In this document: piece by piece, positions 1 through 64,000 of the stretch
How positions within the stretch are numbered: position 1 is the first letter of the stretch
Layout: each line of letters starts with the position of its first letter
Assembly (NCBI GenBank): GCA_022826585.1
Contig: JAJDUR010000094.1
Location: forward strand, 1 to 64,000
Length of the DNA: 64,000 bases
Direction: 5' to 3'
Source: Dehalococcoidia bacterium
GTDB taxonomy: Bacteria; Chloroflexota; Dehalococcoidia; Tepidiformales; Tepidiformaceae
Made by a program: the position numbers and the translations under genes
Notes under the pieces: generated by a model
The model's database searches: none
Seen by the model: the letters and a program-made list of their open reading frames with translations, nothing else
What the model was told of the DNA's origin: nothing

Positions 1-986
1 CGCATGATGCCGCTGCTGACGTAGTCGCCGCCCTCGCCCTTCTTGCAGAAGCCGTAGTCCTCGAGCTGGAGCATGGAGGTGAAGGTGAAGGCGTCGTAGG
101 CGCCGGTGAGGTCGATGTCCTCGGGGCCGACGCCGGCGTTCGGCCAGATGATGTCCTTGATGTAGTAGCCGGCGACGGTGGAGATGGGGCCGTGCTGGAA
201 GTGCATGTCGATGCGCGGCTTGCAGACGCGCCCGGCGACGGCAAGGATGCGGGCGGGAGTGTTGCGGTAATCGTAGGCGCGTTCGGCGCGGGTGACGATG
301 ATGGCGGTGGCGTTGTCGGTCTCGACGCAGCAGTCGAGGAGGTGGAGGGGTTTGACGATCATGCGGCTGTTGACGACGTCGTCCACGGTGAGGCGCTGCT
401 TGTAGTAGGCCTTGGGGTTGTTGGAGGCGTGCTCGCTGTGGATGACCTTGACCATGGCGACCTGCTCGGGGGTGGTGCCGTAGTCGTACATATGGCGCAT
501 GAAGCTGGGGCTGAAGTTCTGGCCGGCGCTGAGCCAGCCGTAGGGCGCCGTGTGGACGGCGTCTCCGCCGATGGGGGCGGCCGCGCGCACGCCCGTGCCA
601 CCGATGCGAACCTGCGAGTAGCCGTTCATGGAGCGGAAGACGACGACGGTGCTGCACATGCCCGCCTCGATGGCGCCGATGGCGAGGCCGATGAGGGCCT
701 CGCTGCTGGAGCCGCCGCCGTAGACGTCCATGTAGAAGTTGAGGCGGATACCGAGGTCGCCGGCGATCATGGGGGAGGGGGTGGAGTCGTTGTTGGAGTA
801 CGACATCATGCCGTCGACTTCGGAGGCGGGGATGCCGGCGTCCTCCATCGCGTTCTTGACGGCCCAGGTGCCGAGCGCCCGGGTGGTCAGGTTGGAGCCG
901 CGGGTGTAGGTGGTCTCGCCAACGCCGATGATGGCGTACTTGTCGCGCAGGTACTTGGGGGCGGTTGCGTCGACATCAGAGGTCAT
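1..986 (-). CDS. Thiolase-fold lipid-transfer-type protein (partial, C-terminus outside window)
   Basis: The frame opens at an ATG (984-986) behind a GGGAG ribosome site and stays open to the window edge, about 328 codons. The protein starts MTSDVDATAPKYLRDKYAIIG and has thiolase-superfamily features: an IGVGETTYTRG opening strand, a DVYGGGSSSEALIG segment, and GAYDAFTFT near the edge. In true thiolases a nucleophilic Cys sits near the GGG segment; here the run is Ser-Ser-Ser. That resembles the SCP-x/Ltp2-like branch, which often lacks this Cys and acts as an aldolase or lipid-transfer protein with a DUF35 partner. No partner is visible because the 3' side is cut. It follows the SDR gene on the same strand by 63 nt, so it probably belongs to a fatty-acyl or sterol-type degradation operon. 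Confidence 0.8.
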   Translation of the reverse strand, partial: MTSDVDATAPKYLRDKYAIIGVGETTYTRGSNLTTRALGTWAVKNAMEDAGIPASEVDGMMSYSNNDSTPSPMIAGDLGIRLNFYMDVYGGGSSSEALIGLAIGAIEAGMCSTVVVFRSMNGYSQVRIGGTGVRAAAPIGGDAVHTAPYGWLSAGQNFSPSFMRHMYDYGTTPEQVAMVKVIHSEHASNNPKAYYKQRLTVDDVVNSRMIVKPLHLLDCCVETDNATAIIVTRAERAYDYRNTPARILAVAGRVCKPRIDMHFQHGPISTVAGYYIKDIIWPNAGVGPEDIDLTGAYDAFTFTSMLQLEDYGFCKKGEGGDYVSSGIM

Positions 987-1049
987 GGAGCACGCTCCCT
1001 GGCTGATTCGGGCGCAGTCTAGCGGGGCGGGGTGGGCAGTGCAGGGCCA

Positions 1050-1811
1050 CTAGCGCGCGGTGTAGCCGCCGTCGACGGGGAGGGTGATGCCGGTGATGAA
1101 GGAGGCGTCGTCGCTGGCGAGGAAGGCGGCGGCGGCGGCGATCTCCTCGGGCTGACCGAGCCGGCCCATGGGGTGCAGCGACTCGAGGAAGCCGGCGACG
1201 CCCTCCTCCTCGCCCAGGGCCTCCTGGATCATCGGGGTGTGGATGTAGCCGGGGGCGATCGCGTTCACGCGGACGCCGTAATCGGCGTAGATGAGCGCGA
1301 ACTGGCGCGTCAGGCCGACGACACCATGCTTGGCGGCGATGTAGGCGCCGGATCCGTCGACGGGCGGGAACTCGGTGACGCGGCTGCTGACGAGGCCGAC
1401 GAGGCCCGCGATGGAGGCCGTGCTGATGATGGCGCCGCCGCCTCGTTCGGCCATGAGGGCGCCGCCGTGGCGGAGGCCGTAGTAGACGCCGCTGAGGTTG
1501 ACGGCGATGGTGATGTCCCACTCGGCGCGGCCGACCCCAGCGTTGTTGTAGAGCACGTCGAGCCCGCCGAGCTCGCGGACGGTCTCCTCGCAGGCGGCTT
1601 TGACCGCCTCCTCCTCGGTGACGTCGACCCTGAGGGCGGCGCTGGAGCCGCCGCCTTCGGCGATGGTGGCGGCGGTGGCCTGGGCGGATGCCTCGTCGAG
1701 GTCGACGCACATGACGCTCGCGCCCTCGGCGGCGAAGCGGAGCGACGAGGCCCTGCCGATTCCCGAACCCGCCCCCGTGACGAGCGCGACCTTCCCCTCA
1801 AGCCGGTCCAT
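1050..1811 (-). CDS. SDR-family NAD(P)-dependent oxidoreductase
   Basis: This 253-residue protein has all the classical short-chain dehydrogenase marks: a TGAGSGIG nucleotide-binding turn at about residues 12-19, an acidic residue after beta-2 (CVDLDE) that suggests NAD(H) preference, the NNAG motif near residue 90, and the catalytic Ser...Tyr-x3-Lys set (ASIAGLVG, then YIAAKHG). The C-terminus ends with the usual FITGITLPVDGGYTAR. The length is normal for the family. It lies 63 nt upstream of the thiolase-fold gene on the same strand, so a role as a 3-hydroxyacyl or alcohol dehydrogenase in the same catabolic route is plausible. The substrate cannot be read from the sequence. Confidence 0.93.
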   Translation of the reverse strand: MDRLEGKVALVTGAGSGIGRASSLRFAAEGASVMCVDLDEASAQATAATIAEGGGSSAALRVDVTEEEAVKAACEETVRELGGLDVLYNNAGVGRAEWDITIAVNLSGVYYGLRHGGALMAERGGGAIISTASIAGLVGLVSSRVTEFPPVDGSGAYIAAKHGVVGLTRQFALIYADYGVRVNAIAPGYIHTPMIQEALGEEEGVAGFLESLHPMGRLGQPEEIAAAAAFLASDDASFITGITLPVDGGYTAR

Positions 1812-1914
1812 GAGCGTCCCCCTGGCCGCGGTGGCGGCGCCCGATTGTAGGCTGCGGGCGGGCCGCCCCGCGCGGGGCGTACGATGGCGGCCACCTCAAG
1901 CGGAGGGCTCTGGC

Positions 1915-3558
1915 GTGGCAGCACTGAACGGCGGGCAGATCATCGCGCGGCAACTGAAGGCAGCGGGTATCGACACGGCCTTCGGGGTGGTGGCGGGACC
2001 CATGATCGAGGTCATGGCGGCGATGGAGCGGGAGGGCATCACGGTGGTGAACTGCCGCCACGAGGTGTCGGCGGGATTCGCGGCCTCGGCCTGGGGCTGG
2101 GCGCGGGGGAAGCCGGGCGTGCTCGTGGTCGGGTCGGGGCCGGCGCTGACGAACGCCGTCACGCCGATGTACGTCGCCACGGAAAGCGCGATGCCGCTGG
2201 TAGTGCTGGGCGGTTCGTCGGCGGGGAACCAGCGGGGGCTGGGCGCCTTCCAGGAGGCGGACCAGGTCGCGTTCGCGGCGCCCGCCTGCAAGTGGGCGAC
2301 GCAGGTCGACAGCCAGGCGCGCATCGCCGAGTACGTGCACCTCGCGCTGGGTCGCGCCCTGAACGGGCGTCCCGGGGCGGTCTACCTGGACTTCCCCGCG
2401 GAGCTGATCCGCACGCCGTTCGAGGAGGAGGACGTCCTCTGGCGCACGAGCGAGCCGGAGATCTCGCGGCCCCACCCGGACCCGGACGCCCTCGCGGCGG
2501 TGGCGGACATGCTGGCGGAGGCGGAGCGGCCGCTCGTCATCATGGGGAAGGGCGCGGGCTGGGCGGAGGCGGGGCTGCCGCTGCAGCGGCTCGTCGACCG
2601 GGGCATCCCCTTCGTGTCGTCGCCGATGGGGCGGGGCTCGATCCCGGACGACCACGCGATGTTCATGAACGCGGCCCGCTCGGCGGCGCTGGGCGGGGCG
2701 GACGCCGTGCTGATGGTCGGCGGGCGCTTCAACTGGGTGTTCCAGTTCGGACAGCCGCCGCGCTTCGCCGAGGGGGCGCGCCTCGCGCACATCGACATCG
2801 TGGCGGAGGAGTTCTACAGCGGCGCCGACGTCGAAACGGGCATCGTGGCGGACTGCGCCGTGGCCGTGGAGCAGCTCAACGGGCTGCTCGAGGGGCGCAG
2901 CCTGCGCGTCGCGAACAGCGACTGGGTCGGGACGCTGCAGGAGGCGCGCGACCGGAACGAGGCGAGCTCGGCGGAGGCGATGGCCTCGGACGAGGTTCCC
3001 ATCAACCACTTCCGCCTGCTGCGCGACGTGCGCGACTGCCTCGACCGGGACGCAACGGTGACGGTCGACGCGGAGCTGACGATGGGCGTTGCGCGGGCGG
3101 TCATGCCAAGCTTCGGATCGCGCCTGCGGCTGAACTCGGGCACGACGGGCTGCATGGGCACGGGCCTTCCCTACGCCATTGGGGCGAAGCTCGCGCGGCC
3201 GGACCAGCAGGTGGTGGCGGTGCTGGGCGACTACGCCTTCGGGGCGGCGGCCCTGGAGGTGGAGACGGCGGCGCGCATCGGCTGCAACGTCGTCATCGTC
3301 GTGTCGAACAACGGGGGCATTGCGGGGCACTCCATCCAGGACCGGACGTTCGCCCCGGACGCGCCTCCCATCGCCGCCCTCCTCCCCGTCGCCTACGAGA
3401 AGACGGTCGAGATGGTGGGCGGCTGGTCGCGTCGCGTCGAGGACCCGGCCGACATCGTGCCGGCGGTCCAGGAGGCGCTGGCGGCGGACACGGTCGCGCT
3501 GGTGAACGTGCTGACGGACCCGAAGGGCCGGCGGTCAGGGTCGGCGTATCTGGGGTAG
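1915..3558 (+). CDS. Thiamine-diphosphate-dependent enzyme, acetolactate synthase/oxalyl-CoA decarboxylase-like
   Basis: I place the start at the GTG at 1915, 8 nt after GGAGG (1902-1906); the frame is open further upstream but that part is not protein-like. The 547-residue product has the three-domain ThDP fold: an N-terminal Pyr domain with the catalytic Glu (NCRHEVSAGF), a central domain (about 200-330), and a C-terminal PP domain. The PP-domain cofactor motif begins GDYAFG rather than GDGxxx and ends in VSNNGG, so the Gly after the metal-binding Asp is replaced by Tyr. It could be an acetolactate synthase-like, oxalyl-CoA decarboxylase or 2-hydroxyacyl-CoA lyase type enzyme; I cannot choose. 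It is 16 nt upstream of the selenoprotein candidate. Confidence 0.88.
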   Translation: MAALNGGQIIARQLKAAGIDTAFGVVAGPMIEVMAAMEREGITVVNCRHEVSAGFAASAWGWARGKPGVLVVGSGPALTNAVTPMYVATESAMPLVVLGGSSAGNQRGLGAFQEADQVAFAAPACKWATQVDSQARIAEYVHLALGRALNGRPGAVYLDFPAELIRTPFEEEDVLWRTSEPEISRPHPDPDALAAVADMLAEAERPLVIMGKGAGWAEAGLPLQRLVDRGIPFVSSPMGRGSIPDDHAMFMNAARSAALGGADAVLMVGGRFNWVFQFGQPPRFAEGARLAHIDIVAEEFYSGADVETGIVADCAVAVEQLNGLLEGRSLRVANSDWVGTLQEARDRNEASSAEAMASDEVPINHFRLLRDVRDCLDRDATVTVDAELTMGVARAVMPSFGSRLRLNSGTTGCMGTGLPYAIGAKLARPDQQVVAVLGDYAFGAAALEVETAARIGCNVVIVVSNNGGIAGHSIQDRTFAPDAPPIAALLPVAYEKTVEMVGGWSRRVEDPADIVPAVQEALAADTVALVNVLTDPKGRRSGSAYLG

Positions 3559-3574
3559 GGGTAGACTGCCGCGC

Positions 3575-4084
3575 ATGACTGACACCCCCGACCCACACAT
3601 CCGGCTGGCGCGCGACGATGAGCTTCCCGAGCGGCTGCGTGGCCGTGGCGACGACTTTACGCGCGTGTTCGGGCACAACGCGGAGCTGTTCGAGCGGTGG
3701 AACGAGTGGTACCGGCCGCTCATCCGGGACGGGGCGGTCTCGGCGCGGCTGAAGGAGATGGTGCGGCTCAGGGTCGCGCAGTTGAACGCCTGCGACTTCT
3801 GACAGGCCGCCCGGCTTCCCCTGTCAGGGGAAGGTGACACCCTCGAGGAGAGCACCGTCGGCAAGATTGCGACGTGGGGCGACCAGGACTTCAGCGAGGC
3901 GGAGAAGGCGGCGTTCCACTACGCCGAGCGGCTGTTCGTCGACCACGCCAACATCGACGGCGAGCTGTTCGAGGAGCTGGTCGAGCACTACACCGAGGAG
4001 CAGATCCTCGAGATCGGGTGGGCGGTTGTGAGCTACATGGGCTACGGGCGCCTGATCCACTCGTTCGGCCTGAAGCCATCCTGA
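3575..4084 (+). CDS. AhpD/carboxymuconolactone decarboxylase-like protein with in-frame TGA (candidate selenoprotein)
   Basis: From the ATG at 3575 the frame reads 75 codons to TGA at 3800-3802, then continues without interruption to a second TGA at 4082-4084. Both halves are needed for one carboxymuconolactone-decarboxylase/AhpD-like fold: first half RLRVAQLNACDF, second half with FSEAEKAAFHYAERLF and ILEIGWAVVSYMGYGR. The family has a redox CxxC; here Cys73 is present and the TGA (residue 76) sits exactly at the second Cys, giving C-D-F-U. A strong hairpin follows 12 nt after TGA. A TAGACT box (3562-3567) 7 nt before ATG suggests its own leaderless promoter. Ten nt separate it from the hydrolase gene. 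With Sec the protein has 169 residues. A pseudogene with a nonsense mutation is the alternative, made unlikely by the paralogue at 38418-38981 with TGA at the same column. Confidence 0.82.
3815..3833 (+). promoter_or_regulatory. Putative bacterial SECIS hairpin after the TGA codon
   Basis: Starting 12 nt after the in-frame TGA there is a perfect 7-bp stem, CTTCCCC paired with GGGGAAG, closing the 5-nt loop TGTCA. Bacterial SECIS elements recognised by SelB are short hairpins within the coding region just downstream of UGA, usually with a GU in the apical loop, which this one has. Position, size and loop fit; SelB binding itself is inferred. Confidence 0.65.
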
Positions 4085-4094
4085 GGAGGACCGC

Positions 4095-5054
4095 GTGAGC
4101 TTCGATTCCAGCGTGTTCGGCGAGGACGCCATCAGCCAGGAGACGCGCGACTTCGTCGCGGCCTCGGTGGCGATGCGCGAGCAGATGCCATCGATGGAGA
4201 ACACCGACCTGGTGGAACTTCGTCGGCTGATGGACGAGGGCGGCGGGGCGTTTCCCGTGCCGCCCCCGGTCGACCGTGCCGAGGATCGCACGGTCCCGGG
4301 CATGGGCGAGGGGGCGACGATTCGCATCATCCGGCCCGAGGGCCGCGAGCCGGCGGGCGTGTACCTCGACATCCACGGCGGGGGCTGGGTGATCGGCCGC
4401 GCGCGGATGAGCGACCAGGCCAACCTCGAGCTGGTGGAGGCGTTCGGGCTGGCGACGGTGAGCGTCGACTACCGGCTGGCGCCGGAGCACCCCTACCCGG
4501 CCGGGCCGGACGACTGCGAGGCGGCGGCGGTGTGGCTGGCCGAGAACGCGGCGGCGGAGTTCGGGACGGAGCGGCTGCTCATCGGCGGCGGCTCGGCGGG
4601 CGGGCACCTGGCGGCGGTCACGCTGCTGCGGATGCGCGACCGGCACGGCTACACGGGCTTCATCGGGGGGAACCTCGTCTATGGCGCGTACGACCTCTCG
4701 ATGACGCCGAGCCAGCGGCTGGGGGTGGGGCCGGAGGGGGGACTCGACCGGGTCGCGATCGAGCGGTTCATCGAGATGTTCGTGCCGGGGCAGGACCCGA
4801 CGGACCCGGACATCTCGCCGCTGAACGCGCACCTGCACGACATGCCGCCGGCGCTCTTCACGGTGGGGTCGTACGACCCGCTGTTGGACGACTCGCTGTT
4901 CATGCACGCGCGCTGGCTGGCGGCGGGGAACGAGTCGGAACTGGCGGTCTACCCGGGTGGCCCGCACGGCTTCGACGCCGCACCAATCCCCATCGGGCTG
5001 CAGGCACGGGAGCGCGTCAAGGCGTTCATCGGAGAACGGCTGGCGGCCGGCTAG
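4095..5054 (+). CDS. Alpha/beta hydrolase, hormone-sensitive-lipase-type esterase
   Basis: The GTG start at 4095 follows a strong GAGGAGGA site (4083-4090) that overlaps the stop of the preceding gene, so the two are probably co-translated from one message. The 319-residue protein carries the HSL-family oxyanion motif HGGGW (residues 94-98), the nucleophile elbow GGGSAGG with Ser at about residue 167, an acid segment VGSYDPLLDD and a catalytic-His segment PHGFD near the C-terminus. It is a cytoplasmic carboxylesterase/lipase by family. No signal peptide is seen. Its 3' end overlaps the convergent small gene at 5026-5328 by 29 bp. Confidence 0.92.
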   Translation: MSFDSSVFGEDAISQETRDFVAASVAMREQMPSMENTDLVELRRLMDEGGGAFPVPPPVDRAEDRTVPGMGEGATIRIIRPEGREPAGVYLDIHGGGWVIGRARMSDQANLELVEAFGLATVSVDYRLAPEHPYPAGPDDCEAAAVWLAENAAAEFGTERLLIGGGSAGGHLAAVTLLRMRDRHGYTGFIGGNLVYGAYDLSMTPSQRLGVGPEGGLDRVAIERFIEMFVPGQDPTDPDISPLNAHLHDMPPALFTVGSYDPLLDDSLFMHARWLAAGNESELAVYPGGPHGFDAAPIPIGLQARERVKAFIGERLAAG

Positions 5055-5328
5055 CCGGCCAGACCGAGGCGGCGGGCCATCGCCCATCCATGCTTTCCTC
5101 CCCGGTGAGGTACTTGAGGAGGTTGTCGTCCATCAGCCACTCGCAAATCTCCAGGGTCTCCCGCGTCGGATCCTCTCGTACTACCTCACGCATACGATCC
5201 GTAGACATCTCATAACGCTGCTCGTAGCGCCGGATGCGCCGCCGGAGCTGGCTCCGGAGGCGTCCCGCGGGGATGACCGGAATCTCTTCCACCTTCGTGG
5301 GCTTCTTTCGCTTCCGTACCTGGGTCAT
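5026..5328 (-). CDS. Small antitoxin-like protein, possibly truncated (orphan)
   Basis: A 100-residue basic protein starting MTQVRKRKKPTK. The middle part, with RRYEQRYEMSTDRM and a later ICEWLMDDNLLKYLTGEE, resembles small orphan antitoxin-type proteins that have a R-Y-E-x-K-Y-G-M-S/T core and an E-W-x2-L tail. The last 25 residues look unrelated and run antisense into the hydrolase gene, as if the original end had been lost and the frame reads on to the next stop. No partner toxin is seen on either side. A TAAGAT box lies 9 nt before the ATG. Function is not established. Confidence 0.5.
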   Translation of the reverse strand: MTQVRKRKKPTKVEEIPVIPAGRLRSQLRRRIRRYEQRYEMSTDRMREVVREDPTRETLEICEWLMDDNLLKYLTGEESMDGRWPAASVWPASRPPAVLR

Positions 5329-5369
5329 CGCGCTTCTATCTTACACGGGCCTTTGCCCACTACAACCTC

Positions 5370-6014
5370 TCAGGGGCGTTCCAGCAGGATCTCGCCGCCA
5401 CCCGCGAGCCCGACGGCCGCGTGCACGGACGGCTCGGGGGCGGAGGCGACGCGCACGCCGGACACGTCCTCGCCGAGCCACGTCCGGATGGCGTCGGGAT
5501 CGCCGGCGAGCTCCACCCAGGCGAAGCCGGCGGGCTCAACGCGGTGGGGGGCGGTTCCGCGAGCGGGGTGGTGCTCCGGGGGAACCTGCCAGTCGATGAA
5601 GAACGTGCGGGAGGGGTCGGCCATGGCGTCGCCGAGGCCGGCGAGGCGCCAACGGAGGGTGACGCCCCCGGGGGCGTCGCGGGACATGGGGAGGGGGCGA
5701 AGCGCCAGGCGCTCGGAGACGGCGTCGAAGCCGGACGCGTCGGTCCGGAGGCAGAGGGCGGCGACGCGGTCGCCGGCGGCGGTCTGCTCGCGGAGCCAGG
5801 CCCCCATGGGGCTGGCGGCGGCCTCCTCCTCGTCGACGATGCCCATGAGCTCGATGTAGGCATCGCCGAGGGGCACGATGCGGTTCCCCGTGCCGTGCCC
5901 GGCGTGCCTGCCGCCGGGCAGGGAGGCGAGGCCGTGGTCGCGCTCGAGGCGCACGGCGGTAGCGTGGATGTCGGCGGTGGCGAGGATCACGTGGTCGATG
6001 GCGAGGCGGCTCAT
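5370..6014 (-). CDS. VOC-superfamily / glyoxalase-like domain protein
   Basis: The 214-residue product opens with the betaalphabeta signature of VOC proteins (RLAIDHVILATADI) and has the HGTGNRIVPLGDAYIELMGI segment characteristic of the Glyoxalase_3-type branch, in which an Asp/His/Glu set can bind a metal. A second, weaker module ends in GEILLERP. The start ATG at 6014 is preceded at 7 nt by TACCAT, matching the short-spacer promoters of this genome. Neighbours are unrelated. The reaction is unknown; family members include dioxygenases, glyoxalases and epimerases. Confidence 0.8.
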   Translation of the reverse strand: MSRLAIDHVILATADIHATAVRLERDHGLASLPGGRHAGHGTGNRIVPLGDAYIELMGIVDEEEAAASPMGAWLREQTAAGDRVAALCLRTDASGFDAVSERLALRPLPMSRDAPGGVTLRWRLAGLGDAMADPSRTFFIDWQVPPEHHPARGTAPHRVEPAGFAWVELAGDPDAIRTWLGEDVSGVRVASAPEPSVHAAVGLAGGGEILLERP

Positions 6015-6091
6015 GCGTGCGATGGTAGAGAATTCGGGCGCGCGGGGCGCGGTGGCTTGCGGGGGCGGCCCGGGGGCGGCAGGATCAGGGG

Positions 6092-6403
6092 GTGAACGAA
6101 GAGATCTTCCGCGAGATCAAGGGCGCGCTCGATCGCGAGGAGCCGGTGGTGCTGGCGACGGTCGCGCGGACGCGCGGCTCCACGCCGCGCAAGACGGGCG
6201 CCAAGATGGTGGTCCGCAGCGACGGCTCGTTCTTCGGCACCATTGGCGGGGGCTGCGGGGAGGCGGAGGTGTGGCAGGAGGCGATGGAGGTGCTGGAGGA
6301 CGGCTCCCCGCGCATCGTCACGGTGGACCTGACGGAGCCGACGGACGGCGAGGACAAGATCTGCGGGGGCGTGATGGACGTCTTCGTCGAACGTCTTTCT
6401 TGA
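6092..6403 (+). CDS. XdhC/CoxI-family short protein
   Basis: A 103-residue protein from GTG 6092 with the N-terminal XdhC_CoxI module: VVLATVARTRGSTPRKTGAKMVV followed in frame by GTIGGGCGEAEVW. XdhC-type proteins insert or sulfurate molybdenum cofactor for xanthine/CO dehydrogenase-type enzymes. Full-length XdhC proteins also have a Rossmann domain; that domain is absent, so this is the short, single-domain form often found as a separate gene. No molybdenum hydroxylase is adjacent. An aldehyde:ferredoxin oxidoreductase is encoded at 48898 but there is no reason to link the two. Confidence 0.85.
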   Translation: MNEEIFREIKGALDREEPVVLATVARTRGSTPRKTGAKMVVRSDGSFFGTIGGGCGEAEVWQEAMEVLEDGSPRIVTVDLTEPTDGEDKICGGVMDVFVERLS

Positions 6404-6567
6404 GGCCGGCCCGGGTGGATCCCTGCCGATAGATCTGCGCCGCGAGGGGTGAAGGCCGGCGGAAGCACAGACTCGCGTGGCGGGTGCTTGCGCTTTCCCC
6501 CATTGCAGCATCATGTACCATGATTGGACTGATTCCCCGGCGTGAGCCGGGGGACGAGGAGGGCGTT

Positions 6568-6906
6568 ATGCCTGGTCCGCTGCTTATCGGTCCGCTCGGG
6601 CCGCTGGAGCTCGCCATCATCGTCGGCGTCATCGTTTTGCTCTTTGGCGTCGGGCGCATCAGCCGGATCGGCGGCGACCTGGGCTCCTCGATCAAGGAGT
6701 TCCGGCGCGCGGTGCGGGAAGACGACGAAGAAGAGGGCGCCGCCGAGGAAACGCAGGCGCAGGCGCAGGTCCAGCCGGAGCAGCCGGCGCCGCAGCAGCC
6801 CGTACAGCAGGCTGCCCCTCCGCCCCAGCAGGCGGCACCGCCAGCCGCTGCTCCGCCAGCCGACTCCGCCCCCCAGGGCGACAGCACCACGCGGAACGTC
6901 TTCTAG
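6568..6906 (+). CDS. tatA: Sec-independent translocase protein TatA/TatB family
   Basis: The ATG at 6568 follows GAGGAGGG and gives a 112-residue protein. The N-terminus is a single transmembrane helix (LELAIIVGVIVLLFGVGRI), then the FGxxR/K hinge and an amphipathic helix (GGDLGSSIKEFRRAVRED), the TatA signature. The tail is a long Gln/Pro/Ala-rich region with several QAAPP-type repeats, presumably cytoplasmic and disordered. TatA forms the pore of the twin-arginine export system. No tatC is in the window. Confidence 0.92.
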   Translation: MPGPLLIGPLGPLELAIIVGVIVLLFGVGRISRIGGDLGSSIKEFRRAVREDDEEEGAAEETQAQAQVQPEQPAPQQPVQQAAPPPQQAAPPAAAPPADSAPQGDSTTRNVF

Positions 6907-6929
6907 AGTCCGCAACAGCGTGACACAAG

Positions 6930-6953
6930 GAAGCCCCCGTTCCCGGGGGCTTC
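6930..6953 (+). terminator. Rho-independent-type hairpin after tatA
   Basis: A perfect 10-bp stem GAAGCCCCCG / CGGGGGCTTC encloses TTCC, 24 bases after the tatA stop, followed by a modest T-rich tail (GTGCTTTCG). It should terminate tatA transcription and could also act on the opposite-strand operon that ends at 7044. Confidence 0.75.
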
Positions 6954-7043
6954 GTGCTTTCGTCTTCGCTCCCCGGGTCCGGCGAGCGCCCGACTAACCC
7001 CCTCGCGGCGAGAACCGCGCGGGGGCAACATCCAGAGGCGGCT

Positions 7044-7325
7044 TCAGAAAGAACCGCCCGCGACGGCGGGGACGATGCTGACCTCGTCGCCATCGTTGAT
7101 GGCGGTGGCGAGGCCGTCCTCGAAGCGGACGTCCTCGCCGTTGATGTAGACGTTCACGAAGCGGCGCAGTTCCCCTTCCTCGTCGAGCATGCGCTCGGCC
7201 ACGCCCGGGAAGCGCGCCTCGAGATCCTCGATGCAGGCCGCGAGCGTGCCCGTGACGCCGTCGACGGTGGGCTGGTCCCCGGTGAGGGGGCGGAGGGGCT
7301 GGGGGATGAGGACTGTTGCTGCCAA
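7044..7325 (-). CDS. ThiS/MoaD-like sulfur carrier protein with GGSF C-terminus
   Basis: I start at TTG 7325 (GGAG 8 nt upstream), giving 93 residues beginning LAATVLIPQPLRPLTGDQ. The protein has the ubiquitin-like beta-grasp pattern of MoaD/ThiS (FVNVYINGEDVR, then DGDEVSIVPAVAGG). Instead of ending in Gly-Gly it ends GGSF. In carriers such as QbsE and the Wolinella HcyS protein, extra residues after GG are removed by a JAMM peptidase before the C-terminus is adenylated and converted to a thiocarboxylate. It is the last gene of the SAM-riboswitch operon with the threonine-synthase-like enzyme, so it is a likely sulfide donor for that enzyme. No JAMM peptidase or E1 enzyme is in the window. 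Confidence 0.85.
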   Translation of the reverse strand: MAATVLIPQPLRPLTGDQPTVDGVTGTLAACIEDLEARFPGVAERMLDEEGELRRFVNVYINGEDVRFEDGLATAINDGDEVSIVPAVAGGSF

Positions 7326-7359
7326 GTGCTGGTCTCCGTTCGCGTTTGTGTGGCGGTGG

Positions 7360-7602
7360 CTAGCCTTCGATGACGTCGCCGGTGATAGGGTCGACGCGGA
7401 CGCCGCGGCTCTCGGCCCAGGCGACGCTGCGCGCGATCTCGTCGGCATCGCCTTCGAGCTCGAGGATGACCCAGCCGGTCCTGTCGTCGACGTCGGCCAT
7501 GCGGATGTTGGTGATGACCTCGAATTGCTGCCCGATGAGGTAGATCACGGGCTCCTTGATCAGGTCGGTGGGGAAGGTGAAGCGCAGTCGTTGCACGGCC
7601 AT
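7360..7602 (-). CDS. NIL-domain protein
   Basis: An 80-residue protein consisting of little more than one NIL domain (MAVQRLRFTFPTDLIKEPVI, then a NIRMADVDDRTGWVILELEG core and a GVRVDPITG end). NIL domains occur at the C-terminus of the methionine transporter MetN and fused to ferredoxins in archaeal homocysteine synthesis. The start overlaps the upstream stop (TGATG), so translation is coupled to the threonine-synthase-like gene. The context (SAM riboswitch, sulfur carrier) supports a role in methionine or homocysteine metabolism, perhaps ligand sensing or complex assembly. Confidence 0.88.
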   Translation of the reverse strand: MAVQRLRFTFPTDLIKEPVIYLIGQQFEVITNIRMADVDDRTGWVILELEGDADEIARSVAWAESRGVRVDPITGDVIEG

Positions 7603-8843
7603 CAGGCGGGAACCCCCTCGCGATCCTGGTAGGCAGCCTCGAAGCTCTCCACGGTTGCGTCGATTTCGAGGGCGGGGCCGAGGCTGTCGGCCACGGCCTC
7701 GGCGGTCTTGAAGCCGGCGCCCGTTATAAAGGCCACCACAAGCTCGTCGGGGTCGATTCTACCGGCAGCGGCCAGCTGCTTGACGCTGGCGACGGTCACG
7801 CCGCCGGCGGTCTCAGCAAATATGCCCTCGGTCTCGGCGAGCAGCTTCATGCCGGCGACGATCTCGTCGTCGCTGACGGAGGCGCAGGCGCCGTTCGTGT
7901 CCTTGAGCTGGACGAGGCTGTAGTAGCCGTCGGCGGGATTGCCGATGGCGAGCGACTTGGCGATGGTGTCGGGCCGCTGGGGGCGGAAATTCATGCTGCC
8001 CTCGGCCCAAGCGGTGGCGACGGGCGAGCAGCCCGTCGCCTGGGCGCCGCTCATGCGGGTCTGGGGCTCGTCGATGAGGCCGGCCTTGGCGAACTCGTTG
8101 AGGCCCTTGCGGATCTTGACGAAGAGCGAGCCGCTGGCGATGGGTACGACGCAGTGGTCGGGCGCGCGCCAGCCGAGCTGCTCGGCGACCTCGTAGCCGA
8201 GGGTCTTGGAACCCTCGGCGTAGTAGGGGCGCACGTTGACGTTGACGAAGGCCCAGTTGCGCGTGCCCGCGAGCTCGGCGCAGAGCCGGTTCACGGCGTC
8301 GTAGTTCCCGGCCACCTTCACGAGGGTGGGGCTGTAGATGCTGGAGCCGAGCACCTTGCCCGCCTCGAGGTCGTTGGGGATGACGACGACGGCCTCCATG
8401 CCGGCGGCGGCAGCGTGGGCGCTGACGCTGTTGGCGAGGTTGCCGGTGCTGGCGCAGGCGAGCTTCTCGTAGCCGAGCTCGCGGGCGCGGGAGCTGGCCA
8501 CCGCCACGACTCGGTCCTTGAAGGACCAGGTGGGGTTAGCGGTGTCGTTCTTGATGTAGAGGTTGGGGAGCCTCAGCGCCTTGCCGAGGTTCCTGGCGTG
8601 GATGAGGGGGGTGAAGCCCGCACCGATATTGATGGCGGAATCCGCGTCGCAGGGGAGGAACTCGCGGTAGCGCCAGAGGTTGGCCGGACGCGAGGCGATG
8701 GCCTCGCGGGAGACGGCCTTGCGGATGCCCTCGTCGTCGTAGACGACCTCGAGGGGTCCAAAACAGAAATCGCAGACGTGGAGCGCTGCGAGGGAGTAGT
8801 CGCGGCTGCATTCGCGGCAGCGCAGGTTTTGTGCGTAGGTCAT
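7602..8843 (-). CDS. Threonine-synthase-like PLP enzyme (possible homocysteine-forming enzyme)
   Basis: The 413-residue product begins with a zinc-ribbon-like module (two CxxC pairs: CREC and CDFC, residues 9-27) and continues as a fold-type II PLP enzyme with the PLP lysine in SFKDR, the phosphate loop in ASTGNLANS, and the C-terminal ITGAGFK of threonine synthase. Threonine synthase normally converts O-phosphohomoserine to threonine. Here it is the first gene after a SAM-I riboswitch and is coupled to NIL and sulfur-carrier genes. That context favours a methionine branch role: sulfur replacement on O-phosphohomoserine to give homocysteine. Plain threonine synthesis remains the default alternative. 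Confidence 0.9.
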   Translation of the reverse strand: MTYAQNLRCRECSRDYSLAALHVCDFCFGPLEVVYDDEGIRKAVSREAIASRPANLWRYREFLPCDADSAINIGAGFTPLIHARNLGKALRLPNLYIKNDTANPTWSFKDRVVAVASSRARELGYEKLACASTGNLANSVSAHAAAAGMEAVVVIPNDLEAGKVLGSSIYSPTLVKVAGNYDAVNRLCAELAGTRNWAFVNVNVRPYYAEGSKTLGYEVAEQLGWRAPDHCVVPIASGSLFVKIRKGLNEFAKAGLIDEPQTRMSGAQATGCSPVATAWAEGSMNFRPQRPDTIAKSLAIGNPADGYYSLVQLKDTNGACASVSDDEIVAGMKLLAETEGIFAETAGGVTVASVKQLAAAGRIDPDELVVAFITGAGFKTAEAVADSLGPALEIDATVESFEAAYQDREGVPA

Positions 8844-8927
8844 GCCTCTCTCTCGTGCATCGGGTGTCGCGTTGGCGTCACGCCCGGAAGGGGCGCTCGC
8901 CGGCGCGAGGCGGTGGGATCGCGAGGA

Positions 8928-8945
8928 TGGTCCCCTAGGGGACCA
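8928..8945 (-). promoter_or_regulatory. 18-nt perfect palindrome in the riboswitch-to-gene leader
   Basis: TGGTCCCCTAGGGGACCA is a perfect 18-nt palindrome between the SAM riboswitch and the start codon at 8843. It can fold as an 8- to 9-bp hairpin. No U-run follows, so if it is part of the expression platform it would act as a Rho-assisted terminator or structural element. The rest of 8844-9020 holds no gene I can support. Confidence 0.4.
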
Positions 8946-9020
8946 GGGACATGAACATTCGGCCCAGAGGTGCTGACATCATCTCTCCTCGTGCGCGGGC
9001 CGGGTCCTTGAGCACTGGCG

Positions 9021-9128
9021 CTCTCATCGTTCTCCCCCCAGGGGGATTCCGGCTTTGGCACCTTGTCTCCAAGGAGACAGGTTGCCCGGGCTTCACGGGG
9101 CCGGTTCCCTCCACCCGTCTGGATAAGG
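9021..9128 (-). promoter_or_regulatory. SAM-I (S-box) riboswitch
   Basis: Read on the minus strand the leader has the S-box signatures in order: CTTATC (9127-9122) opening P1, GGTGGAGGGAACCGGCCC, GTGAAGCCCGGGCAACC, AAGGTGCCAAAGCC and the closing GATGAG (9028-9023), which pairs with CTTATC to complete P1. These match the conserved GGAGGGA...GCCCGAUGAA...CGGCAACC...GGUGC-UAAUUCC pattern of SAM-I riboswitches. It controls the 8843-7044 operon, so that operon should respond to S-adenosylmethionine. Confidence 0.9.
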
Positions 9129-9236
9129 GCGGCACGCAGGCACTACTTGACGGAAACAGTACATCCGATCGGGGTGTGGGGGAAGGGCGGGAGCTAGCCG
9201 CCGTCGGTTCGCGCACGAGTCCGTAGACTCGCGGGG

Positions 9237-9608
9237 ATGGAACGCGAGCACTTCCGCGAGCTGGTGCGCGAGGCGCTGGAGTCGCTGCCGCGCGACCTGA
9301 TGGCGCGGGTGCAGAACGTGGAGATCGTGATCGAGTGGCGGCCCACGGCGCAGGACCGACACGACGCGGGAATCGGACCGGGGAGCACCCTGCTGGGGCT
9401 GTACCACGGCGTGCCCCTGCCCGACCGGGGCCACGAGGGCTACAACCTCGTGCTGCCGGACAAGATCAGCATCTACCAGGGGCCGATCGAGTCGATCTGC
9501 CAGACCGATGACGAAGTTCGGGAGCAGGTGCGGACGACCGTCCTGCACGAGATCGGCCACTACTTCGGCATCGACGACGACCGTCTGCACGAGCTGGGGA
9601 GGGGGTAG
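9237..9608 (+). CDS. Metallopeptidase family protein (zincin, possible minimal type)
   Basis: A 123-residue protein with a HExxH zinc motif (LHEIGHYFG) followed by D-D-x-R-L-H-E-L, the conserved end of the small zincin-like metallopeptidase family (COG3824). The N-terminal part (FRELVREALESLPRDL...VEIVIEWRP) also fits the family. A TAGACT box (9224-9229) lies 7 nt before the ATG, so the message is probably leaderless. It is divergent from the SAM-riboswitch operon. Substrate unknown. Confidence 0.88.
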   Translation: MEREHFRELVREALESLPRDLMARVQNVEIVIEWRPTAQDRHDAGIGPGSTLLGLYHGVPLPDRGHEGYNLVLPDKISIYQGPIESICQTDDEVREQVRTTVLHEIGHYFGIDDDRLHELGRG

Positions 9609-9690
9609 GGGGAGGAGAGCGCCGCTTGCGGACTCTCCCGCTCGACTGCTGCGCGCTCGCGAGGCGCGGCTGAGGGGAGAGTGGGGGCAC
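9609..9690. repeat. Palindromic GAGGAGAGCG-type intergenic repeat, copy 1
   Basis: The gap after the metallopeptidase stop starts GGGGGAGGAGAGCGCCGC and ends GCTGAGGGGAGAGTGGGG. It shares a 22-nt stretch (start CGCTCGACTG, end GCGCGCTCGC) exactly with the copy at 34199-34397, and the GGAGAGCGCCGC boundary with the copy at 58118-58252. It is made of short GC palindromes between GAGGAGAGCG/TGAGGGGAGAG boundaries. Confidence 0.7.
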
Positions 9691-9703
9691 CGACCACCGG
9701 CGC

Positions 9704-10858
9704 CTAGTCGTCGAGGGCGCGGCGGGCGAGCTGTTCGAGGGCGCGGTCCTCGAGCGGGGGGTTGTGGAGGCCGGCGCGGACGTCGCGGTAGTAGCGCTCG
9801 ATGGGGCGCTGCTTTTGCAGGCTCACGCCGCCGACGACGCGCATGGCTTCGTCGACCGCCTCGATGGCGTTGTTGAGGGCATCGACCTTGGCGATAGCGA
9901 CGCGGTCGGCGGCGGGCATGCCCTCGTCCTCGCCCGACTCCCAGGCAGCGGCGGCATCCGCGATGAGGGCGTGGTTGCGCTGGAGGAGCAGGTCGATGCG
10001 GGCGATGCGGCGGCGGACCCCGGGGAACTCGGCGATGGTGCGAAGGCCGGTGGGGGTGCGCGTGCGGGCGAAGTCGACGGCGTAGTCGCGGGCGGCGCGG
10101 GCGACGCCGGTGGTGGTGGCGGCCACGCCGAGGGCGAACCAGACGCCGCTGGCGCGGCCGCGGGGGCTCGGTTTGGCCTTGTTGCGGTAGCCGAGGAAGC
10201 GGTCCTCGCCGAGGCGCACGCCCTCGATCACGAGGTCGTGGCTGCCGCTGGCGCGCATGCCGAGGGCGTCCCAGGTCTCGTCGATGCGGATGCCGGGGTC
10301 GTCGCGCAGGACCATGAAGTCGGCGACGTCGGCCGGGCCGCCGTCCGGGGAGTCGAGGCGGGCGAGGACGGGCATGTACCAGAGCTCGGGGGCGAGGGTG
10401 ACGAAGGTCTTGCGGCCCTCCAGCACCCAGCCGCCCTCTACGGGGGTGGCGGTGGTCTCGGGGATGCCGCCGCCGGCGGGGCTGCCGAGCCCCTCCTCGG
10501 TGGCGGCGGTGTTCACGAGCCGCCCCTCCTCGACGGCGCCGCGGCAGAGCTCGTCGAACCACTCCCGCGGGTAGATGGGGGACTCGCGCTCGGCGCCGAA
10601 GCGGATGAGGTGCATGTTGAGCGAGAGGGCGGTGGAGCCGTCGCCCCGCGCAAGCGCCTCCTGGACGCGCACGAACCCGGAGAGCGGAAGCTCGTAGCCA
10701 CCGTGCGAGCGAGGCACGGTGAGCTTCATGAAGCCGGCCTCGCGCAGCTCGGCGAAGTTCTCGTGGGGGAATGAGCCCTCGCGGTCGTGCCGGGCGGCGC
10801 GCTCGGCGAAGCGCTCGGCCAGGGAGGAGGCGGTGGCGACCCAGTCGCGCTCGGACAT
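9704..10858 (-). CDS. Acyl-CoA dehydrogenase-family flavoprotein
   Basis: This 384-residue protein has the three ACAD regions: an all-alpha N-terminus, a beta-domain (VEGGWVLEGRKTFVT, then MRASGSHDLVIEGVRL) and a C-terminal helical domain ending RDVRAGLHNPP. The last motif is typical of the branch that includes DszC/flavin-dependent monooxygenases and other ACAD-like oxidases, so a dehydrogenase role on a CoA ester is not certain. A TAGACT box lies 7 nt before the ATG (10871-10866), and this box is part of a 21-bp direct repeat whose second copy is at 11211-11231. Confidence 0.88.
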   Translation of the reverse strand: MSERDWVATASSLAERFAERAARHDREGSFPHENFAELREAGFMKLTVPRSHGGYELPLSGFVRVQEALARGDGSTALSLNMHLIRFGAERESPIYPREWFDELCRGAVEEGRLVNTAATEEGLGSPAGGGIPETTATPVEGGWVLEGRKTFVTLAPELWYMPVLARLDSPDGGPADVADFMVLRDDPGIRIDETWDALGMRASGSHDLVIEGVRLGEDRFLGYRNKAKPSPRGRASGVWFALGVAATTTGVARAARDYAVDFARTRTPTGLRTIAEFPGVRRRIARIDLLLQRNHALIADAAAAWESGEDEGMPAADRVAIAKVDALNNAIEAVDEAMRVVGGVSLQKQRPIERYYRDVRAGLHNPPLEDRALEQLARRALDD

Positions 10859-10878
10859 GGCCCGCAGTCTAGCGGCTT
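10858..10878. repeat. 21-bp direct repeat, left copy
   Basis: The 21 bases starting TGGCCCGCAG and ending TAGCGGCTT recur exactly at 11211-11231. The two copies flank a 332-bp segment with the DUF2188 gene. This copy carries the -10 box and first base of the start of the acyl-CoA dehydrogenase gene. Confidence 0.85.
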
Positions 10879-10923
10879 CTGTATCCAGACTGGCCCACCG
10901 CCTTTGGAGGAGCCTCGGGTGCC

Positions 10924-11157
10924 CTACCCCCTTGGGGGATGAGGGTCACGTGCTCCCGGAGCTGTATCCCTAGCTCGGATCTTCCCGTCGCGACCATGGA
11001 TGAAGAGCTCGCCACGGTTGGGACCACGCAACGTGCGGCCGTACTCGATGGCGTCCTTCTGGGTTCGATGATCGGAGTAGGCGCCCTTCATTCCCTCTCG
11101 TACCACCCCCCAGCCCTTCTTCCTGGGTACGACGTGGACGTTATCTCGATTCGGCAC
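10924..11157 (-). CDS. DUF2188-domain protein
   Basis: I use the GTG at 11157 because GGAGG lies 6 nt upstream and the resulting 77-residue length fits the family. The sequence has the DUF2188 pattern: NVHVVPRKKGWGVVREG followed by a Q-x-D-A-x2-Y helix (TQKDAIEYGRTL) and ELFIHGRDGKIRARD. Proteins of this type are small, cytoplasmic and of unknown function, often horizontally moved. The gene is bracketed by a 21-bp direct repeat and interrupts the space between two divergent conserved genes, so it looks inserted. Confidence 0.82.
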   Translation of the reverse strand: MPNRDNVHVVPRKKGWGVVREGMKGAYSDHRTQKDAIEYGRTLRGPNRGELFIHGRDGKIRARDTAPGARDPHPPRG

Positions 11158-11210
11158 GCCTATCCTCCGTTCACGTTGCCCGACCCGTTTGAGTAGGGCC
11201 CGTTCCAGTT

Positions 11211-11231
11211 TGGCCCGCAGTCTAGCGGCTT
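11211..11231. repeat. 21-bp direct repeat, right copy
   Basis: Exact second copy of 10858-10878. It lies just before the moxR promoter (TATACT at 11256-11261). Together they mark the ends of an inserted segment or a tandem duplication. Confidence 0.85.
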
Positions 11232-11297
11232 GCCCGACGGAGGCGAGCAGATTGCTATACTCAATCTTCTCCGCCCGATCTGGCATGGAGCAACGCC

Positions 11298-12248
11298 TTG
11301 GAAGAGCCAAAGCTCGTTTCACAACGAATCATCGAGAACGTCGAGAAGGTCATCGTGGGGAAGGATCGCGAGCTGCGGCTGGCGATTACCGCCCTGCTCT
11401 GCGGCGGCCACATGCTCGTGGAGGACGTGCCCGGGGTCGGCAAGACAATGCTCGCCCGCGCCCTGGCGCTCTCCACGGGGTGCAGCTTCAAGCGCATCCA
11501 GTTCACGCCCGACCTGCTTCCGAGCGACGTGACGGGCGTGTCGATCTTCAACCAGAAGTCCGGGGACTTCGAGTTCCGGGAGGGGCCGATCGTGGCCCAG
11601 ATCGTCCTCGCCGACGAGATCAACCGGGCCACGCCGAAGACGCAGTCCTCGCTGCTGGAGGCGATGGAAGAGCGGCAGATGACGGTGGACGGGGTGACGC
11701 ACGTGATGCCCTCGCCCTTCATGGTGATGGCGACGCAGAACCCCATCGAGTACGAGGGCACGTTCCCGCTGCCGGAAGCGCAGCTCGACCGATTCCTGAT
11801 CCGGGTGAACCTGGGCTACCCGAGCGCGCAGGACGAGGTGACGGTTCTGGACGACCAGCAGGTCGCCCACCCGATCGACAGCCTGCAGGCGGTGACGGAC
11901 GCAAGCGAGATCCGGCAGCTGCAGCGGGCCGTGCGCGAGGTCTACATCGACCCGCTCATCAAGCAGTACATCGTGGGGCTTGCGGGCTCGACGCGGACGC
12001 ACGAGAACGTCTACCTGGGGGCGAGCCCGCGAGGCTCGATCGCCCTGTTCCGCACCTCGCAGGCGCGGGCGCTGCTGGAGGGCCGCGACTACGTGATCCC
12101 GGACGACGTGAAGGAGCTCGCTTTCGTGACGCTGGGGCACCGGGTGATCGTGAGCCCGGGGGCCCGGGTGAAGGGCGCAACCGCGGCGGACGTGGTGGCG
12201 GACTGCCTGGCGCGGGTTCCCGTGCCGGGCGCGCGCGCCCGGGCCTGA
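11298..12248 (+). CDS. MoxR-family AAA+ ATPase
   Basis: A 316-residue AAA+ protein with Walker A GVGKT (residues 46-50), Walker [10 protein letters not shown] near 110, sensor 1 in [22 protein letters not shown], and an arginine-rich lid. This is a typical MoxR ATPase, a chaperone-like factor that works with von Willebrand/DUF58 partners. The start is TTG 11298 with GGAG (11287-11290). A TATACT box at 11256-11261 should drive the operon moxR-DUF58-transglutaminase-like; the next gene begins 8 nt after its stop. Confidence 0.94.
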
Positions 12249-12256
12249 GGCCGGGA

Positions 12257-13510
12257 ATGCTGCGGCGGGTGCTGGCGTGGCCCTTTGCGCCGCAGCGGCG
12301 CACGCTCACGCTGCTCCTCGCGATCCTCGTGGCGGCGGTGTTCATCGCCACGGGGACGGGGTTCTGGCTGCTGTACCGGATCGCCTACATCGTGGCGCTG
12401 GGCGTTCCCGTCGCCCTCATCATCAGCTGGCTGAACACGCGCGCGCTGGAGGTGAACGTGGACCGGCGGACGCTGCGGGGGCAGGTGGGGCAGGAGGCGG
12501 AGGAACTGATCGAGGTCAGCAACCGCAGCATCATCCCGAAGCTCTGGGTGGAGCTGGAGGATCCCTGCGAGCTGCCCGGCCACACGTCGCGCCGGGCGGT
12601 GGTCATCCCCAGCCGGGGGCTGCGGAGCTGGGTGGTGCAGACGACATTGGAGCGTCGCGGGCTGTACGACTGGGGCCCGCTGCTCGTGCGGGGGGGCGAC
12701 CCGTTCGGGATTTTCTACACGGAGCGGCGCTACGGGGTGCGCCAGCAGATCCTGGTGTACCCGCGGGTGGTGGACCTGCCGCGCTTCCAGACACCGCCGG
12801 CGAGCCTGCCGGGGGAGGGGCGCTTCCGCCGGCGGACGCACTACATCACGCCGAACGCGAGCGGCATCCGCGACTACGCGCCGGGAGACCCCCTGAGCCG
12901 CATCCACTGGCGCTCCACCGCGCACACGGGCGAGCTGATGGTGAAGACGTTCGAGCTCGACCCCACGAGCGACATCTGGGTGATCGCGGACATGGAAGGC
13001 AGCGTCCAGGCGGGGGAGGGCGACGAGAGCACGGAGGAGTACATCGTCACGGTGGCGGCGAGCGTGGCCCAGCGGTACATCTCGGCGAACCGCTCGGTGG
13101 GGCTGATGGCGTTCGGGGAGGAGTACACGGTGGTCGAGGCGGAGCGGGGGCAGCAGCAGCTTTCGCGCATCCTGGAGTCGCTGGCGGTGGCGAAGGCGGC
13201 GGGGGAGGCGCCGCTGGGGAACCTGCTGATCGAGGAGCAGCGCCGCTTCGGGCGTCACACGACGCTCGTGCTGGTGACGGCATCGACGGACAGCAACTGG
13301 GTCTCGCCGGTGCAGGCGCTGGTCCAGCGGGGGGTGCGGGTGGCGGTGGTGCTGGTGGACCCGAGCACGTTCGGGGGCGAGGGCTCGCCCCTGCTGCTGT
13401 ACGGAGAACTGACGGCGAGCGACATCCTGACGTACGTGGTGGCGCAGGGGGATGACCTCGCCTTCGCCCTGAGCAGCAGCGCCGTGGGAGCGGAAGCGTG
13501 GCAGAGCTAG
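12257..13510 (+). CDS. DUF58-domain membrane-anchored protein
   Basis: The ATG at 12257 gives 417 residues: two N-terminal transmembrane helices (about 15-60), a beta-rich region (VPSRGL-type strands) and the DUF58 signature RDYAPGDPLSRIHWRSTAHTGELMV, followed by a von Willebrand-A-like domain (IWVIADMEGS, VTASTDSNW). DUF58 proteins pair with MoxR ATPases in cell-envelope or stress functions. It overlaps the transglutaminase-like gene by 13 nt, so translation is coupled. Confidence 0.93.
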   Translation: MLRRVLAWPFAPQRRTLTLLLAILVAAVFIATGTGFWLLYRIAYIVALGVPVALIISWLNTRALEVNVDRRTLRGQVGQEAEELIEVSNRSIIPKLWVELEDPCELPGHTSRRAVVIPSRGLRSWVVQTTLERRGLYDWGPLLVRGGDPFGIFYTERRYGVRQQILVYPRVVDLPRFQTPPASLPGEGRFRRRTHYITPNASGIRDYAPGDPLSRIHWRSTAHTGELMVKTFELDPTSDIWVIADMEGSVQAGEGDESTEEYIVTVAASVAQRYISANRSVGLMAFGEEYTVVEAERGQQQLSRILESLAVAKAAGEAPLGNLLIEEQRRFGRHTTLVLVTASTDSNWVSPVQALVQRGVRVAVVLVDPSTFGGEGSPLLLYGELTASDILTYVVAQGDDLAFALSSSAVGAEAWQS

Positions 13511-15852
13511 AGGCGCAACCGCCGCAGGAGACGGGCTCGCGCCTGCGACGCTTCGTCGTCAATGCCCCGCAGCTGGTGATGGGCTGGGAGGACTGGCTCA
13601 CGTTCGCGCCGGCGCTGGTGGTGTACCTGTCGATCGCGATCGCGATCCAGCAGGCGAACTGGGTGCGTGACTTCCCCTCGCTGGTGCCGGCGGTGATCGG
13701 CGGGCTGGTGATCGGGCTGCTGGCGGCGCGCACGCGCACGAGCCAGTTCATCGTGCATCCGGTCGCGCTGCTGTTCGGGCTGATGGTGCTGACCCTCTCG
13801 GCGGCGCCCTTCGGAGACGGGCCCACGATCATGGCGCGGGTCGAGGACATCGTGGCGCGCATGAACGAGTGGGTGCTCGTCGTGCGCGAGGACGACGTGA
13901 GCAACGACAACCTGCCGTTCGTGCTGCTGGTGCACGCGCTGGGGGTGCTGGGGGCGTACCTGGCGGCGTGGGCGGTGTTCCGCTGGCGGAACGCGTGGAT
14001 CGCCGTGGCGCCGGCGTGCGCGGGGCTGCTGGGCATCATCGCGACGACCTCGGGCCGCCCGAGCAGCGCCTTCCTGATGTTCTCGATCGGGGCGCTGCTG
14101 CTGATCTCGCGCCTGCACATGCAGCGCTCGTTCTCGCGCTGGGACCGGACGAGGGTCGAGTACCCGGAGTGGATGAGCCTGCAGGCGGCGCAGCTCGCAT
14201 TCGTGCTGACGATCGTGATGGTGGTGATCGCGTGGCAGGTGCCGCTGGGGCGGCAGGCGGACGCCATCGACGCGACCATCGACTACGTGACGGAGCCGAT
14301 CGAGCAGGCGCTGGAACCGCTCGATCGCTTCTTCTACAACCTGGCCGGCGGGGGCGGGAACTTCCACAAGTTCGGGAGGACGCTCCCCATCCGGGGCGAC
14401 GTGAGCCTGGGCCAGAAGGTGCTGTTCGAGGTGCGGGGCGAGAACCTTGGGCTTGTGCGGGGCACGAGCTACGACGAGTACACGGGCTCGGGCTGGCGCT
14501 CTTCGGGACGCGACGAGGAAGAGGTGAACGCGGGCGATCCGACGACGGCCGACCTGCAGCAGCGGGCCTACCGGGACCGCATCATCGTCACCACCGAGAT
14601 CGAGGTCTTCGACGACGAGGAGACGCTGTTCTCGATCGGGACGCCGCTGGGAGCCAACATCGACTCGATCGCGGACCTGCCGGAAGCCTTCCCGGGCGAC
14701 ATCGAGCGCATCCGCAGCCAGGTGGACCTGCAGGAGGGCGACCGCTATCGCGTGGCGGGCACGGTCAGCATCGCCTCGCCCGACGACCTGCGGGCGGACG
14801 GGGTGAACTACCCCGAGTGGGTGCGCGAGCGCTACCTGCAGCTTCCCGACGACCTGCCCGAGCGGGTGTACGACGAGACCGCGCGCGTGACCGAGGGGGT
14901 GACGAACCCGTACGATCTGGCGAAGGCGATCGAGGCCTACATCCTCGAGTTCGAGCTCGACATGAGCGTGCGCTCGGCGCCCTCGCGCCGGGACGTGGTC
15001 GACTATTTCCTGTTCGACCTGCAGCGGGGCTACTTCGACTATTTCTCGACGGCGATGACGGTGATGCTGCGGACGCAGGGCGTGCCAGCGCGGGTGGCGG
15101 TGGGCTACGTGCTCGACCCGGAGGACTTCGCGGAGGGCACGTTCGCGGTGCGGAAGAACGACGCCTACTCGTGGGTGGAGGTGTACTTCCCGACCTACGG
15201 CTGGGTGGACTTCAACCCGTCGGACGAGCTGACGCTCGTGGGGACGACGCTCGAGGACCTGATGGACGGGACGACGGAGGTAACGCTCCTGGACGTCGAG
15301 TTCGAGCTGATCCCGATCGAGAACCCGCTGGAGGAGCAGGCCGAGCTCCTCAACCAGCTGCTGGCGCCAGTCGACCTGGAGCGCGAGCAGGGGCCGCCGT
15401 GGATCATCATCTGGAGCGTGGGGGGCGTGCTGGCGGCGCTGGCGATCGTCTCGCTCTCGGGGCGCGTGTACTGGGCCTGGGGGCTGCGGGGGCTGAGCGG
15501 GATGCCGCGGCAGTGGGGCAGCATCGAACGGCTTGCGGGCTGGGCGGGTCTGCGGGCGGAGGAATCGGAGACGGTGCGCCAGTGGGGGGAGCGGATCGGC
15601 GAGACGCTCGAACGGCCGGAGGAAGCGACGGCGCTCAGCACGGCCTTCGAGGAGGCGCGGTACGGCCCGCCGGACCTGGAGCGCACGGACGCCGAGGAGA
15701 CGGGCGACGCCTACCGGATCCTGCGGAACGCCCTGGCCGCCCGCATCTTCGGGCGGCGGGCAGCGCGCCGGGACGAGGCGGAGGAAGCGGACGTGGAGAC
15801 GCCCGAAGGGGAGGTCGTGGAGGACGAGGAGTTCGACGAGGACGACGCCTGA
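13498..15852 (+). CDS. DUF3488/transglutaminase-like membrane protein with replaced catalytic triad
   Basis: This 784-residue protein starts at GTG 13498. About six transmembrane helices lie in residues 24-255, then an extracytoplasmic transglutaminase-like domain (about 450-590), one more helix near 640-660 and a charged cytoplasmic tail resembling DUF4129. In active family members the triad is Cys (GYC), His (HAW) and Asp (FDPT). Here the same places read GYFDYF (Phe513), AYSWVEV (Tyr557) and DFNPSD (Asn573). All three catalytic residues are therefore missing, so it is probably a structural or binding protein rather than a peptidase or transglutaminase. Its stop TGA and the YchF stop share the palindrome TGATCA. 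Confidence 0.92.
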   Translation: MAELEAQPPQETGSRLRRFVVNAPQLVMGWEDWLTFAPALVVYLSIAIAIQQANWVRDFPSLVPAVIGGLVIGLLAARTRTSQFIVHPVALLFGLMVLTLSAAPFGDGPTIMARVEDIVARMNEWVLVVREDDVSNDNLPFVLLVHALGVLGAYLAAWAVFRWRNAWIAVAPACAGLLGIIATTSGRPSSAFLMFSIGALLLISRLHMQRSFSRWDRTRVEYPEWMSLQAAQLAFVLTIVMVVIAWQVPLGRQADAIDATIDYVTEPIEQALEPLDRFFYNLAGGGGNFHKFGRTLPIRGDVSLGQKVLFEVRGENLGLVRGTSYDEYTGSGWRSSGRDEEEVNAGDPTTADLQQRAYRDRIIVTTEIEVFDDEETLFSIGTPLGANIDSIADLPEAFPGDIERIRSQVDLQEGDRYRVAGTVSIASPDDLRADGVNYPEWVRERYLQLPDDLPERVYDETARVTEGVTNPYDLAKAIEAYILEFELDMSVRSAPSRRDVVDYFLFDLQRGYFDYFSTAMTVMLRTQGVPARVAVGYVLDPEDFAEGTFAVRKNDAYSWVEVYFPTYGWVDFNPSDELTLVGTTLEDLMDGTTEVTLLDVEFELIPIENPLEEQAELLNQLLAPVDLEREQGPPWIIIWSVGGVLAALAIVSLSGRVYWAWGLRGLSGMPRQWGSIERLAGWAGLRAEESETVRQWGERIGETLERPEEATALSTAFEEARYGPPDLERTDAEETGDAYRILRNALAARIFGRRAARRDEAEEADVETPEGEVVEDEEFDEDDA

Positions 15853-16950
15853 TCAGACGTTGAAGAGGACGTGGACAACATCCCCGTCCCGGACCCGGTA
15901 CTCCTTGCCCTCGGTGCGCTGGAGGCCGCGCTTCTTCGCTTCCGCCTCGCTGCCGCACTCGACCAGATCCTCGTAGCGGATGACCTCGGCGCGGATGAAG
16001 CCGCGCTGGAGGTCGGTGTGGATCTTGCCGGCGGCCTCGGGGGCGGTGGCCCCTTCCGTGACCGTCCAGGCTCGGCATTCGTCGGGGCCGACGGTGAGGA
16101 AGCTGATGAGGCCGAGGAGGGCGTAGCTGCGGCGCACGGCCTCGTCCATGCCGCTGTGCTCGACGCCGGCTTCCCGGCGGAACTCGTCCGCCTCCTCGTC
16201 GCTGAGCTCGTTCAGCTCCATCTCGAAGCGGCCGCCCATGACGGCGAGGTCGCGCCCGGGCTCTTCGCGGGAGGCGCGCAGCTCCTCCTCGATTGCGAGG
16301 CGCCGGGGCAGGTCGTCCTCGCCCACGTTCACGAGGTCAAGGAGGGGCTTCTCGGTCAGGAACTGGCTCCCGCCCAGGAGGCGGCGCTCGTCGTCGGAGA
16401 GGTCCATCGCACGGATGGGAGTCTCTGCTTCGAGTTCGCCCTTCATGCGGTCGAGGAGGTCGCGCAGGGCCTGGAGCTGGCCCCGTTCGCCGGCCTTGAG
16501 GGTGCGCAGCTCGGGGTCGATGCGCTCGATGCGGCGCTCGATGAGGGCGAGGTCGGCGAAGGCGAGCTCGAGGTCCATGATGCCGATGTCGCGGGCGGGG
16601 TCGACGGAGCCCTCGGGGTGGGGCACGGCGTCGTCCTCGAAGGCGCGCACGACGTGGATGAGGGCGTCGACGGCGGCGAGGTCGTTGAGGAACTGCCCGC
16701 CGAGACCCTGGCCGGCGCCGAAGCTCTCGCCGGCGGCGGGGAAGTCGACGTACTCGACGGTCGCGTAGGTGCTCTTCCTCGGCCGGTAGATCTCGGAGAG
16801 GCTATCGACGCGGGGGTCGGGTACGGCGACGGAGCGGATGTTCGGCTTGCTGGCGCCGCCGTACCCGCCGACGGGGGCGAGTCCGCGGGCGACGGCGTTG
16901 AAGACGGTCGTCTTCCCCGCCCGGGGCAGCCCGATGATCCCGACGCGCAT
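15853..16950 (-). CDS. ychF: YchF-type GTPase/ATPase (OLA1 family)
   Basis: The 365-residue product has the P-loop GLPRAGKTT (residues 7-15; the usual form is GLPNVGKST), switch regions, the coiled-coil insertion (residues about 130-220) and the C-terminal TGS/DUF933 domain (RAWTVTEGATAPEAAGKIHTD in frame, ending GDVVHVLFNV). YchF is a conserved ribosome-associated, ATP-preferring GTPase-fold protein. The length is normal. It converges on the transglutaminase-like gene with no gap. Confidence 0.95.
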   Translation of the reverse strand: MRVGIIGLPRAGKTTVFNAVARGLAPVGGYGGASKPNIRSVAVPDPRVDSLSEIYRPRKSTYATVEYVDFPAAGESFGAGQGLGGQFLNDLAAVDALIHVVRAFEDDAVPHPEGSVDPARDIGIMDLELAFADLALIERRIERIDPELRTLKAGERGQLQALRDLLDRMKGELEAETPIRAMDLSDDERRLLGGSQFLTEKPLLDLVNVGEDDLPRRLAIEEELRASREEPGRDLAVMGGRFEMELNELSDEEADEFRREAGVEHSGMDEAVRRSYALLGLISFLTVGPDECRAWTVTEGATAPEAAGKIHTDLQRGFIRAEVIRYEDLVECGSEAEAKKRGLQRTEGKEYRVRDGDVVHVLFNV

Positions 16951-16974
16951 CGTGGGAACGTACCCGCGCGGGGC

Positions 16975-17664
16975 TCAAGGGGGTAGGGGCGGGGTGGCGG
17001 CGAAGGCGCAGCGGGAGGCCAGCTCGCACTGGCCGCACCGGGGGCGGCGGGCGAGGCAGAGCCGCTTGCCGTGGAGCACGACGAGGGCGTGGAAGCGGGC
17101 CAGGTCGGGAGCGGCGACGGGGAGCGCGTCCGCGAGCCAGGACTGCCAGGCGGGGTAGGGCACGTCGCGGGAGGGGCCCATCGCGAGGCGGGAGAAGAGG
17201 CGGCGCGTGTAGGCATCGACGACGACGGCCGGATATCCCGCGGCGTAGAGGACGATGGCGTCGGCGGTCTCCGGGCCGATGCCCCAGGTAGCGAGGAGCT
17301 GCCCGCGCAGCTCCTCCGGGGGGAGGGCGAGCAGCGCATCGAGCGCCCCGTGGCGCGCGATCAGATCGAGGAAGGCGCGCAGCTTGCGCGCCTTCGTTCG
17401 GTACTGGCCGCTCGGGCGGATGAGCTCCTCGACGGCTTCGCCGGGGAGCTCGGAGAGCCGCCGGGGGTCGAGGAGGCCCGCTTCCCGCAGGCGGTCGATG
17501 GCGCGCTCGGCGTTCGTCCAGCTGGTGTGCTGCACGAGGATTGCGCCGAGGGCAACCTCGAAGGGGTCGCTCTCGGGCGTCCAGTGCCAGCGCTCACCGC
17601 CGTGCATCCGCTCGAGGGAGGCGACGACGACGGGGACGGCGAGGTCTGGCACGGGGCTTTCCAC
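16975..17664 (-). CDS. Endonuclease III-like HhH-GPD DNA glycosylase (MagIII-like)
   Basis: A 229-residue HhH-GPD protein. The helix-hairpin-helix reads GIGPETADAI, the catalytic Asp lies in VVVDAYTRRL, and a C-terminal 4Fe-4S motif C-x6-C-x2-C-x5-C is visible (CLARRPRCGQCELASRC). Classical endonuclease III has a Lys in the HhH loop (KTAN) for its lyase reaction; here that position is Glu. Monofunctional EndoIII-like glycosylases such as MagIII also lack it, so removal of alkylated bases is more likely than lyase activity. A TACGAT box lies 6 nt before the GTG start. Confidence 0.88.
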   Translation of the reverse strand: MESPVPDLAVPVVVASLERMHGGERWHWTPESDPFEVALGAILVQHTSWTNAERAIDRLREAGLLDPRRLSELPGEAVEELIRPSGQYRTKARKLRAFLDLIARHGALDALLALPPEELRGQLLATWGIGPETADAIVLYAAGYPAVVVDAYTRRLFSRLAMGPSRDVPYPAWQSWLADALPVAAPDLARFHALVVLHGKRLCLARRPRCGQCELASRCAFAATPPLPP

Positions 17665-17933
17665 GGAGCAATCGTAGGCTCGGAGCGGCTAGCGGTATGC
17701 CTAGAGTCATGAGGCAGGATCATGGGAAAGAGCGGGGCTTCCCCATGCGCGGAGAAAGCAGGGCTGGGGAGTCTCGCTACACGGAGACGGTGGCGTCCGG
17801 CGCCGGTGACGTGGACGCCTGTTCGACCGGATCGTTGCGTCGGTGGGCAGGCGATGAGGGGGTTTGGCGAAAGGCCCTCCGCGGCCGTAGTGCTCTATCC
17901 TGTCCACACCCATCAGGGAAGGTACACCCGTCG

Positions 17934-18320
17934 ATGGCGACGACACAGCCACAGGCCAGCAAGAGCGCCCAGCCTCGGATTGACGGCTTGGGTAGAGGCG
18001 TGCCGGTTCCTAGTACGCCTCAGCCAGTTGTTGCCGCTGCCAAACCCCGCCGCGCTGCCATCATCTTGTGGAGAACGTTGGGCGTGCCGATGGCCGCAGC
18101 GGCCGGGACGGCCATCGGGATCGGGTTGTTGTTCATCTTCCACTGGGGGGTCTTTAGCATTCTGGGCGGCCTCGCGCTCGCAGTTGCCGCCTATTGGTTG
18201 CTGGCCACTGGGCAGTCACGCGGCTTTGTCTCATTCCTCCTGACCCTAGCTTGCATGGTGGTTGGAGGTTTTGGGGGCCTCATCCTCATCGCTTGGCTCA
18301 GCGGCTTCCCCGGCAACTAA
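17934..18320 (+). CDS. Hypothetical small membrane protein
   Basis: The ATG at 17934 (AGGGAAGG 11 nt upstream, TATCCT at 17896) gives 128 residues: a polar N-terminus of about 45 residues followed by three hydrophobic helices (IILWRTLGVPMAAAAGTAIG, FSILGGLALAVAAYWLL and FVSFLLTLACMVVGGF regions). I do not recognise the family. The base composition is lower in GC than the neighbours, which with the adjacent toxin-antitoxin remnant suggests acquired DNA. The 269 bases before it (17665-17933) hold no feature I can support other than its promoter region. Confidence 0.65.
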   Translation: MATTQPQASKSAQPRIDGLGRGVPVPSTPQPVVAAAKPRRAAIILWRTLGVPMAAAAGTAIGIGLLFIFHWGVFSILGGLALAVAAYWLLATGQSRGFVSFLLTLACMVVGGFGGLILIAWLSGFPGN

Positions 18321-18503
18321 GAGCGGTGCCCCTTCAAGCTACACACCAACGGAAGCTGGGGCGTCAGGCGGTCGGGCGGTCGCATGGCGACCTAACGACC
18401 AAGGTTGCACGTCCTCGCCTGTGACGAGCGCACGCTCCTGGGAGTGTCGGATGCGGGAGCGATACACCTTCCAATAGACCACATCATGTAGTTTTCTATC
18501 CAC

Positions 18504-18752
18504 ATGAAAGCCATACAGGTGACGTTCGACGAGGACCTGCTGGAGAGGCTCGACGAGCTTGCCGAGGTACGTGAGCGGGGCCGCTCGGCCGTGCTGCGCG
18601 AAGCGGCTGCGAACTACCTTGCCCAGAAGGCCGCCGAGAAGATCGACCGGCAGTATGCGGAAGGCTACGGCAGATTCCCGCAGACCGACGAGGAGCTTGA
18701 CTGGCGCGAGTCCCGCGTGTGGCCAGAAGACTGGCGTGAGGGGGGCGACTAG
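18504..18752 (+). CDS. Ribbon-helix-helix antitoxin, MazE/CopG type
   Basis: An 82-residue protein with a clear RHH N-terminus (MKAIQVTFDEDLLERLDELAEVRERGRSAVLREA) and an acidic C-terminus ending in a Trp-rich tail (LDWRESRVWPEDW), as in MazE-type antitoxins that bind PemK/MazF toxins. DNA binding and neutralisation are known for the family. The downstream toxin survives only as a fragment (18752-18832), so this is an orphan. No ribosome site is obvious. Confidence 0.85.
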   Translation: MKAIQVTFDEDLLERLDELAEVRERGRSAVLREAAANYLAQKAAEKIDRQYAEGYGRFPQTDEELDWRESRVWPEDWREGGD

Positions 18753-18832
18753 CCGTAGCACTTCAGCCTGACGATGTCTGGATGCACCGTTTCTCACCGC
18801 CCGACAAGCAGCGACCGGTTGTCCTCCTCACG
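18752..18832 (+). pseudogene. MazF/PemK toxin remnant (N-terminal fragment)
   Basis: In another frame directly after the antitoxin stop the sequence encodes LQPDDVWMHRFSPPDKQRPVVLLT, the usual start of PemK/MazF toxins (GDVW...PPDKxRPVVLLT). After the Thr the similarity ends in LPRRCG and there is no SH3-like toxin barrel. There is no good start codon before the DDVW part. It is best read as a decayed toxin gene whose remainder was deleted up to the DUF402 gene. Confidence 0.65.
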
Positions 18833-18858
18833 CTCCCCAGGCGCTGCGGCACTTCCAG

Positions 18859-19389
18859 TCAGGCGATCCCGTGGCGCCGCTCGAGGGCGGCAAGCTCGGG
18901 CAGGAGGCGGGTGGCGGCGCGGGCGATGACGCGCTCGGCGCGGGCGGCGGCGGCGAGGTCCGCGGCGCTGAAGGCGCCCGCCTCGCACAACTCCTCGAAC
19001 TCGTCGCGGTCCTCCTCGATGAGCCGCCCCTCGGGCGTGAGCCACCAGTCGAGGGCGAGGTCGCGGTAGGCAACCTCGCCGTGGCCGATGCGGACGCCCG
19101 TCACGGCATCGAAACGGTGGGCGATGATGCGGTCGCCCTCGCGCATGCGGTAGACGGTGTAGGGCCGGGAGCGCCAGAAGTAGCCGTAGGAGACGGACCC
19201 GGGGGGGATGTCGATGGGCGTGCCGAAAACGGCTCCACCCCGCTGCATCACGTAGCTGACGATCACCAGCGCGGGTGACACGAACTCGAGCTGCGTGGGG
19301 TAGCGCCGCTCGCTGCCGTCGGGCTTGCGCTTGCGCTCGACCCAGGGAGTCCCGGGGGATGCGGATGACGGAGGGCGGTCGACGGTCAC
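18859..19389 (-). CDS. DUF402-domain protein
   Basis: The 176-residue product has a DUF402 barrel: YGYFWRSRPYTVYRMREGDRI, then ALDWWLTPEGRLIEEDRDEFEEL. Members of the family include nucleoside di/triphosphate phosphatases (Ntdp-like) and FomD, which use divalent metals; the Asp/Glu-rich DEFEEL region provides ligands in those proteins. The C-terminal 60 residues form a helix. It converges on the toxin remnant. The substrate is not evident. Confidence 0.8.
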   Translation of the reverse strand: MTVDRPPSSASPGTPWVERKRKPDGSERRYPTQLEFVSPALVIVSYVMQRGGAVFGTPIDIPPGSVSYGYFWRSRPYTVYRMREGDRIIAHRFDAVTGVRIGHGEVAYRDLALDWWLTPEGRLIEEDRDEFEELCEAGAFSAADLAAAARAERVIARAATRLLPELAALERRHGIA

Positions 19390-19472
19390 GCCCCCATCAT
19401 GGCCGAGGGGGCGGGCGGGGCGCGAGCCGGGGCGGGCGTCACCGGCGGGCGTCGCGCGGTAGGCTTTCGGGC

Positions 19473-20825
19473 ATGCATCGTGTCCTTGGGGCTGGACTGG
19501 CGGCGCTGGCGGTCGTGCTGGCGGCGTCGTGCGGGGGTGGGGAACCGCCTCCCGAGCCCGTTCGCCTGCTGGAGGCCAGCGCGGAGCGGGTGTACGAGGA
19601 CGAGCTTCCGCAGGCGCGTTCGGTCGTGCGCGTTCGCTTCAACCGGGCGGTCGAGGCGGTGACGCTCCGGGCCCTGCAGGGCGCGTTCCGGCTGACGCTG
19701 CCGGAAGAGTCGCCGCTCACGGGCCATTCGCTGGGGCAGATGCCGGTGGAGGACGTGGAGGTCGTCACCTCCCGGGTGGTCGAGCTCACCGTCGGGGGCC
19801 TCATCCCGTTCGGTTCGACCCTGCACGTCTCGGCGGAGTCGTTCGCGGGGCCGGACGAGGAAGTGACGGTGACCGTGACGAGCGAGTTCACCGAACTGGG
19901 GGTGGTGCTGGCGGGGGGCGTGTTCATCTTCGGGGACCTCTCGCTGGTGGAGCCGCGCCCGCCCGAAGCGCCGACCGCCGATGATCAGAACCCGGCGCTC
20001 GTGCGGACGGCGCTGGAGCGGCACCTGGAGGAGCGCGAAGCCTCGCCGGGCGTGCGCGAAGCGGCGATGCTGCTCTACGACGGGATGGACCTCGAGGTCG
20101 TGCCTTCGCCCAAGGTGCGGGCGGCAGTGGCGGCGCTCGCGGGAACCTTCGCCGATGCGGCGGTGCGCTCCCTGCTGGGGCGGGACAACTGCACGGGTGA
20201 GCCGGCGGCCTTCATCGGCTTCCAGGAGCCGCCCGGGGACCGCGAGCTGGCGGCGCGGGTGACGTACGACGACGAGGGCCGCCGCATCGTCTCCATCCGC
20301 CCGGACCTGGAAGCGGCGCCCTTCGAGCTGCTGATGCCCCTGGTCGCGCACGAGGCGATCCACTGCGACCGGCTGGACAGCCTGGACGAGGAGATCGTGG
20401 CGAGCGCGCTCGACGTCTACCTGTACATCCACCTGCTGTTGTCGCAGCCGGAGCTGGCGCAAGACACCTCGCCCCTGGCGCGGAACTTCAACATCGAGGC
20501 GCTGGCGATGCTGAACAGCGGCCGCCAGACGCCCGAGTCGGTCGGCATCCTGGCGAGCCCGCACGGGCGGGAGGTGCTGCCCGAATCGGGCGTCTCGCAC
20601 CGATCGTTCGCGGAGCTGATCGCCGCCAGCTACGTGGACGATGTGGACCCCGGCGCGCCCGCCGAGCCGGTGGCGCAGCAGTACCTGGATGCGCTCGCGC
20701 GGGCCGTGGGGGCGCCGCTGGGGAGCGCGCTCGACCTAGACTACGTGGACTCGCTGCTGGGGTGGGCGACGCCCTTCGAGACGATCTCGAACCTCCTGGC
20801 GGTCTTCGAGCTGGTGCCCGGCTAG
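19473..20825 (+). CDS. Lipoprotein with HExxH motif (putative metallopeptidase)
   Basis: The ATG at 19473 with a TAGGCT box 7 nt upstream gives 450 residues. A lipobox LAASC places the lipidated Cys at residue 20. The N-terminal part (about 45-140) looks like a beta-sandwich of Ig/Big type (VRVRFNRAVEAVTL, VELTVGGLIPFGSTLHV). The C-terminal half has AHEAIHCDRLDSLDEEIVAS, i.e. HExxH plus a downstream Glu, a zincin-like arrangement. It should be on the outer face of the membrane. I do not know a described family for the whole architecture. Confidence 0.82.
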   Translation: MHRVLGAGLAALAVVLAASCGGGEPPPEPVRLLEASAERVYEDELPQARSVVRVRFNRAVEAVTLRALQGAFRLTLPEESPLTGHSLGQMPVEDVEVVTSRVVELTVGGLIPFGSTLHVSAESFAGPDEEVTVTVTSEFTELGVVLAGGVFIFGDLSLVEPRPPEAPTADDQNPALVRTALERHLEEREASPGVREAAMLLYDGMDLEVVPSPKVRAAVAALAGTFADAAVRSLLGRDNCTGEPAAFIGFQEPPGDRELAARVTYDDEGRRIVSIRPDLEAAPFELLMPLVAHEAIHCDRLDSLDEEIVASALDVYLYIHLLLSQPELAQDTSPLARNFNIEALAMLNSGRQTPESVGILASPHGREVLPESGVSHRSFAELIAASYVDDVDPGAPAEPVAQQYLDALARAVGAPLGSALDLDYVDSLLGWATPFETISNLLAVFELVPG

Positions 20826-20883
20826 GCAGGCACCACGGGGGCGCCGAGGGCGCTCCAGCGGGGATGGCTCTATCATGACTTCC

Positions 20884-21348
20884 ATGAACGGCGTCGTGCG
20901 TTTCTTCCTGACCGTCGTGCTGGCGGCGGTCCTCATTGTCGTGGTGTACCTGGTGGTGGCCGTGCTCGTGGACGGGTACTTCGGCGGAAACATCTACCCG
21001 AACCAGGCCGAGCCCGGCGCCTGGTCGGCCCCCGACAGCTGGAGCGAATGGCGCGATATCGCGGTGGTGGCGCTGGGCATGCTCGCCGCGCTGGTGGGGC
21101 TCCTGGCCTGCATCCTCCTCATCGTGCTCATCGGCGTGGCCCTGGCAGTGCGCCGCGCGGTCAACCAGAAGGTCATGCCCCTGCTCGACTCGACGCGCGA
21201 CCTCGTGGACGAGGTGCGGGGAACGGCCGAGTTCGTGGGCGAGTCGGCGGTGTCCCCGATCATCCGCGTCTACTCCTTCGTGAGCGGGGTGCGGAAGGGC
21301 CTGGACTCGCTCGGGTCGCTCGGCGGCCGGTTCCGGGGCGGGTCGTGA
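20884..21348 (+). CDS. Two-helix membrane protein of unknown function
   Basis: I prefer the ATG at 20884: TATCAT (20871-20876) ends 7 nt before it, matching other leaderless genes here, whereas the upstream ATG (20875) overlaps that box. The 154-residue protein has two transmembrane helices (residues about 5-32 and 58-92) and a cytoplasmic amphipathic tail (LDSTRDLVDEVRGTAEFVGE) reminiscent of DUF948-like proteins. The stop overlaps the next gene by GTGA, so the two form a coupled pair. Confidence 0.72.
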   Translation: MNGVVRFFLTVVLAAVLIVVVYLVVAVLVDGYFGGNIYPNQAEPGAWSAPDSWSEWRDIAVVALGMLAALVGLLACILLIVLIGVALAVRRAVNQKVMPLLDSTRDLVDEVRGTAEFVGESAVSPIIRVYSFVSGVRKGLDSLGSLGGRFRGGS

Positions 21349-21545
21349 GTACGGGCGGGTCGTCGGACGACCCCGTCATCGGGGAAGGCGAGGGCGGCAG
21401 CGCCGACGAGATCGTCGAGGAGCTGCGGACGGCGGCGGAGGAAGCGGTCACGATCGCGCGCGAAGGCGCGAAGCAGAAGGAAGAGGAACTCTGGGCGCGC
21501 TACCGCGAACTGACGAAGGGGCGGCGGGAAGAGCGCAAGCGCTAG
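21345..21545 (+). CDS. Small charged protein coupled to membrane-protein gene
   Basis: The GTG at 21345 overlaps the preceding stop (GTGA). The 66-residue product is acidic at the start and then forms a highly charged helix rich in Glu/Lys/Arg (TIAREGAKQKEEELWARYREL, ending REERKR). No signal peptide or known motif. The overlap argues for a shared complex with the upstream membrane protein. Confidence 0.65.
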   Translation: MSTGGSSDDPVIGEGEGGSADEIVEELRTAAEEAVTIAREGAKQKEEELWARYRELTKGRREERKR

Positions 21546-21597
21546 CCGCCCGCAAGCCCGAGTCCCGCGCCCTTGCTACGCTAGCCCGACGCCTCGC

Positions 21598-21687
21598 GGA
21601 GAGGTGCTGGAGTGGCTGAACAGGCACGACTGGAAATCGTGTAGGGGTGCAAGCCCCTCGTGGGTTCGAATCCCACCCTCTCCGCCA
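21598..21687 (+). tRNA. tRNA-Ser(GGA)
   Basis: A 90-nt cloverleaf: acceptor GGAGAGG/CCTCTCC, D-arm with GGCTGAA, anticodon stem CACGA/TCGTG around GGA (21632-21634), a long class II variable arm (AGGGGTGCAAGCCCCT) and T-arm GTGGGTTCGAATCCCAC, with encoded CCA. The long variable arm and GGA anticodon identify serine (UCC/UCU codons). It is not a selenocysteine tRNA, which would need a TCA anticodon. Confidence 0.97.
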
Positions 21688-21691
21688 GCCT

Positions 21692-21788
21692 GTGAGTAGT
21701 GGATAGTGACCGGTGAATGGTGAGTGGTCCCCGCCCGTCCCCCCCGGAGGGGCGGACGAATCACCATTCACTACTCACCAGTCACCAA
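21692..21788. repeat. Heptamer inverted repeat (TAGTGNN family)
   Basis: The left arm runs GTGAGTAGTGGATAGTGACC and continues GGTGAATGGTGAGTGGT; the right arm (21760-21788) is its approximate reverse complement, ATCACCATTCACTACTCACC and CAGTCACCAA. Between the arms is a GC palindrome (CCCCCCGGAGGGG). Each arm is built of degenerate 7-nt words (TAGTGGA, TAGTGAC, TGGTGAG). It sits between the tRNA and purH, next to the purH stop. Confidence 0.8.
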
Positions 21789-21791
21789 CCC

Positions 21792-23357
21792 CTAGTGCCG
21801 GAAGTGGCGGGTGCCCGTGAAGACGAGGGCGACGCCGTACTTATCGCAGCAGTCGATGCAGTCCTGATCGCGCAGGCTGCCGCCGGGGTGGGCGATGGCG
21901 GCGACGCCCGCCTGGCAGGCGTGCTCGACGGCGTCGTTCCAGGAGAAGGGGAAGAAGGCGTCGCTGGCAAGGGCGGCGCCCCGCAGCTCGTCGCCGGCCT
22001 TCTCCATGGCGATCTCGACGCTCTTCACGCGGTTGGGCTGGCCACTGCCCATGCCGAGCAGGCGGCCGTCCTTGGCGAGGGTGATGGCGTTGCTCTTGAC
22101 GTGCTTCACGCAGCGCCAGGCGAAGCGCAGGTCGGCGAGCTGCTGGTCCGTGGGCTGCGTTTTCGAGACGACCTGGTAGTCGATCTCCTCGGGCGCAATC
22201 TCGTCGGCGTCCTGGAGGAGCCAGCCGCCTCCGACCTGGCGCAGCGAGCGCCCGCCGCGTGAGCGGGGCCGGGCCTCGAGGATGCGCAGGTCCTTCGACT
22301 TGCCCTTGAGCACGCGCAGCCCTTCCTCCGTGTAGGCGGGAGCGATGACGATCTCGTAGAACATGCGCGTCGAGCCGTCGCTGGGGTTGCGGTACTCGCG
22401 CAGCTCGCGGGCGAGGCCCTCGTCGAGCGGACGGTTGAAGGCGACGATGCCCCCGAACGCGCTCACCGGGTCGGCGACGACGGCGAGGCGGTAGGCCTCC
22501 AGGAGGTCGTCGCGGGTGGCGGCGCCGCAGGGGTTGGTGTGCTTCACGATGACGCAGGCGGGCTCGGGAAAGTCGTTGACGGCGTTCCAGGCGGCGTCGG
22601 CGTCGAGGTAGTTGTTGTAGGAGAGCTCCTTGCCGTGGTGCTGCGCGGCGGTGGCGACACCGCCGAGCGAGTCCTCCCCCAGCGAACCATCGCGGTAGAA
22701 GGCCGCGCCCTGGTGGGGGTTCTCGCCGTAGCGCAGGCCGGCGACGCGCTCGAGGGGGACGCTCAGCGCGGGCGGCGACTCGTCGCCGTCCCAGAGCCAC
22801 TCGGCGACGGCGCTGTCGTAACTGGCGACGTGCTGGAACGCCTTCCAGGCGAGCCGGCGGCGAGCGCCGGCGGCGAGGCCGTCCTCGGCGAGGGCCTCCA
22901 GGGTCGGGCCGTAATCGGCAGGGTCGACGAGGACCATGACATCGGCGTGGTTCTTGGCGGCGGCGCGGAGCATGGTGGGGCCGCCGATGTCGATGTTCTC
23001 GATGCCCTCGGCGAGGGAGGCGCCGCCCTCCCGGGTGACGACGGCGCGGAAGGGGTAGAGGTTGCAGGCGACGAGGTCGATCGTCCCGAAGCCGTGCTCG
23101 GTGAGGGCCCGGTCGTGTTCGGGCAGGTCGCGGCGGGCGAGGATGCCCGCGTGGACGGCGGGGTGGAGGGTCTTCACGCGGCCGTCGAGCATCTCGGGGA
23201 AGCCCGTGACCTGCTCGATGCCGGTAACAGGCACGCCTGCCGCCTCGATGGCTCGCTTCGTGCCGCCTGTCGAGACGAGTTCCCAGCCGAGCTCGTGGAG
23301 CCCGCGGGCGAAGTCCTCGATTCCGGCCTTGTCGTAGACGCCCAGCAGAGCGCGCAT
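21792..23357 (-). CDS. purH: Bifunctional AICAR transformylase/IMP cyclohydrolase
   Basis: The 521-residue protein begins with the MGS-like IMP cyclohydrolase domain (ALLGVYDKAGIEDFARGL, STGGTKRAIE) and continues with AICARFT, containing the NNYLDADAAW and IVKHTNPCGAA segments and the C-terminal GGSLRDQDCI. It catalyses the last two steps of purine synthesis. The ATG at 23357 follows GGAGG by 6 nt. Upstream are a ZTP riboswitch and a terminator hairpin, so expression should rise when ZMP/ZTP builds up in folate shortage. Length is normal. Confidence 0.97.
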   Translation of the reverse strand: MRALLGVYDKAGIEDFARGLHELGWELVSTGGTKRAIEAAGVPVTGIEQVTGFPEMLDGRVKTLHPAVHAGILARRDLPEHDRALTEHGFGTIDLVACNLYPFRAVVTREGGASLAEGIENIDIGGPTMLRAAAKNHADVMVLVDPADYGPTLEALAEDGLAAGARRRLAWKAFQHVASYDSAVAEWLWDGDESPPALSVPLERVAGLRYGENPHQGAAFYRDGSLGEDSLGGVATAAQHHGKELSYNNYLDADAAWNAVNDFPEPACVIVKHTNPCGAATRDDLLEAYRLAVVADPVSAFGGIVAFNRPLDEGLARELREYRNPSDGSTRMFYEIVIAPAYTEEGLRVLKGKSKDLRILEARPRSRGGRSLRQVGGGWLLQDADEIAPEEIDYQVVSKTQPTDQQLADLRFAWRCVKHVKSNAITLAKDGRLLGMGSGQPNRVKSVEIAMEKAGDELRGAALASDAFFPFSWNDAVEHACQAGVAAIAHPGGSLRDQDCIDCCDKYGVALVFTGTRHFRH

Positions 23358-23390
23358 CGCTCACCTCCGCTGCTTCTCTTCCGGAGAAGC

Positions 23391-23422
23391 AAAAGGCCCG
23401 TCCGTACGGAACGGACCGGCCC
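23391..23422 (-). terminator. Riboswitch-associated terminator before purH
   Basis: On the minus strand GGGCCGGTCCGT and ACGGACGGGCC form a long hairpin around TCCGT, immediately followed by TTTTGCTTC. The 5' side overlaps the CCTGGGC pseudoknot/P3 strand of the ZTP riboswitch, so formation of the ligand-bound aptamer and of the terminator would be mutually exclusive. Confidence 0.8.
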
Positions 23423-23495
23423 AGGCGAGCGACCAACTTGTTCTGACCCGGGCTCCCCCGCGGTACTCCGCGTATTCGCCAGTTACCCGAGCAAG
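23415..23495 (-). promoter_or_regulatory. ZTP (pfl) riboswitch
   Basis: The minus-strand leader has the two conserved halves of the pfl motif: CTCGGGTAACTGGCGA with CGCGGGGGAGC in the 5' domain, and TCGCTCGCCTGGGC in the 3' domain. The pfl family is defined by these ACTGGCG and CGCCTGGGC cores and typically precedes purH and folate/purine genes. A terminator overlaps its 3' end. Position directly upstream of purH fits. Confidence 0.9.
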
Positions 23496-23559
23496 GGAAG
23501 GATAGCAGGGGCGGAGAAGGGGCGTCGAGAGGGGAGGCCTGGCCCGAATCAGCCTGCGT

Positions 23560-25185
23560 TCACTCGACCGGTTCTACGCGAATGGAGGCCATCATCTGGT
23601 CAAAGATGGCGCCCACATCGCGCGAAGCCGACGGGTGCACGGTGCGGCCAACCTCCTCGCAGGTGCGCGGTTCAACGTCGAGCTGTGAACTCGTCTCCAC
23701 GTCGATGAGGGGCACTATTGCTCTTACGTCTGGTCGCTCGGCATCCGGTTCGAGGATGTAGAGGCCGTCCTGAATTACCTGAGTCCCGGGCGGCACCTCA
23801 ATCACACAGGACGATCCATCGGACAGGCGGTACCTGCCCGCGCCAGCACGCTCGTCGCTCAGGAAGATGCGCACCCCATCCGGGCCTTCGTAGCCAGGGA
23901 GGGGATCCCAAAACAACTCCACTCGCACAGCGGCGGCAGGGTCGTCGACAGGACCGCAACGGCCGCCGTAGGAACGGATATGCTCGATGCCGTAGGTTCT
24001 CGGGGTCCTGGAAGGAGCGTCTGCTGTCACCCTGAAGCGATGGACGCACTCCGGGGCAGTGCGGTAGTCGAAGCTGTCGCCAACTTCGACCCGGTCATAA
24101 AAGAGCACATGGGACTGTCCATGGGCGTCCGTTGGGTGAACGCGCAGTTGGACGCTCCCGGCGGCCACCATGCCGAAGTTCTGGATGGCGCTGGACGTAT
24201 CCCCCGCGCTCATCAAGAAGGCGTAGCTGCCCGGCGTGGCAGCGGCGCCCGTGAGGTCAAGCCGGTCGTAGGGAATGGGGGTCGACAGCGGAACCCTTCG
24301 GAGCGAAGCCGCGATCTGGTCGAACAGGGCGTTGACATCACGCGCGGGCTGGCGAGAGTCATCCTGACGAATAATGCGTTCGACGGCTTGGCCTGAGCGG
24401 GCACCCGCAAAGGCAACCGTGAGGCGAGAGTTGCTGGCGATGTCGAACACGGCCACGGCGTTCGCCCCTGCCGCCCCACGTGCCGCGGTCATCCGCATGC
24501 CGGCGGGGATGGTGATGACCCACGACAGCCGATGGATGCGCCACTCGGTGCTCCCGTCGCCCTCCACCACGTGCGCCGGGTACATCTCGGGGATGTTGAA
24601 GGGGTGGTGCGTCGAGGCAAACACGGTGTTGGAAGCTGTGCCTTCCACCGTCGCCAGGACAGGGCGCACTTCGACACTGTACCCGGTGCGTTGGTCCAGG
24701 CCTTCAAGAAGGTAGCGCCTTGTGTCCGCGGCGCTGCCCTCCACGTCTGTCCAGGGTCCCCACTCCAGCGGGCGGGCATTGCGCCAGACACGGGTCCGGT
24801 ACCGCCATCCCGTGACGCCGTCGGAGGGACCTTCACTCCACTCCAGGAGCAGCGTGTCGTGCGCTCCGTCGGACACCACGACCAGCACCGGCGGCGCCCC
24901 GGTGGGTTGAGGAGTATCCGGCGAAGGCCCGGTTGTCTCCGTCGGTTCCGGGGAAGGTTGCGGCACGGGCGAGGATGCCGGCGTGGGCTCGGGAGAAGCG
25001 ACGGGGGAGGGGGAGGGCGTCGCTTTTGGCGAAGGCACCGCGATCGGAGTCGCCCCGGAGGGGGTCGCGGCAGGTTGCGGGGTGAGCGGGGGCTGTCGCG
25101 AGTCGGGCTGCGCGCCGCACGAGATCGCCAGGAGGAGGAGCAGCGTCGTGGCAGCCGCGAGGGCGGGACGTGTTCCTCTCCGCAT
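23560..25185 (-). CDS. Large secreted lipoprotein with Pro/Ser-rich linker
   Basis: I start at the ATG 25185, which gives 541 residues beginning MRRGTRPALA with a signal peptide and lipobox LAISC (Cys23). The frame is open upstream, with another ATG at about 25215. Residues 25-105 are a Pro/Ser/Thr/Glu linker of PxPSP-type repeats. A fibronectin type III-like segment (LLLEWSEGPSDGVTGWRYRT) follows, then a C-terminal region repeated twice in outline (each ending in a VNALFDQIAASLRRV / VGAIFDQMMASIRV helix). The family is not recognised; it should be exposed on the cell surface. Confidence 0.8.
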   Translation of the reverse strand: MRRGTRPALAAATTLLLLLAISCGAQPDSRQPPLTPQPAATPSGATPIAVPSPKATPSPSPVASPEPTPASSPVPQPSPEPTETTGPSPDTPQPTGAPPVLVVVSDGAHDTLLLEWSEGPSDGVTGWRYRTRVWRNARPLEWGPWTDVEGSAADTRRYLLEGLDQRTGYSVEVRPVLATVEGTASNTVFASTHHPFNIPEMYPAHVVEGDGSTEWRIHRLSWVITIPAGMRMTAARGAAGANAVAVFDIASNSRLTVAFAGARSGQAVERIIRQDDSRQPARDVNALFDQIAASLRRVPLSTPIPYDRLDLTGAAATPGSYAFLMSAGDTSSAIQNFGMVAAGSVQLRVHPTDAHGQSHVLFYDRVEVGDSFDYRTAPECVHRFRVTADAPSRTPRTYGIEHIRSYGGRCGPVDDPAAAVRVELFWDPLPGYEGPDGVRIFLSDERAGAGRYRLSDGSSCVIEVPPGTQVIQDGLYILEPDAERPDVRAIVPLIDVETSSQLDVEPRTCEEVGRTVHPSASRDVGAIFDQMMASIRVEPVE

Positions 25186-25327
25186 GATCGCACCCAACCG
25201 GCTGGGCCCCACCATCGCCGCAGAGGCAGCATAGCAGGGGACGTGGCGACATCGGAACTGTCGGCGCGGGGCGGGTCTCGACCGGGCCGCTCTGGACATC
25301 GTGGCGGCAGGGAGGCAAGGTAGTTAT

Positions 25328-25612
25328 ATGGGAACAACGTTGACACTGGACGACGATCTCGCCGCGGCCCTGAAGGACCGCGCCCGGGTGCTTGAGAAGC
25401 CGTTCAAGCAGGTGGTCAACGACCTCCTGCGGCTCGGACTTGAGGATTCCCCCAGGGAGCAGGACGAACCGCCTGCTTCCGACGAGGAGCGTCCGGTCTT
25501 CGAGGTGAAGCCGATATGCAGCGGGTTCGCGCCGGGTGTCGATCCACTGAAGCTGAACCAACTAGACGCCGAGCTTGAGAACGAAGAAATCCTGAGCAAA
25601 CTGCGGACGTGA
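25328..25612 (+). CDS. VapB-type antitoxin
   Basis: A 94-residue protein with an N-terminal ribbon-helix-helix (MGTTLTLDDDLAAALKDRARVLEKPFKQVVNDLLRLGL) and an acidic, flexible C-terminus with the FEVKPICSGFAPGVDPLKLNQL tail typical of VapB antitoxins. It overlaps the first codons of a VapC-like remnant by GTGA. The toxin is truncated, so the antitoxin is probably without a function as a pair. Confidence 0.85.
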   Translation: MGTTLTLDDDLAAALKDRARVLEKPFKQVVNDLLRLGLEDSPREQDEPPASDEERPVFEVKPICSGFAPGVDPLKLNQLDAELENEEILSKLRT

Positions 25613-25632
25613 TCGTCCCGGACCTAAACCTG
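25609..25632 (+). pseudogene. VapC PIN-toxin remnant (first eight codons)
   Basis: GTG at 25609, overlapping the antitoxin stop as in intact vapBC loci, encodes MIVPDLNL, the classic PIN-domain start with the first catalytic Asp (MIVPDxNLLLYA). After that the frame diverges into PPGCAGSG and runs into the end of mnmA. The rest of the toxin has been deleted. Confidence 0.6.
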
Positions 25633-25650
25633 CCCCCTGGCTGCGCTGGC

Positions 25651-26739
25651 TCAGGCGCGCCAGGCGCGGGCGATGGAGCCGCCCCCGAGTACCTCGTCGC
25701 CGCGGTAGAAGGCGATGGCCTGGCCGGGCGTGAGGGCGCGCTGCCGGCTGCGGAAGCGCACGGTGGCGGTGTCGCCGGTGGCGGCGGCGAGGGTGGCCGG
25801 GGCGGCCTCGGCCTTGTAGCGGGGCTTGGCCTCGATGGGCTCGTCGAGGAGGGGCGGCGTTCCCGCGACCCAGGTGACGGCCTCGACGGCGGCGTGGTCG
25901 GCGTAGAGGTCGTCCTCTTCGCCGACGGTGACGACGTTCGTGGCGGCGTCGATGGCGGTCACGTAGCGGGGTTCGCCGAGAGCGATGCCGAGGCCCTTGC
26001 GCTGGCCGACGGTGAAGCCGGCGACGCCGTCGTGGCCGGCGAGCACGGCGCCCCCGGCGTCGCGTAGCTCGCCGGGGCGGGGCTCGACGCGCTCGGAGAC
26101 GAAGGCGCGGTAGTCGTTCCCGGGGACGAAGCAGATCTCGACGCTGTCGGGCTTCTCGGCGACGTCGAGGCCCGTGCGGCGTGCGACCTCGCGCACCTCG
26201 TCCTTGCGCAGGTCGCCGACGGGCAGGAGAAGCCTCGCGAGCTGCTCCTGGCCGAGCATGTAGAGGACGTAGGACTGGTCCTTGGAGTCGTCGACGCCCT
26301 TGAGGAGGCGGTGGGGGAGGCCGTCCTCGCCGCGGGCGACGCGGGCGTAGTGGCCCGTCGCAAGCAGGTCGGCGTCGAAGGCGGGGAGACGGTCGAGGAG
26401 GGCGCGGTACTTGATGTGCTCGTTGCAGCGGGCGCAGGGGTTGGGGGTGCGGCCGGCAGCGTACTCGGCCACGAAGGGGTCGACGACGTGCTCGCGGAAG
26501 GCATCCTCGAAGTTGAGGACGTAGTGGCGGATGCCGAGCTGCCCGGCGACGCGGCGGGCGTCGTCGATGTCCTCGACGCTGCAGCACTGCTGGTGGCCGC
26601 GGAGCTGGTCGGGGCGCTCCTCGGTCCAGAGGCGCATGGTGACGCCCACGACGTCGTAGCCCTGCTCGACGAGGAGGGCGGCGGCGACGGAGGAATCGAC
26701 GCCGCCGGACATGGCGCAGACGACACGGGGGGCGTTCAC
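25651..26739 (-). CDS. mnmA: tRNA-specific 2-thiouridylase
   Basis: The 362-residue enzyme has the PP-loop SGGVDSS (residues 11-17), the catalytic Cys pair (NPCARCNEHIKY and EICFVPGNDY) and the C-terminal FTVGQRKGLG and RFRSRQRALTPGQAIAFY segments. MnmA makes 2-thiouridine at U34 of Lys/Glu/Gln tRNAs using sulfur relayed from IscS. The length is standard. It is divergent from rsfS across about 50 bp. Confidence 0.96.
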   Translation of the reverse strand: MNAPRVVCAMSGGVDSSVAAALLVEQGYDVVGVTMRLWTEERPDQLRGHQQCCSVEDIDDARRVAGQLGIRHYVLNFEDAFREHVVDPFVAEYAAGRTPNPCARCNEHIKYRALLDRLPAFDADLLATGHYARVARGEDGLPHRLLKGVDDSKDQSYVLYMLGQEQLARLLLPVGDLRKDEVREVARRTGLDVAEKPDSVEICFVPGNDYRAFVSERVEPRPGELRDAGGAVLAGHDGVAGFTVGQRKGLGIALGEPRYVTAIDAATNVVTVGEEDDLYADHAAVEAVTWVAGTPPLLDEPIEAKPRYKAEAAPATLAAATGDTATVRFRSRQRALTPGQAIAFYRGDEVLGGGSIARAWRA

Positions 26740-26789
26740 GGCTGTGCTATTCTCCCTGAGACCGCGTCAGGCGGAATGGAGCGCGCGCT

Positions 26790-27137
26790 CTGGAAGCCGA
26801 GCCACTCGCCCACCGCATCATCGACCTACTCTCCGAGCTACAGGCTGAGGACGTCGCCCTGCTGGACATCGGCAAGGCGTCGAGCTTCGCCGACTACTTC
26901 GTGCTGGCGACGGCCCACTCGCCGTTGCAGTTCAGTGCCATCGTGGAACGGCTGGGGCATGAACTCAAGGAGGCGGGGGTGCCGCCGCGCCACGAGGAGG
27001 GCCGCAAGGAGAGCGGCTGGGTGCTGATCGACTTCGGCGACGTGATCGTGCACGTGTTCTCGCCGGAGAAGCGGGAGTACTACCGGCTGGAGGAGCTGTG
27101 GGGGCGGACGACGCCGGTGGTGCGGTTCACGGGGTAG
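26790..27137 (+). CDS. rsfS: Ribosomal silencing factor RsfS, apparent CTG start
   Basis: RsfS homology covers the frame from LEAEPLAHRIIDLLSELQAED to the end, including DIGKASSFADYFVLATA, GWVLIDFGDVIVHVFSPEKREYYRLEELW. The frame is closed by TGA at 26757 and contains no ATG, GTG or TTG before residue 48, where the domain is already half gone. CTG at 26790 has GGAG 8 nt upstream (26778-26781) and gives 115 residues, the family length. I therefore propose a CTG start. RsfS blocks subunit joining on the 50S ribosome. TATTCT at 26748 is a likely -10 box. Confidence 0.88.
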   Translation: MEAEPLAHRIIDLLSELQAEDVALLDIGKASSFADYFVLATAHSPLQFSAIVERLGHELKEAGVPPRHEEGRKESGWVLIDFGDVIVHVFSPEKREYYRLEELWGRTTPVVRFTG

Positions 27138-27146
27138 GGGCGGGGG

Positions 27147-29013
27147 TTACGGCCCGCCGGTCGTGAGGGTGAACACGGGAAACGGATCGGACCCCAGGCT
27201 GCGGCCCTGCTGCCAGCACACCGCTTCGCCGGACTGCCGCAGTGCGCAGGTCATGTTGCGGCCGGCGCCAACGGCAACGAAGGGGCCCTCCATCTCTTCC
27301 GGATTCCAGGGCGTGGGCCCCGACCGCTCTCCGCCCCAGCAGTCCAGCGCCCCTGACTCGCGAAGGGCGCATGTGTGTGCGGCGCCGGCACTCACCGCGA
27401 CGTACCGGCCTTCTCGCTGGCCGTCCTCCCCGAGGGGCCAGCACGCCGTGCCTCCCGATGCTCCCGCTTCGCAGGCGTGGCGCTCCTCGTCATCCCCGGG
27501 CCTGGGAAGACGGTGCGGCAGGCCTATCTGGCCGGTGCGGTTGGACCCCCAGCACACTGCTTCTCCTGCTTCGGTTACGGCGCAGGAATGCTCCCCGCCC
27601 GCACTGACCGACGTGTAGGTTCCCGGCGGGACATCCGTCTGCCCCTGGTCGTTCCAGCCCCAGCACGTCACCGCGCCCTGATCGTCGAGCGCGCAGGTGT
27701 GGAAGGCGCCAGAGTCGAGCGACCGGTACCGGCCCGGGGGGTGCTGGGACTGCCCGAAGTCGTTGTTTCCCCAACAGGTGATCTCCCCGTCCTCGTCCGA
27801 GGCACAAGCGTGTATGGCGCCCGCACTGATCGCGCGGTATCGCCCGGAGGGGGCATCGGGCAGGCCATGGTCCTCATCGTCGAACAGCAGGTAACCCCGG
27901 CACGCGGCTTCACCGGACTCCGACAGGGTGCAGACGTGCGTTGCAGCCGCGCTTACGGCCCGGTAGCGCCCAGCCGGGACCGCGTTCCGCATCCGGGGCC
28001 CGTTCGCCAGCATGCAGTCGACCGCCCCGGACTCCCGGAGGGCACAGACGCCAGCGCCAGCGCCCATGTCCAGCGCGACGTAGCGGTTGGGAAGGGCACT
28101 GGACTGGCCCCCGGCATTGGTTCCCCAGCACACGACGGCCCCCGACTCTCGCGCGGCACAGGTGTGCAGGTGTCCCGCACTCGCGGTGCTGTACCGACCC
28201 TCGGGAGCCTCCGTCTGCCCGAACGAGTTCCGACCCCAGCACACCACCTCTCCCGACTCGCGCAGGGCGCAGACGTGGTCCTGGCGTTCGTAGACAAAGC
28301 CTCCGACGCTTACCGACCGGAATGGCCCCTCCGGGATGGTGGTTTCCCGTTCCGCGTCATTCCCAGCACACCACCTTGCCGGACTGGGCCACAGCACAGG
28401 TCTCACGTGATCCGACATCGATGGAGCGGAAGGTTCCCGTGGGTGCGTCCAGGCCGCCGAAGTCGTTGCTGCCCCAGCAGACCACCCGACCGGACTCACG
28501 TATTCCGCAGGTGTGGAATACGCCTGCACTCACGGCGCTGAATACGTCCTCCGGCGCTGTGGTCTGACCGTAGGAGTCGTCTCCCCAGCACTCCACCTCC
28601 CCCGACTCGCGCAGCGCGCACGCGTGTACGCCGCCGGCACTCAACGAGCGGAAAACGCCTGGCGGCGCGTCCACCTGGCCGAATTGGTTGCTGCCCCAGC
28701 AGGCGATTTCTCCCGACTCCCGCAGTCCACAGCTGAACTCCCGCCCAACACTCACCGAGACGAACACACCCGACGGCGCCTGTGTTTCACCCGCGATGTC
28801 GAACCCCCAGCAGTCGACGGATCCCGACTCGCGGAGGGCGCAGGTGTGGTGCTCCCCGGCGCTCACGTCAACCGCCGGGTTCCCGGGCTCTGACTCGCCA
28901 CCACTCCCGCCACACGCCATCGCCGCCAGTGCAACCGCAACGATGACGGCAGCGAAAGCAAAGGGGCGCAGGACGAGCGAGAGGTGGAGGGGCATAGCTC
29001 GGCCAGCAGACAT
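27147..29013 (-). pseudogene. RCC1-repeat-like lipoprotein gene with a frameshift
   Basis: The first part (29013 to 28357) encodes a signal peptide with lipobox AAMAC followed by repeats of the form VSAGxxHTCALRESGxVxCWGxN. It stops at VVCWE-TGA (28357-28359). The same repeat series continues in a shifted frame to 27147 from the point CWG-NDAERET, so skipping one base at the stop restores one protein of about 620 residues with a dozen repeats. The repeats resemble RCC1/beta-propeller modules. TAGATT 7 nt before ATG 29013 suggests a leaderless start. It may be a true pseudogene, a sequencing slip or a frameshifted gene. Confidence 0.75.
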
Positions 29014-29129
29014 GCCTGCGAATCTAGCACTGACGGTCGTGCATTACCCCTCTCCCCTGTGGGGACGTGCGAGAGGCGCGCGTCCTATACTCCGGCTTCG
29101 CGCCGGGGCGACCGGCGACGGGGGGAACG

Positions 29130-30062
29130 ATGGAGTACCGGCGGCTTGGACGATCCGGCCTGCATGTCTCGTTGGCGGGCCTGGGCTGCAACAACTTCGG
29201 CATGCGAATCGACTACGGGGCGGCGGAGAAGGTCACGAACGCGGCGCTCGATGCGGGCATCACGCTCTTCGATACGGCGGACGTGTACGGCCGGGGGGCC
29301 TCGGAGGAGATGCTGGGGCGGGCGCTGGGAGCGCGCCGGCACGAGGTGATCATCGCGACGAAGTTCGCGGCGCCCATGGGGGAGGGGCCGATGGAGCGGG
29401 GCGGGTCGCGCCACCGCATCGCGGAGGCGTGCGAGGCGAGCCTGCGGCGGCTGGGCACGGACTACATCGACCTCTACCAGATGCACATGCCCGACCCGGA
29501 CACGCCCATCGAGGAGACGCTGCGGGCGCTCGACGACCTGGTGCGGTCGGGCAAGGTTCGGTACATCGGCAACTCGAACTACAAGGGCTGGCAGATCGCG
29601 GAGGCGCACTGGACGGCGGAGACGCATCACCTGACGAAGATGGTCTCGGCGCAGAACCACTACAACCTGATGGAGCGGGCGGTGGAGACGGAGGTGGTGC
29701 CGGCCTGCGACCACTACGGGCTGGGCATGCTGCCGTACTTCCCCCTCGCGAGCGGGTTCCTGACGGGCAAGTACCGTCCCGGGCAGGGGGCGGCGGAGGG
29801 GACGCGGCTGGCGGCCTGGGGCCGCGCGGACGCGGTGCTCACGGACGAGAACTTCGCGGTGCTGGAGCGGCTCGAGTCGTGGGCCGGGGATCGGGGGCAC
29901 ACGGTCCTGGAGCTGGCGGTGGGGTGGCTGTCGTCGCAGTCGCACGTGTCGAGCGTGATCTCGGGGGCAACGACCGCGGAGCAGGTCGACGCGAACGCGG
30001 CGGCGGTGGAGTGGGTGCTGACGGCGGAGGAGGTCGAGGAGGTGCGGGCGCTGGTGGGGTAG
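29130..30062 (+). CDS. Aldo/keto reductase
   Basis: I start at ATG 29130 (MEYRRLGRSGLHVS), which matches the usual beginning of the family; the frame is open further upstream. The 310-residue TIM-barrel has the catalytic tetrad positions: Asp and Tyr in FDTADVYGRGASE, Lys in IIATKF, His in LYQMHMPD. The C-terminal NADP-binding segment reads SSVISGATTAEQVDANAAAV. The length and order fit AKR7/AKR11-like enzymes. The substrate is not clear. Confidence 0.94.
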   Translation: MEYRRLGRSGLHVSLAGLGCNNFGMRIDYGAAEKVTNAALDAGITLFDTADVYGRGASEEMLGRALGARRHEVIIATKFAAPMGEGPMERGGSRHRIAEACEASLRRLGTDYIDLYQMHMPDPDTPIEETLRALDDLVRSGKVRYIGNSNYKGWQIAEAHWTAETHHLTKMVSAQNHYNLMERAVETEVVPACDHYGLGMLPYFPLASGFLTGKYRPGQGAAEGTRLAAWGRADAVLTDENFAVLERLESWAGDRGHTVLELAVGWLSSQSHVSSVISGATTAEQVDANAAAVEWVLTAEEVEEVRALVG

Positions 30063-30119
30063 GAGTCAGGACACGGGAAGGCGGTCGTGCCATGATGGTG
30101 ATCGCCGGAGGCGACCGCG

Positions 30120-30347
30120 ATGATCAAGTCTGTCAGGGCACGGTTTCGGGGGGGAATCTTCGAGCCGCTGGACGAGGTTGATCTCGAAGAAGGGGCCGAG
30201 GTTCTCCTCACACTCGAAGCAGATGTCTTCGCGAGCGAGGAAGAGGAGGACGCGGCGTTCGCACGTGCGATCGCCGAGGGGATGAAGACTCCTTTCATGG
30301 ACTCACAGGAGGTCATGGACATCCTGAGAGACAGGGATGGAGATTAG
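30120..30347 (+). CDS. AF2212-type (DUF104) antitoxin
   Basis: A 75-residue protein beginning MIKSVRARFRGGIFEPLDEV-DLEEG-EVLLTL, the short beta-strand domain of AF2212/DUF104 antitoxins, then an acidic helix. Its stop overlaps the start of the toxin gene by 11 nt. The pair is the only apparently intact toxin-antitoxin locus in the window. Confidence 0.85.
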   Translation: MIKSVRARFRGGIFEPLDEVDLEEGAEVLLTLEADVFASEEEEDAAFARAIAEGMKTPFMDSQEVMDILRDRDGD

Positions 30348-30603
30348 GTACAGAACCTCCTTCGGTCGCGACCTGCGACGGGAGCGCAATTCCGACCTGC
30401 GCCGAAGGGTCGAGCGCATAGTCGAGCAACTGCAGAGGGCGCCGTCCGTTGCCGGTTTTCCCGGCCTTGCGGGTATGAAGGGTTACCCGAATCACTACCG
30501 GGTCCGAATCGGGGACTACCGGTTGGGAATCATCGTCGATGGCGACACGGCCATCCTGGTCCGCCTGCTGCACAGACGCGAAATCTACCGCCACTTCCCT
30601 TGA
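30337..30603 (+). CDS. RelE/ParE-family toxin
   Basis: The 88-residue product has the RelE/ParE pattern: MEIRYRTSFGRDLRRER, an alpha-helical hairpin, then GMKGYPNHYRVRIGDYRLGIIVDGDTAILVRLLHRREIYRHFP with the basic residues typical of ribosome-dependent mRNA interferases. It overlaps the antitoxin gene by 11 nt. Confidence 0.88.
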   Translation: MEIRYRTSFGRDLRRERNSDLRRRVERIVEQLQRAPSVAGFPGLAGMKGYPNHYRVRIGDYRLGIIVDGDTAILVRLLHRREIYRHFP

Positions 30604-30678
30604 GCGCTTGCACAGGCAGTCCCTAGGGAGGCGGCTGGTACACTGGTTCGACACCCGCAGGGAAGGAGCCCTGATTCC

Positions 30679-31041
30679 TTGGCCTACGCCGACAAGCAGA
30701 TCGTCTGCCGCGATTGCAGCACCAGCTTCACCTTCACCGCCGGCGAGCAGGAGTTCTACGCGAACAAGGGGCTGATGAACGAGCCCTCGCGCTGCCCCTC
30801 GTGCCGCCAGGCGAGGCGTTCGAACCGCAGCTCCCTGGAGGAGATGGACGGGTACGTGCGCTACGGCAACTTCGCCAGCTTCGGGGGAAAGACGCCCCGC
30901 CAGATGCACCCCGCCGCCTGCGCCGACTGCGGCCAGATGACGGAGGTGCCGTTCCAGCCGCGGGGCGACCGTCCCGTGTACTGCAGCACCTGCTACAACA
31001 AGATCCGGCCGCCCCGGCAGGAAGCGCCACCCCCGCGCTAG
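30679..31041 (+). CDS. Zinc-ribbon protein with four CxxC pairs
   Basis: TTG at 30679 with an AAGGAG site 11+ nt upstream gives 120 residues. Four CxxC knuckles are present (CRDC, CPSC, CADC and CSTC), enough for two zinc ribbons, joined by a segment rich in Arg and aromatic residues (YVRYGNFASFGG). The first half resembles the probable zinc-ribbon domain (zf-trcl type) in which the motif FTFTAGEQEFYA is conserved. A TACACT box at 30637-30642 could be the promoter. A nucleic-acid or chaperone role is a guess. Confidence 0.8.
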   Translation: MAYADKQIVCRDCSTSFTFTAGEQEFYANKGLMNEPSRCPSCRQARRSNRSSLEEMDGYVRYGNFASFGGKTPRQMHPAACADCGQMTEVPFQPRGDRPVYCSTCYNKIRPPRQEAPPPR

Positions 31042-31064
31042 CCGCCACCGCGGCGGAGGCGCCC

Positions 31065-31340
31065 GTGCCCAGCGACGAGATACGCCTCACCCAGCTCCGG
31101 AGGATGCTCGCGGAGCCGTTCGCCGATCTGCGCGCGGCGAGCGCGGCCATCGCCGCCGACCCGTGGGGCCTGGCGCAGGCGCTCGTGGCCGAGGCGGCAG
31201 CGAGCGACGACGTGTCGAGCATGGAGTCGGCGCGGGCCTATATCGAGGCGCGCCTGGAGGCGCTGGGGGAGGCGGTGCCGCGAGAGGCGGCGGAGGCGGT
31301 CAACGGGGCGGTGGAGGAGGCGTTGGCGGGGTGGGCGTAG
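31065..31340 (+). CDS. Hypothetical protein, likely cotranscribed with the zinc-ribbon gene
   Basis: GTG 31065 with GGAGG (31055-31059) 5 nt upstream gives 91 residues: SDEIRLTQLRRMLAEPFADL and an Ala/Glu-rich helical C-terminus. No family recognised. The compact ribosome site and good codon use support a real gene of unknown function. Confidence 0.6.
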   Translation: MPSDEIRLTQLRRMLAEPFADLRAASAAIAADPWGLAQALVAEAAASDDVSSMESARAYIEARLEALGEAVPREAAEAVNGAVEEALAGWA

Positions 31341-31442
31341 CGAGATAGCGCTCCTTCGCGTGACCGTGGGGCGGTGAGGGTCGATACTGGCTCGCGCACT
31401 CTGGGAGAACCCGGTACCCATTTCCACGTCAGGGAGGCTTTC

Positions 31443-32441
31443 ATGCCCCGACATCCGAACGAGGCGCTTTTCGAGGGCGAGCCGCCGATGCCCGTGATTC
31501 CGTCCTGCGAGCACTTCGCGGGGACGGAGCAGCGCATCGCGAAGGCGTTCGAGCTGCAGAACGAGATGGGCGGCGTCTTCGACATCACCATGGACCTTGA
31601 GGACGGGGCGCCCACGGGCGAGGAGAACGAGCACGCGCAGATGGCCGCGCGCATGCAGAACAGCCCCACCAACACGCACAACATGGCGGGCGTTCGCATC
31701 CACGACTACACGCACGAGCACTGGAAGGCCGATGCCGACATCGTCGTGGGGGAGGCGGCGGAGCGCGTGGCCTACCTGACCATCCCCAAGTGCACGGAGG
31801 CGAGCCAGGGCGCGGAGATGATCGAGTACATCCGCCAGCGCACGCAGAAGGCGGGCGTGGATCGCGAGATCCCCATCCACATCCTGATCGAGACGCACGG
31901 GGCGCTGCACGACTGCTGGGAGCTGGCGGCGCTGCCGAACGTGCAGGTGCTCGACTTCGGGCTGATGGACTTCGTCTCGGCGCATCACGGGACGATTCCC
32001 GCCTCGGCGATGCGATCGCCGGGCCAGTTCGAGCACCAGCTCATCCGCCGGGCGAAGGGGAACGTGGTGGCGGCGGCGCTGGCGCACGGCGTCGTGCCGG
32101 CGCACAACGTGACCCTAGAACTGCGCGACGAGAACGTGATCTTCGGCGACGCTCAGCGGGCCCGCGAGGAGTTCGGGTTCATGCGGCAGTGGTCGATCTA
32201 CCCGGCGCAGATCGAGCCGATCACGCGGGCGATGGCGCCGGCGACGCCCGAGGTGGAGCTGGGGCAGGCGATCATGCTCAAGGCTTACGAGGCGGACTGG
32301 GGGCCGATCCAGCACGAGGGCGACTTGCACGACCGCGCGACCTACCGCTACTACTGGGAGGCGCTGCAACGCGCCCGGCTGCTGAACGTCCCGCTCTCGG
32401 ACGAAGTGGAAGCACTGTTCTTCAGCGGCGACGGGTCCTGA
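31443..32441 (+). CDS. HpcH/HpaI aldolase / CitE-like lyase
   Basis: The ATG at 31443 follows GGGAGG (31431-31436). The 332-residue TIM-barrel has CitE-like features: a DLEDGAPTGEENEHAQM Mg-binding Asp-Glu-Asp segment and an IETHGALHDCWELAALPNVQVLDFG strand. In CitE and malyl-CoA lyases this set binds the divalent metal and the CoA-thioester substrate. Whether this is a malyl-CoA, citramalyl-CoA or other lyase cannot be told. It is followed at 7 nt by the phosphatase gene. Confidence 0.88.
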   Translation: MPRHPNEALFEGEPPMPVIPSCEHFAGTEQRIAKAFELQNEMGGVFDITMDLEDGAPTGEENEHAQMAARMQNSPTNTHNMAGVRIHDYTHEHWKADADIVVGEAAERVAYLTIPKCTEASQGAEMIEYIRQRTQKAGVDREIPIHILIETHGALHDCWELAALPNVQVLDFGLMDFVSAHHGTIPASAMRSPGQFEHQLIRRAKGNVVAAALAHGVVPAHNVTLELRDENVIFGDAQRAREEFGFMRQWSIYPAQIEPITRAMAPATPEVELGQAIMLKAYEADWGPIQHEGDLHDRATYRYYWEALQRARLLNVPLSDEVEALFFSGDGS

Positions 32442-32448
32442 GCGCGGC

Positions 32449-33039
32449 GTGACGCTCTACCTGATACGTCACGGACTGGCGGCCGCGGGGCTCGACGACC
32501 TCGACCCGGGGCTGGCGCCGCTGGGGCACGAGCAGGCGCAGATCACGGCGCGCGCGCTCGGCCACCTGACGCCCTCGCGGCTGGTGGTCTCGCCGCTGCG
32601 GCGCACGCGGGAGACGGCGGAGCCGATCGCGCAGGCGCTCGGGCTGGAGGCGGAGGTTCGCGACGAGGTCGCGGAGGTGTTCGACCCGTCGGTGCCGGCA
32701 GAAGAGCGCCAGGCGTTCATCGGGCCCTTCATGGGAGGCAACTGGAGCGACCAGGACGAGACGCTGCAGGCCTGGCGCCGGAGCGTCGTCGACACCCTGA
32801 TCGAGATGGGCAGCGGGAGCGGCGACGTGATCGTGGTGAGCCACTACATCGCCATCTGCGCCGGCATCGGCGAGGCCATCCGCAACGACCGGGTGGTGCC
32901 GGTGAAGCTGGGGAACTGCTCCATCACGAAGCTCGACGAAGTGAACGGGAAGCTCGCGCTCGTGGCGGCGGGGTCGACCGACCACCTCGCGGAGGAGCAG
33001 ATCACGGGCGTGGCGAGGGCGCTGCCGGGCGGCCCCTAG
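32449..33039 (+). CDS. Histidine phosphatase superfamily protein
   Basis: A 196-residue protein from GTG 32449 with the catalytic RHG motif at residues 7-9 (YLIRHGLAAAG), the second-Arg segment (VSPLRRTRETAEPIAQALG) and the late catalytic His in VIVVSHYIAICAGIGEAI. It belongs to the phosphoglycerate-mutase-like branch; substrates range from phosphosugars to cobalamin precursors. Probably cotranscribed with the lyase gene. Confidence 0.92.
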   Translation: MTLYLIRHGLAAAGLDDLDPGLAPLGHEQAQITARALGHLTPSRLVVSPLRRTRETAEPIAQALGLEAEVRDEVAEVFDPSVPAEERQAFIGPFMGGNWSDQDETLQAWRRSVVDTLIEMGSGSGDVIVVSHYIAICAGIGEAIRNDRVVPVKLGNCSITKLDEVNGKLALVAAGSTDHLAEEQITGVARALPGGP

Positions 33040-33084
33040 GGACGCTTCCCCGTATCCGCGGGCCGTCGTACGCTTCCCTTCGCA

Positions 33085-33175
33085 AGCGATTGCCGGAGAC
33101 CGCAGGTCCCCCTCGAGGGGATAAGCCGCAAGCGGCGCCTGCCGAGGCGATGCGCGAGGCGAGCGCCTTTCCTGC
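33085..33175 (+). promoter_or_regulatory. Ribosomal L10 leader element
   Basis: Upstream of rplJ the sequence GGAGACCGCAGGTCC, then GCCTGCCGAGGCG, matches the conserved core of the L10(L12)4-binding leader that autoregulates rplJL in many bacteria. A short AGGCG/CGCCT hairpin with TTTCC follows at about 33157-33171 and may work as an attenuator. Confidence 0.8.
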
Positions 33176-33223
33176 GCGCCACTCGCATTCCTCTCTCCCC
33201 AACGCTGGACTGGAGTCTCGTTC

Positions 33224-33757
33224 GTGCCTGCCGCGAAAAAGGTGGCGCTCGTCGCCGATATCAAGCAGGACCTGGAGCGCGCGGAGGTCGCGATTGGGAG
33301 CGACCACAGCGGGCTCGACGTGCAGGCGTTCCAGGCGCTGCGCCGGGCCCTGCGTTCCGAGGACGTGCGCGTACGCGTCGTCAAGAACTCGCTGACCAAG
33401 CTGGCTGCCGAGGAGGCGGGCCGGCCGGAGATGGCGGAGCTGCTGCAGGGTCCGACGACGCTGACGCTGGGGTACGGCGATCCGGTCGCGCCCGCGCGGC
33501 TGCTCATGGAGTACCTGCGGGAAGCGCGGCTCGACCTGCCGATCCACGGCGGTTGGCTCGAAGGACGCGTCCTGAGCCCCGCCGAAGTGGAGGAGCTCTC
33601 GAAGACGCCTCCCCGCGATGAGCTCATCGCCCAGATCGCGGGCAAGCTGCGGTCGCCGGTCCAGAACCTGGCGGGCCTGCTGCAGGCCACGCTGCGCGAT
33701 TTCAACGGCCTCGTCGAGGCACGCGCCAACCAGCTCGAAGAGGGCGAAGCCGCCTAG
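33224..33757 (+). CDS. rplJ: 50S ribosomal protein L10
   Basis: GTG at 33224 gives 177 residues starting MPAAKKVALVADIKQDLERAEV. The L10 fold is visible: FQALRRALRSEDVRVRVVKNSLTKLAA, VAPARLLMEYLREARL, and the C-terminal helix that binds L7/L12 (LQATLRDFNGLVEARANQL). A typical L10 leader lies upstream and rplL follows. Confidence 0.97.
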   Translation: MPAAKKVALVADIKQDLERAEVAIGSDHSGLDVQAFQALRRALRSEDVRVRVVKNSLTKLAAEEAGRPEMAELLQGPTTLTLGYGDPVAPARLLMEYLREARLDLPIHGGWLEGRVLSPAEVEELSKTPPRDELIAQIAGKLRSPVQNLAGLLQATLRDFNGLVEARANQLEEGEAA

Positions 33758-33805
33758 CGGCGCCGCCCGCCAGAAACGTCACACACCAACCGAAGGGGAA
33801 CTGCA

Positions 33806-34201
33806 ATGGCCACCAAGATCGAAGAAGCCCTGGACATCATCAAGGGCATGACGCTGCTCGAGCTTCGCGACCTGAACAAGGCGATCGAAGAAGAGTTCGA
33901 CATCACGGCGGCCGCGCCGATGATGATGGCCGCGGGCGCCGTTCCGGCCGCCGGCGGCGACGGCGCCGCCGCTGCCGCCGAGGAAAAGACGGAGTTCGAC
34001 GTCGTCCTCAAGAGCTTCGGCGAGAAGAAGATCAACGTGATCAAGGCCGTGCGCGAGGTCGTGAGCGGCCTGGGCCTGAAGGAAGCGAAGGAGCTCGTCG
34101 AGGGCGCCCCCGCGAAGGTCAAGGAAGGCATCGCGAAGGACGAGGCGGACGAGATCAAGGCGAAGCTGGAAGAGGCCGGCGCGACGGTCGACGTCGAGTA
34201 G
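33806..34201 (+). CDS. rplL: 50S ribosomal protein L7/L12
   Basis: 131 residues with the N-terminal dimerisation helix, an Ala/Gly-rich hinge ([19 protein letters not shown] region) and the conserved C-terminal domain ([48 protein letters not shown]). It forms the stalk with L10. Its TAG stop is the start of the palindromic repeat at 34199. Confidence 0.98.
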
Positions 34202-34397
34202 GAGAGCGCTCGCTTCGCTCGCTGCGTGGAGCGCCGCGCTGGCGCGCGGCTGAGGAGAGCGCTCGGGCCTGCGGCCCATCGCTGAGGAGAGCGGCGCGCT
34301 GTCGCGCGCCTGAGTGGGCGCGACCGGCCGTCCTGCGCTCGACTGCCGCGCGCTCGGTCACTCTGCGCTCGACTGCTGCGCGCTCGCCTGAGTGGGG
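34199..34397. repeat. Palindromic GAGGAGAGCG-type repeat array, copy 2
   Basis: At least four units are separated by boundary words TAGGAGAGCG, GCGTGGAGCG, TGAGGAGAGCG and TGAGTGGGCG, each followed by a different GC-rich palindrome (for example CTCGCTTCGCTCGCTGC, CCGCGCTGGCGCGCGG). The end carries two copies of GCGCTCGACTG. No gene can be supported in it. It starts at the rplL stop and ends before the next gene's promoter. Confidence 0.75.
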
Positions 34398-34452
34398 TGG
34401 GTGCCTGAGGGCTTTCCGGAAACGCTAGAATCCGGCGCGCTGGAGGTGGCGC

Positions 34453-35307
34453 ATGCCGGATATCGAGCGGCCCGACGGGGCGGTTATTCACTACGAGACG
34501 TTCGGGGAGGGGTTTCCCCTGTTGTGCTTCGCGCCGGGGGGCGTGAACAGCGAGATCGACTTCTGGTCGGTGAGCGCGATCAACCCGCTTACCGAGTTCG
34601 CCTCGGACTTCATGGTCATCGGGATGGACCAGCGGAACGCGGGGCAGAGCCCGGCGCCCGCGGCGCCCGCTCCCTACGACGTGATGGTCGCGGACCAGAT
34701 CGCCGTGCTCGACGACCTCGGAATCGAGCGGGCGCACACGTTCGGGGGCTGCATCGGCGTGGCGTTCATCCTGCGCATCGCGGAGGAGGCGCCGGACCGC
34801 ATCGCCTCGGGGGTGGGGCAGGACCCGGTGGGCCTGAACCACACGAACTCGGTCGACACGTTCATGGACATGTTCAAGCCGACGCTCGCGCTGGCGCGGG
34901 AGGAGGGCGTGGGGGCGGTCGTCGAGTCGGCGATGGCGAACCGCGTCTTCATGGCGAACAACGCGGCCGGACCGTTCGCGCGGCGCATCCACGACGACGC
35001 CGACTTCCGCGCCGAGATCGGGGCGATGAGCGCGGACGCGTACGTCGACCTGATCGAGCGGTACGCGGACGCGATCTGGCCCGACCGGCCGCCCTACTTC
35101 AGCGTCGACGAGGCGTTCGTGCGGCAGTGCGAGACACCGCTGCTGATCCTGCCGGGGAGCGACGTGTTCCACCCGACGAGCATCGCCGAGCAGATCTGCC
35201 GGGACGCGCCCAACGCGCACTGCCTCGACGTCGACTGCCGGAGCGAGGCGAAGCTACCGGATACGATCGAGACGGTTCGCAGCTTCCTGAAGGAGCACAC
35301 GCCGTGA
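34453..35307 (+). CDS. Alpha/beta hydrolase with Cys in the nucleophile elbow
   Basis: Starting at ATG 34453 behind GGAGG, the 284-residue protein has an alpha/beta-hydrolase core: IHYETFGEGFPLLCFAPGG, MDQRNAGQSPAP, and a nucleophile elbow reading FGGCIGVAF, i.e. G-x-C-x-G in place of G-x-S-x-G. Dienelactone hydrolases use Cys at this place. The C-terminal SDVFHPTS holds a possible catalytic His. The reaction is unknown. It overlaps the next gene by GTGA. Confidence 0.88.
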   Translation: MPDIERPDGAVIHYETFGEGFPLLCFAPGGVNSEIDFWSVSAINPLTEFASDFMVIGMDQRNAGQSPAPAAPAPYDVMVADQIAVLDDLGIERAHTFGGCIGVAFILRIAEEAPDRIASGVGQDPVGLNHTNSVDTFMDMFKPTLALAREEGVGAVVESAMANRVFMANNAAGPFARRIHDDADFRAEIGAMSADAYVDLIERYADAIWPDRPPYFSVDEAFVRQCETPLLILPGSDVFHPTSIAEQICRDAPNAHCLDVDCRSEAKLPDTIETVRSFLKEHTP

Positions 35308-35864
35308 CCCCGCCGGGGAACCTGCCGGGGATGGGCGTCGATGCGACGGTGCAGGCGCAGTACTCGCGACTGGTCGAGCGAGTGCTCGACTACTGCAAGC
35401 TGGCGGTCGCGGACCTGACGATCGAGGAGCTGTGCGATACGCAGGGGCGAAAGACGAGCTCGATCGGGTTCGACGTCTGGCACGTGCAGCGCACGATCGA
35501 CAACATCATCCACTTCGCCTTCGACCGGGAGCAGCCGGTCTGGCTCGCGCAGGGGTTCGACCAGGCGTGGGACCTGCCGCGAGTCGAGCAGGGCACGAAC
35601 ATGACGGACGACGAGGCGTACGACCTGCGCTTCCCGGCGCCGGAGGAGTTCGACCGCTACTCGGAGGCGCTCAAGGAGGCAGTGGTGCCGCGCATCGCGA
35701 ACATGAGCGACGAGTACATCACGACGTTCCAGCTCTTCCGGCCGTGGGGCGAGATCTCGCGCATGGAGGCGATCGGGCACGGGCTCATCGGGCACGCGAA
35801 CGGACACCTAGGCCGCGCCACCTTCGCGCGCGCCCTGCTGGGGAAGCCGGGGCTGCCGTATTAG
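35304..35864 (+). CDS. DinB-like four-helix protein
   Basis: GTG at 35304 overlaps the preceding stop. The 186-residue product has DinB/YfiT-type helices with candidate metal histidines: FDVWHVQRTIDNIIHFAF and GHGLIGHANGHLG. DinB-fold proteins often act as metal-dependent thiol transferases or are of unknown function. Its stop TAG (35862-35864) is the first triplet of the heptamer inverted repeat. Confidence 0.8.
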   Translation: MTPPGNLPGMGVDATVQAQYSRLVERVLDYCKLAVADLTIEELCDTQGRKTSSIGFDVWHVQRTIDNIIHFAFDREQPVWLAQGFDQAWDLPRVEQGTNMTDDEAYDLRFPAPEEFDRYSEALKEAVVPRIANMSDEYITTFQLFRPWGEISRMEAIGHGLIGHANGHLGRATFARALLGKPGLPY

Positions 35865-35949
35865 TGAATGGTGACTAGTGGCTAGTGATTAGTGAGGGGG
35901 TGATTCCCCACCAACCACTACTCGCTATTCACTACTCACTATTCACTAC
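35862..35949. repeat. Heptamer inverted repeat between convergent genes
   Basis: Left arm TAGTGAATGGTGACTAGTGG then CTAGTGATTAGTGAGG; right arm the reverse complement type, CCACCAACCACTACTCGCTATTC and onwards to CACTACC. The arms supply both neighbouring stop codons: the DinB-like gene ends in TAG at 35862-35864 and the enoyl-CoA hydratase gene ends in TAG at 35948-35946. The spacer is GGGGTGATTCCCC. It could also serve as a bidirectional terminator. Confidence 0.85.
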
Positions 35950-36842
35950 CGTCCGCTGGCGCGGTAGTCGCGGTAGGGGCCGTCGCGCCAGTCGAGGGCT
36001 TCCTTGAGGCCGCCGCCGCTCTCCATGGCCTGGCGGGTGCGGTCCTGCCACTCGTACGCCTGGGCGGTGAACTGGCCGGCGGCGTCGAGGTCGGTGGAAC
36101 TGCGGATGGACGAGTAGATGCCCATGTTCTCGTAGAAGCGGTTCATGCTCGTCTTGGCGATGGCGAGGTGGTCGGCGCTGAGGTTGGCGATGCGGTCGGC
36201 GAAGGCGATGGTGCGCTCCTCGAGCTCGTCGGCGGGCCAGGCGTAGTTCACCATGCCGATCTCCTCGGCCTCGGTGCCGGTGATGTTGTCGCCCGTGTAG
36301 TAGAGCTCCTTCGCCTTCCGCATGCCGAGGACGAGGGGGAAGATGGCGCCATTGCGGGCGACGCCGAGGCCGCGCACGCCGGGGTGGCCGATGCGGACGT
36401 CCTCGGCGGCGGTGACCATGTCGGACATCATCGCCATCTCGCAGCCGCCGGCGAGGGCGTAGCCGTGCAGCTGGGCGATGGTGACCTTGGCCATGTTCCA
36501 GTAGTACATCTGGATGTCGGTGATCTGCTGCATGCCGGTGCGCATGTTCCAGAGCAGGCGGCGGCCCTCGTCGTCGACGGCACGGTGGCGGCGGACGACG
36601 GCGTCGGCGCCGCGGCCCTGGGGCGGGGTGAGGTCGTAGCCGGCGCTGAAGCAGCGTCCGGCGCCCTTGACGATGATGACGCGGATGCTGTCGTCGGCCT
36701 CGTAGTCGTGCAGGGCCTCGTTGAACTCGAAGAGAAGCTCCTGGGAGAGGGCGTTCATCTTCTCGGGGCGGTTGAGGGTGATGCGTCCGACGCGGCCGTC
36801 GGTGCCGGCGCGGTCGAGGATGAGGTTTTCGTAGTCGGGCAT
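35946..36842 (-). CDS. Enoyl-CoA hydratase/isomerase
   Basis: ATG 36842 gives 298 residues. The crotonase signature is present: oxyanion segment AGRCFSAGYDLTP, then HGYALAGGCEMAMMSDMVTAAEDVRIGHPGVRGLG. The motif sits in a crotonase fold of normal size. The gene follows the acyl-CoA ligase gene by 65 nt on the same strand and is likely in its operon. Its substrate is unknown. Confidence 0.93.
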   Translation of the reverse strand: MPDYENLILDRAGTDGRVGRITLNRPEKMNALSQELLFEFNEALHDYEADDSIRVIIVKGAGRCFSAGYDLTPPQGRGADAVVRRHRAVDDEGRRLLWNMRTGMQQITDIQMYYWNMAKVTIAQLHGYALAGGCEMAMMSDMVTAAEDVRIGHPGVRGLGVARNGAIFPLVLGMRKAKELYYTGDNITGTEAEEIGMVNYAWPADELEERTIAFADRIANLSADHLAIAKTSMNRFYENMGIYSSIRSSTDLDAAGQFTAQAYEWQDRTRQAMESGGGLKEALDWRDGPYRDYRASGR

Positions 36843-36907
36843 GGGTGCACTCCGGGGGTTGAGGTGCGGGGGATTATAGGAGGGGGCAGGGAGTGGGAGG
36901 GCGGCCG

Positions 36908-38416
36908 TCAACCGAGGCCGAGGCGCTCGGCGAGGCCGATGCGCTGGAGCTTGCCGGTCGGGCCGACGGGGATCTCGTCGACGAAGACGACGGTGCGGGG
37001 GACCTTGAAGGGCGCGAGGTGTTCGCTGCAGAGGTCGCGGACGGCGGACTCGGCGAGATCGGCGCCGTCGTTGCGGATGACGGCGGCGGCCACGTCCTCG
37101 CCGAGGGTGGCGTGGGGGAGGGCGAAGCAGACAGCCTGCCGCACGGCGGGGTGGCGGAGGATGACCTCCTCGACCTCGCGGGGGGCGACCTTCTCGCCGC
37201 CGCGGTTGATGAGCTCCTTGAGGCGGCCGGTGAGGAAGAGGTAGCCGTCCTCGTCGAGCTCACCCTCGTCGCCGGTGCGGAACCAGCCCGCATCGGTGAA
37301 GGCGTCGGCGTTGGCCTCGGGGTTGGCCTCGTAGGCGGCGGTGACGCTCGCGCCGCGGATGGAGACCTCGCCGCGCTCGTGCGGTGGCAGGGGGTCGCCG
37401 GCGGGGTCGAGGACGGCGAGCTCGATGCCGGTGGGGCGGCCCACGGAGCCGGGCTTGCGGAGGCCGGGCGGAAGGGGCTGGGCGGTCATCTGGTGGGTGG
37501 CCTCGGTCATGCCGTAGGCCTCGATCATGGGCGCGCCGAAGGTCTCCTCGATGCGTTCGAGGACGACGGGCGGCAGGGGCGCGGAGGAGGAGCGGACGAA
37601 GCGCAGGTTCGCCCGCGCGAGCGTCTCCGAGTGGCGCGAGGCGCGGGAGAGCACGAGCTGGTGCATGGTGGGGACGGCCGTGTACCAGGTCGGCTCGAAG
37701 GCATCGAGCCACTCGAAGAAGCGGAAGGCGTTGAAGTCGCCGGGGCAGGCGACGGCGCCGCCCGCGGAGAGGGGGGCGAGCAGTCCGGCGATAAGGCCGT
37801 GGATGTGGAAGAGGGGCATCACCATCAGGCAGCGATCGGCGGCGGTGAGGGCGAGGGACTCGGCGATGTTGGCGGCGGAGACCCCGAGGTTGGCGTGCGT
37901 GAGGGGCACGGTCTTGGGGCGGGAGGTGGTGCCGGAGGTCTGGAGGACGAGCGCGACATCGTCGGGGGAGGGGGGCGGGCCGGGGGTGGCGGCCAGGGGC
38001 TCGCCGTTCTCGCTCAGCGTGAGGGCGAGGCCGTCACTGTCACTTTGGAGGTCGAGGCGGCGGACGCCGGGGATTGCCGGTATCTCTTCCGCGTCGGAGG
38101 CAGCCACGACGACGCGGACACCCAGCTCCTCGAACGAGAGGGCCAGCTCTTCCTCGCGGTAGCGGGGATTGAGGGGGGCGGCGGTCCCAGCGGCGGCGGC
38201 GGCGAGGAAAGCGGCGGCCATGGCGGGGCCGTTCGACAGCACGAGGGCGACACGGTCGTTCGCCGAGATGCCGGCGCCGCGAAGCTGTCCGGCAAGGGCT
38301 TCGACCGCGGCGCGAAGGTCGGCGTAGGTTGCGTCGGGGGCGCCGGCGCCCTGGATGGCGACGGCGTCGGGGGCGCCGGCGGCGAGCAGCTCGGGAACCG
38401 TCGCCGCCGGAGACAC
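36908..38416 (-). CDS. AMP-forming acyl-CoA ligase, oxalate-CoA-ligase-like
   Basis: GTG 38416, one nt after the stop of the selenoprotein candidate, follows GGAG by 7 nt and gives 502 residues. P-loop QTSGTTSRPKTVPLTH is the form seen in the FAT2/AAE3 oxalyl-CoA synthetase branch; adenylate motifs YGMTEATHQM, WFRTGDEGELDEDGY and GRLKELINRGGEKVAP follow. Oxalate as a substrate is a similarity-based guess; fatty acid or aromatic acid ligases are alternatives. It sits in an operon with the AhpD-like gene and the enoyl-CoA hydratase. Confidence 0.92.
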   Translation of the reverse strand: MSPAATVPELLAAGAPDAVAIQGAGAPDATYADLRAAVEALAGQLRGAGISANDRVALVLSNGPAMAAAFLAAAAAGTAAPLNPRYREEELALSFEELGVRVVVAASDAEEIPAIPGVRRLDLQSDSDGLALTLSENGEPLAATPGPPPSPDDVALVLQTSGTTSRPKTVPLTHANLGVSAANIAESLALTAADRCLMVMPLFHIHGLIAGLLAPLSAGGAVACPGDFNAFRFFEWLDAFEPTWYTAVPTMHQLVLSRASRHSETLARANLRFVRSSSAPLPPVVLERIEETFGAPMIEAYGMTEATHQMTAQPLPPGLRKPGSVGRPTGIELAVLDPAGDPLPPHERGEVSIRGASVTAAYEANPEANADAFTDAGWFRTGDEGELDEDGYLFLTGRLKELINRGGEKVAPREVEEVILRHPAVRQAVCFALPHATLGEDVAAAVIRNDGADLAESAVRDLCSEHLAPFKVPRTVVFVDEIPVGPTGKLQRIGLAERLGLG

Positions 38417-38417
38417 G

Positions 38418-38981
38418 CTAGCTCTCCGCGTTCGCGCGAGGCGACTCGATGCCGAGGGAGGCGAGATGGTCGCGCATGTACTGGGGGGCGCCGGGGGTGC
38501 CGACCTCGTAGGTGTCGCCCTCGTGGCGGGGGATGACGCCGAAGGCGGTGTTGAACTTGTGCGAGAGCTCGACCGTGCCGGTGGTGATGGCCAGCTCGAG
38601 GAGCTCGCGCTCGCTGAAGTGCTCCTGGAGCTCGGCGAAGAAGGCGTCGTCGATGGAGCGGGCGTCATCGCGCACCCAGCGTTCGACAAACTGCATGGCG
38701 AGCTTGACGCGGGGTTCGAGGTCGGAGTTCTCGGGGTCGTGGATGGCCGCAATCATGCCCTCGTCCATGCCGTCCTGCTGCGCCGCAGCAGTGCGCGCGG
38801 GCGCTCAGAAGTCGCAGGCGTGGAGGGTGGCGGACTTGATGCGGACGAGGTCGCGGACGCGGGGTTCGAGGGAGCCGTACTCCCACAGCGTGCCCCACTG
38901 GACCTGGAAGGCCTCCCAGAGCTCGCGGTGCTGGCTGTAGACGCCGGCGAAACCGGCGCCGCTATCGTCGAGTCGGGGCAT
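38418..38981 (-). CDS. Second AhpD/carboxymuconolactone decarboxylase-like protein with in-frame TGA (candidate selenoprotein)
   Basis: From ATG 38981, which is 6 nt after AGGAGG, the frame reads MPRLDDSGAGFAGVYSQHRE to ACDF and meets TGA at 38807-38805, then continues to TAG 38420-38418. The second half (IDDAFFAELQEHFSERELLEL and VELSHKFNTAFGV) is the rest of the same family fold. TGA is residue 59, with Cys56, so the pattern is C-D-F-U as in the first candidate. A hairpin begins 13 nt after TGA. With Sec the product is 187 residues. It is first in an operon with the acyl-CoA ligase. The TGA is very unlikely to be a random mutation in both genes. Confidence 0.82.
38775..38791 (-). promoter_or_regulatory. 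Putative SECIS hairpin of the second candidate
   Basis: On the minus strand, 13 nt after the TGA, CTGCTGC and GCAGCAG form a 7-bp stem around GGC (or six pairs around CGGCG). Position matches the hairpin in the first candidate. The loop sequence differs from that one and lacks the GU often found in bacterial SECIS loops. Confidence 0.55.
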
Positions 38982-39091
38982 GGCGGACCTCCTGTTGGCA
39001 GGGGAATGGTAGCGGCTGCGGGGGTGGCCGTTAACCGGCATCCGGCTCCACGCGGAGCCGGACGGGCGGGTGGGTCGAGAGCGCGGGTCGC

Positions 39092-39799
39092 TCAGGCGGG
39101 CTTGAGGGCCATCGCCTGGTTCACATCGACGCCGATGGCGGGGCCCATCGTGCTGGTGATGGTGACCGAGCGGATGAAGGCGCCCTTGACCTCGGGGCGC
39201 GCCTCGTTGATGGCCTCGATGAAGGTGGCCATGTTGTCGCGCAGCTTCTCCTCCTCGAAGGAGGCCTTGCCGAGGGGCACGTGGATGTTGGCGAGGCGGT
39301 CGAGGCGGAACTCGACGCGGCCGCGCTTGGCCTCGGTCACGGTGCGGGCGATGTCCTCGGGGGCGACGACGGTGCCGGAGCGGGGGTTGGGCATGAGGCC
39401 GCGGGGGCCGAGGACGCGACCGAGGCGGCCGACCTTGCCCATCATCTCGCGGGTGGCGATGGCGGTGTCGAACTCGGTGAAGCCGTCCTGGACCTGCTGG
39501 ATGAGGTCGTCGCCGCCGACGATGTCGGCGCCCGCTTCCTGGGCCTCGCGGGCGGCCTCGCCCTCGGTGAAGACGGCGATGCGCATCTCCTTGCCGAGGC
39601 CGTGGGGGAGGACGGTGCTGCCGCGGATCTGCTGCTCGGCGTGGCGCGGGTCGAGGCCGGTGAGCATGTGCATCTCGATGGTCTCGTCGAACTTGGCCGT
39701 CGCGGTCTCCCGGACGAGGGCGATGGCCTCCTCGGGGGAGTACTTCTGGGCGCTGTCGATCTTGTCGGTGGCGGTGTTGAACCGCTTGCCTCGCTTCAT
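39092..39799 (-). CDS. rplA: 50S ribosomal protein L1
   Basis: A 235-residue L1 protein with MKRGKRFNTATDKIDSAQKY, FDETIEMHMLTGLDPRHAEQ, VLGPRGLMPNPRSGTV and the C-terminal FIRSVTITSTMGPAIGVDV. It binds the L1 stalk of 23S rRNA. It follows rplK by 15 nt. Confidence 0.98.
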   Translation of the reverse strand: MKRGKRFNTATDKIDSAQKYSPEEAIALVRETATAKFDETIEMHMLTGLDPRHAEQQIRGSTVLPHGLGKEMRIAVFTEGEAAREAQEAGADIVGGDDLIQQVQDGFTEFDTAIATREMMGKVGRLGRVLGPRGLMPNPRSGTVVAPEDIARTVTEAKRGRVEFRLDRLANIHVPLGKASFEEEKLRDNMATFIEAINEARPEVKGAFIRSVTITSTMGPAIGVDVNQAMALKPA

Positions 39800-39814
39800 G
39801 GGGGGTTCTCCGAA

Positions 39815-40240
39815 CTAGTCTTCGATGTCGATGCCCATGCTGCGGGCGGTCCCGGCGACGATGTTCATGGCGCCTTCGATGTCGTTGGCGTTGAGGTCGG
39901 GCATCTTCGTCTCGGCGATGCGGCGGATGTCGGCTGAGGTGACGGTTCCGGCCTTCTCGATCTTGGAGGCGCCGGCGCCCTTCTCGACGCCGGCGGCCTT
40001 GCGCAGGAGGTCGGCGGCGGGGGGCGTCTTGAGGACGAAGCTGAAGGAGCGGTCCTCGAAGATGGTGAGCTGGGCGGGGATGATGTTGCCCGCCTGGGAC
40101 TGCGTGCGGGAGTTGTACTCCTTGCAGAACTCCATGATGTTGGCGCCGTGCTGGCCCAGCGCGGGGCCGATGGGGGGCGCGGGGTTCGCCTTCCCGGCCT
40201 CAATCTGGAGCGTGAGGACTGCGCGGACTTTCTTGGCCAT
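39815..40240 (-). CDS. rplK: 50S ribosomal protein L11
   Basis: A 141-residue L11 with [32 protein letters not shown] (proline-rich N-terminal helix) and the [13 protein letters not shown]-terminus. Normally rplK-rplA precede rplJ-rplL in the same direction; here rplJL is about 6 kb away on the other strand. Confidence 0.98.
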
Positions 40241-40371
40241 GCCTGTTGGTTCTCTCTCATCCTGCCCGCGGGAGCGCCTTCGCTCGCAGACGGATAGCCC
40301 GCCATACGGCGGGCCCGTTCAGTATCAGCCAGGGCGCGGACACGGGCAACGCCGCAGCCTGCCGGAGCCGC

Positions 40372-41760
40372 TCAGCCCCTGGCCTTGCGGAATCGCCACC
40401 CGTAGAGGATGCCCCCGTAGTAATTGAACATGCGCCTCGCCTGGGGGTCGTCGAAGGGGTAGCCGGCGCCCAGCTGGCGGGCGGCGGCGAGGCCGGTCAC
40501 GAGGCAGGTCTCCTGGCTGTTGATGAGCGTGTGGGCGCCGCAGTGCCAGGTCCGCCGCTTGCCCTGGATGAAGCGGAAGAGGTGAACGAGCAGGGCGACG
40601 TGGCGCACGTCGTGCACGACGTGCTGGAACCACCACTTCTTCACGACCTTCTCCTCGTCGATGTCGCTGATGGGGTTGTAGGTGACGAGGCAGGGCTTGT
40701 CGGAGCTGTTCGCCCAGGGCTGCTGGTTATGCATGATGTAGGTGATCTCGTAGTTGTCCGGCCGGGCGCCGTACTGCTCGACGAAGTTGGTCCGCGTCTC
40801 CAGGGGTTTCGTCTCGTTGTCGGGGAGGACGGAGGCGTCGGAGTGCACGACGGTGTGGTTGTGGAGCTCGCTCTCGTAGCGGATGGAGGAGAGGAGGAAG
40901 CGCTCGAGGAAGGTGGGCCGGTCGAGCGCCATGAGGGTCTGGTTCGCGTTGCAGGCGAAGATGACCTCGTCGAACTCTTCCCTAGCGCCCGCTTCGTCTT
41001 CGACCACGACGCCGTCCTTGTGGCGATGCACCTTGCGGACGGGCCTGTCGAGGTAAGTCTTGTCCTGGAACCCGGCGGACAGGTTCTCGTAGATGCGGCG
41101 GGTGCCCTGGTCCCAGGTCTGCATGGGCGTGGCGGTCTCGATGTCGAAGAACTCGAGGTACCTGCTGAAGAGGGCGGCGGGCATGTCGAACACGTTCGTG
41201 GCCATGAGGAAGTTGATGAACATGGGCTTCAGGATCTTGTAGCGGAAGTCGGCGGAGAAGCCGCCCAGGTTCAGCACGGTCCCCATGCTGATGTAGTTGA
41301 AGGGGTTGAGGGCGTTGAGGAGCTTGGAGCGGGAGTGGGTGAGCCAGCCGAAGCGGTGGAGCCACTTGAGCAGGCGCTGGAACCTTGCGATCTCGTCCTG
41401 GAGCTGCTCCCTGATCTCGGAGTCGAAGTCGTGGGCGTAGAGGCCGCCCTTATACCTGACGCTGTAATTGAAGCGGGTATCGAAGCGCTCGATGCCGAAC
41501 CGCTCCAGCAGGAGGAGGACGTGCTCATAGACAGAGGGGATGAGGGCGGTGACGGAGATGTCGAAGGGGATGGAGGTGCCGTCATCCTGCGGCATGTCGA
41601 CGGTGACGGCGTTCCCGCCGACCTGTTCGCGGGCTTCGAAGAGGCGGAAGTCGAATCGGTCGGGGTGGTGGTGGAGCGCCCAGGCGGCGCCCAGCCCGGA
41701 CATGCCCCCGCCGACGATGGCTATGCGCCGCGGCGCGGCTCCGCTCCCACTACTCGCCAT
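40372..41760 (-). CDS. NAD(P)/FAD-dependent oxidoreductase (amine-oxidase-like, COG2907)
   Basis: ATG 41760 gives 462 residues with the dinucleotide motif RIAIVGGGMSGLGAAWAL and the E-x-R/Q-x-GG motif (FEAREQVGGNAVTV). The later YSVRYKGGLY, HNHTVVHSDASVLP and TWHCGAHT segments resemble the COG2907 protein often found near cyclopropane fatty-acid and DUF1365 genes. Those partners are not here. The role may be fatty-acid or polyene modification, but that is not established. Confidence 0.88.
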   Translation of the reverse strand: MASSGSGAAPRRIAIVGGGMSGLGAAWALHHHPDRFDFRLFEAREQVGGNAVTVDMPQDDGTSIPFDISVTALIPSVYEHVLLLLERFGIERFDTRFNYSVRYKGGLYAHDFDSEIREQLQDEIARFQRLLKWLHRFGWLTHSRSKLLNALNPFNYISMGTVLNLGGFSADFRYKILKPMFINFLMATNVFDMPAALFSRYLEFFDIETATPMQTWDQGTRRIYENLSAGFQDKTYLDRPVRKVHRHKDGVVVEDEAGAREEFDEVIFACNANQTLMALDRPTFLERFLLSSIRYESELHNHTVVHSDASVLPDNETKPLETRTNFVEQYGARPDNYEITYIMHNQQPWANSSDKPCLVTYNPISDIDEEKVVKKWWFQHVVHDVRHVALLVHLFRFIQGKRRTWHCGAHTLINSQETCLVTGLAAARQLGAGYPFDDPQARRMFNYYGGILYGWRFRKARG

Positions 41761-41848
41761 GAGCCCCTGTCCTACCACTCTTGCCCGCTGGTGGCCAGTC
41801 CAGAGCCTTCCCCAACCATGGCGGCGGGCGTGCAGGAAGGGAGCGTGA

Positions 41849-43183
41849 TCACTCCTCGCGCGCGGCGATGGGGCGCATGGCGGCGTCGGCCGCGTCCATG
41901 GGCTCCAGGCCCTCACGGAAGGTCCCGCTCCGGACCAGCGAGCGGACCTCGGGCAACAGCATCGAGGCGGCGGCGAAGCCGGCGGTCCAGAGCGTGCCCG
42001 CCGCGATCAAGAGCGGGCGTACGCCGACGCCGTCCGAGAGCCAGCCGAATCCGTAGTTCACGAACGCCATCTGTCCGGCAGCAAGCATGATGTACAGCGA
42101 CATCACGCGCCCCCGCAACTCGTCGGGCGCGACGCGCTGCACGAACAGGACCGTGACCGCCATGAAGCTCGCCTGGGTGGCGCCGGCGAGCACGCCGCCG
42201 GTGACGGCGACGTGGGGCGTCGCGGCGAAGCCGAGGACGAGCAGCGCGAGGCCGCTGCCGATGCCAACCAGGAAGAACGCCCGTCCCAGGGCCGCGTCGC
42301 TCCGGATCATCGAGATGATGAGCGTGCCGACGACCGAGCCGGCGCCGATGCCGACGATGATGCTGCTGAAGGTGACATCGGCGCCGCCGACGTCCGTCGC
42401 GAGGGTGGGCATCATCGAGTCGAACGCCATGGTCGCGCCGCAGTGGAAGCCGACGAGCACGAGCACCACCAGCAGGCGGGAGTCGCCGGCGACGTGGTAG
42501 ACGCCCTCTCGCACATCGCGGAAGACGGGGCCGATGGCCAGGACGCGGCCGGGGGCGCTCGGGAACGGGGCGCTCCGGTATTCCAGCCGCACGAGCTGCT
42601 GGAGGGCCAGCACCAGGAACGCGCCGGACAGGGCGAAGACCGCATCGGCGCCGATCGTGGCGAGCAGCGCGCCTCCCAGGAGCGGGCCCACGATGCGAGA
42701 CCCGTGGCGGGTGATGCCGGAGAGGGCCACGGCGTTGAGCAGGTGCTCCTCGCGGACGACGTTCGGGACGATGGCCTGCTCGGCGGGCATGCCGAAGGAA
42801 CGGGCGACGCCGTCGATGCTGGCGAAGAGCAGCACATGCCACGGCTCGACGACGCCGGCGAAGGTGATCGCGGCCAGCGCGCCGGCCACGACGATGCCGA
42901 CGGCGTCGGCGGCGATGGCCATGAGGCGCCGGTCGACACGGTCGGCGAGGGCCCCGCCGACGGGCCCGGAGAGGGCCAGGGGGACCATGCCGGCGAAGGT
43001 GACCGCGCCGACCCAGAAGCCCTTGCCGGTCAGCTCGTGCACGAGCCAGCCGCGGGCGAGCAGCATGGTCCAGAACGAGGCCGACGCGAAGAAGGCGTTC
43101 CAGAAGACGCGGCGGAAGTCCGCGTACAGCAGGGACGGGTGCCGCTCGGTGATGCGGGTCAACAGCGCCTGCGTTCTGGTCAC
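41849..43183 (-). CDS. MFS transporter
   Basis: The 444-residue protein has about 12 hydrophobic helices and the MFS loop motif after TM2 (GGALADRVDRRLMA), as well as helix patterns of the enterobactin-exporter-like/MFS_3 branch (RSFGMPAEQAIVPNVV). GTG 43183 is the start. It is probably an exporter or drug-resistance permease. Gap 43184-43319 toward phoU shows nothing that I can support. Confidence 0.92.
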   Translation of the reverse strand: MTRTQALLTRITERHPSLLYADFRRVFWNAFFASASFWTMLLARGWLVHELTGKGFWVGAVTFAGMVPLALSGPVGGALADRVDRRLMAIAADAVGIVVAGALAAITFAGVVEPWHVLLFASIDGVARSFGMPAEQAIVPNVVREEHLLNAVALSGITRHGSRIVGPLLGGALLATIGADAVFALSGAFLVLALQQLVRLEYRSAPFPSAPGRVLAIGPVFRDVREGVYHVAGDSRLLVVLVLVGFHCGATMAFDSMMPTLATDVGGADVTFSSIIVGIGAGSVVGTLIISMIRSDAALGRAFFLVGIGSGLALLVLGFAATPHVAVTGGVLAGATQASFMAVTVLFVQRVAPDELRGRVMSLYIMLAAGQMAFVNYGFGWLSDGVGVRPLLIAAGTLWTAGFAAASMLLPEVRSLVRSGTFREGLEPMDAADAAMRPIAAREE

Positions 43184-43319
43184 TCACCCCTCGCGCCACG
43201 AACCCTACGCCGGTAGCCCGGGGAGCGGGAGCCGGAGCGCCCTTCACGCCCAGGGGCAGGGGACATCTTCAACACGGCGGTAGCTCGCGGCGCCGACGGC
43301 GAACCGGGTTCAGCGCGGG

Positions 43320-43988
43320 CTAGTACTTGGAGACGTTGATCTCTTCCATGCGCCCGGTGACGAGGTAAATGACGCGCTCGCAGATGTTGGTGCAGCGGTC
43401 GGCGATGCGCTCGAGGTTGTGGGCGGTCCAGAGGTAGTAGGTGTTGCGCTCGATCATCGCCGGGTTCTCGATCATGCCGCGGAAGGCTTCGTCGTAAACG
43501 GCGTCCTGGAGGCGATCGACCTCGTCGTCGGCGTCGCAGACGCGGCGGGCCTCGTCGACGTTGCGTTCGACGTAGGCCTTGAGGCTATCGCGCAGCATGG
43601 CGATGGAGCGGTCGGCCATGGCGGGGATGTAGCCCATGCGCCGGGGCACCTCCTCGGGCTCGCCGAGGCGCAGGTTGATGCTGGCGATGCCCTCGGCGTG
43701 GTCCCCGATGCGCTCGAGGTCGGTGATGATCATGAGGGCGCTCATGACGGCGCGGAGGTCGCTGGCGAGGGGCTGCTGGGAAGCGATGACGAAGAGGGCC
43801 TGCTCCTCGATGTCGAAGCGCTTCTTATTGATGGCGAGGTCTTCCTCGATGATGCGCTGGGACCACTCGAGGTCGGCGGAGCGGAGGGACTCGACGCTGT
43901 CGACGACGGCCTTCTCGGCCATGGATCCGAGGATGAGCACGTCGTCCTGGAGGTCGGTGAGCTCCTTATGGAAGAGCTCTCGGGCCAT
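43320..43988 (-). CDS. phoU: Phosphate transport regulator PhoU
   Basis: A 222-residue PhoU with both E-x3-D-type metal-binding helices (DLERIGDHAEGI and NLERIADRCTNI) and the ATDLRAVMSALMIITDLERIGDH-like two-bundle layout. PhoU represses phosphate signalling through PstB and the sensor kinase. It is the last gene of the pstCAB-phoU cluster. Confidence 0.96.
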   Translation of the reverse strand: MARELFHKELTDLQDDVLILGSMAEKAVVDSVESLRSADLEWSQRIIEEDLAINKKRFDIEEQALFVIASQQPLASDLRAVMSALMIITDLERIGDHAEGIASINLRLGEPEEVPRRMGYIPAMADRSIAMLRDSLKAYVERNVDEARRVCDADDEVDRLQDAVYDEAFRGMIENPAMIERNTYYLWTAHNLERIADRCTNICERVIYLVTGRMEEINVSKY

Positions 43989-44002
43989 GGGGCACCGCCC
44001 TT

Positions 44003-44878
44003 CTAGCCGAAACGTCCGCTTATGTAGTCCTCCGTCCGCTGGTCGGCGGGCTGAGTGAACATCGTTTCGGTCGGAGCATACTCGATAAGCTGCCCCGTGA
44101 TTTCCTCGTCGGTGAGCATGAAGGCGGTGTAATCGGAGACGCGGGCGGCCTGCTGCATGTTGTGGGTGACGACGACGATGGTGTAGTCGGTGGCCAGCTC
44201 CCGCATGAGGTCCTCGATCTTGAGGGTGGCGATGGGGTCGAGGGCGGAGCAGGGCTCGTCCATGAGGATGACGTCGGGGTTGTTGGCGAGGGCGCGGGCG
44301 ATGCAGAGGCGCTGCTGCTGGCCGCCGGAGAGCGCGAGGCCGGACTGCTTCAGGTCGTCCTTCACCTCGCCCCAGAGGGCGGCGCGCTGGAGGGAGCTCT
44401 CGACGAGGTCGTCGAGGTTGCCGCGGAAGCCGTTCACGCGGGCGCCGAAGGCGACGTTGTCGTAGATGGACTTTGGGAAGGGGTTGGGCTTCTGGAAGAC
44501 CATGCCGATGCGGCGGCGGACCTCGACGGGGTCGACGTCTGAGCCGTAGATATCGGCGTTGCGGTAGGTGACGTTGCCCTCGATGGTGACGCCGGGGATG
44601 AGGTCGTTCATGCGGTTGAGGCAGCGGAGGAGGGTGCTCTTGCCGCAGCCCGAGGGCCCGATGAGGGCGGTGACCTTCTTGCGGGGAATGTCGAGGCCGA
44701 CCTTCGTGAGGGCCTGCTTGCCGCTGTACCAGAGGCTCAGGTCGGAGATGGAGAAGGCGAGCTCTCCCTCGGGCCTGGCCACGTTCCGGGAGGGCTTGTG
44801 CTCGGTCGCGGGCTTGCCCCGCAGGGCCTCGCGGGCCTGCTCATCGGTGGGGGTGGTGGAGCGAACGCGAATCGACAT
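44003..44878 (-). CDS. pstB: Phosphate ABC transporter ATP-binding protein PstB
   Basis: The 291-residue ABC ATPase has Walker [10 protein letters not shown], the PstB-specific [12 protein letters not shown] insertion, the Q-loop ([20 protein letters not shown]), signature LSGGQQQR and Walker [13 protein letters not shown]. The N-terminus is longer by about 40 residues than in E. coli PstB. It gives energy to PstC/PstA. Spacing to phoU is 14 nt. Confidence 0.97.
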
Positions 44879-44903
44879 GCTGGGGCCTCACATCCTACTA
44901 CTG

Positions 44904-45809
44904 TCAGTTGCGCCTCAGGCGGTCACGGACGACGAGCGCCAGTGCGTTGAGCCCGATGACGGCGATCATGAGCACGATGATTCCGGCGGCGGCGTTGGCG
45001 CGGAACTCGGGCTGCGGGCGGATGGTCCAGTTGTAGACCTGGATGGGCAGGGTGGTGAAGGAGTCGAAGAGGCCGCCGAAGCTGAGCTCGGGGTCGAAAG
45101 CGATGAAGGTGAAGGCGCCGATCATGATGAGGGCGGCGGTTTCGCCGGCGGCGCGGGCCACGGCGAGGATGGTGCCGGTGAGGATGCCGGGCATGGCGCC
45201 GGGGAGGACGTGGTGCCAGACGGTCTGCCAGCGGCTGGCGCCGAGGGCGAGGGACCCCTCGCGGATGCTGGGCGGCACCTGGTTGATGGCCTCGACGGAG
45301 GTGATGACGGTCATGGGCAGGATCATCAGGGCGAGGGTGAGGGCGCCGGCGAGGATGCTCGGGCCGAAGTCCATGAGCCGCACGAAGACGGCCAGGCCGA
45401 GGATGCCGTAGATGATGCTGGGGACGCCGGCGAGGTTGGCGATGTTGAGGCGGACGGTGGTGAGGATGGCGTTCTGGGGGGCGAACTCCTCCATCCAGAC
45501 GGCGGCGCCCACGGCCACGGGGATGGCGAAGAGGACCGTGAAGACGAGCACCCAGACGGAGCCGAGGATGCTGGACCGGATGCCGGCCCGCTCGGCGAAG
45601 CGGGAGGGGTAGTTGGAGAGGAAGTCCCAGTCGAGGGAGGGGATGCCGACGATGGCGTTGTCGATGCCGAGGATGACGAGGACGACGAGGCCGAGCAGGG
45701 TGGCGCCGAGGAGGATGTAGCGGGAGGCGCGGGACCAGGCCTGGCGCCTGGCGACGCCGCCCTCGGCCTGGAGCCTGACGGTTGCCGGGGTGGCTTCGGC
45801 GGCGCTCAC
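44904..45809 (-). CDS. pstA: Phosphate ABC transporter permease PstA
   Basis: A 301-residue membrane protein with six transmembrane helices, the PstA-type substrate-loop (VPSIIYGILGLAVF) and the EAA coupling loop (INQVPPSIREGSLALGASRWQTVWHHVLPGAMPG). It overlaps the pstC stop by one base. With PstC it forms the channel for inorganic phosphate. Confidence 0.96.
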   Translation of the reverse strand: MSAAEATPATVRLQAEGGVARRQAWSRASRYILLGATLLGLVVLVILGIDNAIVGIPSLDWDFLSNYPSRFAERAGIRSSILGSVWVLVFTVLFAIPVAVGAAVWMEEFAPQNAILTTVRLNIANLAGVPSIIYGILGLAVFVRLMDFGPSILAGALTLALMILPMTVITSVEAINQVPPSIREGSLALGASRWQTVWHHVLPGAMPGILTGTILAVARAAGETAALIMIGAFTFIAFDPELSFGGLFDSFTTLPIQVYNWTIRPQPEFRANAAAGIIVLMIAVIGLNALALVVRDRLRRN

Positions 45810-46756
45810 TACTCGTACGCCTCCCGGAAGCGGCGGACGATGATCTGGGCCGCCACGTTCAGCACGAAGGTCATGAGGAAGAGGAGGGCGCCGACGGCGA
45901 AGAGCGACGTGTAGTCGGTAGTGCCGCGGGCAGCATCACCCAGGGCCACCTGGAGCATGTAGCCCGTCATGGTCTGGATGCTCTCGAGGGGGGAGAGGGA
46001 GAGGGTGGGGGTGGAGCCGGCGGCCACCGCCACGATCATCGTCTCGCCGATGACGCGGGCGATGGCGAGGAGGATGGCGGCCATGATGCCGGAGATGGCG
46101 GCGGGGAAGACGACGCGGAAGGCGACCTCGAGGCGGGTGGCGCCGAGGCCGTAAGCGGCCTCGCGCAGATCCCGGGGAACGCTCGCCATCGCATCCTCGG
46201 AAACGGACGCGATGATGGGCAGGATCATGACGCCGAGCATGATGCTGGCGGAGAGGGAGTTGAAGAACGACACCTTGCCGCCGAGGAGGGGGAGGAGGAC
46301 GTCGTCGGAGATGAAGGTGAGGGCGAAGTAGGCGTAGACGACGGTGGGGACGCCGGCGAGCAGCTCGAGGAGGGGCTTGAGGAAGCGCCGCGTCTGCACG
46401 TGGGCGTACTCGCTCAGGTAGACGGCGGCGGCGAGGCCGAGGGGGAGGGCGATGATCATCGACCAGAGGGTGACGTTGATGGTGCCGAGCACGAGCTCCC
46501 AGACGCCGAAGCTGCGGGGGTTGAAGAGCGTCTGCCACTCGTTCCCGGGGTTGAAGAAGTGCCAGAACGAGACTTCCCGGAAGAAGCCGATGGCATCGGA
46601 GAAGAGCACGTAGATGATGGCGAACGTGGTCGCGATGGAGACGGCGGCGCAGAGCACGAGCGCGACCACGATGAGGTTCTCGCCGGGGCGGCGGAGGGGG
46701 CGTTTTCGCAGGGCGCGGGCGAGGTCGGCGCCTTCGGGGGAGCTGGCTAGCGCCAC
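45809..46756 (-). CDS. pstC: Phosphate ABC transporter permease PstC
   Basis: A 315-residue permease starting at GTG 46756 behind AGGAGG. Six helices and the EAA loop (MASVPRDLREAAYGLGATRLEVAFRVVFPAAISG) are present. It is first in pstC-pstA-pstB-phoU. No pstS binding protein lies in the window; it may be elsewhere. Upstream (46757-46908) holds an inverted repeat of possible regulatory meaning. Confidence 0.96.
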   Translation of the reverse strand: MALASSPEGADLARALRKRPLRRPGENLIVVALVLCAAVSIATTFAIIYVLFSDAIGFFREVSFWHFFNPGNEWQTLFNPRSFGVWELVLGTINVTLWSMIIALPLGLAAAVYLSEYAHVQTRRFLKPLLELLAGVPTVVYAYFALTFISDDVLLPLLGGKVSFFNSLSASIMLGVMILPIIASVSEDAMASVPRDLREAAYGLGATRLEVAFRVVFPAAISGIMAAILLAIARVIGETMIVAVAAGSTPTLSLSPLESIQTMTGYMLQVALGDAARGTTDYTSLFAVGALLFLMTFVLNVAAQIIVRRFREAYE

Positions 46757-46818
46757 GCGCCGCCTCCTGCCTGCCGGGGACCGGATTCACTCATCCGGGT
46801 GGGAGCATGCAGCAGGGT

Positions 46819-46896
46819 CGTTAACGGGCCGGGCGATGTCTCCGTTCGCGCCACTCGCGGGGAACGTATGGACGGGCGATTAATGGCCCGTTAACG
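46819..46896 (-). promoter_or_regulatory. GTTAAC inverted repeats upstream of pstC (possible Pho box region)
   Basis: CGTTAACGGGCC at 46819-46830 and GGCCCGTTAACG at 46885-46896 are perfect 12-nt inverted repeats. In minus-strand order the distal one reads TTAACGGGCCATTAAT, two TTAAY words 11 nt apart, the helical periodicity of PhoB/PhoP boxes. This is the only plausible regulatory site between the pst operon and the next gene; the activator is unknown. Confidence 0.4.
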
Positions 46897-46908
46897 CGGC
46901 GGCGGGGT

Positions 46909-47865
46909 TCAGGAGGCGGAGCGTTCGACCTCGTCGAGCGCCAACTCCAGCAGCTCCTCCAGATGGTCCCACGTGTACCAGGGCAGGTCGTCGTTGAAGG
47001 CGCGCCAGCCGTGGTAGATGACCCCGAGCTCGAACAGCCAGCGGGTGCGGAAGAAGGCCATATCCGCCAGCTCGCCATCGCCCCGCGCGGCTTCGTAGGC
47101 CTGCAGGAAGAACTGGTCGCGGACCGGGCCGAAGGGGGCGCCCTTCAGGTGCCCGAGGGCGAGCACCTGGGCGACGTCGTTGCGGGTATCGCCGAGGCGG
47201 GCCTGCTCCCAGTCGACGACGGCCGCCACCTCGCCCCCGCGGAAGAGGTAGTTGAAGACGTTGATATCGCCCTGGCAGAAGCCGACGGGGGCGCCCCAGG
47301 GAACGCGCTCCCGGAGGCTGGCAAGGGCGCGTCGGAGGATGGGGGCGTCCGCGCCGGGGAACCGCTCCATGCGCTCCCCGATAACCTCGAGCTCGGCGCG
47401 GGTGGCGGCGGCCGCGGACTGGGGGACGGCGAGGACCTCGTCGAGACCGAGGGCGCGCCAGTCGAGGGCGTGGATGCGCGCCACCATGGCGGCATAGGCG
47501 CTGAAGCTCGCCTCAGGGCCGGCGACGCCCATGTGGGGCGCATCGACCCACTCGAGCACGACGAAGGGGGCGCCGAGCACGGTGCGGTCGGCTTCTTCGC
47601 CGACGACGCGGGGGACGGGCACGGGGGAGGGGTGGAGGCAGCGCAGCACGGCCGCCTCACGGCGCACGTCGTCGGGCTCGAAGATGCCGCGCTCGCGCTG
47701 GAGGCGGAGGAGGAGGGCGGGGAGGGGCGCGCTCGCCAGGGAGGCGCGGAGGATGACGTTGGAGGCGCCACCCTCGACGGGGTGGAGAGCGAGCACCTCG
47801 GCCCCGCCGTAGCCGTCCAGGCAACGCAGCCAGTCTTCGAAGGCGGCGGGGGCCGGCACATCCAT
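46909..47865 (-). CDS. Aminoglycoside phosphotransferase-family kinase
   Basis: The ATG at 47865 gives 318 residues. Kinase-like features are ALHPVEGGASNVILRA, LLLRLQRERG, the Brenner-type FCQGDINVFNYLF motif (catalytic Asp; the usual HxD is QGD) and VVDWEQARLGD as the metal-binding segment. Family members phosphorylate small hydroxyl compounds or act on acyl-CoA dehydrogenase-linked substrates (ACAD10/11-like). Substrate unknown. Confidence 0.88.
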   Translation of the reverse strand: MDVPAPAAFEDWLRCLDGYGGAEVLALHPVEGGASNVILRASLASAPLPALLLRLQRERGIFEPDDVRREAAVLRCLHPSPVPVPRVVGEEADRTVLGAPFVVLEWVDAPHMGVAGPEASFSAYAAMVARIHALDWRALGLDEVLAVPQSAAAATRAELEVIGERMERFPGADAPILRRALASLRERVPWGAPVGFCQGDINVFNYLFRGGEVAAVVDWEQARLGDTRNDVAQVLALGHLKGAPFGPVRDQFFLQAYEAARGDGELADMAFFRTRWLFELGVIYHGWRAFNDDLPWYTWDHLEELLELALDEVERSAS

Positions 47866-47922
47866 CGAGGCGGAGGGTACCGGGAAGTCAGGCCGGGCTC
47901 CAAGGCGGGGGTGCGGGCTCCC

Positions 47923-47928
47923 TATACT
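47923..47928 (+). promoter_or_regulatory. -10 box of the rhomboid gene, leaderless arrangement
   Basis: TATACT ends six nucleotides before the ATG at 47935, so transcription should begin at or next to the start codon. There is no ribosome site. The same arrangement (TANACT plus 6-7 nt) precedes at least ten other genes in the window. Confidence 0.7.
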
Positions 47929-47934
47929 CATCGC

Positions 47935-48816
47935 ATGGCCACGCGCACGGCTCCCTGCTACCGCCACGCGCGGCGCGCGGCGGCCATCCGGTGCCAGCGC
48001 TGCGAGCGGCCGATCTGCACGGAGTGCATGGTCTCGGCGGCAGTGGGGTTCCAGTGCCCGGAGTGCGTGCAGGCGGGGGCGCGCCGGACGCGGCAGTTTT
48101 CGCTGGCGGCCCGGCAACGTCCCGCGGTGACGATTTCCCTGATCGGGGTCAACGTCCTCGCCTGGTTCGTGGTGGCGGCGGCAACGGGCGACGTGTCGCT
48201 CTGGGGCGGCCAGGTGACCTCGGTGCACTTCGACTACGCCCTGCAGGGCCAGCTCGTCGACCGGGGGGAGTACTGGCGGCTGGGAACCTCGGCCTTCCTG
48301 CACTACGGGCTGCTGCACCTGGGCATGAACATGCTGGTGCTGTGGTGGCTTGGGCGGATGCTGGAGCCGGGCGTGGGCGGGGCGCGACTGCTACTGCTCT
48401 ACGGCGTCTCGCTGCTTGGCGGCTCGCTCGGGGCGCTGGTGCTCGACCCGAACGCGTTCACGGCGGGCGCGTCGGGGGCGGTGTTCGGGCTGGGCGGGGC
48501 GGTGGTGGTGGCGGAGCGGGCATCGCGCTTCAACCGGCAGGACTCGGGCGTGCTGGGGTTCCTCCTGATCAACATCGTCATCTCGCTGACGATCCCGGGG
48601 ATCTCGCTGGGCGGCCACGTCGGCGGGCTGATCCTGGGAGCACTGGCGGCGGGGGCGATGTGGGGTTTCCGAAACTGGCCGGCCTACACGCGGGCAGCGG
48701 CAGCGTCGTACCCGCTGAGGTTCCTCCCGGAGCTGGTCGTGGTCGCGCTGGGGGCGGGGACGGTGTGGCTGACCCTGACCGTGGTGGCGCCGCGCTGGTC
48801 CAACCCGCTGTTCTGA
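47935..48816 (+). CDS. Rhomboid-family intramembrane serine protease with N-terminal zinc-binding domain
   Basis: A 293-residue protein. The N-terminus has a B-box-type zinc module (CYRHARR...CQRCERPICTECM...CPEC), then six or seven helices of the rhomboid domain with the catalytic Ser in AGASGAVFGLGGAV and His in LGGHVGGLILGAL. The HYGLLHLGMNMLVL segment is the usual H-x2-H...N motif. It should cleave transmembrane substrates in the plasma membrane. Transcription seems leaderless (TATACT 6 nt before ATG). Confidence 0.94.
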   Translation: MATRTAPCYRHARRAAAIRCQRCERPICTECMVSAAVGFQCPECVQAGARRTRQFSLAARQRPAVTISLIGVNVLAWFVVAAATGDVSLWGGQVTSVHFDYALQGQLVDRGEYWRLGTSAFLHYGLLHLGMNMLVLWWLGRMLEPGVGGARLLLLYGVSLLGGSLGALVLDPNAFTAGASGAVFGLGGAVVVAERASRFNRQDSGVLGFLLINIVISLTIPGISLGGHVGGLILGALAAGAMWGFRNWPAYTRAAAASYPLRFLPELVVVALGAGTVWLTLTVVAPRWSNPLF

Positions 48817-48897
48817 GGCCGGTGGCTCCCAGCGGGCGCTACTGTACGATAACCGTCCCTCCGTCCCTTAACAGTCAGACCGGGAGCAGGCATCCGC

Positions 48898-50589
48898 ATG
48901 GCCATCGACCGCATCATCCGCGTGGACATGACCACGGGCGACGTGACCGACGAGCGCGCGCCCGAGGCGTACGCGCGGCTCGGCGGTCGCGCCCTGACCT
49001 CGCGGATGCTGCTGGAGGAGACCGACGCCCGCATCCATCCCTTGAGCGAGGCGGCGAAGCTGTTCATCGCGCCGGGCCTGCTCGCGGGCACGGCCGTGAC
49101 GACGAGCGGGCGCACGAGCTTCGGCTTCAAGAGCCCGCTCACGGGCGGGACCAAGGAAGCGAACGTGGGCGGGCAGCTGGGACACCGGCTGGCGCGGCTC
49201 GGGATCAAGGCGATCGTGGTCTCGGGGGCCTCGCCCGACGGCTGGAAGCGGCTCGACATCGACGGCAAGGGCGTGCGCCTCTCAGGGGCGGAGGAACTGG
49301 CCGGGCGGAGCAACTACGACCTTCACCGCGAGCTGGTGGGGGAGGCGCTGCGGACGCGCGCCGCGGCCACGATCGGGCCGGCGGGCGAGCACCGCATGTC
49401 CTCCGCCTCGGTGGCGGTGACGGACCCGGAGGGCCGCCCGACGCGCCACGCGGCGCGCGGCGGGCCGGGCGCGGTGATGGGCGCGAAGGGGCTGAAGGCG
49501 ATCGTCGTGGACGACGCCGAGGGCGTCCGCACGGTACCGGGGGAGAACGCGAAGGAGTTCAAGGGCGAGGTGGTGAAGTTCAGCAAGATGGTGCTGGACG
49601 ACCCCCGCGTCCATAACACGAGCCGCTACGGCACGGCCGGCGTGATCAAGTTCGTGAACCGCGACAACGTGCTCTCGATGCCGACGCGCAACCACCGCAA
49701 GGGCAACTGGGAGGAGGCGCACTCGATCAGCGGGCAGGTGATCGAGGAGCTGGGGAAGGAGCGCGGGGGCAAGATGCTGCCCTGCATGGCGGGCTGCATC
49801 ATCAAGTGCGCCATCCTCTACAACGACGAACACGGCGAGCACGTGACGACGGCGCTGGAGTTCGAGACGATCGCGCTGCTCGGGTCGAACCTCGAGATCG
49901 GCCCGGCGGATGCGGTCGCCGAGCTGGACCGGCTGTGCGACGACATCGGGCTGGACACGATCGAGGTGGGGAACGCGATCGGGGTGGCGATGGAGGCGGG
50001 CGTGCTGGAGTGGGGCGACTGGGAGGGGACGAAGCGGCTGCTGGACGAGGACGTGCGCGGAGGCACGGCGCTCGGGCGCATCATCGGCGGCGGCACGGCG
50101 CACGTGGCCGCCACCTACGGCATCGACCGGGTGCCGGTGGTGAAGGGCCAGGGGCTGCCCGCCTGGGAGCCGCGCACGCTGAAGGGGATGGGCATCACCT
50201 ACTGCAGCAGCCCACAGGGCGCCGACCACACGGCCGGCATGGTGACGGCGCGGGGCGCGACACCAGACACGCTCGTGAAGCAGAGCCGCCAGGAGCAGCT
50301 CACGATGATGGCGGTCGACTCGGTGGGCGTGTGCCAGTTCACGAACGCGCTGCCGGGCGACATGGCGGCGTTCATCAGCGAGCGCTTCGGCGACCCCGTT
50401 TCCGAGGAGGAGCTGCTGGAGGCCTCGCGCGCGGCGATCGAGACGGAGCGCGAGTTCAACCGGCGCGCGGGCTTCGACCGCGAGGACGACCGGCTGCCGC
50501 AGTGGCTCCGGGACGAAGCCCTGCCGCTCCCCGACGGCCCCTCGGCGTTCGACATCGAAGACGCGCTGATCGACGAGGTCTGGGCGTAG
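48898..50589 (+). CDS. Aldehyde:ferredoxin oxidoreductase family protein (tungsten-type)
   Basis: The 563-residue enzyme starts MAIDRIIRVDMTTGDVTDE and has AOR landmarks: the LGGRALTSRMLLEE start, SGRTSFGFKSPLTGGTKEANVGG binding one pterin, AARGGPGAVMGAKGLKAI, and a 4Fe-4S Cys set seen as CMAGCIIKC plus a late Cys in SVGVCQF. The first Cys spacing is C-x3-C-x3-C rather than C-x2-C-x3-C. These enzymes oxidise aldehydes with ferredoxin and use tungsten or molybdenum bis-pterin. It is shorter than archaeal AOR (about 600). Confidence 0.92.
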   Translation: MAIDRIIRVDMTTGDVTDERAPEAYARLGGRALTSRMLLEETDARIHPLSEAAKLFIAPGLLAGTAVTTSGRTSFGFKSPLTGGTKEANVGGQLGHRLARLGIKAIVVSGASPDGWKRLDIDGKGVRLSGAEELAGRSNYDLHRELVGEALRTRAAATIGPAGEHRMSSASVAVTDPEGRPTRHAARGGPGAVMGAKGLKAIVVDDAEGVRTVPGENAKEFKGEVVKFSKMVLDDPRVHNTSRYGTAGVIKFVNRDNVLSMPTRNHRKGNWEEAHSISGQVIEELGKERGGKMLPCMAGCIIKCAILYNDEHGEHVTTALEFETIALLGSNLEIGPADAVAELDRLCDDIGLDTIEVGNAIGVAMEAGVLEWGDWEGTKRLLDEDVRGGTALGRIIGGGTAHVAATYGIDRVPVVKGQGLPAWEPRTLKGMGITYCSSPQGADHTAGMVTARGATPDTLVKQSRQEQLTMMAVDSVGVCQFTNALPGDMAAFISERFGDPVSEEELLEASRAAIETEREFNRRAGFDREDDRLPQWLRDEALPLPDGPSAFDIEDALIDEVWA

Positions 50590-50596
50590 CTCGTCT

Positions 50597-50731
50597 CTAG
50601 ATGAGCTCCGCGATTGCGATCGCGATCCCCGCGACGGCGACCACCACTCCACCGAGGGTCAGTTCCACCCGCCGCAGTTCCGCCCGCAGGTAGTCCCTTC
50701 CGACCAGCCGATTCAGTAGCGGACGCCTCAC
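50597..50731 (-). CDS. Small single-helix membrane protein
   Basis: GTG 50731 overlaps the DinB-like stop by GTGA. The 44-residue product has a basic start (MRRPLLNRLVGRDYLRAELR) and one C-terminal transmembrane helix (TLGGVVVAVAGIAIAIAELI). Translational coupling and a clean helix support a real small gene; there is no family assignment. Confidence 0.5.
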   Translation of the reverse strand: MRRPLLNRLVGRDYLRAELRRVELTLGGVVVAVAGIAIAIAELI

Positions 50732-51207
50732 GCTGACTCGCCACGCATCGCCCGCAGTTGCGCGACGTGCTCGTCGACGTGGTCGGCGCCGCGCGCCACG
50801 AGGTCGGCGACGGTGACGACGCCGACCTGCGGGTGGTTCCCGGCGCGCTCCCAGGCGTCGGGCGAGCACTCGCGGAGGAGTTCGGCGGTGCCGTAGCGGG
50901 CCTGCTGGAAGGCGCTCATGGCGGCTTCGGGGTCGCGGAAGATGTAGAGGAGCTTCCGCTTCCAGACGTCCGGGTCGTAGATCGGGAGGTCGGGCTCATC
51001 GCCAGCGAGGAGCAGGCGAATCCGCACCGCCGCCACGAGCTCGGAGTCGGCGAGATGGATGACGACGTCGCGCATGGACCAGTCCTCGCCCGGGGGGCGG
51101 CGGTTGAGGGTGGCGGGGCCGGTTCCGGCAAGGGCCTCGCGCAGGAGCGCGGGCCCGCGCGCGAAGCGCTCGTAGGCATCGGCGTGGGCGTCGGGGATGC
51201 GCGGCAC
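50728..51207 (-). CDS. DinB/YfiT-like protein
   Basis: From GTG 51207 the 159-residue protein shows the DinB-like pattern: RRPPGEDWSMRDVVIHLADSELVAAVRIR with a His, and GADHVDEHVAQLRAMR with the two further His ligands near the C-terminus. No Shine-Dalgarno is seen. Start is therefore uncertain. A metal-dependent transferase role is known for the family, but not specific here. Confidence 0.82.
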   Translation of the reverse strand: MPRIPDAHADAYERFARGPALLREALAGTGPATLNRRPPGEDWSMRDVVIHLADSELVAAVRIRLLLAGDEPDLPIYDPDVWKRKLLYIFRDPEAAMSAFQQARYGTAELLRECSPDAWERAGNHPQVGVVTVADLVARGADHVDEHVAQLRAMRGESA

Positions 51208-51217
51208 GGGGGGATTG

Positions 51218-51254
51218 TCGGGTGGCTGGTGACTGGTGGCTAGTGGCCGGTGGG
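51218..51254. repeat. Heptamer repeat, single arm (TGGCTNN/TAGTGGC type)
   Basis: The words GGGTGGC-TGGTGAC-TGGTGGC-TAGTGGC-CGGTGGG run in tandem between the DinB-like and GNAT-like genes. Unlike other sites there is only one arm and no inverted partner. Confidence 0.6.
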
Positions 51255-51263
51255 ACCCTGCCG

Positions 51264-51968
51264 TCAGGTGAGCCAGTAGTCGGAGGCGTAGGGGATGAGG
51301 CCGAGCTTGCGGGCGACTGCCTGCGAGGCGGTGTTCTCCCAGGAGGTGCTGTAGAGGGGCTCGGCGCCGACTTCGCGGACGGCGCGCGCCCAGGCGGCTA
51401 CGACGGCCACGGCGAAGCCGTGTCCGCGAGCGGCGGCGGAGGTCTCGACGCCCGCCTCGTGGGCCTCCCGCGTGACGCGCACGCTGCCGCACACGGAGAC
51501 GGCGCGGCCGTCCCGGACCAGCGCGATCAGCGGCTCGCTGTGGCCGATGTCCTCGCGCCAGGATTCGAGGTCGCCGCCGAGCAGGAGCGTCGCGTTGCCG
51601 GCGGTCAGGGGGACGGCATCCCCTCCGGCGGGGGGAAGGGCTGCGGGGAAGCGGTAGGCCGGTCCCGCCCAGGCCTCGCCCACTGGTCCGTGCCCTGCCA
51701 GGAGGTCGCGGTAGCGCGCGCCATGACGTGGAGGCTCGCGCAGGTCCGCGACGACCGGCTCGGCGGCGGCGAGCGACTCGAGGCGGGCCGCAAGGTCTTC
51801 GGGGAGATCGTCACGGAAACGCCAGCGGTTGCCATCGGGCGTGCGGCCGAGGAAAAAGCGGGGAGCGACGCCGCGATCGAGGGCGTTGCGGGTCACGATG
51901 CGTCCGCGGTCGTCGTGGACGAACAGGGCACGGAGGTGCAGGTCGAGCCAGGAGCTCGCATCAGTCAC
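51264..51968 (-). CDS. GNAT-family N-acetyltransferase
   Basis: A 234-residue protein from GTG 51968, preceded at 6 nt by TACACT. The C-terminal half has the GNAT acetyl-CoA motif (TSAAARGHGFAVAVVAAW) and the late beta-strand/helix AEPLYSTSWENTASQAVARKLGL, typical of small-molecule acetyltransferases. The N-terminal half is diverged. Substrate unknown. Confidence 0.85.
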   Translation of the reverse strand: MTDASSWLDLHLRALFVHDDRGRIVTRNALDRGVAPRFFLGRTPDGNRWRFRDDLPEDLAARLESLAAAEPVVADLREPPRHGARYRDLLAGHGPVGEAWAGPAYRFPAALPPAGGDAVPLTAGNATLLLGGDLESWREDIGHSEPLIALVRDGRAVSVCGSVRVTREAHEAGVETSAAARGHGFAVAVVAAWARAVREVGAEPLYSTSWENTASQAVARKLGLIPYASDYWLT

Positions 51969-52077
51969 GGTAGGAGTGTAGGAGAGGACGTGGGCCGCAG
52001 ACCGCCTAGACGGCTAAGGGCGCGAGTGAAGCACCGGCGCTCTCCTACCAGAGGCCGGTGCTACACTGCCTGAACCT

Positions 52078-53208
52078 ATGCCTCCGGCTCAGCGCGACTA
52101 CTACGAGGTGCTCGGCATCGCCCGGAACGCGTCCGCGGACGACATCAAGCGGGCCTACCGGAAGCTCGCCATGGAGTACCACCCGGACCGCAATTCGAGC
52201 GCCGATGCGGCCGAGCGCTTCAAGGAGATCAACCGCGCCTACGAGGTGCTCTCGGACAGCGACAAGCGCGGCGCCTACGACCGGTTCGGGCACGCGGGCG
52301 TCGACGGGGCAGGCGGGCCGGCGGGGTTCGACGGGTTCTCCACGTTCGACGGGTTCGGCGACATCTTCGACGCGTTCTTCAGCGGCGGCGGCCGGGGCGG
52401 GCGGAGGCGAGGACCGGCGCGGGGGACGGACCTCCGCGCGCGCATCACGCTGACCTTCGAGGAGGCGGCATTCGGCACGGAGAAGGAGCTGGAGTACACG
52501 CGGCTGGAGCACTGCGACGAGTGCAGCGGCTCGGGCGCGGCGCCGGGCAGCACGCCCGAGGTGTGCCGGGACTGCAACGGCGCCGGCGAGATCCGGCGGG
52601 CGCAGCAGAGCGTGTTCGGGCAGTTCGTGAACGTCTCGACGTGCGGGCCCTGCCGGGGCGAGGGGCGCGTGATCACGAACCCCTGCGACAGCTGCCGGGG
52701 ACGGGGCGGCCTGCGGCGCGCGCGCACGATCAGCGTGAAGATCCCGGCGGGCGTGGACGACGGCCAGCAGGTTCGCCTCACGGGCGAGGGCGAGGTGGGG
52801 GAGCGCGGCGGACAGACCGGCAACCTCTACGTGCTGCTCGACGTGCTCCCGCATGAGACGTTCGAGCGGGTCGACGACCACATCCTCTACGACCTGCCCC
52901 TGAACCTGGCGCAGGCGGCACTGGGCACGAGCCTGAAGGTCCCGACGCTCGAGGGGGACATGGACTTCGACGTGCCCGCGGGGACGCAGAGCGGTGACGA
53001 ATTCGTGGTGCGCGGGCAGGGCGTCCCGCGCCTGAACAGCACGCGCCGGGGCGACATGATCGTGCGCACGACTGTGGTGGTGCCGGAGTCGCTGACGGAG
53101 GAGCAGCGGGAGCTGCTCGAACAGCTCGCGGACACGCTGGGCACGCCCTCGCTCCCGAGCCAGCACAAGAGTTTCCTGGAGCGGCTGCGCGACGCCGTCG
53201 CGGGCTAG
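52078..53208 (+). CDS. dnaJ: Chaperone DnaJ
   Basis: A 376-residue DnaJ with J-domain HPD (YHPDRN), Gly/Phe-rich linker, four zinc-finger CxxCxGxG repeats ([32 protein letters not shown]) and the C-terminal substrate-binding domain. TACACT at 52062-52067 is the probable -10 box with a very short leader. DnaJ heads the dnaJ-prmA-rsmE operon. Confidence 0.97.
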
Positions 53209-53229
53209 CTTCACGGCGAGCGCGCTCGC

Positions 53230-54117
53230 ATGACCGGGCTCTGGTACGAGATCACGGCGGAGACGCCGCCGCTGCTCGTGGAGGCGGTGGCGGCGGTGAT
53301 GCGCGAGGCGGCGCCGGGTGGGCTGGCGGTAGAGGAACCGGTCGACCTGCTGGGTCCAGAAGAGGGGTACGCCGTACGCGCGGGCGAACCGGTCGCGCTG
53401 CGGGTGTACCTGCCGGCCAGCGAGCTGGGCGCGGTCCTGACACAGCAGCTCCGGGAGGCGCTTGCCGGCTACCCCGAGGTCGAGCTGTCGGCGCGTCCCA
53501 TGTACGAACAGGACTGGGCCGTGAGCTGGCGCGAGTTCTTCGGGCCGGTGGAGGCGGGACGCATCGCCATCGTGCCCTCGTGGGTGGAGTACGAGGCGGC
53601 GCCGGGCCAGCTGATCGTGCGGCTGGACCCGGGGCAGGCGTTCGGCACGGGCCACCACGAGACGACGCGGCTCTGCCTGGCGGCGCTGGACGAGACCGTG
53701 CGGCCGGGCACACACGTGCTCGACGTGGGGGCGGGGTCGGGGATCCTGTCGATCGCCGCCGTGAAGCTGGGAGCGGCGCGCGTGGACGCCTTCGAGATCG
53801 ACCCGATCGCGGGGGACGTGGCGCGGGCCAACTGCGAGGCGAACGGCGCGGCCGAACGCGTATCGGTTCACGGCGGCTTCCCGTGCGAGGGGATACCGCC
53901 GGCGGACCTGGCGGTCGCGAACGTGAGCGCGCGGGCCGACATCGAGCTGGCGGAAGCGCTGGCGGCCTCGCTGAAGCCCTCGGGACGCCTGATCGCGAGC
54001 GGCTTCCTGACCAGCGACCGGGACGACGTCGTGGCCGCCTTCTCCGAACACGGCCTGTCCCTGACGGGTGAGCGCGAGGAGCGGGACTGGGCGCTGCTCG
54101 AGCTGGCGAAGGGCTAG
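53230..54117 (+). CDS. prmA: Ribosomal protein L11 methyltransferase
   Basis: A 295-residue SAM-dependent methyltransferase with the PrmA N-terminal domain, GQAFGTGHHETTRLCLAALDE, motif I VLDVGAGSGILSIAA and post-motif ANVSARADIELA (in place of NIL). It methylates L11, encoded at 39815. It starts 21 nt after dnaJ and is followed by rsmE at 2 nt. Confidence 0.95.
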   Translation: MTGLWYEITAETPPLLVEAVAAVMREAAPGGLAVEEPVDLLGPEEGYAVRAGEPVALRVYLPASELGAVLTQQLREALAGYPEVELSARPMYEQDWAVSWREFFGPVEAGRIAIVPSWVEYEAAPGQLIVRLDPGQAFGTGHHETTRLCLAALDETVRPGTHVLDVGAGSGILSIAAVKLGAARVDAFEIDPIAGDVARANCEANGAAERVSVHGGFPCEGIPPADLAVANVSARADIELAEALAASLKPSGRLIASGFLTSDRDDVVAAFSEHGLSLTGEREERDWALLELAKG

Positions 54118-54119
54118 CG

Positions 54120-54836
54120 ATGGACGCGCCTCCGCTGCCACGGGTCTGCGTGCCGGAAGGCGTGCGGCCGGGGGCGCTCGAACTGCGCGACGAGCAGGCG
54201 CGTCACCTGGCCGGGTCGCGACGGCTGCGGCGGGGCGACGCCTTTCTCGTGTTCGCGGGCGACGGCGTCGAGTACCGCGCGCTCGTCGAGGACGCATCGC
54301 GGGACCGCGTGACGGCGACGGTGGGCGAGGTGACGCGGCGGGAAGCGCCTCCCGTGACGACGGTCGAGGTGTGGTGCGCGAACGTACGCGCGAACCGCAT
54401 GGAGTGGGCGATCGAGAAGTGCGTGGAGGCGGGAATCGACGTCTTCCGGCCGATCACGACGGAGCGGGCCGCGCGCGGGCAGGAGCTCTCGGAAGGGCGG
54501 CTCGAGCGCTGGCGGCGCATCGCCATCGAGGCTGCGGAGCAGTGCGGCCGGCTCTACCTGCCGGCCATCGAGCCGGTCGCGACGCTCGACGGGGCGCTGG
54601 AGGGGTGGGAGGGGTCGCTTGTGCTGGCGAACGCCGGGGGGCCGCCCTGGGCGGAGGTGGCGCGGGGGTTGCCGGAGCGGGGAGCGCTGGCCTTCGCCAT
54701 CGGACCGGAGGGGGGCTTCAGCGAGGCGGAGGTGGCGCGGGCGGTGGAGGCGGGGGCGGTCGTCGCCTCGCTCGGGCCGAACACCCTGCGCACGGAGACG
54801 GCGGCGGTTGTGGCGGTCGCGCTGGCGCGGGCCTAG
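54120..54836 (+). CDS. rsmE: 16S rRNA (uracil-1498-N3)-methyltransferase
   Basis: A 238-residue SPOUT enzyme with PUA-like N-terminus (ELRDEQARHLAGSRRLRRGDA) and knot motifs ERWRRIAIEAAEQCGRL, AFAIGPEGGFSEAEV and LGPNTLRTETA. It is the last gene of the dnaJ operon. Its stop shares a CCTAGG palindrome with the convergent UdgB gene. Confidence 0.96.
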   Translation: MDAPPLPRVCVPEGVRPGALELRDEQARHLAGSRRLRRGDAFLVFAGDGVEYRALVEDASRDRVTATVGEVTRREAPPVTTVEVWCANVRANRMEWAIEKCVEAGIDVFRPITTERAARGQELSEGRLERWRRIAIEAAEQCGRLYLPAIEPVATLDGALEGWEGSLVLANAGGPPWAEVARGLPERGALAFAIGPEGGFSEAEVARAVEAGAVVASLGPNTLRTETAAVVAVALARA

Positions 54837-55507
54837 GCGCCGCTCGCTATCTCGCGGGCGCGGGCGAAGACGGCGTCGAACATCTCCTGCGTCAGCTTCC
54901 CCGTGAAGGTGTTGCGCTGGCTGGGGTGGTAGGAGTCGAGCAGGGTGCGTCCGTCGGGCAGCGGCGCCTCGGCCATGTGCCCGAACTTCGGCCGGGGGCG
55001 GAGGCCGGCGAGGTCGCAGATGGCGTCGTGCGCATAGGCGCCGAGGGCCACGACGACCCGCGCGCCGCCGAGGAGGTCGAGTTCGCGGCGGGCGAAGGGC
55101 ATGCAGGCGGCGCGCTCCTCGCGGGTGGGGCGGTTGTCGGGGGGCGCGCAGCGCACAATTGCGCCGATGTAGGTCCCCGTCAGCGCGAGGCCGTCGTCGA
55201 CGTCCGTGCTCGTGGGCTGGTTGGCGTAGCCGGCACGGTGGAGCGCGCCGTAGACCCAGTCGCCGGAGCGGTCGCCGGTGAAGACGCGGCCGGTGCGGTT
55301 GCCCCCGTGGGCGGCGGGAGCGAGGCCGACGACGTAGAGCTCGGCCCCGGGGTCGCCGAAGCCGGGCACGGGACGGCCCCAGTAGGTCCAGTCGCGGTAG
55401 GCGGCGCGCTTCTCGCCGGCGACCTGCTCGCGCCACTCGACCAGCCGCGGACAGGCGCGGCAAGCGGCGATCTCGCGGTTCAGGGCGTCGAGGGCGGCGG
55501 CGCTCAC
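54833..55507 (-). CDS. Uracil-DNA glycosylase, family 5 (UdgB type)
   Basis: The 224-residue protein has the 4Fe-4S Cys pair CRACP near the N-terminus with two later Cys, the family 5 motif 1 GLAPAAHGGNRTGRVFTGD and motif 3 DSYHPSQRNTFTGKLT. Family 5 enzymes remove uracil and other deaminated bases. Length and motif order are standard. Confidence 0.94.
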   Translation of the reverse strand: MSAAALDALNREIAACRACPRLVEWREQVAGEKRAAYRDWTYWGRPVPGFGDPGAELYVVGLAPAAHGGNRTGRVFTGDRSGDWVYGALHRAGYANQPTSTDVDDGLALTGTYIGAIVRCAPPDNRPTREERAACMPFARRELDLLGGARVVVALGAYAHDAICDLAGLRPRPKFGHMAEAPLPDGRTLLDSYHPSQRNTFTGKLTQEMFDAVFARAREIASGA

Positions 55508-55524
55508 GGTGCGGGCGCGGAAGG

Positions 55525-55776
55525 CTAGGCGGACTTGCGGCGGCGACGCTTGCGACGGCGACGGGCGGCGAGCACGGGCGCGATCCAGGTGGCGCCGACG
55601 GCGGTCATGGCGACGGCGAGGTGGCGTCGACGCTCGGCGCTCATGCCGCTGAGGCTTTCGGCGGCCTCCTGGATCTGGCGCGCGAGGTCGGCGGGGAGGC
55701 CCATGGCGCCCTGCGAGAAGTCGAACGTGTCCTGCTCGCGGTCGGGGCCGGTCATGGGGTCGGGCGGGACTTCCAT
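55525..55776 (-). CDS. Hypothetical protein with basic C-terminus
   Basis: ATG 55776 is 7 nt after a perfect TATACT, which supports a real leaderless gene of 83 residues. The product is acidic at the start (MEVPPDPMTGPDREQDTFDF), has a helical middle and ends with an Ala/Val hydrophobic stretch and an Arg/Lys cluster. No family recognised. Confidence 0.55.
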   Translation of the reverse strand: MEVPPDPMTGPDREQDTFDFSQGAMGLPADLARQIQEAAESLSGMSAERRRHLAVAMTAVGATWIAPVLAARRRRKRRRRKSA

Positions 55777-55798
55777 CGCGTCGAGTATACCCGCGCCG

Positions 55799-56590
55799 TC
55801 AGGGCGGTGGCGGACCCGCGAGCTCGTCCGCGAGGAAGGCCAGCAGCTCGACGACCTGCCCCTGCTCCACGACCGCGCCGGCGGCGGCAACGACCTCCGC
55901 CGGCGTCTCCGCGCCGCCCGCGACGGCGAGGGCGAGCGCCTGCGCGCCCTCCGACTCGAGGGCGCGCGCCGCCTCCAGCATGGCGACGTCCGTGAGGTCG
56001 TCGCCGAGGGCGAGGACGGCCTGCGGGCGGAAGCGCTCGACGAGGGCGGCAAGGGCGACGTCCTTGCCCGCCCCGGCGGGAAGCGCCTCGAGGACGAGCC
56101 GCCCCGCCTGCAGGCGGAGGCCGGCGGGCAGGGCGGCGAGGGCCTCGCGGAGGGGGCCGGCGAGGGCCGGGTCGGCGCGGTAGTGGAAGGCGACGGAACG
56201 CGCCTTCCGCTCGATGCGCAGGGCCGTGCCCGCGAAGCGCGCCTCGATCGTCCGCGCGAGCGCCTCGAGGCGCGCGGGGAGGGCGGGGTCGGGGTCGGGG
56301 AGGGCGGCGGCCTCGAACGAGGCCTCGTGGCCGTGGCTGGCCACGAACTCGAGGCCGGCCACGGGCGCCAGCGCGCGCGCCGTGGCCAGGTCCCGGCCCG
56401 TGACGATTGCGACCCGCGCGACGCCCGCGAGCCGCTCCAGGGCGGCGAGGGTGGCGGGCGGGATGCGGGCGTCCTCGGGGCGCGGGACGATGGGCGCGAG
56501 CGTGCCGTCGAGGTCGCTGGCGACGAGCAGGGGCCCGGGGGCGCGGGCGAGGGCGCGCAGGCGGCCGGCGAGCGCCGCGTCGAGCGTCAT
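55799..56590 (-). CDS. otsB: Trehalose-6-phosphate phosphatase
   Basis: The 263-residue HAD enzyme has motif I LLVASDLDGTLAPI, motif II VAIVTGRDLA, and motif IV VLALGDDLTDVAMLEAA. Its ATG overlaps the otsA stop (ATGA). It removes phosphate from trehalose-6-phosphate to give trehalose, an osmoprotectant. Slightly extended C-terminus with a VVEQGQVVELLAFLADEL end. Confidence 0.92.
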   Translation of the reverse strand: MTLDAALAGRLRALARAPGPLLVASDLDGTLAPIVPRPEDARIPPATLAALERLAGVARVAIVTGRDLATARALAPVAGLEFVASHGHEASFEAAALPDPDPALPARLEALARTIEARFAGTALRIERKARSVAFHYRADPALAGPLREALAALPAGLRLQAGRLVLEALPAGAGKDVALAALVERFRPQAVLALGDDLTDVAMLEAARALESEGAQALALAVAGGAETPAEVVAAAGAVVEQGQVVELLAFLADELAGPPPP

Positions 56591-58032
56591 GCGCCGTCGA
56601 GGGCGGCGAGGAAGGTGCGCCCCCAGGCGTGCGCGTCGCGTTCGCGGACGGCGGCCACGAGCCGGTCGCTGACGCGCCCGGGGCGCCCCTCCAGGGCCTC
56701 CCGGAGGGCGCGCGAGGCGTGCTCGGGCTTGAGCGGGTCGAAGGGCGCGAGGCCATCGGCCTCGAAGCCGGCGTAGGCGGAGGCGACGCCCGCGTCGCGG
56801 CCCGCGAGCACGACGCCGCGCTCGGCGGCGGGGCGCGAGCCCTGGGCGACGGCGGCCTGCAGGGGCACGAGGTTCATGCCGTCGGCGAGGGAGGCGGTGA
56901 AGACGACGTCGGCCTCGCGGAGGAGGGCGAGGACCTCGCTCCAGGCGAGGGCCTCGCGGCCCTGGACGAAGGGCAGGCCGCGTTCGGCGGCGAGGCGCGC
57001 GGCCCCCGCCGCGAGCCGCTCGCACTCGGCCTGGAGGGCGTCGTAGGCGGGGACGCCGGGGCGGGTGGGCGCGGAGAAGCCGGCGTAGGCGAAGCGCGCG
57101 CCTCCCTCCAGCGCGGCCGCGACGGCCGCCAGCCGCTCGGGGACGCCCTTCGTGTAGTCGGCGCGCTCGAGGCCGACGACGAGGGGGAGGGAGGGGTCGT
57201 GGGGGAGGGCGGGGGGGAGGGCGGCGGCGGGGGCCTGTTGCGCGAGGCCGTCCGCGTCGATGCCGGCGGGGAAGGCGGCGATGCGCACGAGGCGGCCGTT
57301 CAGGCGCAGGTCCGGGCCCTCGACGCGCGCGCCGCAGAGGCGCTGGGCGGCCTCGCGCAGGCGATCGGCGTCCGCCTCGGTCTGGACGCCCGCGAGGTCG
57401 GCGCCGAGGATGCCGCCGAGCCAGGCGGCGAAGCGCGCCCGCGCGGGCGGCGGCAGCCACGGTTCGGCGACGGCGAGGGAGGGGAAGGGGGTGTGGAGGA
57501 AGTAGCCGGTGCGGCCGGCGAAGCCGCCCTCGCGGAGCATGGCGGGCACGAGCGCGAGCTGGTAGTCGTGCACCCAGCAGACCTCGCCGCCGGCGGCGAG
57601 GGCGGCGGCGGCGAAGGCGCCGTTGACGCGCTCGTAGGCGGCCCAGGCGGCGTCGGTGGGGGGTTCGGGGGTGGGGTAGTAGGGGAGCTTCTCGGGGAGG
57701 TCGACGCGGACGAGGTGGAGGAGGGGCCAGAAGAAGCCGTTGGCGACCTCGGCGTAGTGGCCGCGCCAGTCGGACTCGCCCAGGTAGAGGCGCTGGTGGC
57801 GGATGGGGCCGGCGGGGGTATCGAGCAGCTCGAAGCCGGCGGCGTCGGTCCAGGCGCGGTCGTGGGGACCGCGGCCGGCGCCGATCCAGGTGGTCCCGGA
57901 GGCGCCGTCCCAGGGGACGAGCACGGGCCGCACGGCCTCGACGAGCCCGCCCGTGGCGGCGGCGGGACCGGCCGCGCCCCCGGGCGGGGCGTGGTGGTCG
58001 AGGAGGGCGCGGTTGGCCAGGATGAGATCCAT
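56587..58032 (-). CDS. otsA: Trehalose-6-phosphate synthase-like glycosyltransferase
   Basis: ATG 58032 gives 481 residues beginning MDLILANRALLDHH. GT20 features are the VCWVHDYQLALVPAMLRE segment, FLHTPFPSLAV, GADLAGVQTEADADR, VVGLERADYTKGVPERL (usually VDRLDYIKG), and FTASLADGMNLVPLQA. Together with otsB it should make trehalose. The motif changes (ERADY, LQ for KE) are worth noting but the fold is clear. The sequence upstream of the start is the TGGCTNN repeat; no ribosome site is visible. Confidence 0.9.
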   Translation of the reverse strand: MDLILANRALLDHHAPPGGAAGPAAATGGLVEAVRPVLVPWDGASGTTWIGAGRGPHDRAWTDAAGFELLDTPAGPIRHQRLYLGESDWRGHYAEVANGFFWPLLHLVRVDLPEKLPYYPTPEPPTDAAWAAYERVNGAFAAAALAAGGEVCWVHDYQLALVPAMLREGGFAGRTGYFLHTPFPSLAVAEPWLPPPARARFAAWLGGILGADLAGVQTEADADRLREAAQRLCGARVEGPDLRLNGRLVRIAAFPAGIDADGLAQQAPAAALPPALPHDPSLPLVVGLERADYTKGVPERLAAVAAALEGGARFAYAGFSAPTRPGVPAYDALQAECERLAAGAARLAAERGLPFVQGREALAWSEVLALLREADVVFTASLADGMNLVPLQAAVAQGSRPAAERGVVLAGRDAGVASAYAGFEADGLAPFDPLKPEHASRALREALEGRPGRVSDRLVAAVRERDAHAWGRTFLAALDGA

Positions 58033-58068
58033 AGTGGCTGTTGGCTCTTGGCTCTTGGCTCCTGGGGG
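58033..58068. repeat. Heptamer repeat, TGGCTNN type, touching otsA start
   Basis: Tandem words TGGCTGT-TGGCTCT-TGGCTCT-TGGCTCC follow immediately upstream of the otsA start codon. Similar words with both orientations occur at 58628-58748. Confidence 0.7.
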
Positions 58069-58117
58069 ACGGGGCCGCGGGCAACCAGTGTAGCGGCGGG
58101 CGGGGCTTGGGGCCTCG

Positions 58118-58252
58118 GGGGAGGAGAGCGCCGCGCGGCGCGCGGCTGAGTGGAGCGCCGGGCTGGCGCCCGGCTGAGGAGAGCGCTCGCGGCTGCGCCG
58201 CTTGCTGAGTGGAGCGGCGCGCGGTGCGCGCCTGAGTGGGGGACGGGAGCGG
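58118..58252. repeat. Palindromic GAGGAGAGCG-type repeat, copy 3
   Basis: Boundary words GAGGAGAGCG, TGAGTGGAGCG, TGAGGAGAGCG, TGAGTGGAGCG and TGAGTGGGG alternate with palindromes such as CCGCGCGGCGCGCGG, CCGGGCTGGCGCCCGG, CGCGCGGTGCGCGC. The layout is the same as at 34199-34397, only the palindromes differ. Confidence 0.75.
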
Positions 58253-58257
58253 GGCGG

Positions 58258-58304
58258 ACCACTCACTATTCACTAGTCACCAGTCACTTATTCACTATCC
58301 CCCA
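58258..58304. repeat. Heptamer repeat, single CACTATT-type arm
   Basis: ACCACTCACTATTCACTAG and TCACCAGTCACTTATTCACT are the minus orientation of the TAGTGAN family. It follows the palindromic array and precedes the coiled-coil gene at 58344. Confidence 0.7.
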
Positions 58305-58343
58305 TTGCCATCCGCAATCGTCTTGCCTTACAGTTGGTGCGCG

Positions 58344-58610
58344 ATGGCGCTCAAGTTCGACACGCATGACGCGATCGAGAAGCTCCGGGGCAAGGGCCAC
58401 AGCGAGGCCCAGGCCGAGGGCGTCGTCGAACTGGTGCGCGACGCCACAAGCGAGCTCGTGACGCGCGACTATCTCGACGGCAGGTTGGAAGTACTCGAAG
58501 CGAGGTTCCAGGCGAGTCAAGGCCAGCTGCGCGCCGACCTCTACCGTGCCCTGTGGATACAGGGCGGGGTCATCGTCGGGGCCGTTGTCGCGCTTGTGAA
58601 GCTGCTGTAG
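58344..58610 (+). CDS. Small coiled-coil membrane protein (DUF1640/CCDC90-like)
   Basis: ATG 58344 gives 88 residues: MALKFDTHDAIEKLRGKGHS, a predicted coiled coil (VTRDYLDGRLEVLEARFQAS) and one C-terminal transmembrane helix. The layout resembles DUF1640 proteins. A paralogue sharing an M-x-L-x-F-x4-A-x2-KLR-x2-G start is at 62706-62984. Both stand next to heptamer repeats. A TACAGT box lies 9 nt before the start. Confidence 0.75.
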   Translation: MALKFDTHDAIEKLRGKGHSEAQAEGVVELVRDATSELVTRDYLDGRLEVLEARFQASQGQLRADLYRALWIQGGVIVGAVVALVKLL

Positions 58611-58627
58611 GGGCGAGCGGAGCTCGC

Positions 58628-58748
58628 GGCTGTTGGCTATTGGCTAATGGCTGTTGGGGGACGGCGGGGCGGGGCGGACTAGCCACCAGCCACTATCCAC
58701 CATTCACTATCCCCCAATAGCCAGGAGCCAGTAGCCAACAGCCAACAA
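58628..58748. repeat. Heptamer inverted repeat of two word types
   Basis: Left outer arm TGTTGGC-TATTGGC-TAATGGC-TGTTGGG and right outer arm CCCAATAGCCAGGAGCCAG-TAGCCAACAGCCAAC pair as inverted repeats. Between them lies a second array of CCACCAGCCACTATCC and ACCATTCACTATCC. It lies between the coiled-coil gene and a terminator. Confidence 0.8.
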
Positions 58749-58774
58749 GAAAGGGGCCCCGGAGGGCCCCTTTC
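58749..58774. terminator. Bidirectional terminator hairpin
   Basis: GAAAGGGGCCC pairs with GGGCCCCTTTC around CGGA, an 11-bp stem with AAA/TTT ends on both sides. It ends the minus-strand surface-protein gene and could also stop plus-strand transcription. Confidence 0.8.
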
Positions 58775-58802
58775 GAGCTTGTGCCGTTGGCGTCGCTAGG
58801 GA

Positions 58803-59570
58803 CTAGCTGCGCCGGCGTGCGTAGGTGTAACCGCCCAGCGCGATGGCCAGAGCCATCATGCCGAGGATAGCGGCCAGCGAAGTGCCGGTGCTGTCGGTGG
58901 CGAAGCCGGTGCCGGTCTTGCCTGCGCCGGGATCGGGCTGCATGCCGTCGCCGCCGTTCATGTCGTCGTCGTCGTCGTCGCCACCCATACCGGTGTCGTC
59001 GTCGTCGTCGCCGCCCATGCCGGTGTCGTCATCGGGATCGGGGCAGTCCATGTCGTCGCCCATGCCGTCGTCGCCGTTCATGCCGGCGTCGCCGTTGATG
59101 TCGGGCTCCGGCGGAGCGTCGTCGCCCATGCCGTCGCCGTTCATGCCGCCCATGTCGTCTTCGGGGCACTCCATGCCGTCATCCGTCATGCCGGTCGAGG
59201 CGGTCAGGTTGACTTCGGAGTAGGTCCCGTTCCAGGTTCCGGTCTCGGCGGCGGCGTAGCCACCGATCATGAACGACACGGTGTCGCCGGCCTCGGCGCA
59301 GGACGCCGGGACGTCGAGGACGTAGACAGAGCCGCTGGCGTTGGTGAGGCTAACCGCACCAGAGCCGCACTCGGCGCCATCAACGATGGCGGTGACGGAG
59401 GTGCCGGCGGCAGCGCCCTCACCATCGACCGTGACGGTGCCTTCGAAGCGGTGGGGCGCGCCGGAGGGCGCGTCCTGGGCTTCGGCCAGCTCTCCGCTGA
59501 AGAGGCCGGCGAGGCCGAGCAGCATGGCTGCCACGATGCCCCCACCGAGCCACTTGAGAGTCTTGGTCAT
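58803..59570 (-). CDS. Secreted surface protein with Asp/Gly/Met-rich repeat and C-terminal anchor
   Basis: The 255-residue protein has a signal peptide (MTKTLKWLGGGIVAAMLLGL to AEAQ), a beta-rich domain of about 100 residues (FEGTVTVDGEGAAAGTSVTA), then about 70 residues of repeated DDDDTGMGG/NGDDGMGD words and a C-terminal hydrophobic helix followed by ARRRS. The acidic repeat could bind calcium. The end resembles a cell-wall sorting signal or archaeosortase/exosortase-type tail, but lacks LPxTG. AAGGAG lies 7 nt before the ATG. Confidence 0.82.
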   Translation of the reverse strand: MTKTLKWLGGGIVAAMLLGLAGLFSGELAEAQDAPSGAPHRFEGTVTVDGEGAAAGTSVTAIVDGAECGSGAVSLTNASGSVYVLDVPASCAEAGDTVSFMIGGYAAAETGTWNGTYSEVNLTASTGMTDDGMECPEDDMGGMNGDGMGDDAPPEPDINGDAGMNGDDGMGDDMDCPDPDDDTGMGGDDDDDTGMGGDDDDDDMNGGDGMQPDPGAGKTGTGFATDSTGTSLAAILGMMALAIALGGYTYARRRS

Positions 59571-59677
59571 TCGGTTTGCTCCTTGCTAGCTGTCCGTTGT
59601 GGCTGGAGCCCGGGACCGTCCCCTGGCCCCCGGCCCCGCGAGGCGGGACCGGGGGTGGGGTCGGTTACGGACAGTTG

Positions 59678-61552
59678 CTACTGGACGACGACCCAGTAGG
59701 CCTCGCCGTTGCTGAGCTCGGTGAGGGTGTTGGCCAGGCCAACATCACCGGCATCGGCGAAGTAGCCGTCCCAGCCGGAGCCGGTCCACTGCCAGATGGC
59801 AACGATGTTGTCGCCGGCATCGGCGGGATCAGCACCGTCTGCGCCGTTCCACACGAGGTTGTGCGTACCGGCAGCAAGCGGCTTGTTCCACGTGGGCGCG
59901 GGGCCCTCGGGAGCAGGCTCACCGATGTTGATGGTGACGCGGTGGTTCACGTCACCGGCGGTGATCAGGATCTCCGCCGAACCCGCGCTGGAGGGCGCGA
60001 TGAAGGTGAACGTGGACTGACCGTTGACAGTCGAAGTACCCGCGTTCTCGACCAGGCCATCGCCGCCGACCTTGCGGACGTTGACGTCGGTGATGCCGAC
60101 GAGGACTTCCTCGTCGTCGAACACCGAGACGGTGACCTTGGTGACGCTGGCCGGGTCAACCGTGTCCGAGAGATCCGTGGAGATGCTGTTCGGCTTACCG
60201 GCGACCTCGATCGTGGCCGAAGCCTTGATCGCCCCGATCGCGAAGTTCAGCGTGTGCACACCGCGCGTCGCGTCCTTGGTCGTCGGGTCAGCGGGGTTCG
60301 CCTCCGGTGCCGTCACCTGGACGACACACTGACCAGCGGCGTTGGTGCCCTCACCGTCGTCGCTGGTCCCGGCCGCGTCGTCTGAGCCAAACAGCTCATC
60401 GTACGTCGCTGCAGCTTCGCCGATATGGGCGTTGTCGTCGCCACACGCGGGAATCGCTGGTGCGGCCCCCGCGGCCGGCTTGTCCTTGCTGTATCCACGA
60501 CCCGCAGGGACGGATGGATTAGCGGTGGTGTCCTCCGCCGTGTCCTTCTCGGTCGTGACGAGGACATCAGCAGCAGTGCCCGAGGGGCCGGTCACTTCAA
60601 CTGCCGGCGTCTGGACCGGGCTGATCGTCTGGCCCGACACGGGGTTGCCCGCGCCGTCCGTGACGGTCAGCACGATGTAGGTGGAACCACCGATCTCGAT
60701 GGAGCCCTGGTCCGGCTCGGCCGTCAGGTTCTTGGCGCTGCCGAACAGCGTCACCGTGGCCGTGGCGGTCCGAGTGCCGAGCGTCGCCGTAACGGTGGCG
60801 GTGCCTTCGACACCCCCGCCGGTCAGGATGACATCGACCACGCCTGCAGCGTCGGACGCTGCGGAGCATGTCTGGCTGGTGCCGGCGTTGGCGGTACCGG
60901 CGCCACTGCCGCAGCCCACGGTGCCGTGTGTCGTGATGACCGACACCGTCTGACCCGTCAGACCTGTCGGCGGCGTCGAGGCGTTCTTCACCGTGACGGT
61001 GAGGTTCGAAACACCGCCAGTCGCCGTGACCGTCTTGTCCGACGCCGCGTCCGTCTTGAGCTCAAGCGAACCGACGAGGCCAGCCTTGGAGACGGTGATG
61101 ACCTTGGTCAGGTCGGTGTTGGTCGCGCCAATACCATTGACGCTGATCAGGACGAACCCCGCGGGGGAGTCCGCGTCGATGTTCAGGACGACCGTTACCG
61201 AGCCAGCAACGTTCTGCCTGCCGGCGGCGTTGGCGTCACTGTCATCCGTGTCGCACGAACCGTCGTCGTCGCTACACGAAATCGACTGGCCGCCGTTCGC
61301 GGCGAAACTGGCGCTCGCGCTCTTGTCCGTGATGGTTACCTGCGCAAAAGCGTCGGCAACAATAATGTTGACCGTGTCGCCCGGCGCCACCGTCAATGCA
61401 CGATCGGCAGCGGGGAAGTCCCGCGGGGCCGCCTCGGCCGTCTGTGTGTTGGTGAGGACGCCGCTGAAGGCGACGGCCGCCACCATTGCAACAATCGCGA
61501 GGAGAGCTGCGCTCTTCCAGCTAGCGATGCCGCTCATAAGGTTGTTCTTCAA
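59678..61552 (-). CDS. Large secreted Big-domain (S-layer-like) protein
   Basis: I propose TTG 61552 as start with AGGGG 8 nt upstream; an ATG at 61537 is the alternative. The 624-residue product has a signal peptide (MSGIASWKSAALLAIVAMVA to AEA), several Ig/Big-like domains (for example TVTATLGTRTATATVTLFGS, ITVSKAGLVGSLELKTD) with paired Cys, and a C-terminal domain with WNGADGADPADAGDNIVAIWQW. Low Lys content and Thr/Ala/Asp richness fit an exported surface-layer or adhesin-like protein. The promoter is about 330 nt away. No LPxTG. Confidence 0.85.
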   Translation of the reverse strand: MKNNLMSGIASWKSAALLAIVAMVAAVAFSGVLTNTQTAEAAPRDFPAADRALTVAPGDTVNIIVADAFAQVTITDKSASASFAANGGQSISCSDDDGSCDTDDSDANAAGRQNVAGSVTVVLNIDADSPAGFVLISVNGIGATNTDLTKVITVSKAGLVGSLELKTDAASDKTVTATGGVSNLTVTVKNASTPPTGLTGQTVSVITTHGTVGCGSGAGTANAGTSQTCSAASDAAGVVDVILTGGGVEGTATVTATLGTRTATATVTLFGSAKNLTAEPDQGSIEIGGSTYIVLTVTDGAGNPVSGQTISPVQTPAVEVTGPSGTAADVLVTTEKDTAEDTTANPSVPAGRGYSKDKPAAGAAPAIPACGDDNAHIGEAAATYDELFGSDDAAGTSDDGEGTNAAGQCVVQVTAPEANPADPTTKDATRGVHTLNFAIGAIKASATIEVAGKPNSISTDLSDTVDPASVTKVTVSVFDDEEVLVGITDVNVRKVGGDGLVENAGTSTVNGQSTFTFIAPSSAGSAEILITAGDVNHRVTINIGEPAPEGPAPTWNKPLAAGTHNLVWNGADGADPADAGDNIVAIWQWTGSGWDGYFADAGDVGLANTLTELSNGEAYWVVVQ

Positions 61553-61886
61553 TTCAAGTACCCCTTTTGGTTGGGTGTTTGAGTTGGTCTTGTCCTGGTG
61601 GCCCTCTGGGGGGCCTGGTTCGTGTTCCGGACTCGCCCGGATCGTGCGGGCGGTTGCGAAGGGGTGCTTCGCTTCCTCTGTGGGGCCGCCCGCTCGTTCT
61701 GCCGCCTTTGCCCGGCGCAGGGCTCCAGACGGGTCCGGGCCGTTCCCCTGTGCGTGGTGTCTATGGGTGAAACCCTCGCGTCTCACGTCTCTCGCGCGGG
61801 CCCTCTAGACCGGCGCGCGCGCCTCGCTCAGCGGGGGAAAGCGGCCTCCTTTCTCCGTGGTACAACGTGCGGACAGAATTGAGCGG

Positions 61887-61915
61887 AGCCTACGGTTCGC
61901 ATGCCCGACGGTCAA
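61887..61915 (-). promoter_or_regulatory. Sigma-70-type promoter of the surface protein, long leader
   Basis: On the minus strand TTGACC (61915-61910) and TAGGCT (61892-61887) are separated by exactly 17 nt. Transcription from about 61880 would leave a leader of some 330 nt before TTG 61552. S-layer genes in other bacteria have similarly long leaders. The leader has no gene I can support. Confidence 0.6.
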
Positions 61916-62000
61916 CCTGTTCCGCCCACGCGCAGGGCCCACGGGCACCTGTGCGCACGCTGGTGTTATGGGGGATAACGCAGTGGACGGGGAAAGGTTA

Positions 62001-62194
62001 ACTAGTGGGTAGTGAATGGTGGATAGTGAATGGTGGGCTCGCTGCGCTCGGGGGAGTGAATAGTGGATGGTGGATAGTGAATCGTGGTTTTGGGTGAGGA
62101 CGGCCGAGCGCAGCTCGGCGTAGCCCGCGCCGCGGGCCCCCGGCGAGCGCAGCTCGCCCACTATCCACTATTCACTACCCACTACTCACTACCC
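62001..62194. repeat. Heptamer inverted repeat, long unit A
   Basis: Left arms ACTAGTGGGTAGTGAATGG and GGATAGTGAATGGTGGG lead into GCTCGCTGCGCTCGGGG, then AGTGAATAGTGGATGGTGG, a core with GTGGTTTTGGGTGAGGACGG and GCGAGCGCAGCTCGCC, and right arms CACTATCCACTATTCACTACC to CACTACCCC. About 150 bp of this is nearly the same as in 63045-63200. The right arm overlaps the 3' end of the four-helix gene. Confidence 0.85.
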
Positions 62195-62559
62195 CTCCGC
62201 CTCCGGCGGAGGGACCGCTTCAGCGCGGTCAGCATGCGGCCGACGGCTTCGGCTTGCTCCAGGGCCAGCTTCGAGCGCTCGGGCGGCAGGAGTTGGAGGC
62301 GCTCGGCGAGGAGGAGGAAGGTCTCGGTCTCGGCAAGGGAGCCGCTGGCGATCCCGAGAAACTGGAGGAACTCTCCGGTTCCGTTGCGCCCGGCGCCTTC
62401 GGCGATGTTGGCCGGCACCGAGGCGGCGGCCCTGCGCAACTGGCTGGTCATGCCGAAGCGCTCCTGGGCGGGAAACCCGGCGGATAGCTTCCAGACGGTC
62501 TCCGCAAGCTCCATCGACTGTCGCCACACCTCGAGGTCGCGATAGCCCTGGATGGTCAT
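62182..62559 (-). CDS. Four-helix bundle protein (S23/IVS-type)
   Basis: The 125-residue product has the four-helix (TIGR02436) pattern: YRDLEVWRQSMELAETVW, FGMTSQLRRAAASVPANIAEGAGR, EFLQFLGIASGSLAETET and LLLAERLQLLP. The proteins are known as ORFs in 23S rRNA intervening sequences and as accessory proteins (Avd-like) of diversity-generating retroelements; no rRNA or reverse transcriptase is nearby. The last residues GSE and the TAG stop come from the heptamer repeat. The ATG is directly preceded by a repeat. Confidence 0.9.
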   Translation of the reverse strand: MTIQGYRDLEVWRQSMELAETVWKLSAGFPAQERFGMTSQLRRAAASVPANIAEGAGRNGTGEFLQFLGIASGSLAETETFLLLAERLQLLPPERSKLALEQAEAVGRMLTALKRSLRRRRRGSE

Positions 62560-62710
62560 GGTGGGTAGTGCATGGTGGATAGTGAATGGTGGGTAGTGGG
62601 CTCGCTGCGCTCGCCGGGGGACGGAGGGGACGAGTCACGAGTCGCTGCCCCTGGGGGGCGGGGCGGATCACTATTCACGACTCACCACTCACTATTCACC
62701 ACTCACTACC
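62560..62710. repeat. Heptamer inverted repeat between two small genes
   Basis: Left arm GGTGGGTAGTGCATGGTGGA-TAGTGAATGGTGGG, central GCTCGCTGCGCTCGCC, GC-rich core, right arm ATCACTATTCACGACTC and ACCACTCACTATTCACC. It connects the start of the four-helix gene with the stop (TAG at 62708-62706) of the coiled-coil gene. Confidence 0.85.
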
Positions 62711-62984
62711 CCAACAGCTGGGAGGCGGCGAGCGACGCGCCGGCGACGGCAACAATGAAGCCGGCGAGGATGAGGAGGGCGCGCGAGAAGTCGGCGCGGT
62801 GCTCGGAGAAGCGGGCGTCGATGCGGGATTCGAGGGCCTCGAGGCGGACATCGAAGTAGCCGCGCGTGATGAGGGAACTGGTGGCTTCCTCGACTACTTC
62901 GACGGTGGCGGCGGCGAGGGGTTCGGCCATGCCGTTGTCGCGGAGCTTCTGGACGGCCTCGCGGGGGTTGAAGGTGAGGGGCAT
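62706..62984 (-). CDS. Second DUF1640/CCDC90-like coiled-coil membrane protein
   Basis: ATG 62984, 6 nt after TACACT, gives 92 residues: MPLTFNPREAVQKLRDNGMA, a coiled coil (TRGYFDVRLEALESRID) and a C-terminal transmembrane helix (ALLILAGFIVAVAGASLAAS). It is a paralogue of the gene at 58344 with conserved KLR-x2-G, ATS-x-L-x-TR and RLE-x-LE positions. The stop is TAG within the heptamer repeat. Transcription is probably leaderless. Confidence 0.78.
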   Translation of the reverse strand: MPLTFNPREAVQKLRDNGMAEPLAAATVEVVEEATSSLITRGYFDVRLEALESRIDARFSEHRADFSRALLILAGFIVAVAGASLAASQLLG

Positions 62985-63027
62985 GCAAGGAGTGTACGGG
63001 GTGGCGGTTGCGGATGACAAGCGGAGA

Positions 63028-63210
63028 CTGGTGGATGGTGGATAGTGGGCTCGCTGCGCTCGCGGTAGTGAATAGTGGATGGTGGATAGTGAATCGTGGT
63101 TTTGCGTGAGGACGGCCGAGCGGGGCTCGCGGTAGTGGACAGCCCGCGCCCATCGGCCCCGGCGAGCGCAGCTCGCCCACCATTCACTATTCACTACTCA
63201 CCATCCACCA
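63028..63210. repeat. Heptamer inverted repeat, long unit B
   Basis: Same architecture as 62001-62194: TGGTGGATGGTGGATAGTGG, GCTCGCTGCGCTCGCGG, AGTGAATAGTGGATGGTGG, the GTGGTTTTGCGTGAGGACGG core, GCGAGCGCAGCTCGCC and CCACCATTCACTATTCAC, ending ACCATCCACC. The best match to unit A spans roughly 63045-63200. Confidence 0.85.
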
Positions 63211-63223
63211 GTACACTGCCCGC

Positions 63224-63310
63224 ATGTGGAGAACGATCGGGGTCCTGAGCGTCGTGTGCCTGGGGTTCATCGGGCTGCTGGTGGGGCTGTCGCTGGGCGG
63301 GATGGGGTAG
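63224..63310 (+). CDS. Putative 28-residue membrane peptide
   Basis: ATG 63224 lies 6 nt after TACACT (63212-63217), the same leaderless arrangement as other genes. The 28-residue product MWRTIGVLSVVCLGFIGLLV plus GLSLGGMG is one hydrophobic helix. It is enclosed by heptamer repeats on both sides. Without homology this is tentative. Confidence 0.45.
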   Translation: MWRTIGVLSVVCLGFIGLLVGLSLGGMG

Positions 63311-63405
63311 CGCCGCGAAGCGGCGCGGTAGTGGGTGGTGGATAGTGACTAGTGGATAGTCCCCGCCCGGCCCCACTAACCACGAACCACTAACCACCAG
63401 TCACC
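63306..63405. repeat. Heptamer inverted repeat touching the next start codon
   Basis: Left arm GGTAGTGGGTGGTGGATAGTG with ACTAGTGGATAGT; right arm CCACTAACCACGAACC and ACTAACCACCAGTCACC, which ends directly at ATG 63406. The stop of the 28-residue gene is inside the 5' edge. Confidence 0.8.
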
Positions 63406-64000
63406 ATGGACGGCATTGTTTCTCGCTACGTGAACCGGCGGCTGAGCCGTCCGCTGGCGGCGGGGCTGGCGCGGACGCCGGTGACGCCGAACGGGGCGAC
63501 GTGGTTCACGCTGGCGCTGTCGCTGGGGGTGGGGGCGCTGGTGGCGGTGGGGTGGCACGTGGCGGGCGGCATCGGGATCCAGCTGGCGAGCATCGTGGAC
63601 GGGGTGGACGGGGACCTGGCGCGGCTGACGGGGCGGGCGTCGCGCTTCGGGGCGGCGCTGGACGCGATCGCGGACCGGTACGCGGACGCGGCCATCCTGG
63701 GAGGGATGACGGTGTACGCGGCGCGCTTCGAGGGGGAGGAGTACGCGGCGGTGGCGGGGGCGCTGGCGCTGGCGGGGGCGCTGACGGTGAGCTACAGCCG
63801 GGCGCGGGCGGAGGCAGAGGGGGTGAATCTCGTGGGTAGTGAATCGTGGATAGTGAATAGTCTGGGGATGCTGGCGACGCGGGACGTGCGTCTGCTGGCG
63901 GCGGCTGGTGGGACGGTGGCGGGGGAGTGTTTCTGGACGCTGGTGGGGCTGGCGGCGGTGAGCGGGGTGACGGTGGGGGTGCGGCTGGTGGGGGGGCGCT
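63406..64000 (+). CDS. CDP-alcohol phosphatidyltransferase family protein (partial)
   Basis: The frame from ATG 63406 is open to the window end (198 codons). It begins MDGIVSRYVNRRLSRPLAAG and has the family motif D-x2-DG-x2-AR-x8-9-G-x3-D-x3-D in DGVDGDLARLTG and SRFGAALDAIADRYAD, followed by hydrophobic helices. These membrane enzymes transfer a phospho-alcohol from CDP-alcohols, or make inositol-phosphate lipids. Between the helices an in-frame heptamer array (63831-63864) adds GSESWIVNSLG. There is no Shine-Dalgarno because the repeat reaches the ATG. Confidence 0.85.
   Translation, partial: MDGIVSRYVNRRLSRPLAAGLARTPVTPNGATWFTLALSLGVGALVAVGWHVAGGIGIQLASIVDGVDGDLARLTGRASRFGAALDAIADRYADAAILGGMTVYAARFEGEEYAAVAGALALAGALTVSYSRARAEAEGVNLVGSESWIVNSLGMLATRDVRLLAAAGGTVAGECFWTLVGLAAVSGVTVGVRLVGGR
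63831..63864. repeat. Heptamer array inside the CDP-alcohol phosphatidyltransferase coding frame
   Basis: GTGGGTAGTGAATCGTGG and ATAGTGAATAGTCTGG match the TAGTGAA/TAGTGGA arrays found between genes, but lie within the open frame and keep it open because the TAG and TGA triplets fall out of frame. It encodes a polar stretch (GSESWIVNS) at a place where family members have a cytoplasmic loop. Confidence 0.75.

Follow-up and report, generated by a model that had tools for sequence, protein, structure and literature searches.

Predicted selenocysteine recoding of an in-frame UGA in AhpD-like genes of a Dehalococcoidia bacterium

An AhpD-like gene of a Dehalococcoidia bacterium (GCA_022826585.1) contains an in-frame UGA that is almost certainly recoded as selenocysteine (Sec), which would leave the gene intact. 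Five sequence-level observations support this reading: the UGA falls at an alignment column where homologues have cysteine, it is conserved, purifying selection acts on both sides of it, a downstream hairpin covaries and is absent from Cys homologues, and the genome carries the Sec machinery. We infer both selenium incorporation and catalysis from these data. The window, i.e., the whole stretch of 64,000 nucleotides that was analyzed, corresponds to contig C69 in a genome of 2.74 Mb and 127 contigs, and the features around the gene are as follows.

38418..38981, minus strand: predicted AhpD-like/CMD selenoprotein gene (the target), 187 codons with codon 59 as Sec; PF02627 match, TGA kept in orthologues, AlphaFold model
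38805..38807, minus strand: UGA, predicted Sec codon, second position of the C56-D-F-U59 motif
38775..38791, minus strand: putative bSECIS hairpin CUGCUGC-GGC-GCAGCAG, 7 bp; stem conservation, covariation, synonymous null
38988..38993, minus strand: Shine-Dalgarno AGGAGG, seen in the sequence; kept by four of five congeners inspected
36908..38416, minus strand: AMP-binding acyl-CoA ligase (FadD7-like); PF00501, 262 bits; NF004511, 443 bits, below the cut-off of 650
35946..36911, minus strand: enoyl-CoA hydratase/isomerase family gene, overlapping the ligase end; PF00378, 145 bits
39092..40240, minus strand: rplA and rplK (ribosomal L1 and L11), upstream of the target on the same strand; PF00687 and PF00298; synteny conserved

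The gene, its neighbors, and its relatives

The target ORF starts with ATG at 38981, reads LHACDF-TGA at its motif, and is then open up to the TAG at 38420-38418; the GTG start of the ligase, at 38416, lies one base past this stop. Read through its TGA, the gene matches PF02627 at 32.9 bits (gathering score 23). The AGGAGG start, the CDF-TGA motif, a hairpin starting 13 nt past the TGA, and the ligase one base after the stop had all been pointed out in an earlier sequence-only reading, and each is present. That reading also called the neighbor oxalate-CoA-ligase-like, and here only the more general part stands: the gene encodes an acyl-CoA ligase, but the oxalate label is loosely supported, the best NCBIfam model being that of the FadD7 fatty acid-CoA ligase, itself below cut-off.

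The order rplK-rplA-ahpD-ligase is common to congeners whose contigs reach this region, with the hydratase next where the contig extends. G002 (L060 and L114, on C61) has no ligase at this place; there the enoyl-CoA hydratase comes immediately after the AhpD-like selenoprotein gene. Gene neighborhoods outside the genus, judged from ORF reading and not from profile searches, contain acyl-CoA dehydrogenase, GMC oxidoreductase, or Rieske-type genes and no constant partner; the association with acyl-CoA genes is limited to the genus.

Eight congeneric genomes were searched: seven have a target orthologue with the TGA, 84-96% identical, and none was found in G005. Together with the window's own gene these give eight congeneric sequences, in all of which the TGA is invariant; dN/dS among them is 0.053 before the TGA and 0.085 after it. 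The broken downstream halves that the sequence-only reading had named as evidence that would count against recoding were looked for in these relatives and not seen. Of 42 homologue loci, the motif contains the TGA in 39 and Cys in one (L123), and the remaining two (L153 and L154) are cut off before it; the Cys homologues aligned at this column read CGFC or CKMC where the target has CDFU. A search of 294 genomes across the class gave matches above 100 bits that almost always contain a single TGA; one, in G037, contains none. The closest named relatives are marine and sponge-type Chloroflexota MAGs (many named Dehalococcoidia, one Tepidiformaceae) and marine Gammaproteobacteria, including "Candidatus Litorirhabdus singularis" IMCC14734 (L138); the SB, APA, and IRC bins are presumably sponge metagenomes. 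A plasmid collection yielded distant homologues only, at 25-31% identity.

The standard code yields only 58 codons before the stop, as would be expected if an ordinary AhpD-like gene had been split by a nonsense mutation. Such a pseudogene is, however, extremely improbable, because the TGA is present in all congeneric orthologues, with a downstream dN/dS well below 1, and is also found in homologues from another phylum and at one column in five paralogues. The low downstream dN/dS and the cross-phylum conservation led us to reject it; Sec recoding of an intact gene is the preferred explanation.

The downstream hairpin and the selenocysteine machinery

The target hairpin, CTGCTGC-GGC-GCAGCAG, has a 7-bp stem beginning 13 nt past the TGA, and its apical loop GGC, opening with G, starts 20 nt past the UGA in the target lineage. 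The inner 7-bp stem is kept in all 38 of the named UGA homologues that were scored, which range from Chloroflexota to marine Gammaproteobacteria; it is not kept in the Cys homologue L123, and in six Cys homologues the hairpin is not in excess of the synonymous null. Both sides have changed in six of eight pairs over 25 distinct sequences, a level reached by none of 500 shuffles, and controls in which the structure was slid along the sequence scored far lower. When the target peptide was recoded synonymously, only 6 of 4000 recodings produced a hairpin that matched the native one at bSECIS spacing. Within the hairpin (codons +5 to +10), the eight congeneric sequences have zero synonymous differences, whereas neighboring synonymous sites vary.

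Folding energy is less informative. The MFE test alone was not significant for several paralogues in this GC-rich DNA, and the hairpin argument consequently rests on covariation and position rather than on energy. The hairpin of the C14 paralogue is weak under a simple scoring rule and indistinguishable from the synonymous null, but the sequence of the region is highly conserved despite this score. In L103 (G018:C84), a homologue of the gene at 3.6 kb in the window, a shifted CCCCUGUC-GUC-GACAGGGG hairpin stands in place of the usual one and the peptide is changed; judged by the sequence, the SECIS element appears to have undergone turnover.

Termination at the UGA could in principle be followed by re-initiation at the ATG at 38768, giving two separate chains that then assemble. 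There is indeed an ATG-started ORF of 116 amino acids at 38418-38768, with a weak ribosome-binding-site-like sequence upstream of the ATG on direct reading. Nonetheless, the chain break would fall in the active-site motif, beside what the model predicts to be helix 59-69, and would leave Cys56 without a partner; Met72 is also found in the Cys homologue L123, within a GMDE motif. Nor does re-initiation account for a UGA placed exactly at the homologues' Cys or for the covarying bSECIS-like hairpin. We consider it very improbable and rejected it on the Cys-column position, the hairpin, and the break at the active-site motif, retaining Sec insertion at codon 59.

The genome contains the complete Sec set: a tRNA-Sec (selC) with a UCA anticodon (71 bits) and profile matches to selB (293 bits), selA (518 bits), and selD (337 bits). 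An absence of this machinery was the other observation that the sequence-only reading had said would argue against recoding, and it was not borne out. The selD gene (L027, G000:C41:13067-14002) has one in-frame TGA of its own and is therefore probably a selenoprotein gene itself. Over 60 genomes, selA was found in 24 of the 27 with a TGA-bearing AhpD but in 14 of the 33 others (Fisher p = 3e-4); the three TGA-AhpD genomes without selA are incomplete assemblies (54-81% complete). In G005, a single-contig genome, selA and the TGA-AhpD genes are on one contig, and all three gammaproteobacterial genomes tested that have a homologue, one of them an isolate, also have selA.

In-frame UGA appears to be read through in several genes, which is also what a genome-wide reassignment of UGA (e.g., to Trp or Gly) without local recoding would produce. 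This reading is barely conceivable, because rplA, the ligase, and the second AhpD-like gene all end in a normal TGA stop and the genome has a dedicated tRNA-Sec together with SelA and SelB; the true TGA stops in the second AhpD-like gene and the neighbors were the grounds for rejecting it. In the mechanism we favor, codon 59 would be read as Sec by tRNA-Sec(UCA) brought by SelB, itself predicted to bind the bSECIS hairpin that begins 13 nt downstream, with SelA and SelD providing Sec-tRNA and selenophosphate. The product would be a full-length AhpD-like (carboxymuconolactone-decarboxylase-fold) selenoprotein.

The five paralogues and their spread

The paralogue at 3.6 kb, which the sequence-only reading had described as having a TGA at the same column and a hairpin of its own, is as stated; its motif reads NACDF-TGA.

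3575..4084, plus strand: second predicted Sec AhpD-like gene, 169 codons; CDFU, UGA at 3800-3802; ends in a true TGA stop
3815..3833, plus strand: putative bSECIS hairpin CUUCCCC-UGUCA-GGGGAAG of the second gene, from the hairpin analysis

PF02627 was found at nine places in the genome, five of which have exactly one in-frame TGA, and in each of the five this TGA occupies the U position of CxxU (CDFU, CDFU, CRYU, CGYU, and CFTU). The four paralogues other than the target are present with U in all eight congeneric genomes. On these alignments, five PF02627 genes with the UGA at one column, kept in congeners, is more than chance would produce. It had been argued that two independent nonsense mutations at the same codon would be very improbable, but this frames the probability wrongly: the target and the second gene probably owe their UGAs to a single Sec trait inherited within a paralogous family and not to two independent events. 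The conclusion of Sec recoding does not hinge on their independence.

Two of the Sec genes (L081 at C14:5000-7100 and L109 at C34:10300-12300) are directly preceded by an AhpD-like paralogue lacking the CxxC/U pair, its motif positions reading CEAE and DDTE, respectively. In the C34 pair, the TGA stop of the partner overlaps the ATG of the Sec gene (ATGA), and in the C14 pair, the two are separated by a gap of ~20 nt that contains AAGGAGG. Both pairs are present in all nine genus genomes and the Cys-less partners form one clade, which suggests that partner and Sec protein make a hetero-oligomer with a non-catalytic subunit.

A midpoint-rooted tree of 108 sequences, in which the direction of change is inferred from the rooting, places the Cys form L039 and the Cys clade L044/L046/L050/L051 inside Sec clades; selA is absent from the genomes of that Cys clade (G020, G028, G032, and G034). 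In the same tree, the gammaproteobacterial sequences fall inside a Chloroflexota clade (the Sec AhpD-like genes L121-L143 of marine Gammaproteobacteria). Because of this nesting, the tree suggests that the selenoprotein gene was transferred, with its hairpin, between phyla.

Fold, possible function, and known counterparts

The AlphaFold model of the target has a pLDDT of 84 and a pTM of 0.82; its top Foldseek matches are all AhpD-like/CMD proteins, and the all-helical fold agrees. PA0269 (2ijc), Atu0492 (2gmy), mlr4105-type AhpD-like proteins, 2pfx, and 3c1l match with a TM of 0.63-0.70 by query length. These four structures have Cys and not Sec, are about 20% identical, and have the His of CxxCxxxH where the target has Arg63; in 2ijc and 2gmy, the two whose alignments were read, CxxC is at the aligned position. 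AhpD proper has a CxxCxxxH motif that includes a proton-relay histidine. The relay histidine was not found in the target-family alignment, where Arg63 is invariant at its position; the structures of Mycobacterium tuberculosis AhpD are weak matches (E about 1), and ahpC was not found beside the target gene. Since Arg63 replaces the relay histidine, the textbook AhpD peroxidase mechanism is unproven for the predicted enzyme.

The most likely role, which we hold with modest confidence, is that of a CxxU selenol/thiol peroxidase or reductase; as such, it would cycle between selenol-thiol and selenenylsulfide. The ligase and hydratase adjoin the target, and the second Sec gene directly follows a TPP enzyme whose nearest match is oxalyl-CoA decarboxylase (361.9 bits, below cut-off; window 1600-4084), so our best guess is a selenol/thiol redox role near CoA-ester catabolism. 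With the TPP enzyme before the second gene and a FadD7-type ligase after the target, both may touch oxalyl-CoA or 2-hydroxyacyl-CoA metabolism.

Sec could also be inserted for a different main task, namely reductive dehalogenation like that of the debrominase Bmp8 rather than peroxide or disulfide reduction. Sec removes halide in iodothyronine deiodinases, and by analogy the target might do likewise: it has a profile match to Bmp8 (43.9 bits) with a fold TM of 0.67, and its homologues come from marine and sponge-type metagenomes, the sponge origin being itself presumed. Bmp8 (6ohi and 6ohj) shares the CMD fold and has CxxC at the aligned position but is only 16-17% identical in the structural match, with Cys for Sec and no common genomic context seen. 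Further, uncharacterized peroxidase-related proteins and PA0269/Atu0492 outscore Bmp8, the whole CMD superfamily would match, and no halogen-linked genes were seen beside the target. We consider this unlikely. An extension of the idea, again by analogy, is just as doubtful: a CxxU selenol that would dehalogenate brominated metabolites, with five paralogues expanded in marine or sponge-associated Chloroflexota, two of them with co-translated Cys-less partners. A selenol/thiol peroxidase or reductase is preferred.

The kind of selenoprotein has been known since 2005, and the target is a further example. The Sargasso Sea survey (PMC1088965) described AhpD-like/CMD-domain CxxU selenoproteins, as did the GOS survey (PMC2398784) under the name "AhpD-like 2" (pfam02627, CxxU); the Pfam family, the CxxU motif, and the UGA with a close bSECIS hairpin are all alike. 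Those sequences are metagenomic reads, whereas here there are five paralogues in an assembled genome, defined operons, hairpin covariation, and Sec-to-Cys conversions. The portion seen of a 2026 review of the prokaryotic selenoproteome (PMC13188914) includes a CMD-like selenoprotein (PF02627, CxxU) of the same fold family and Sec motif, and that portion does not mention a five-paralogue expansion, a Cys-less co-translated partner, or Chloroflexota; the string "chloroflex" is absent from its text. The best NCBIfam model for the proteins tested, NF053654 (YciW-related (seleno)protein), has the (seleno)protein in its name, but the target, at 44.9 bits against a cut-off of 310, is outside that equivalog. 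Among the papers searched, none combined SAR202 with selenoproteins, and none joined sponge, Dehalococcoidia, and selenocysteine. Less expected are the five-paralogue expansion, the sharing across phyla, and the two Sec genes beside Cys-less paralogues.

With a hairpin where there is UGA, none where there is Cys, and compensatory changes between, the family is an unusually clean natural experiment, and because one homologue belongs to a named strain ("Candidatus Litorirhabdus singularis" IMCC14734), the biochemistry can be tested. In standard gene calls, all five genes would end early and lose their active sites, and such calls would hide a selenium-dependent redox system across the whole genus.
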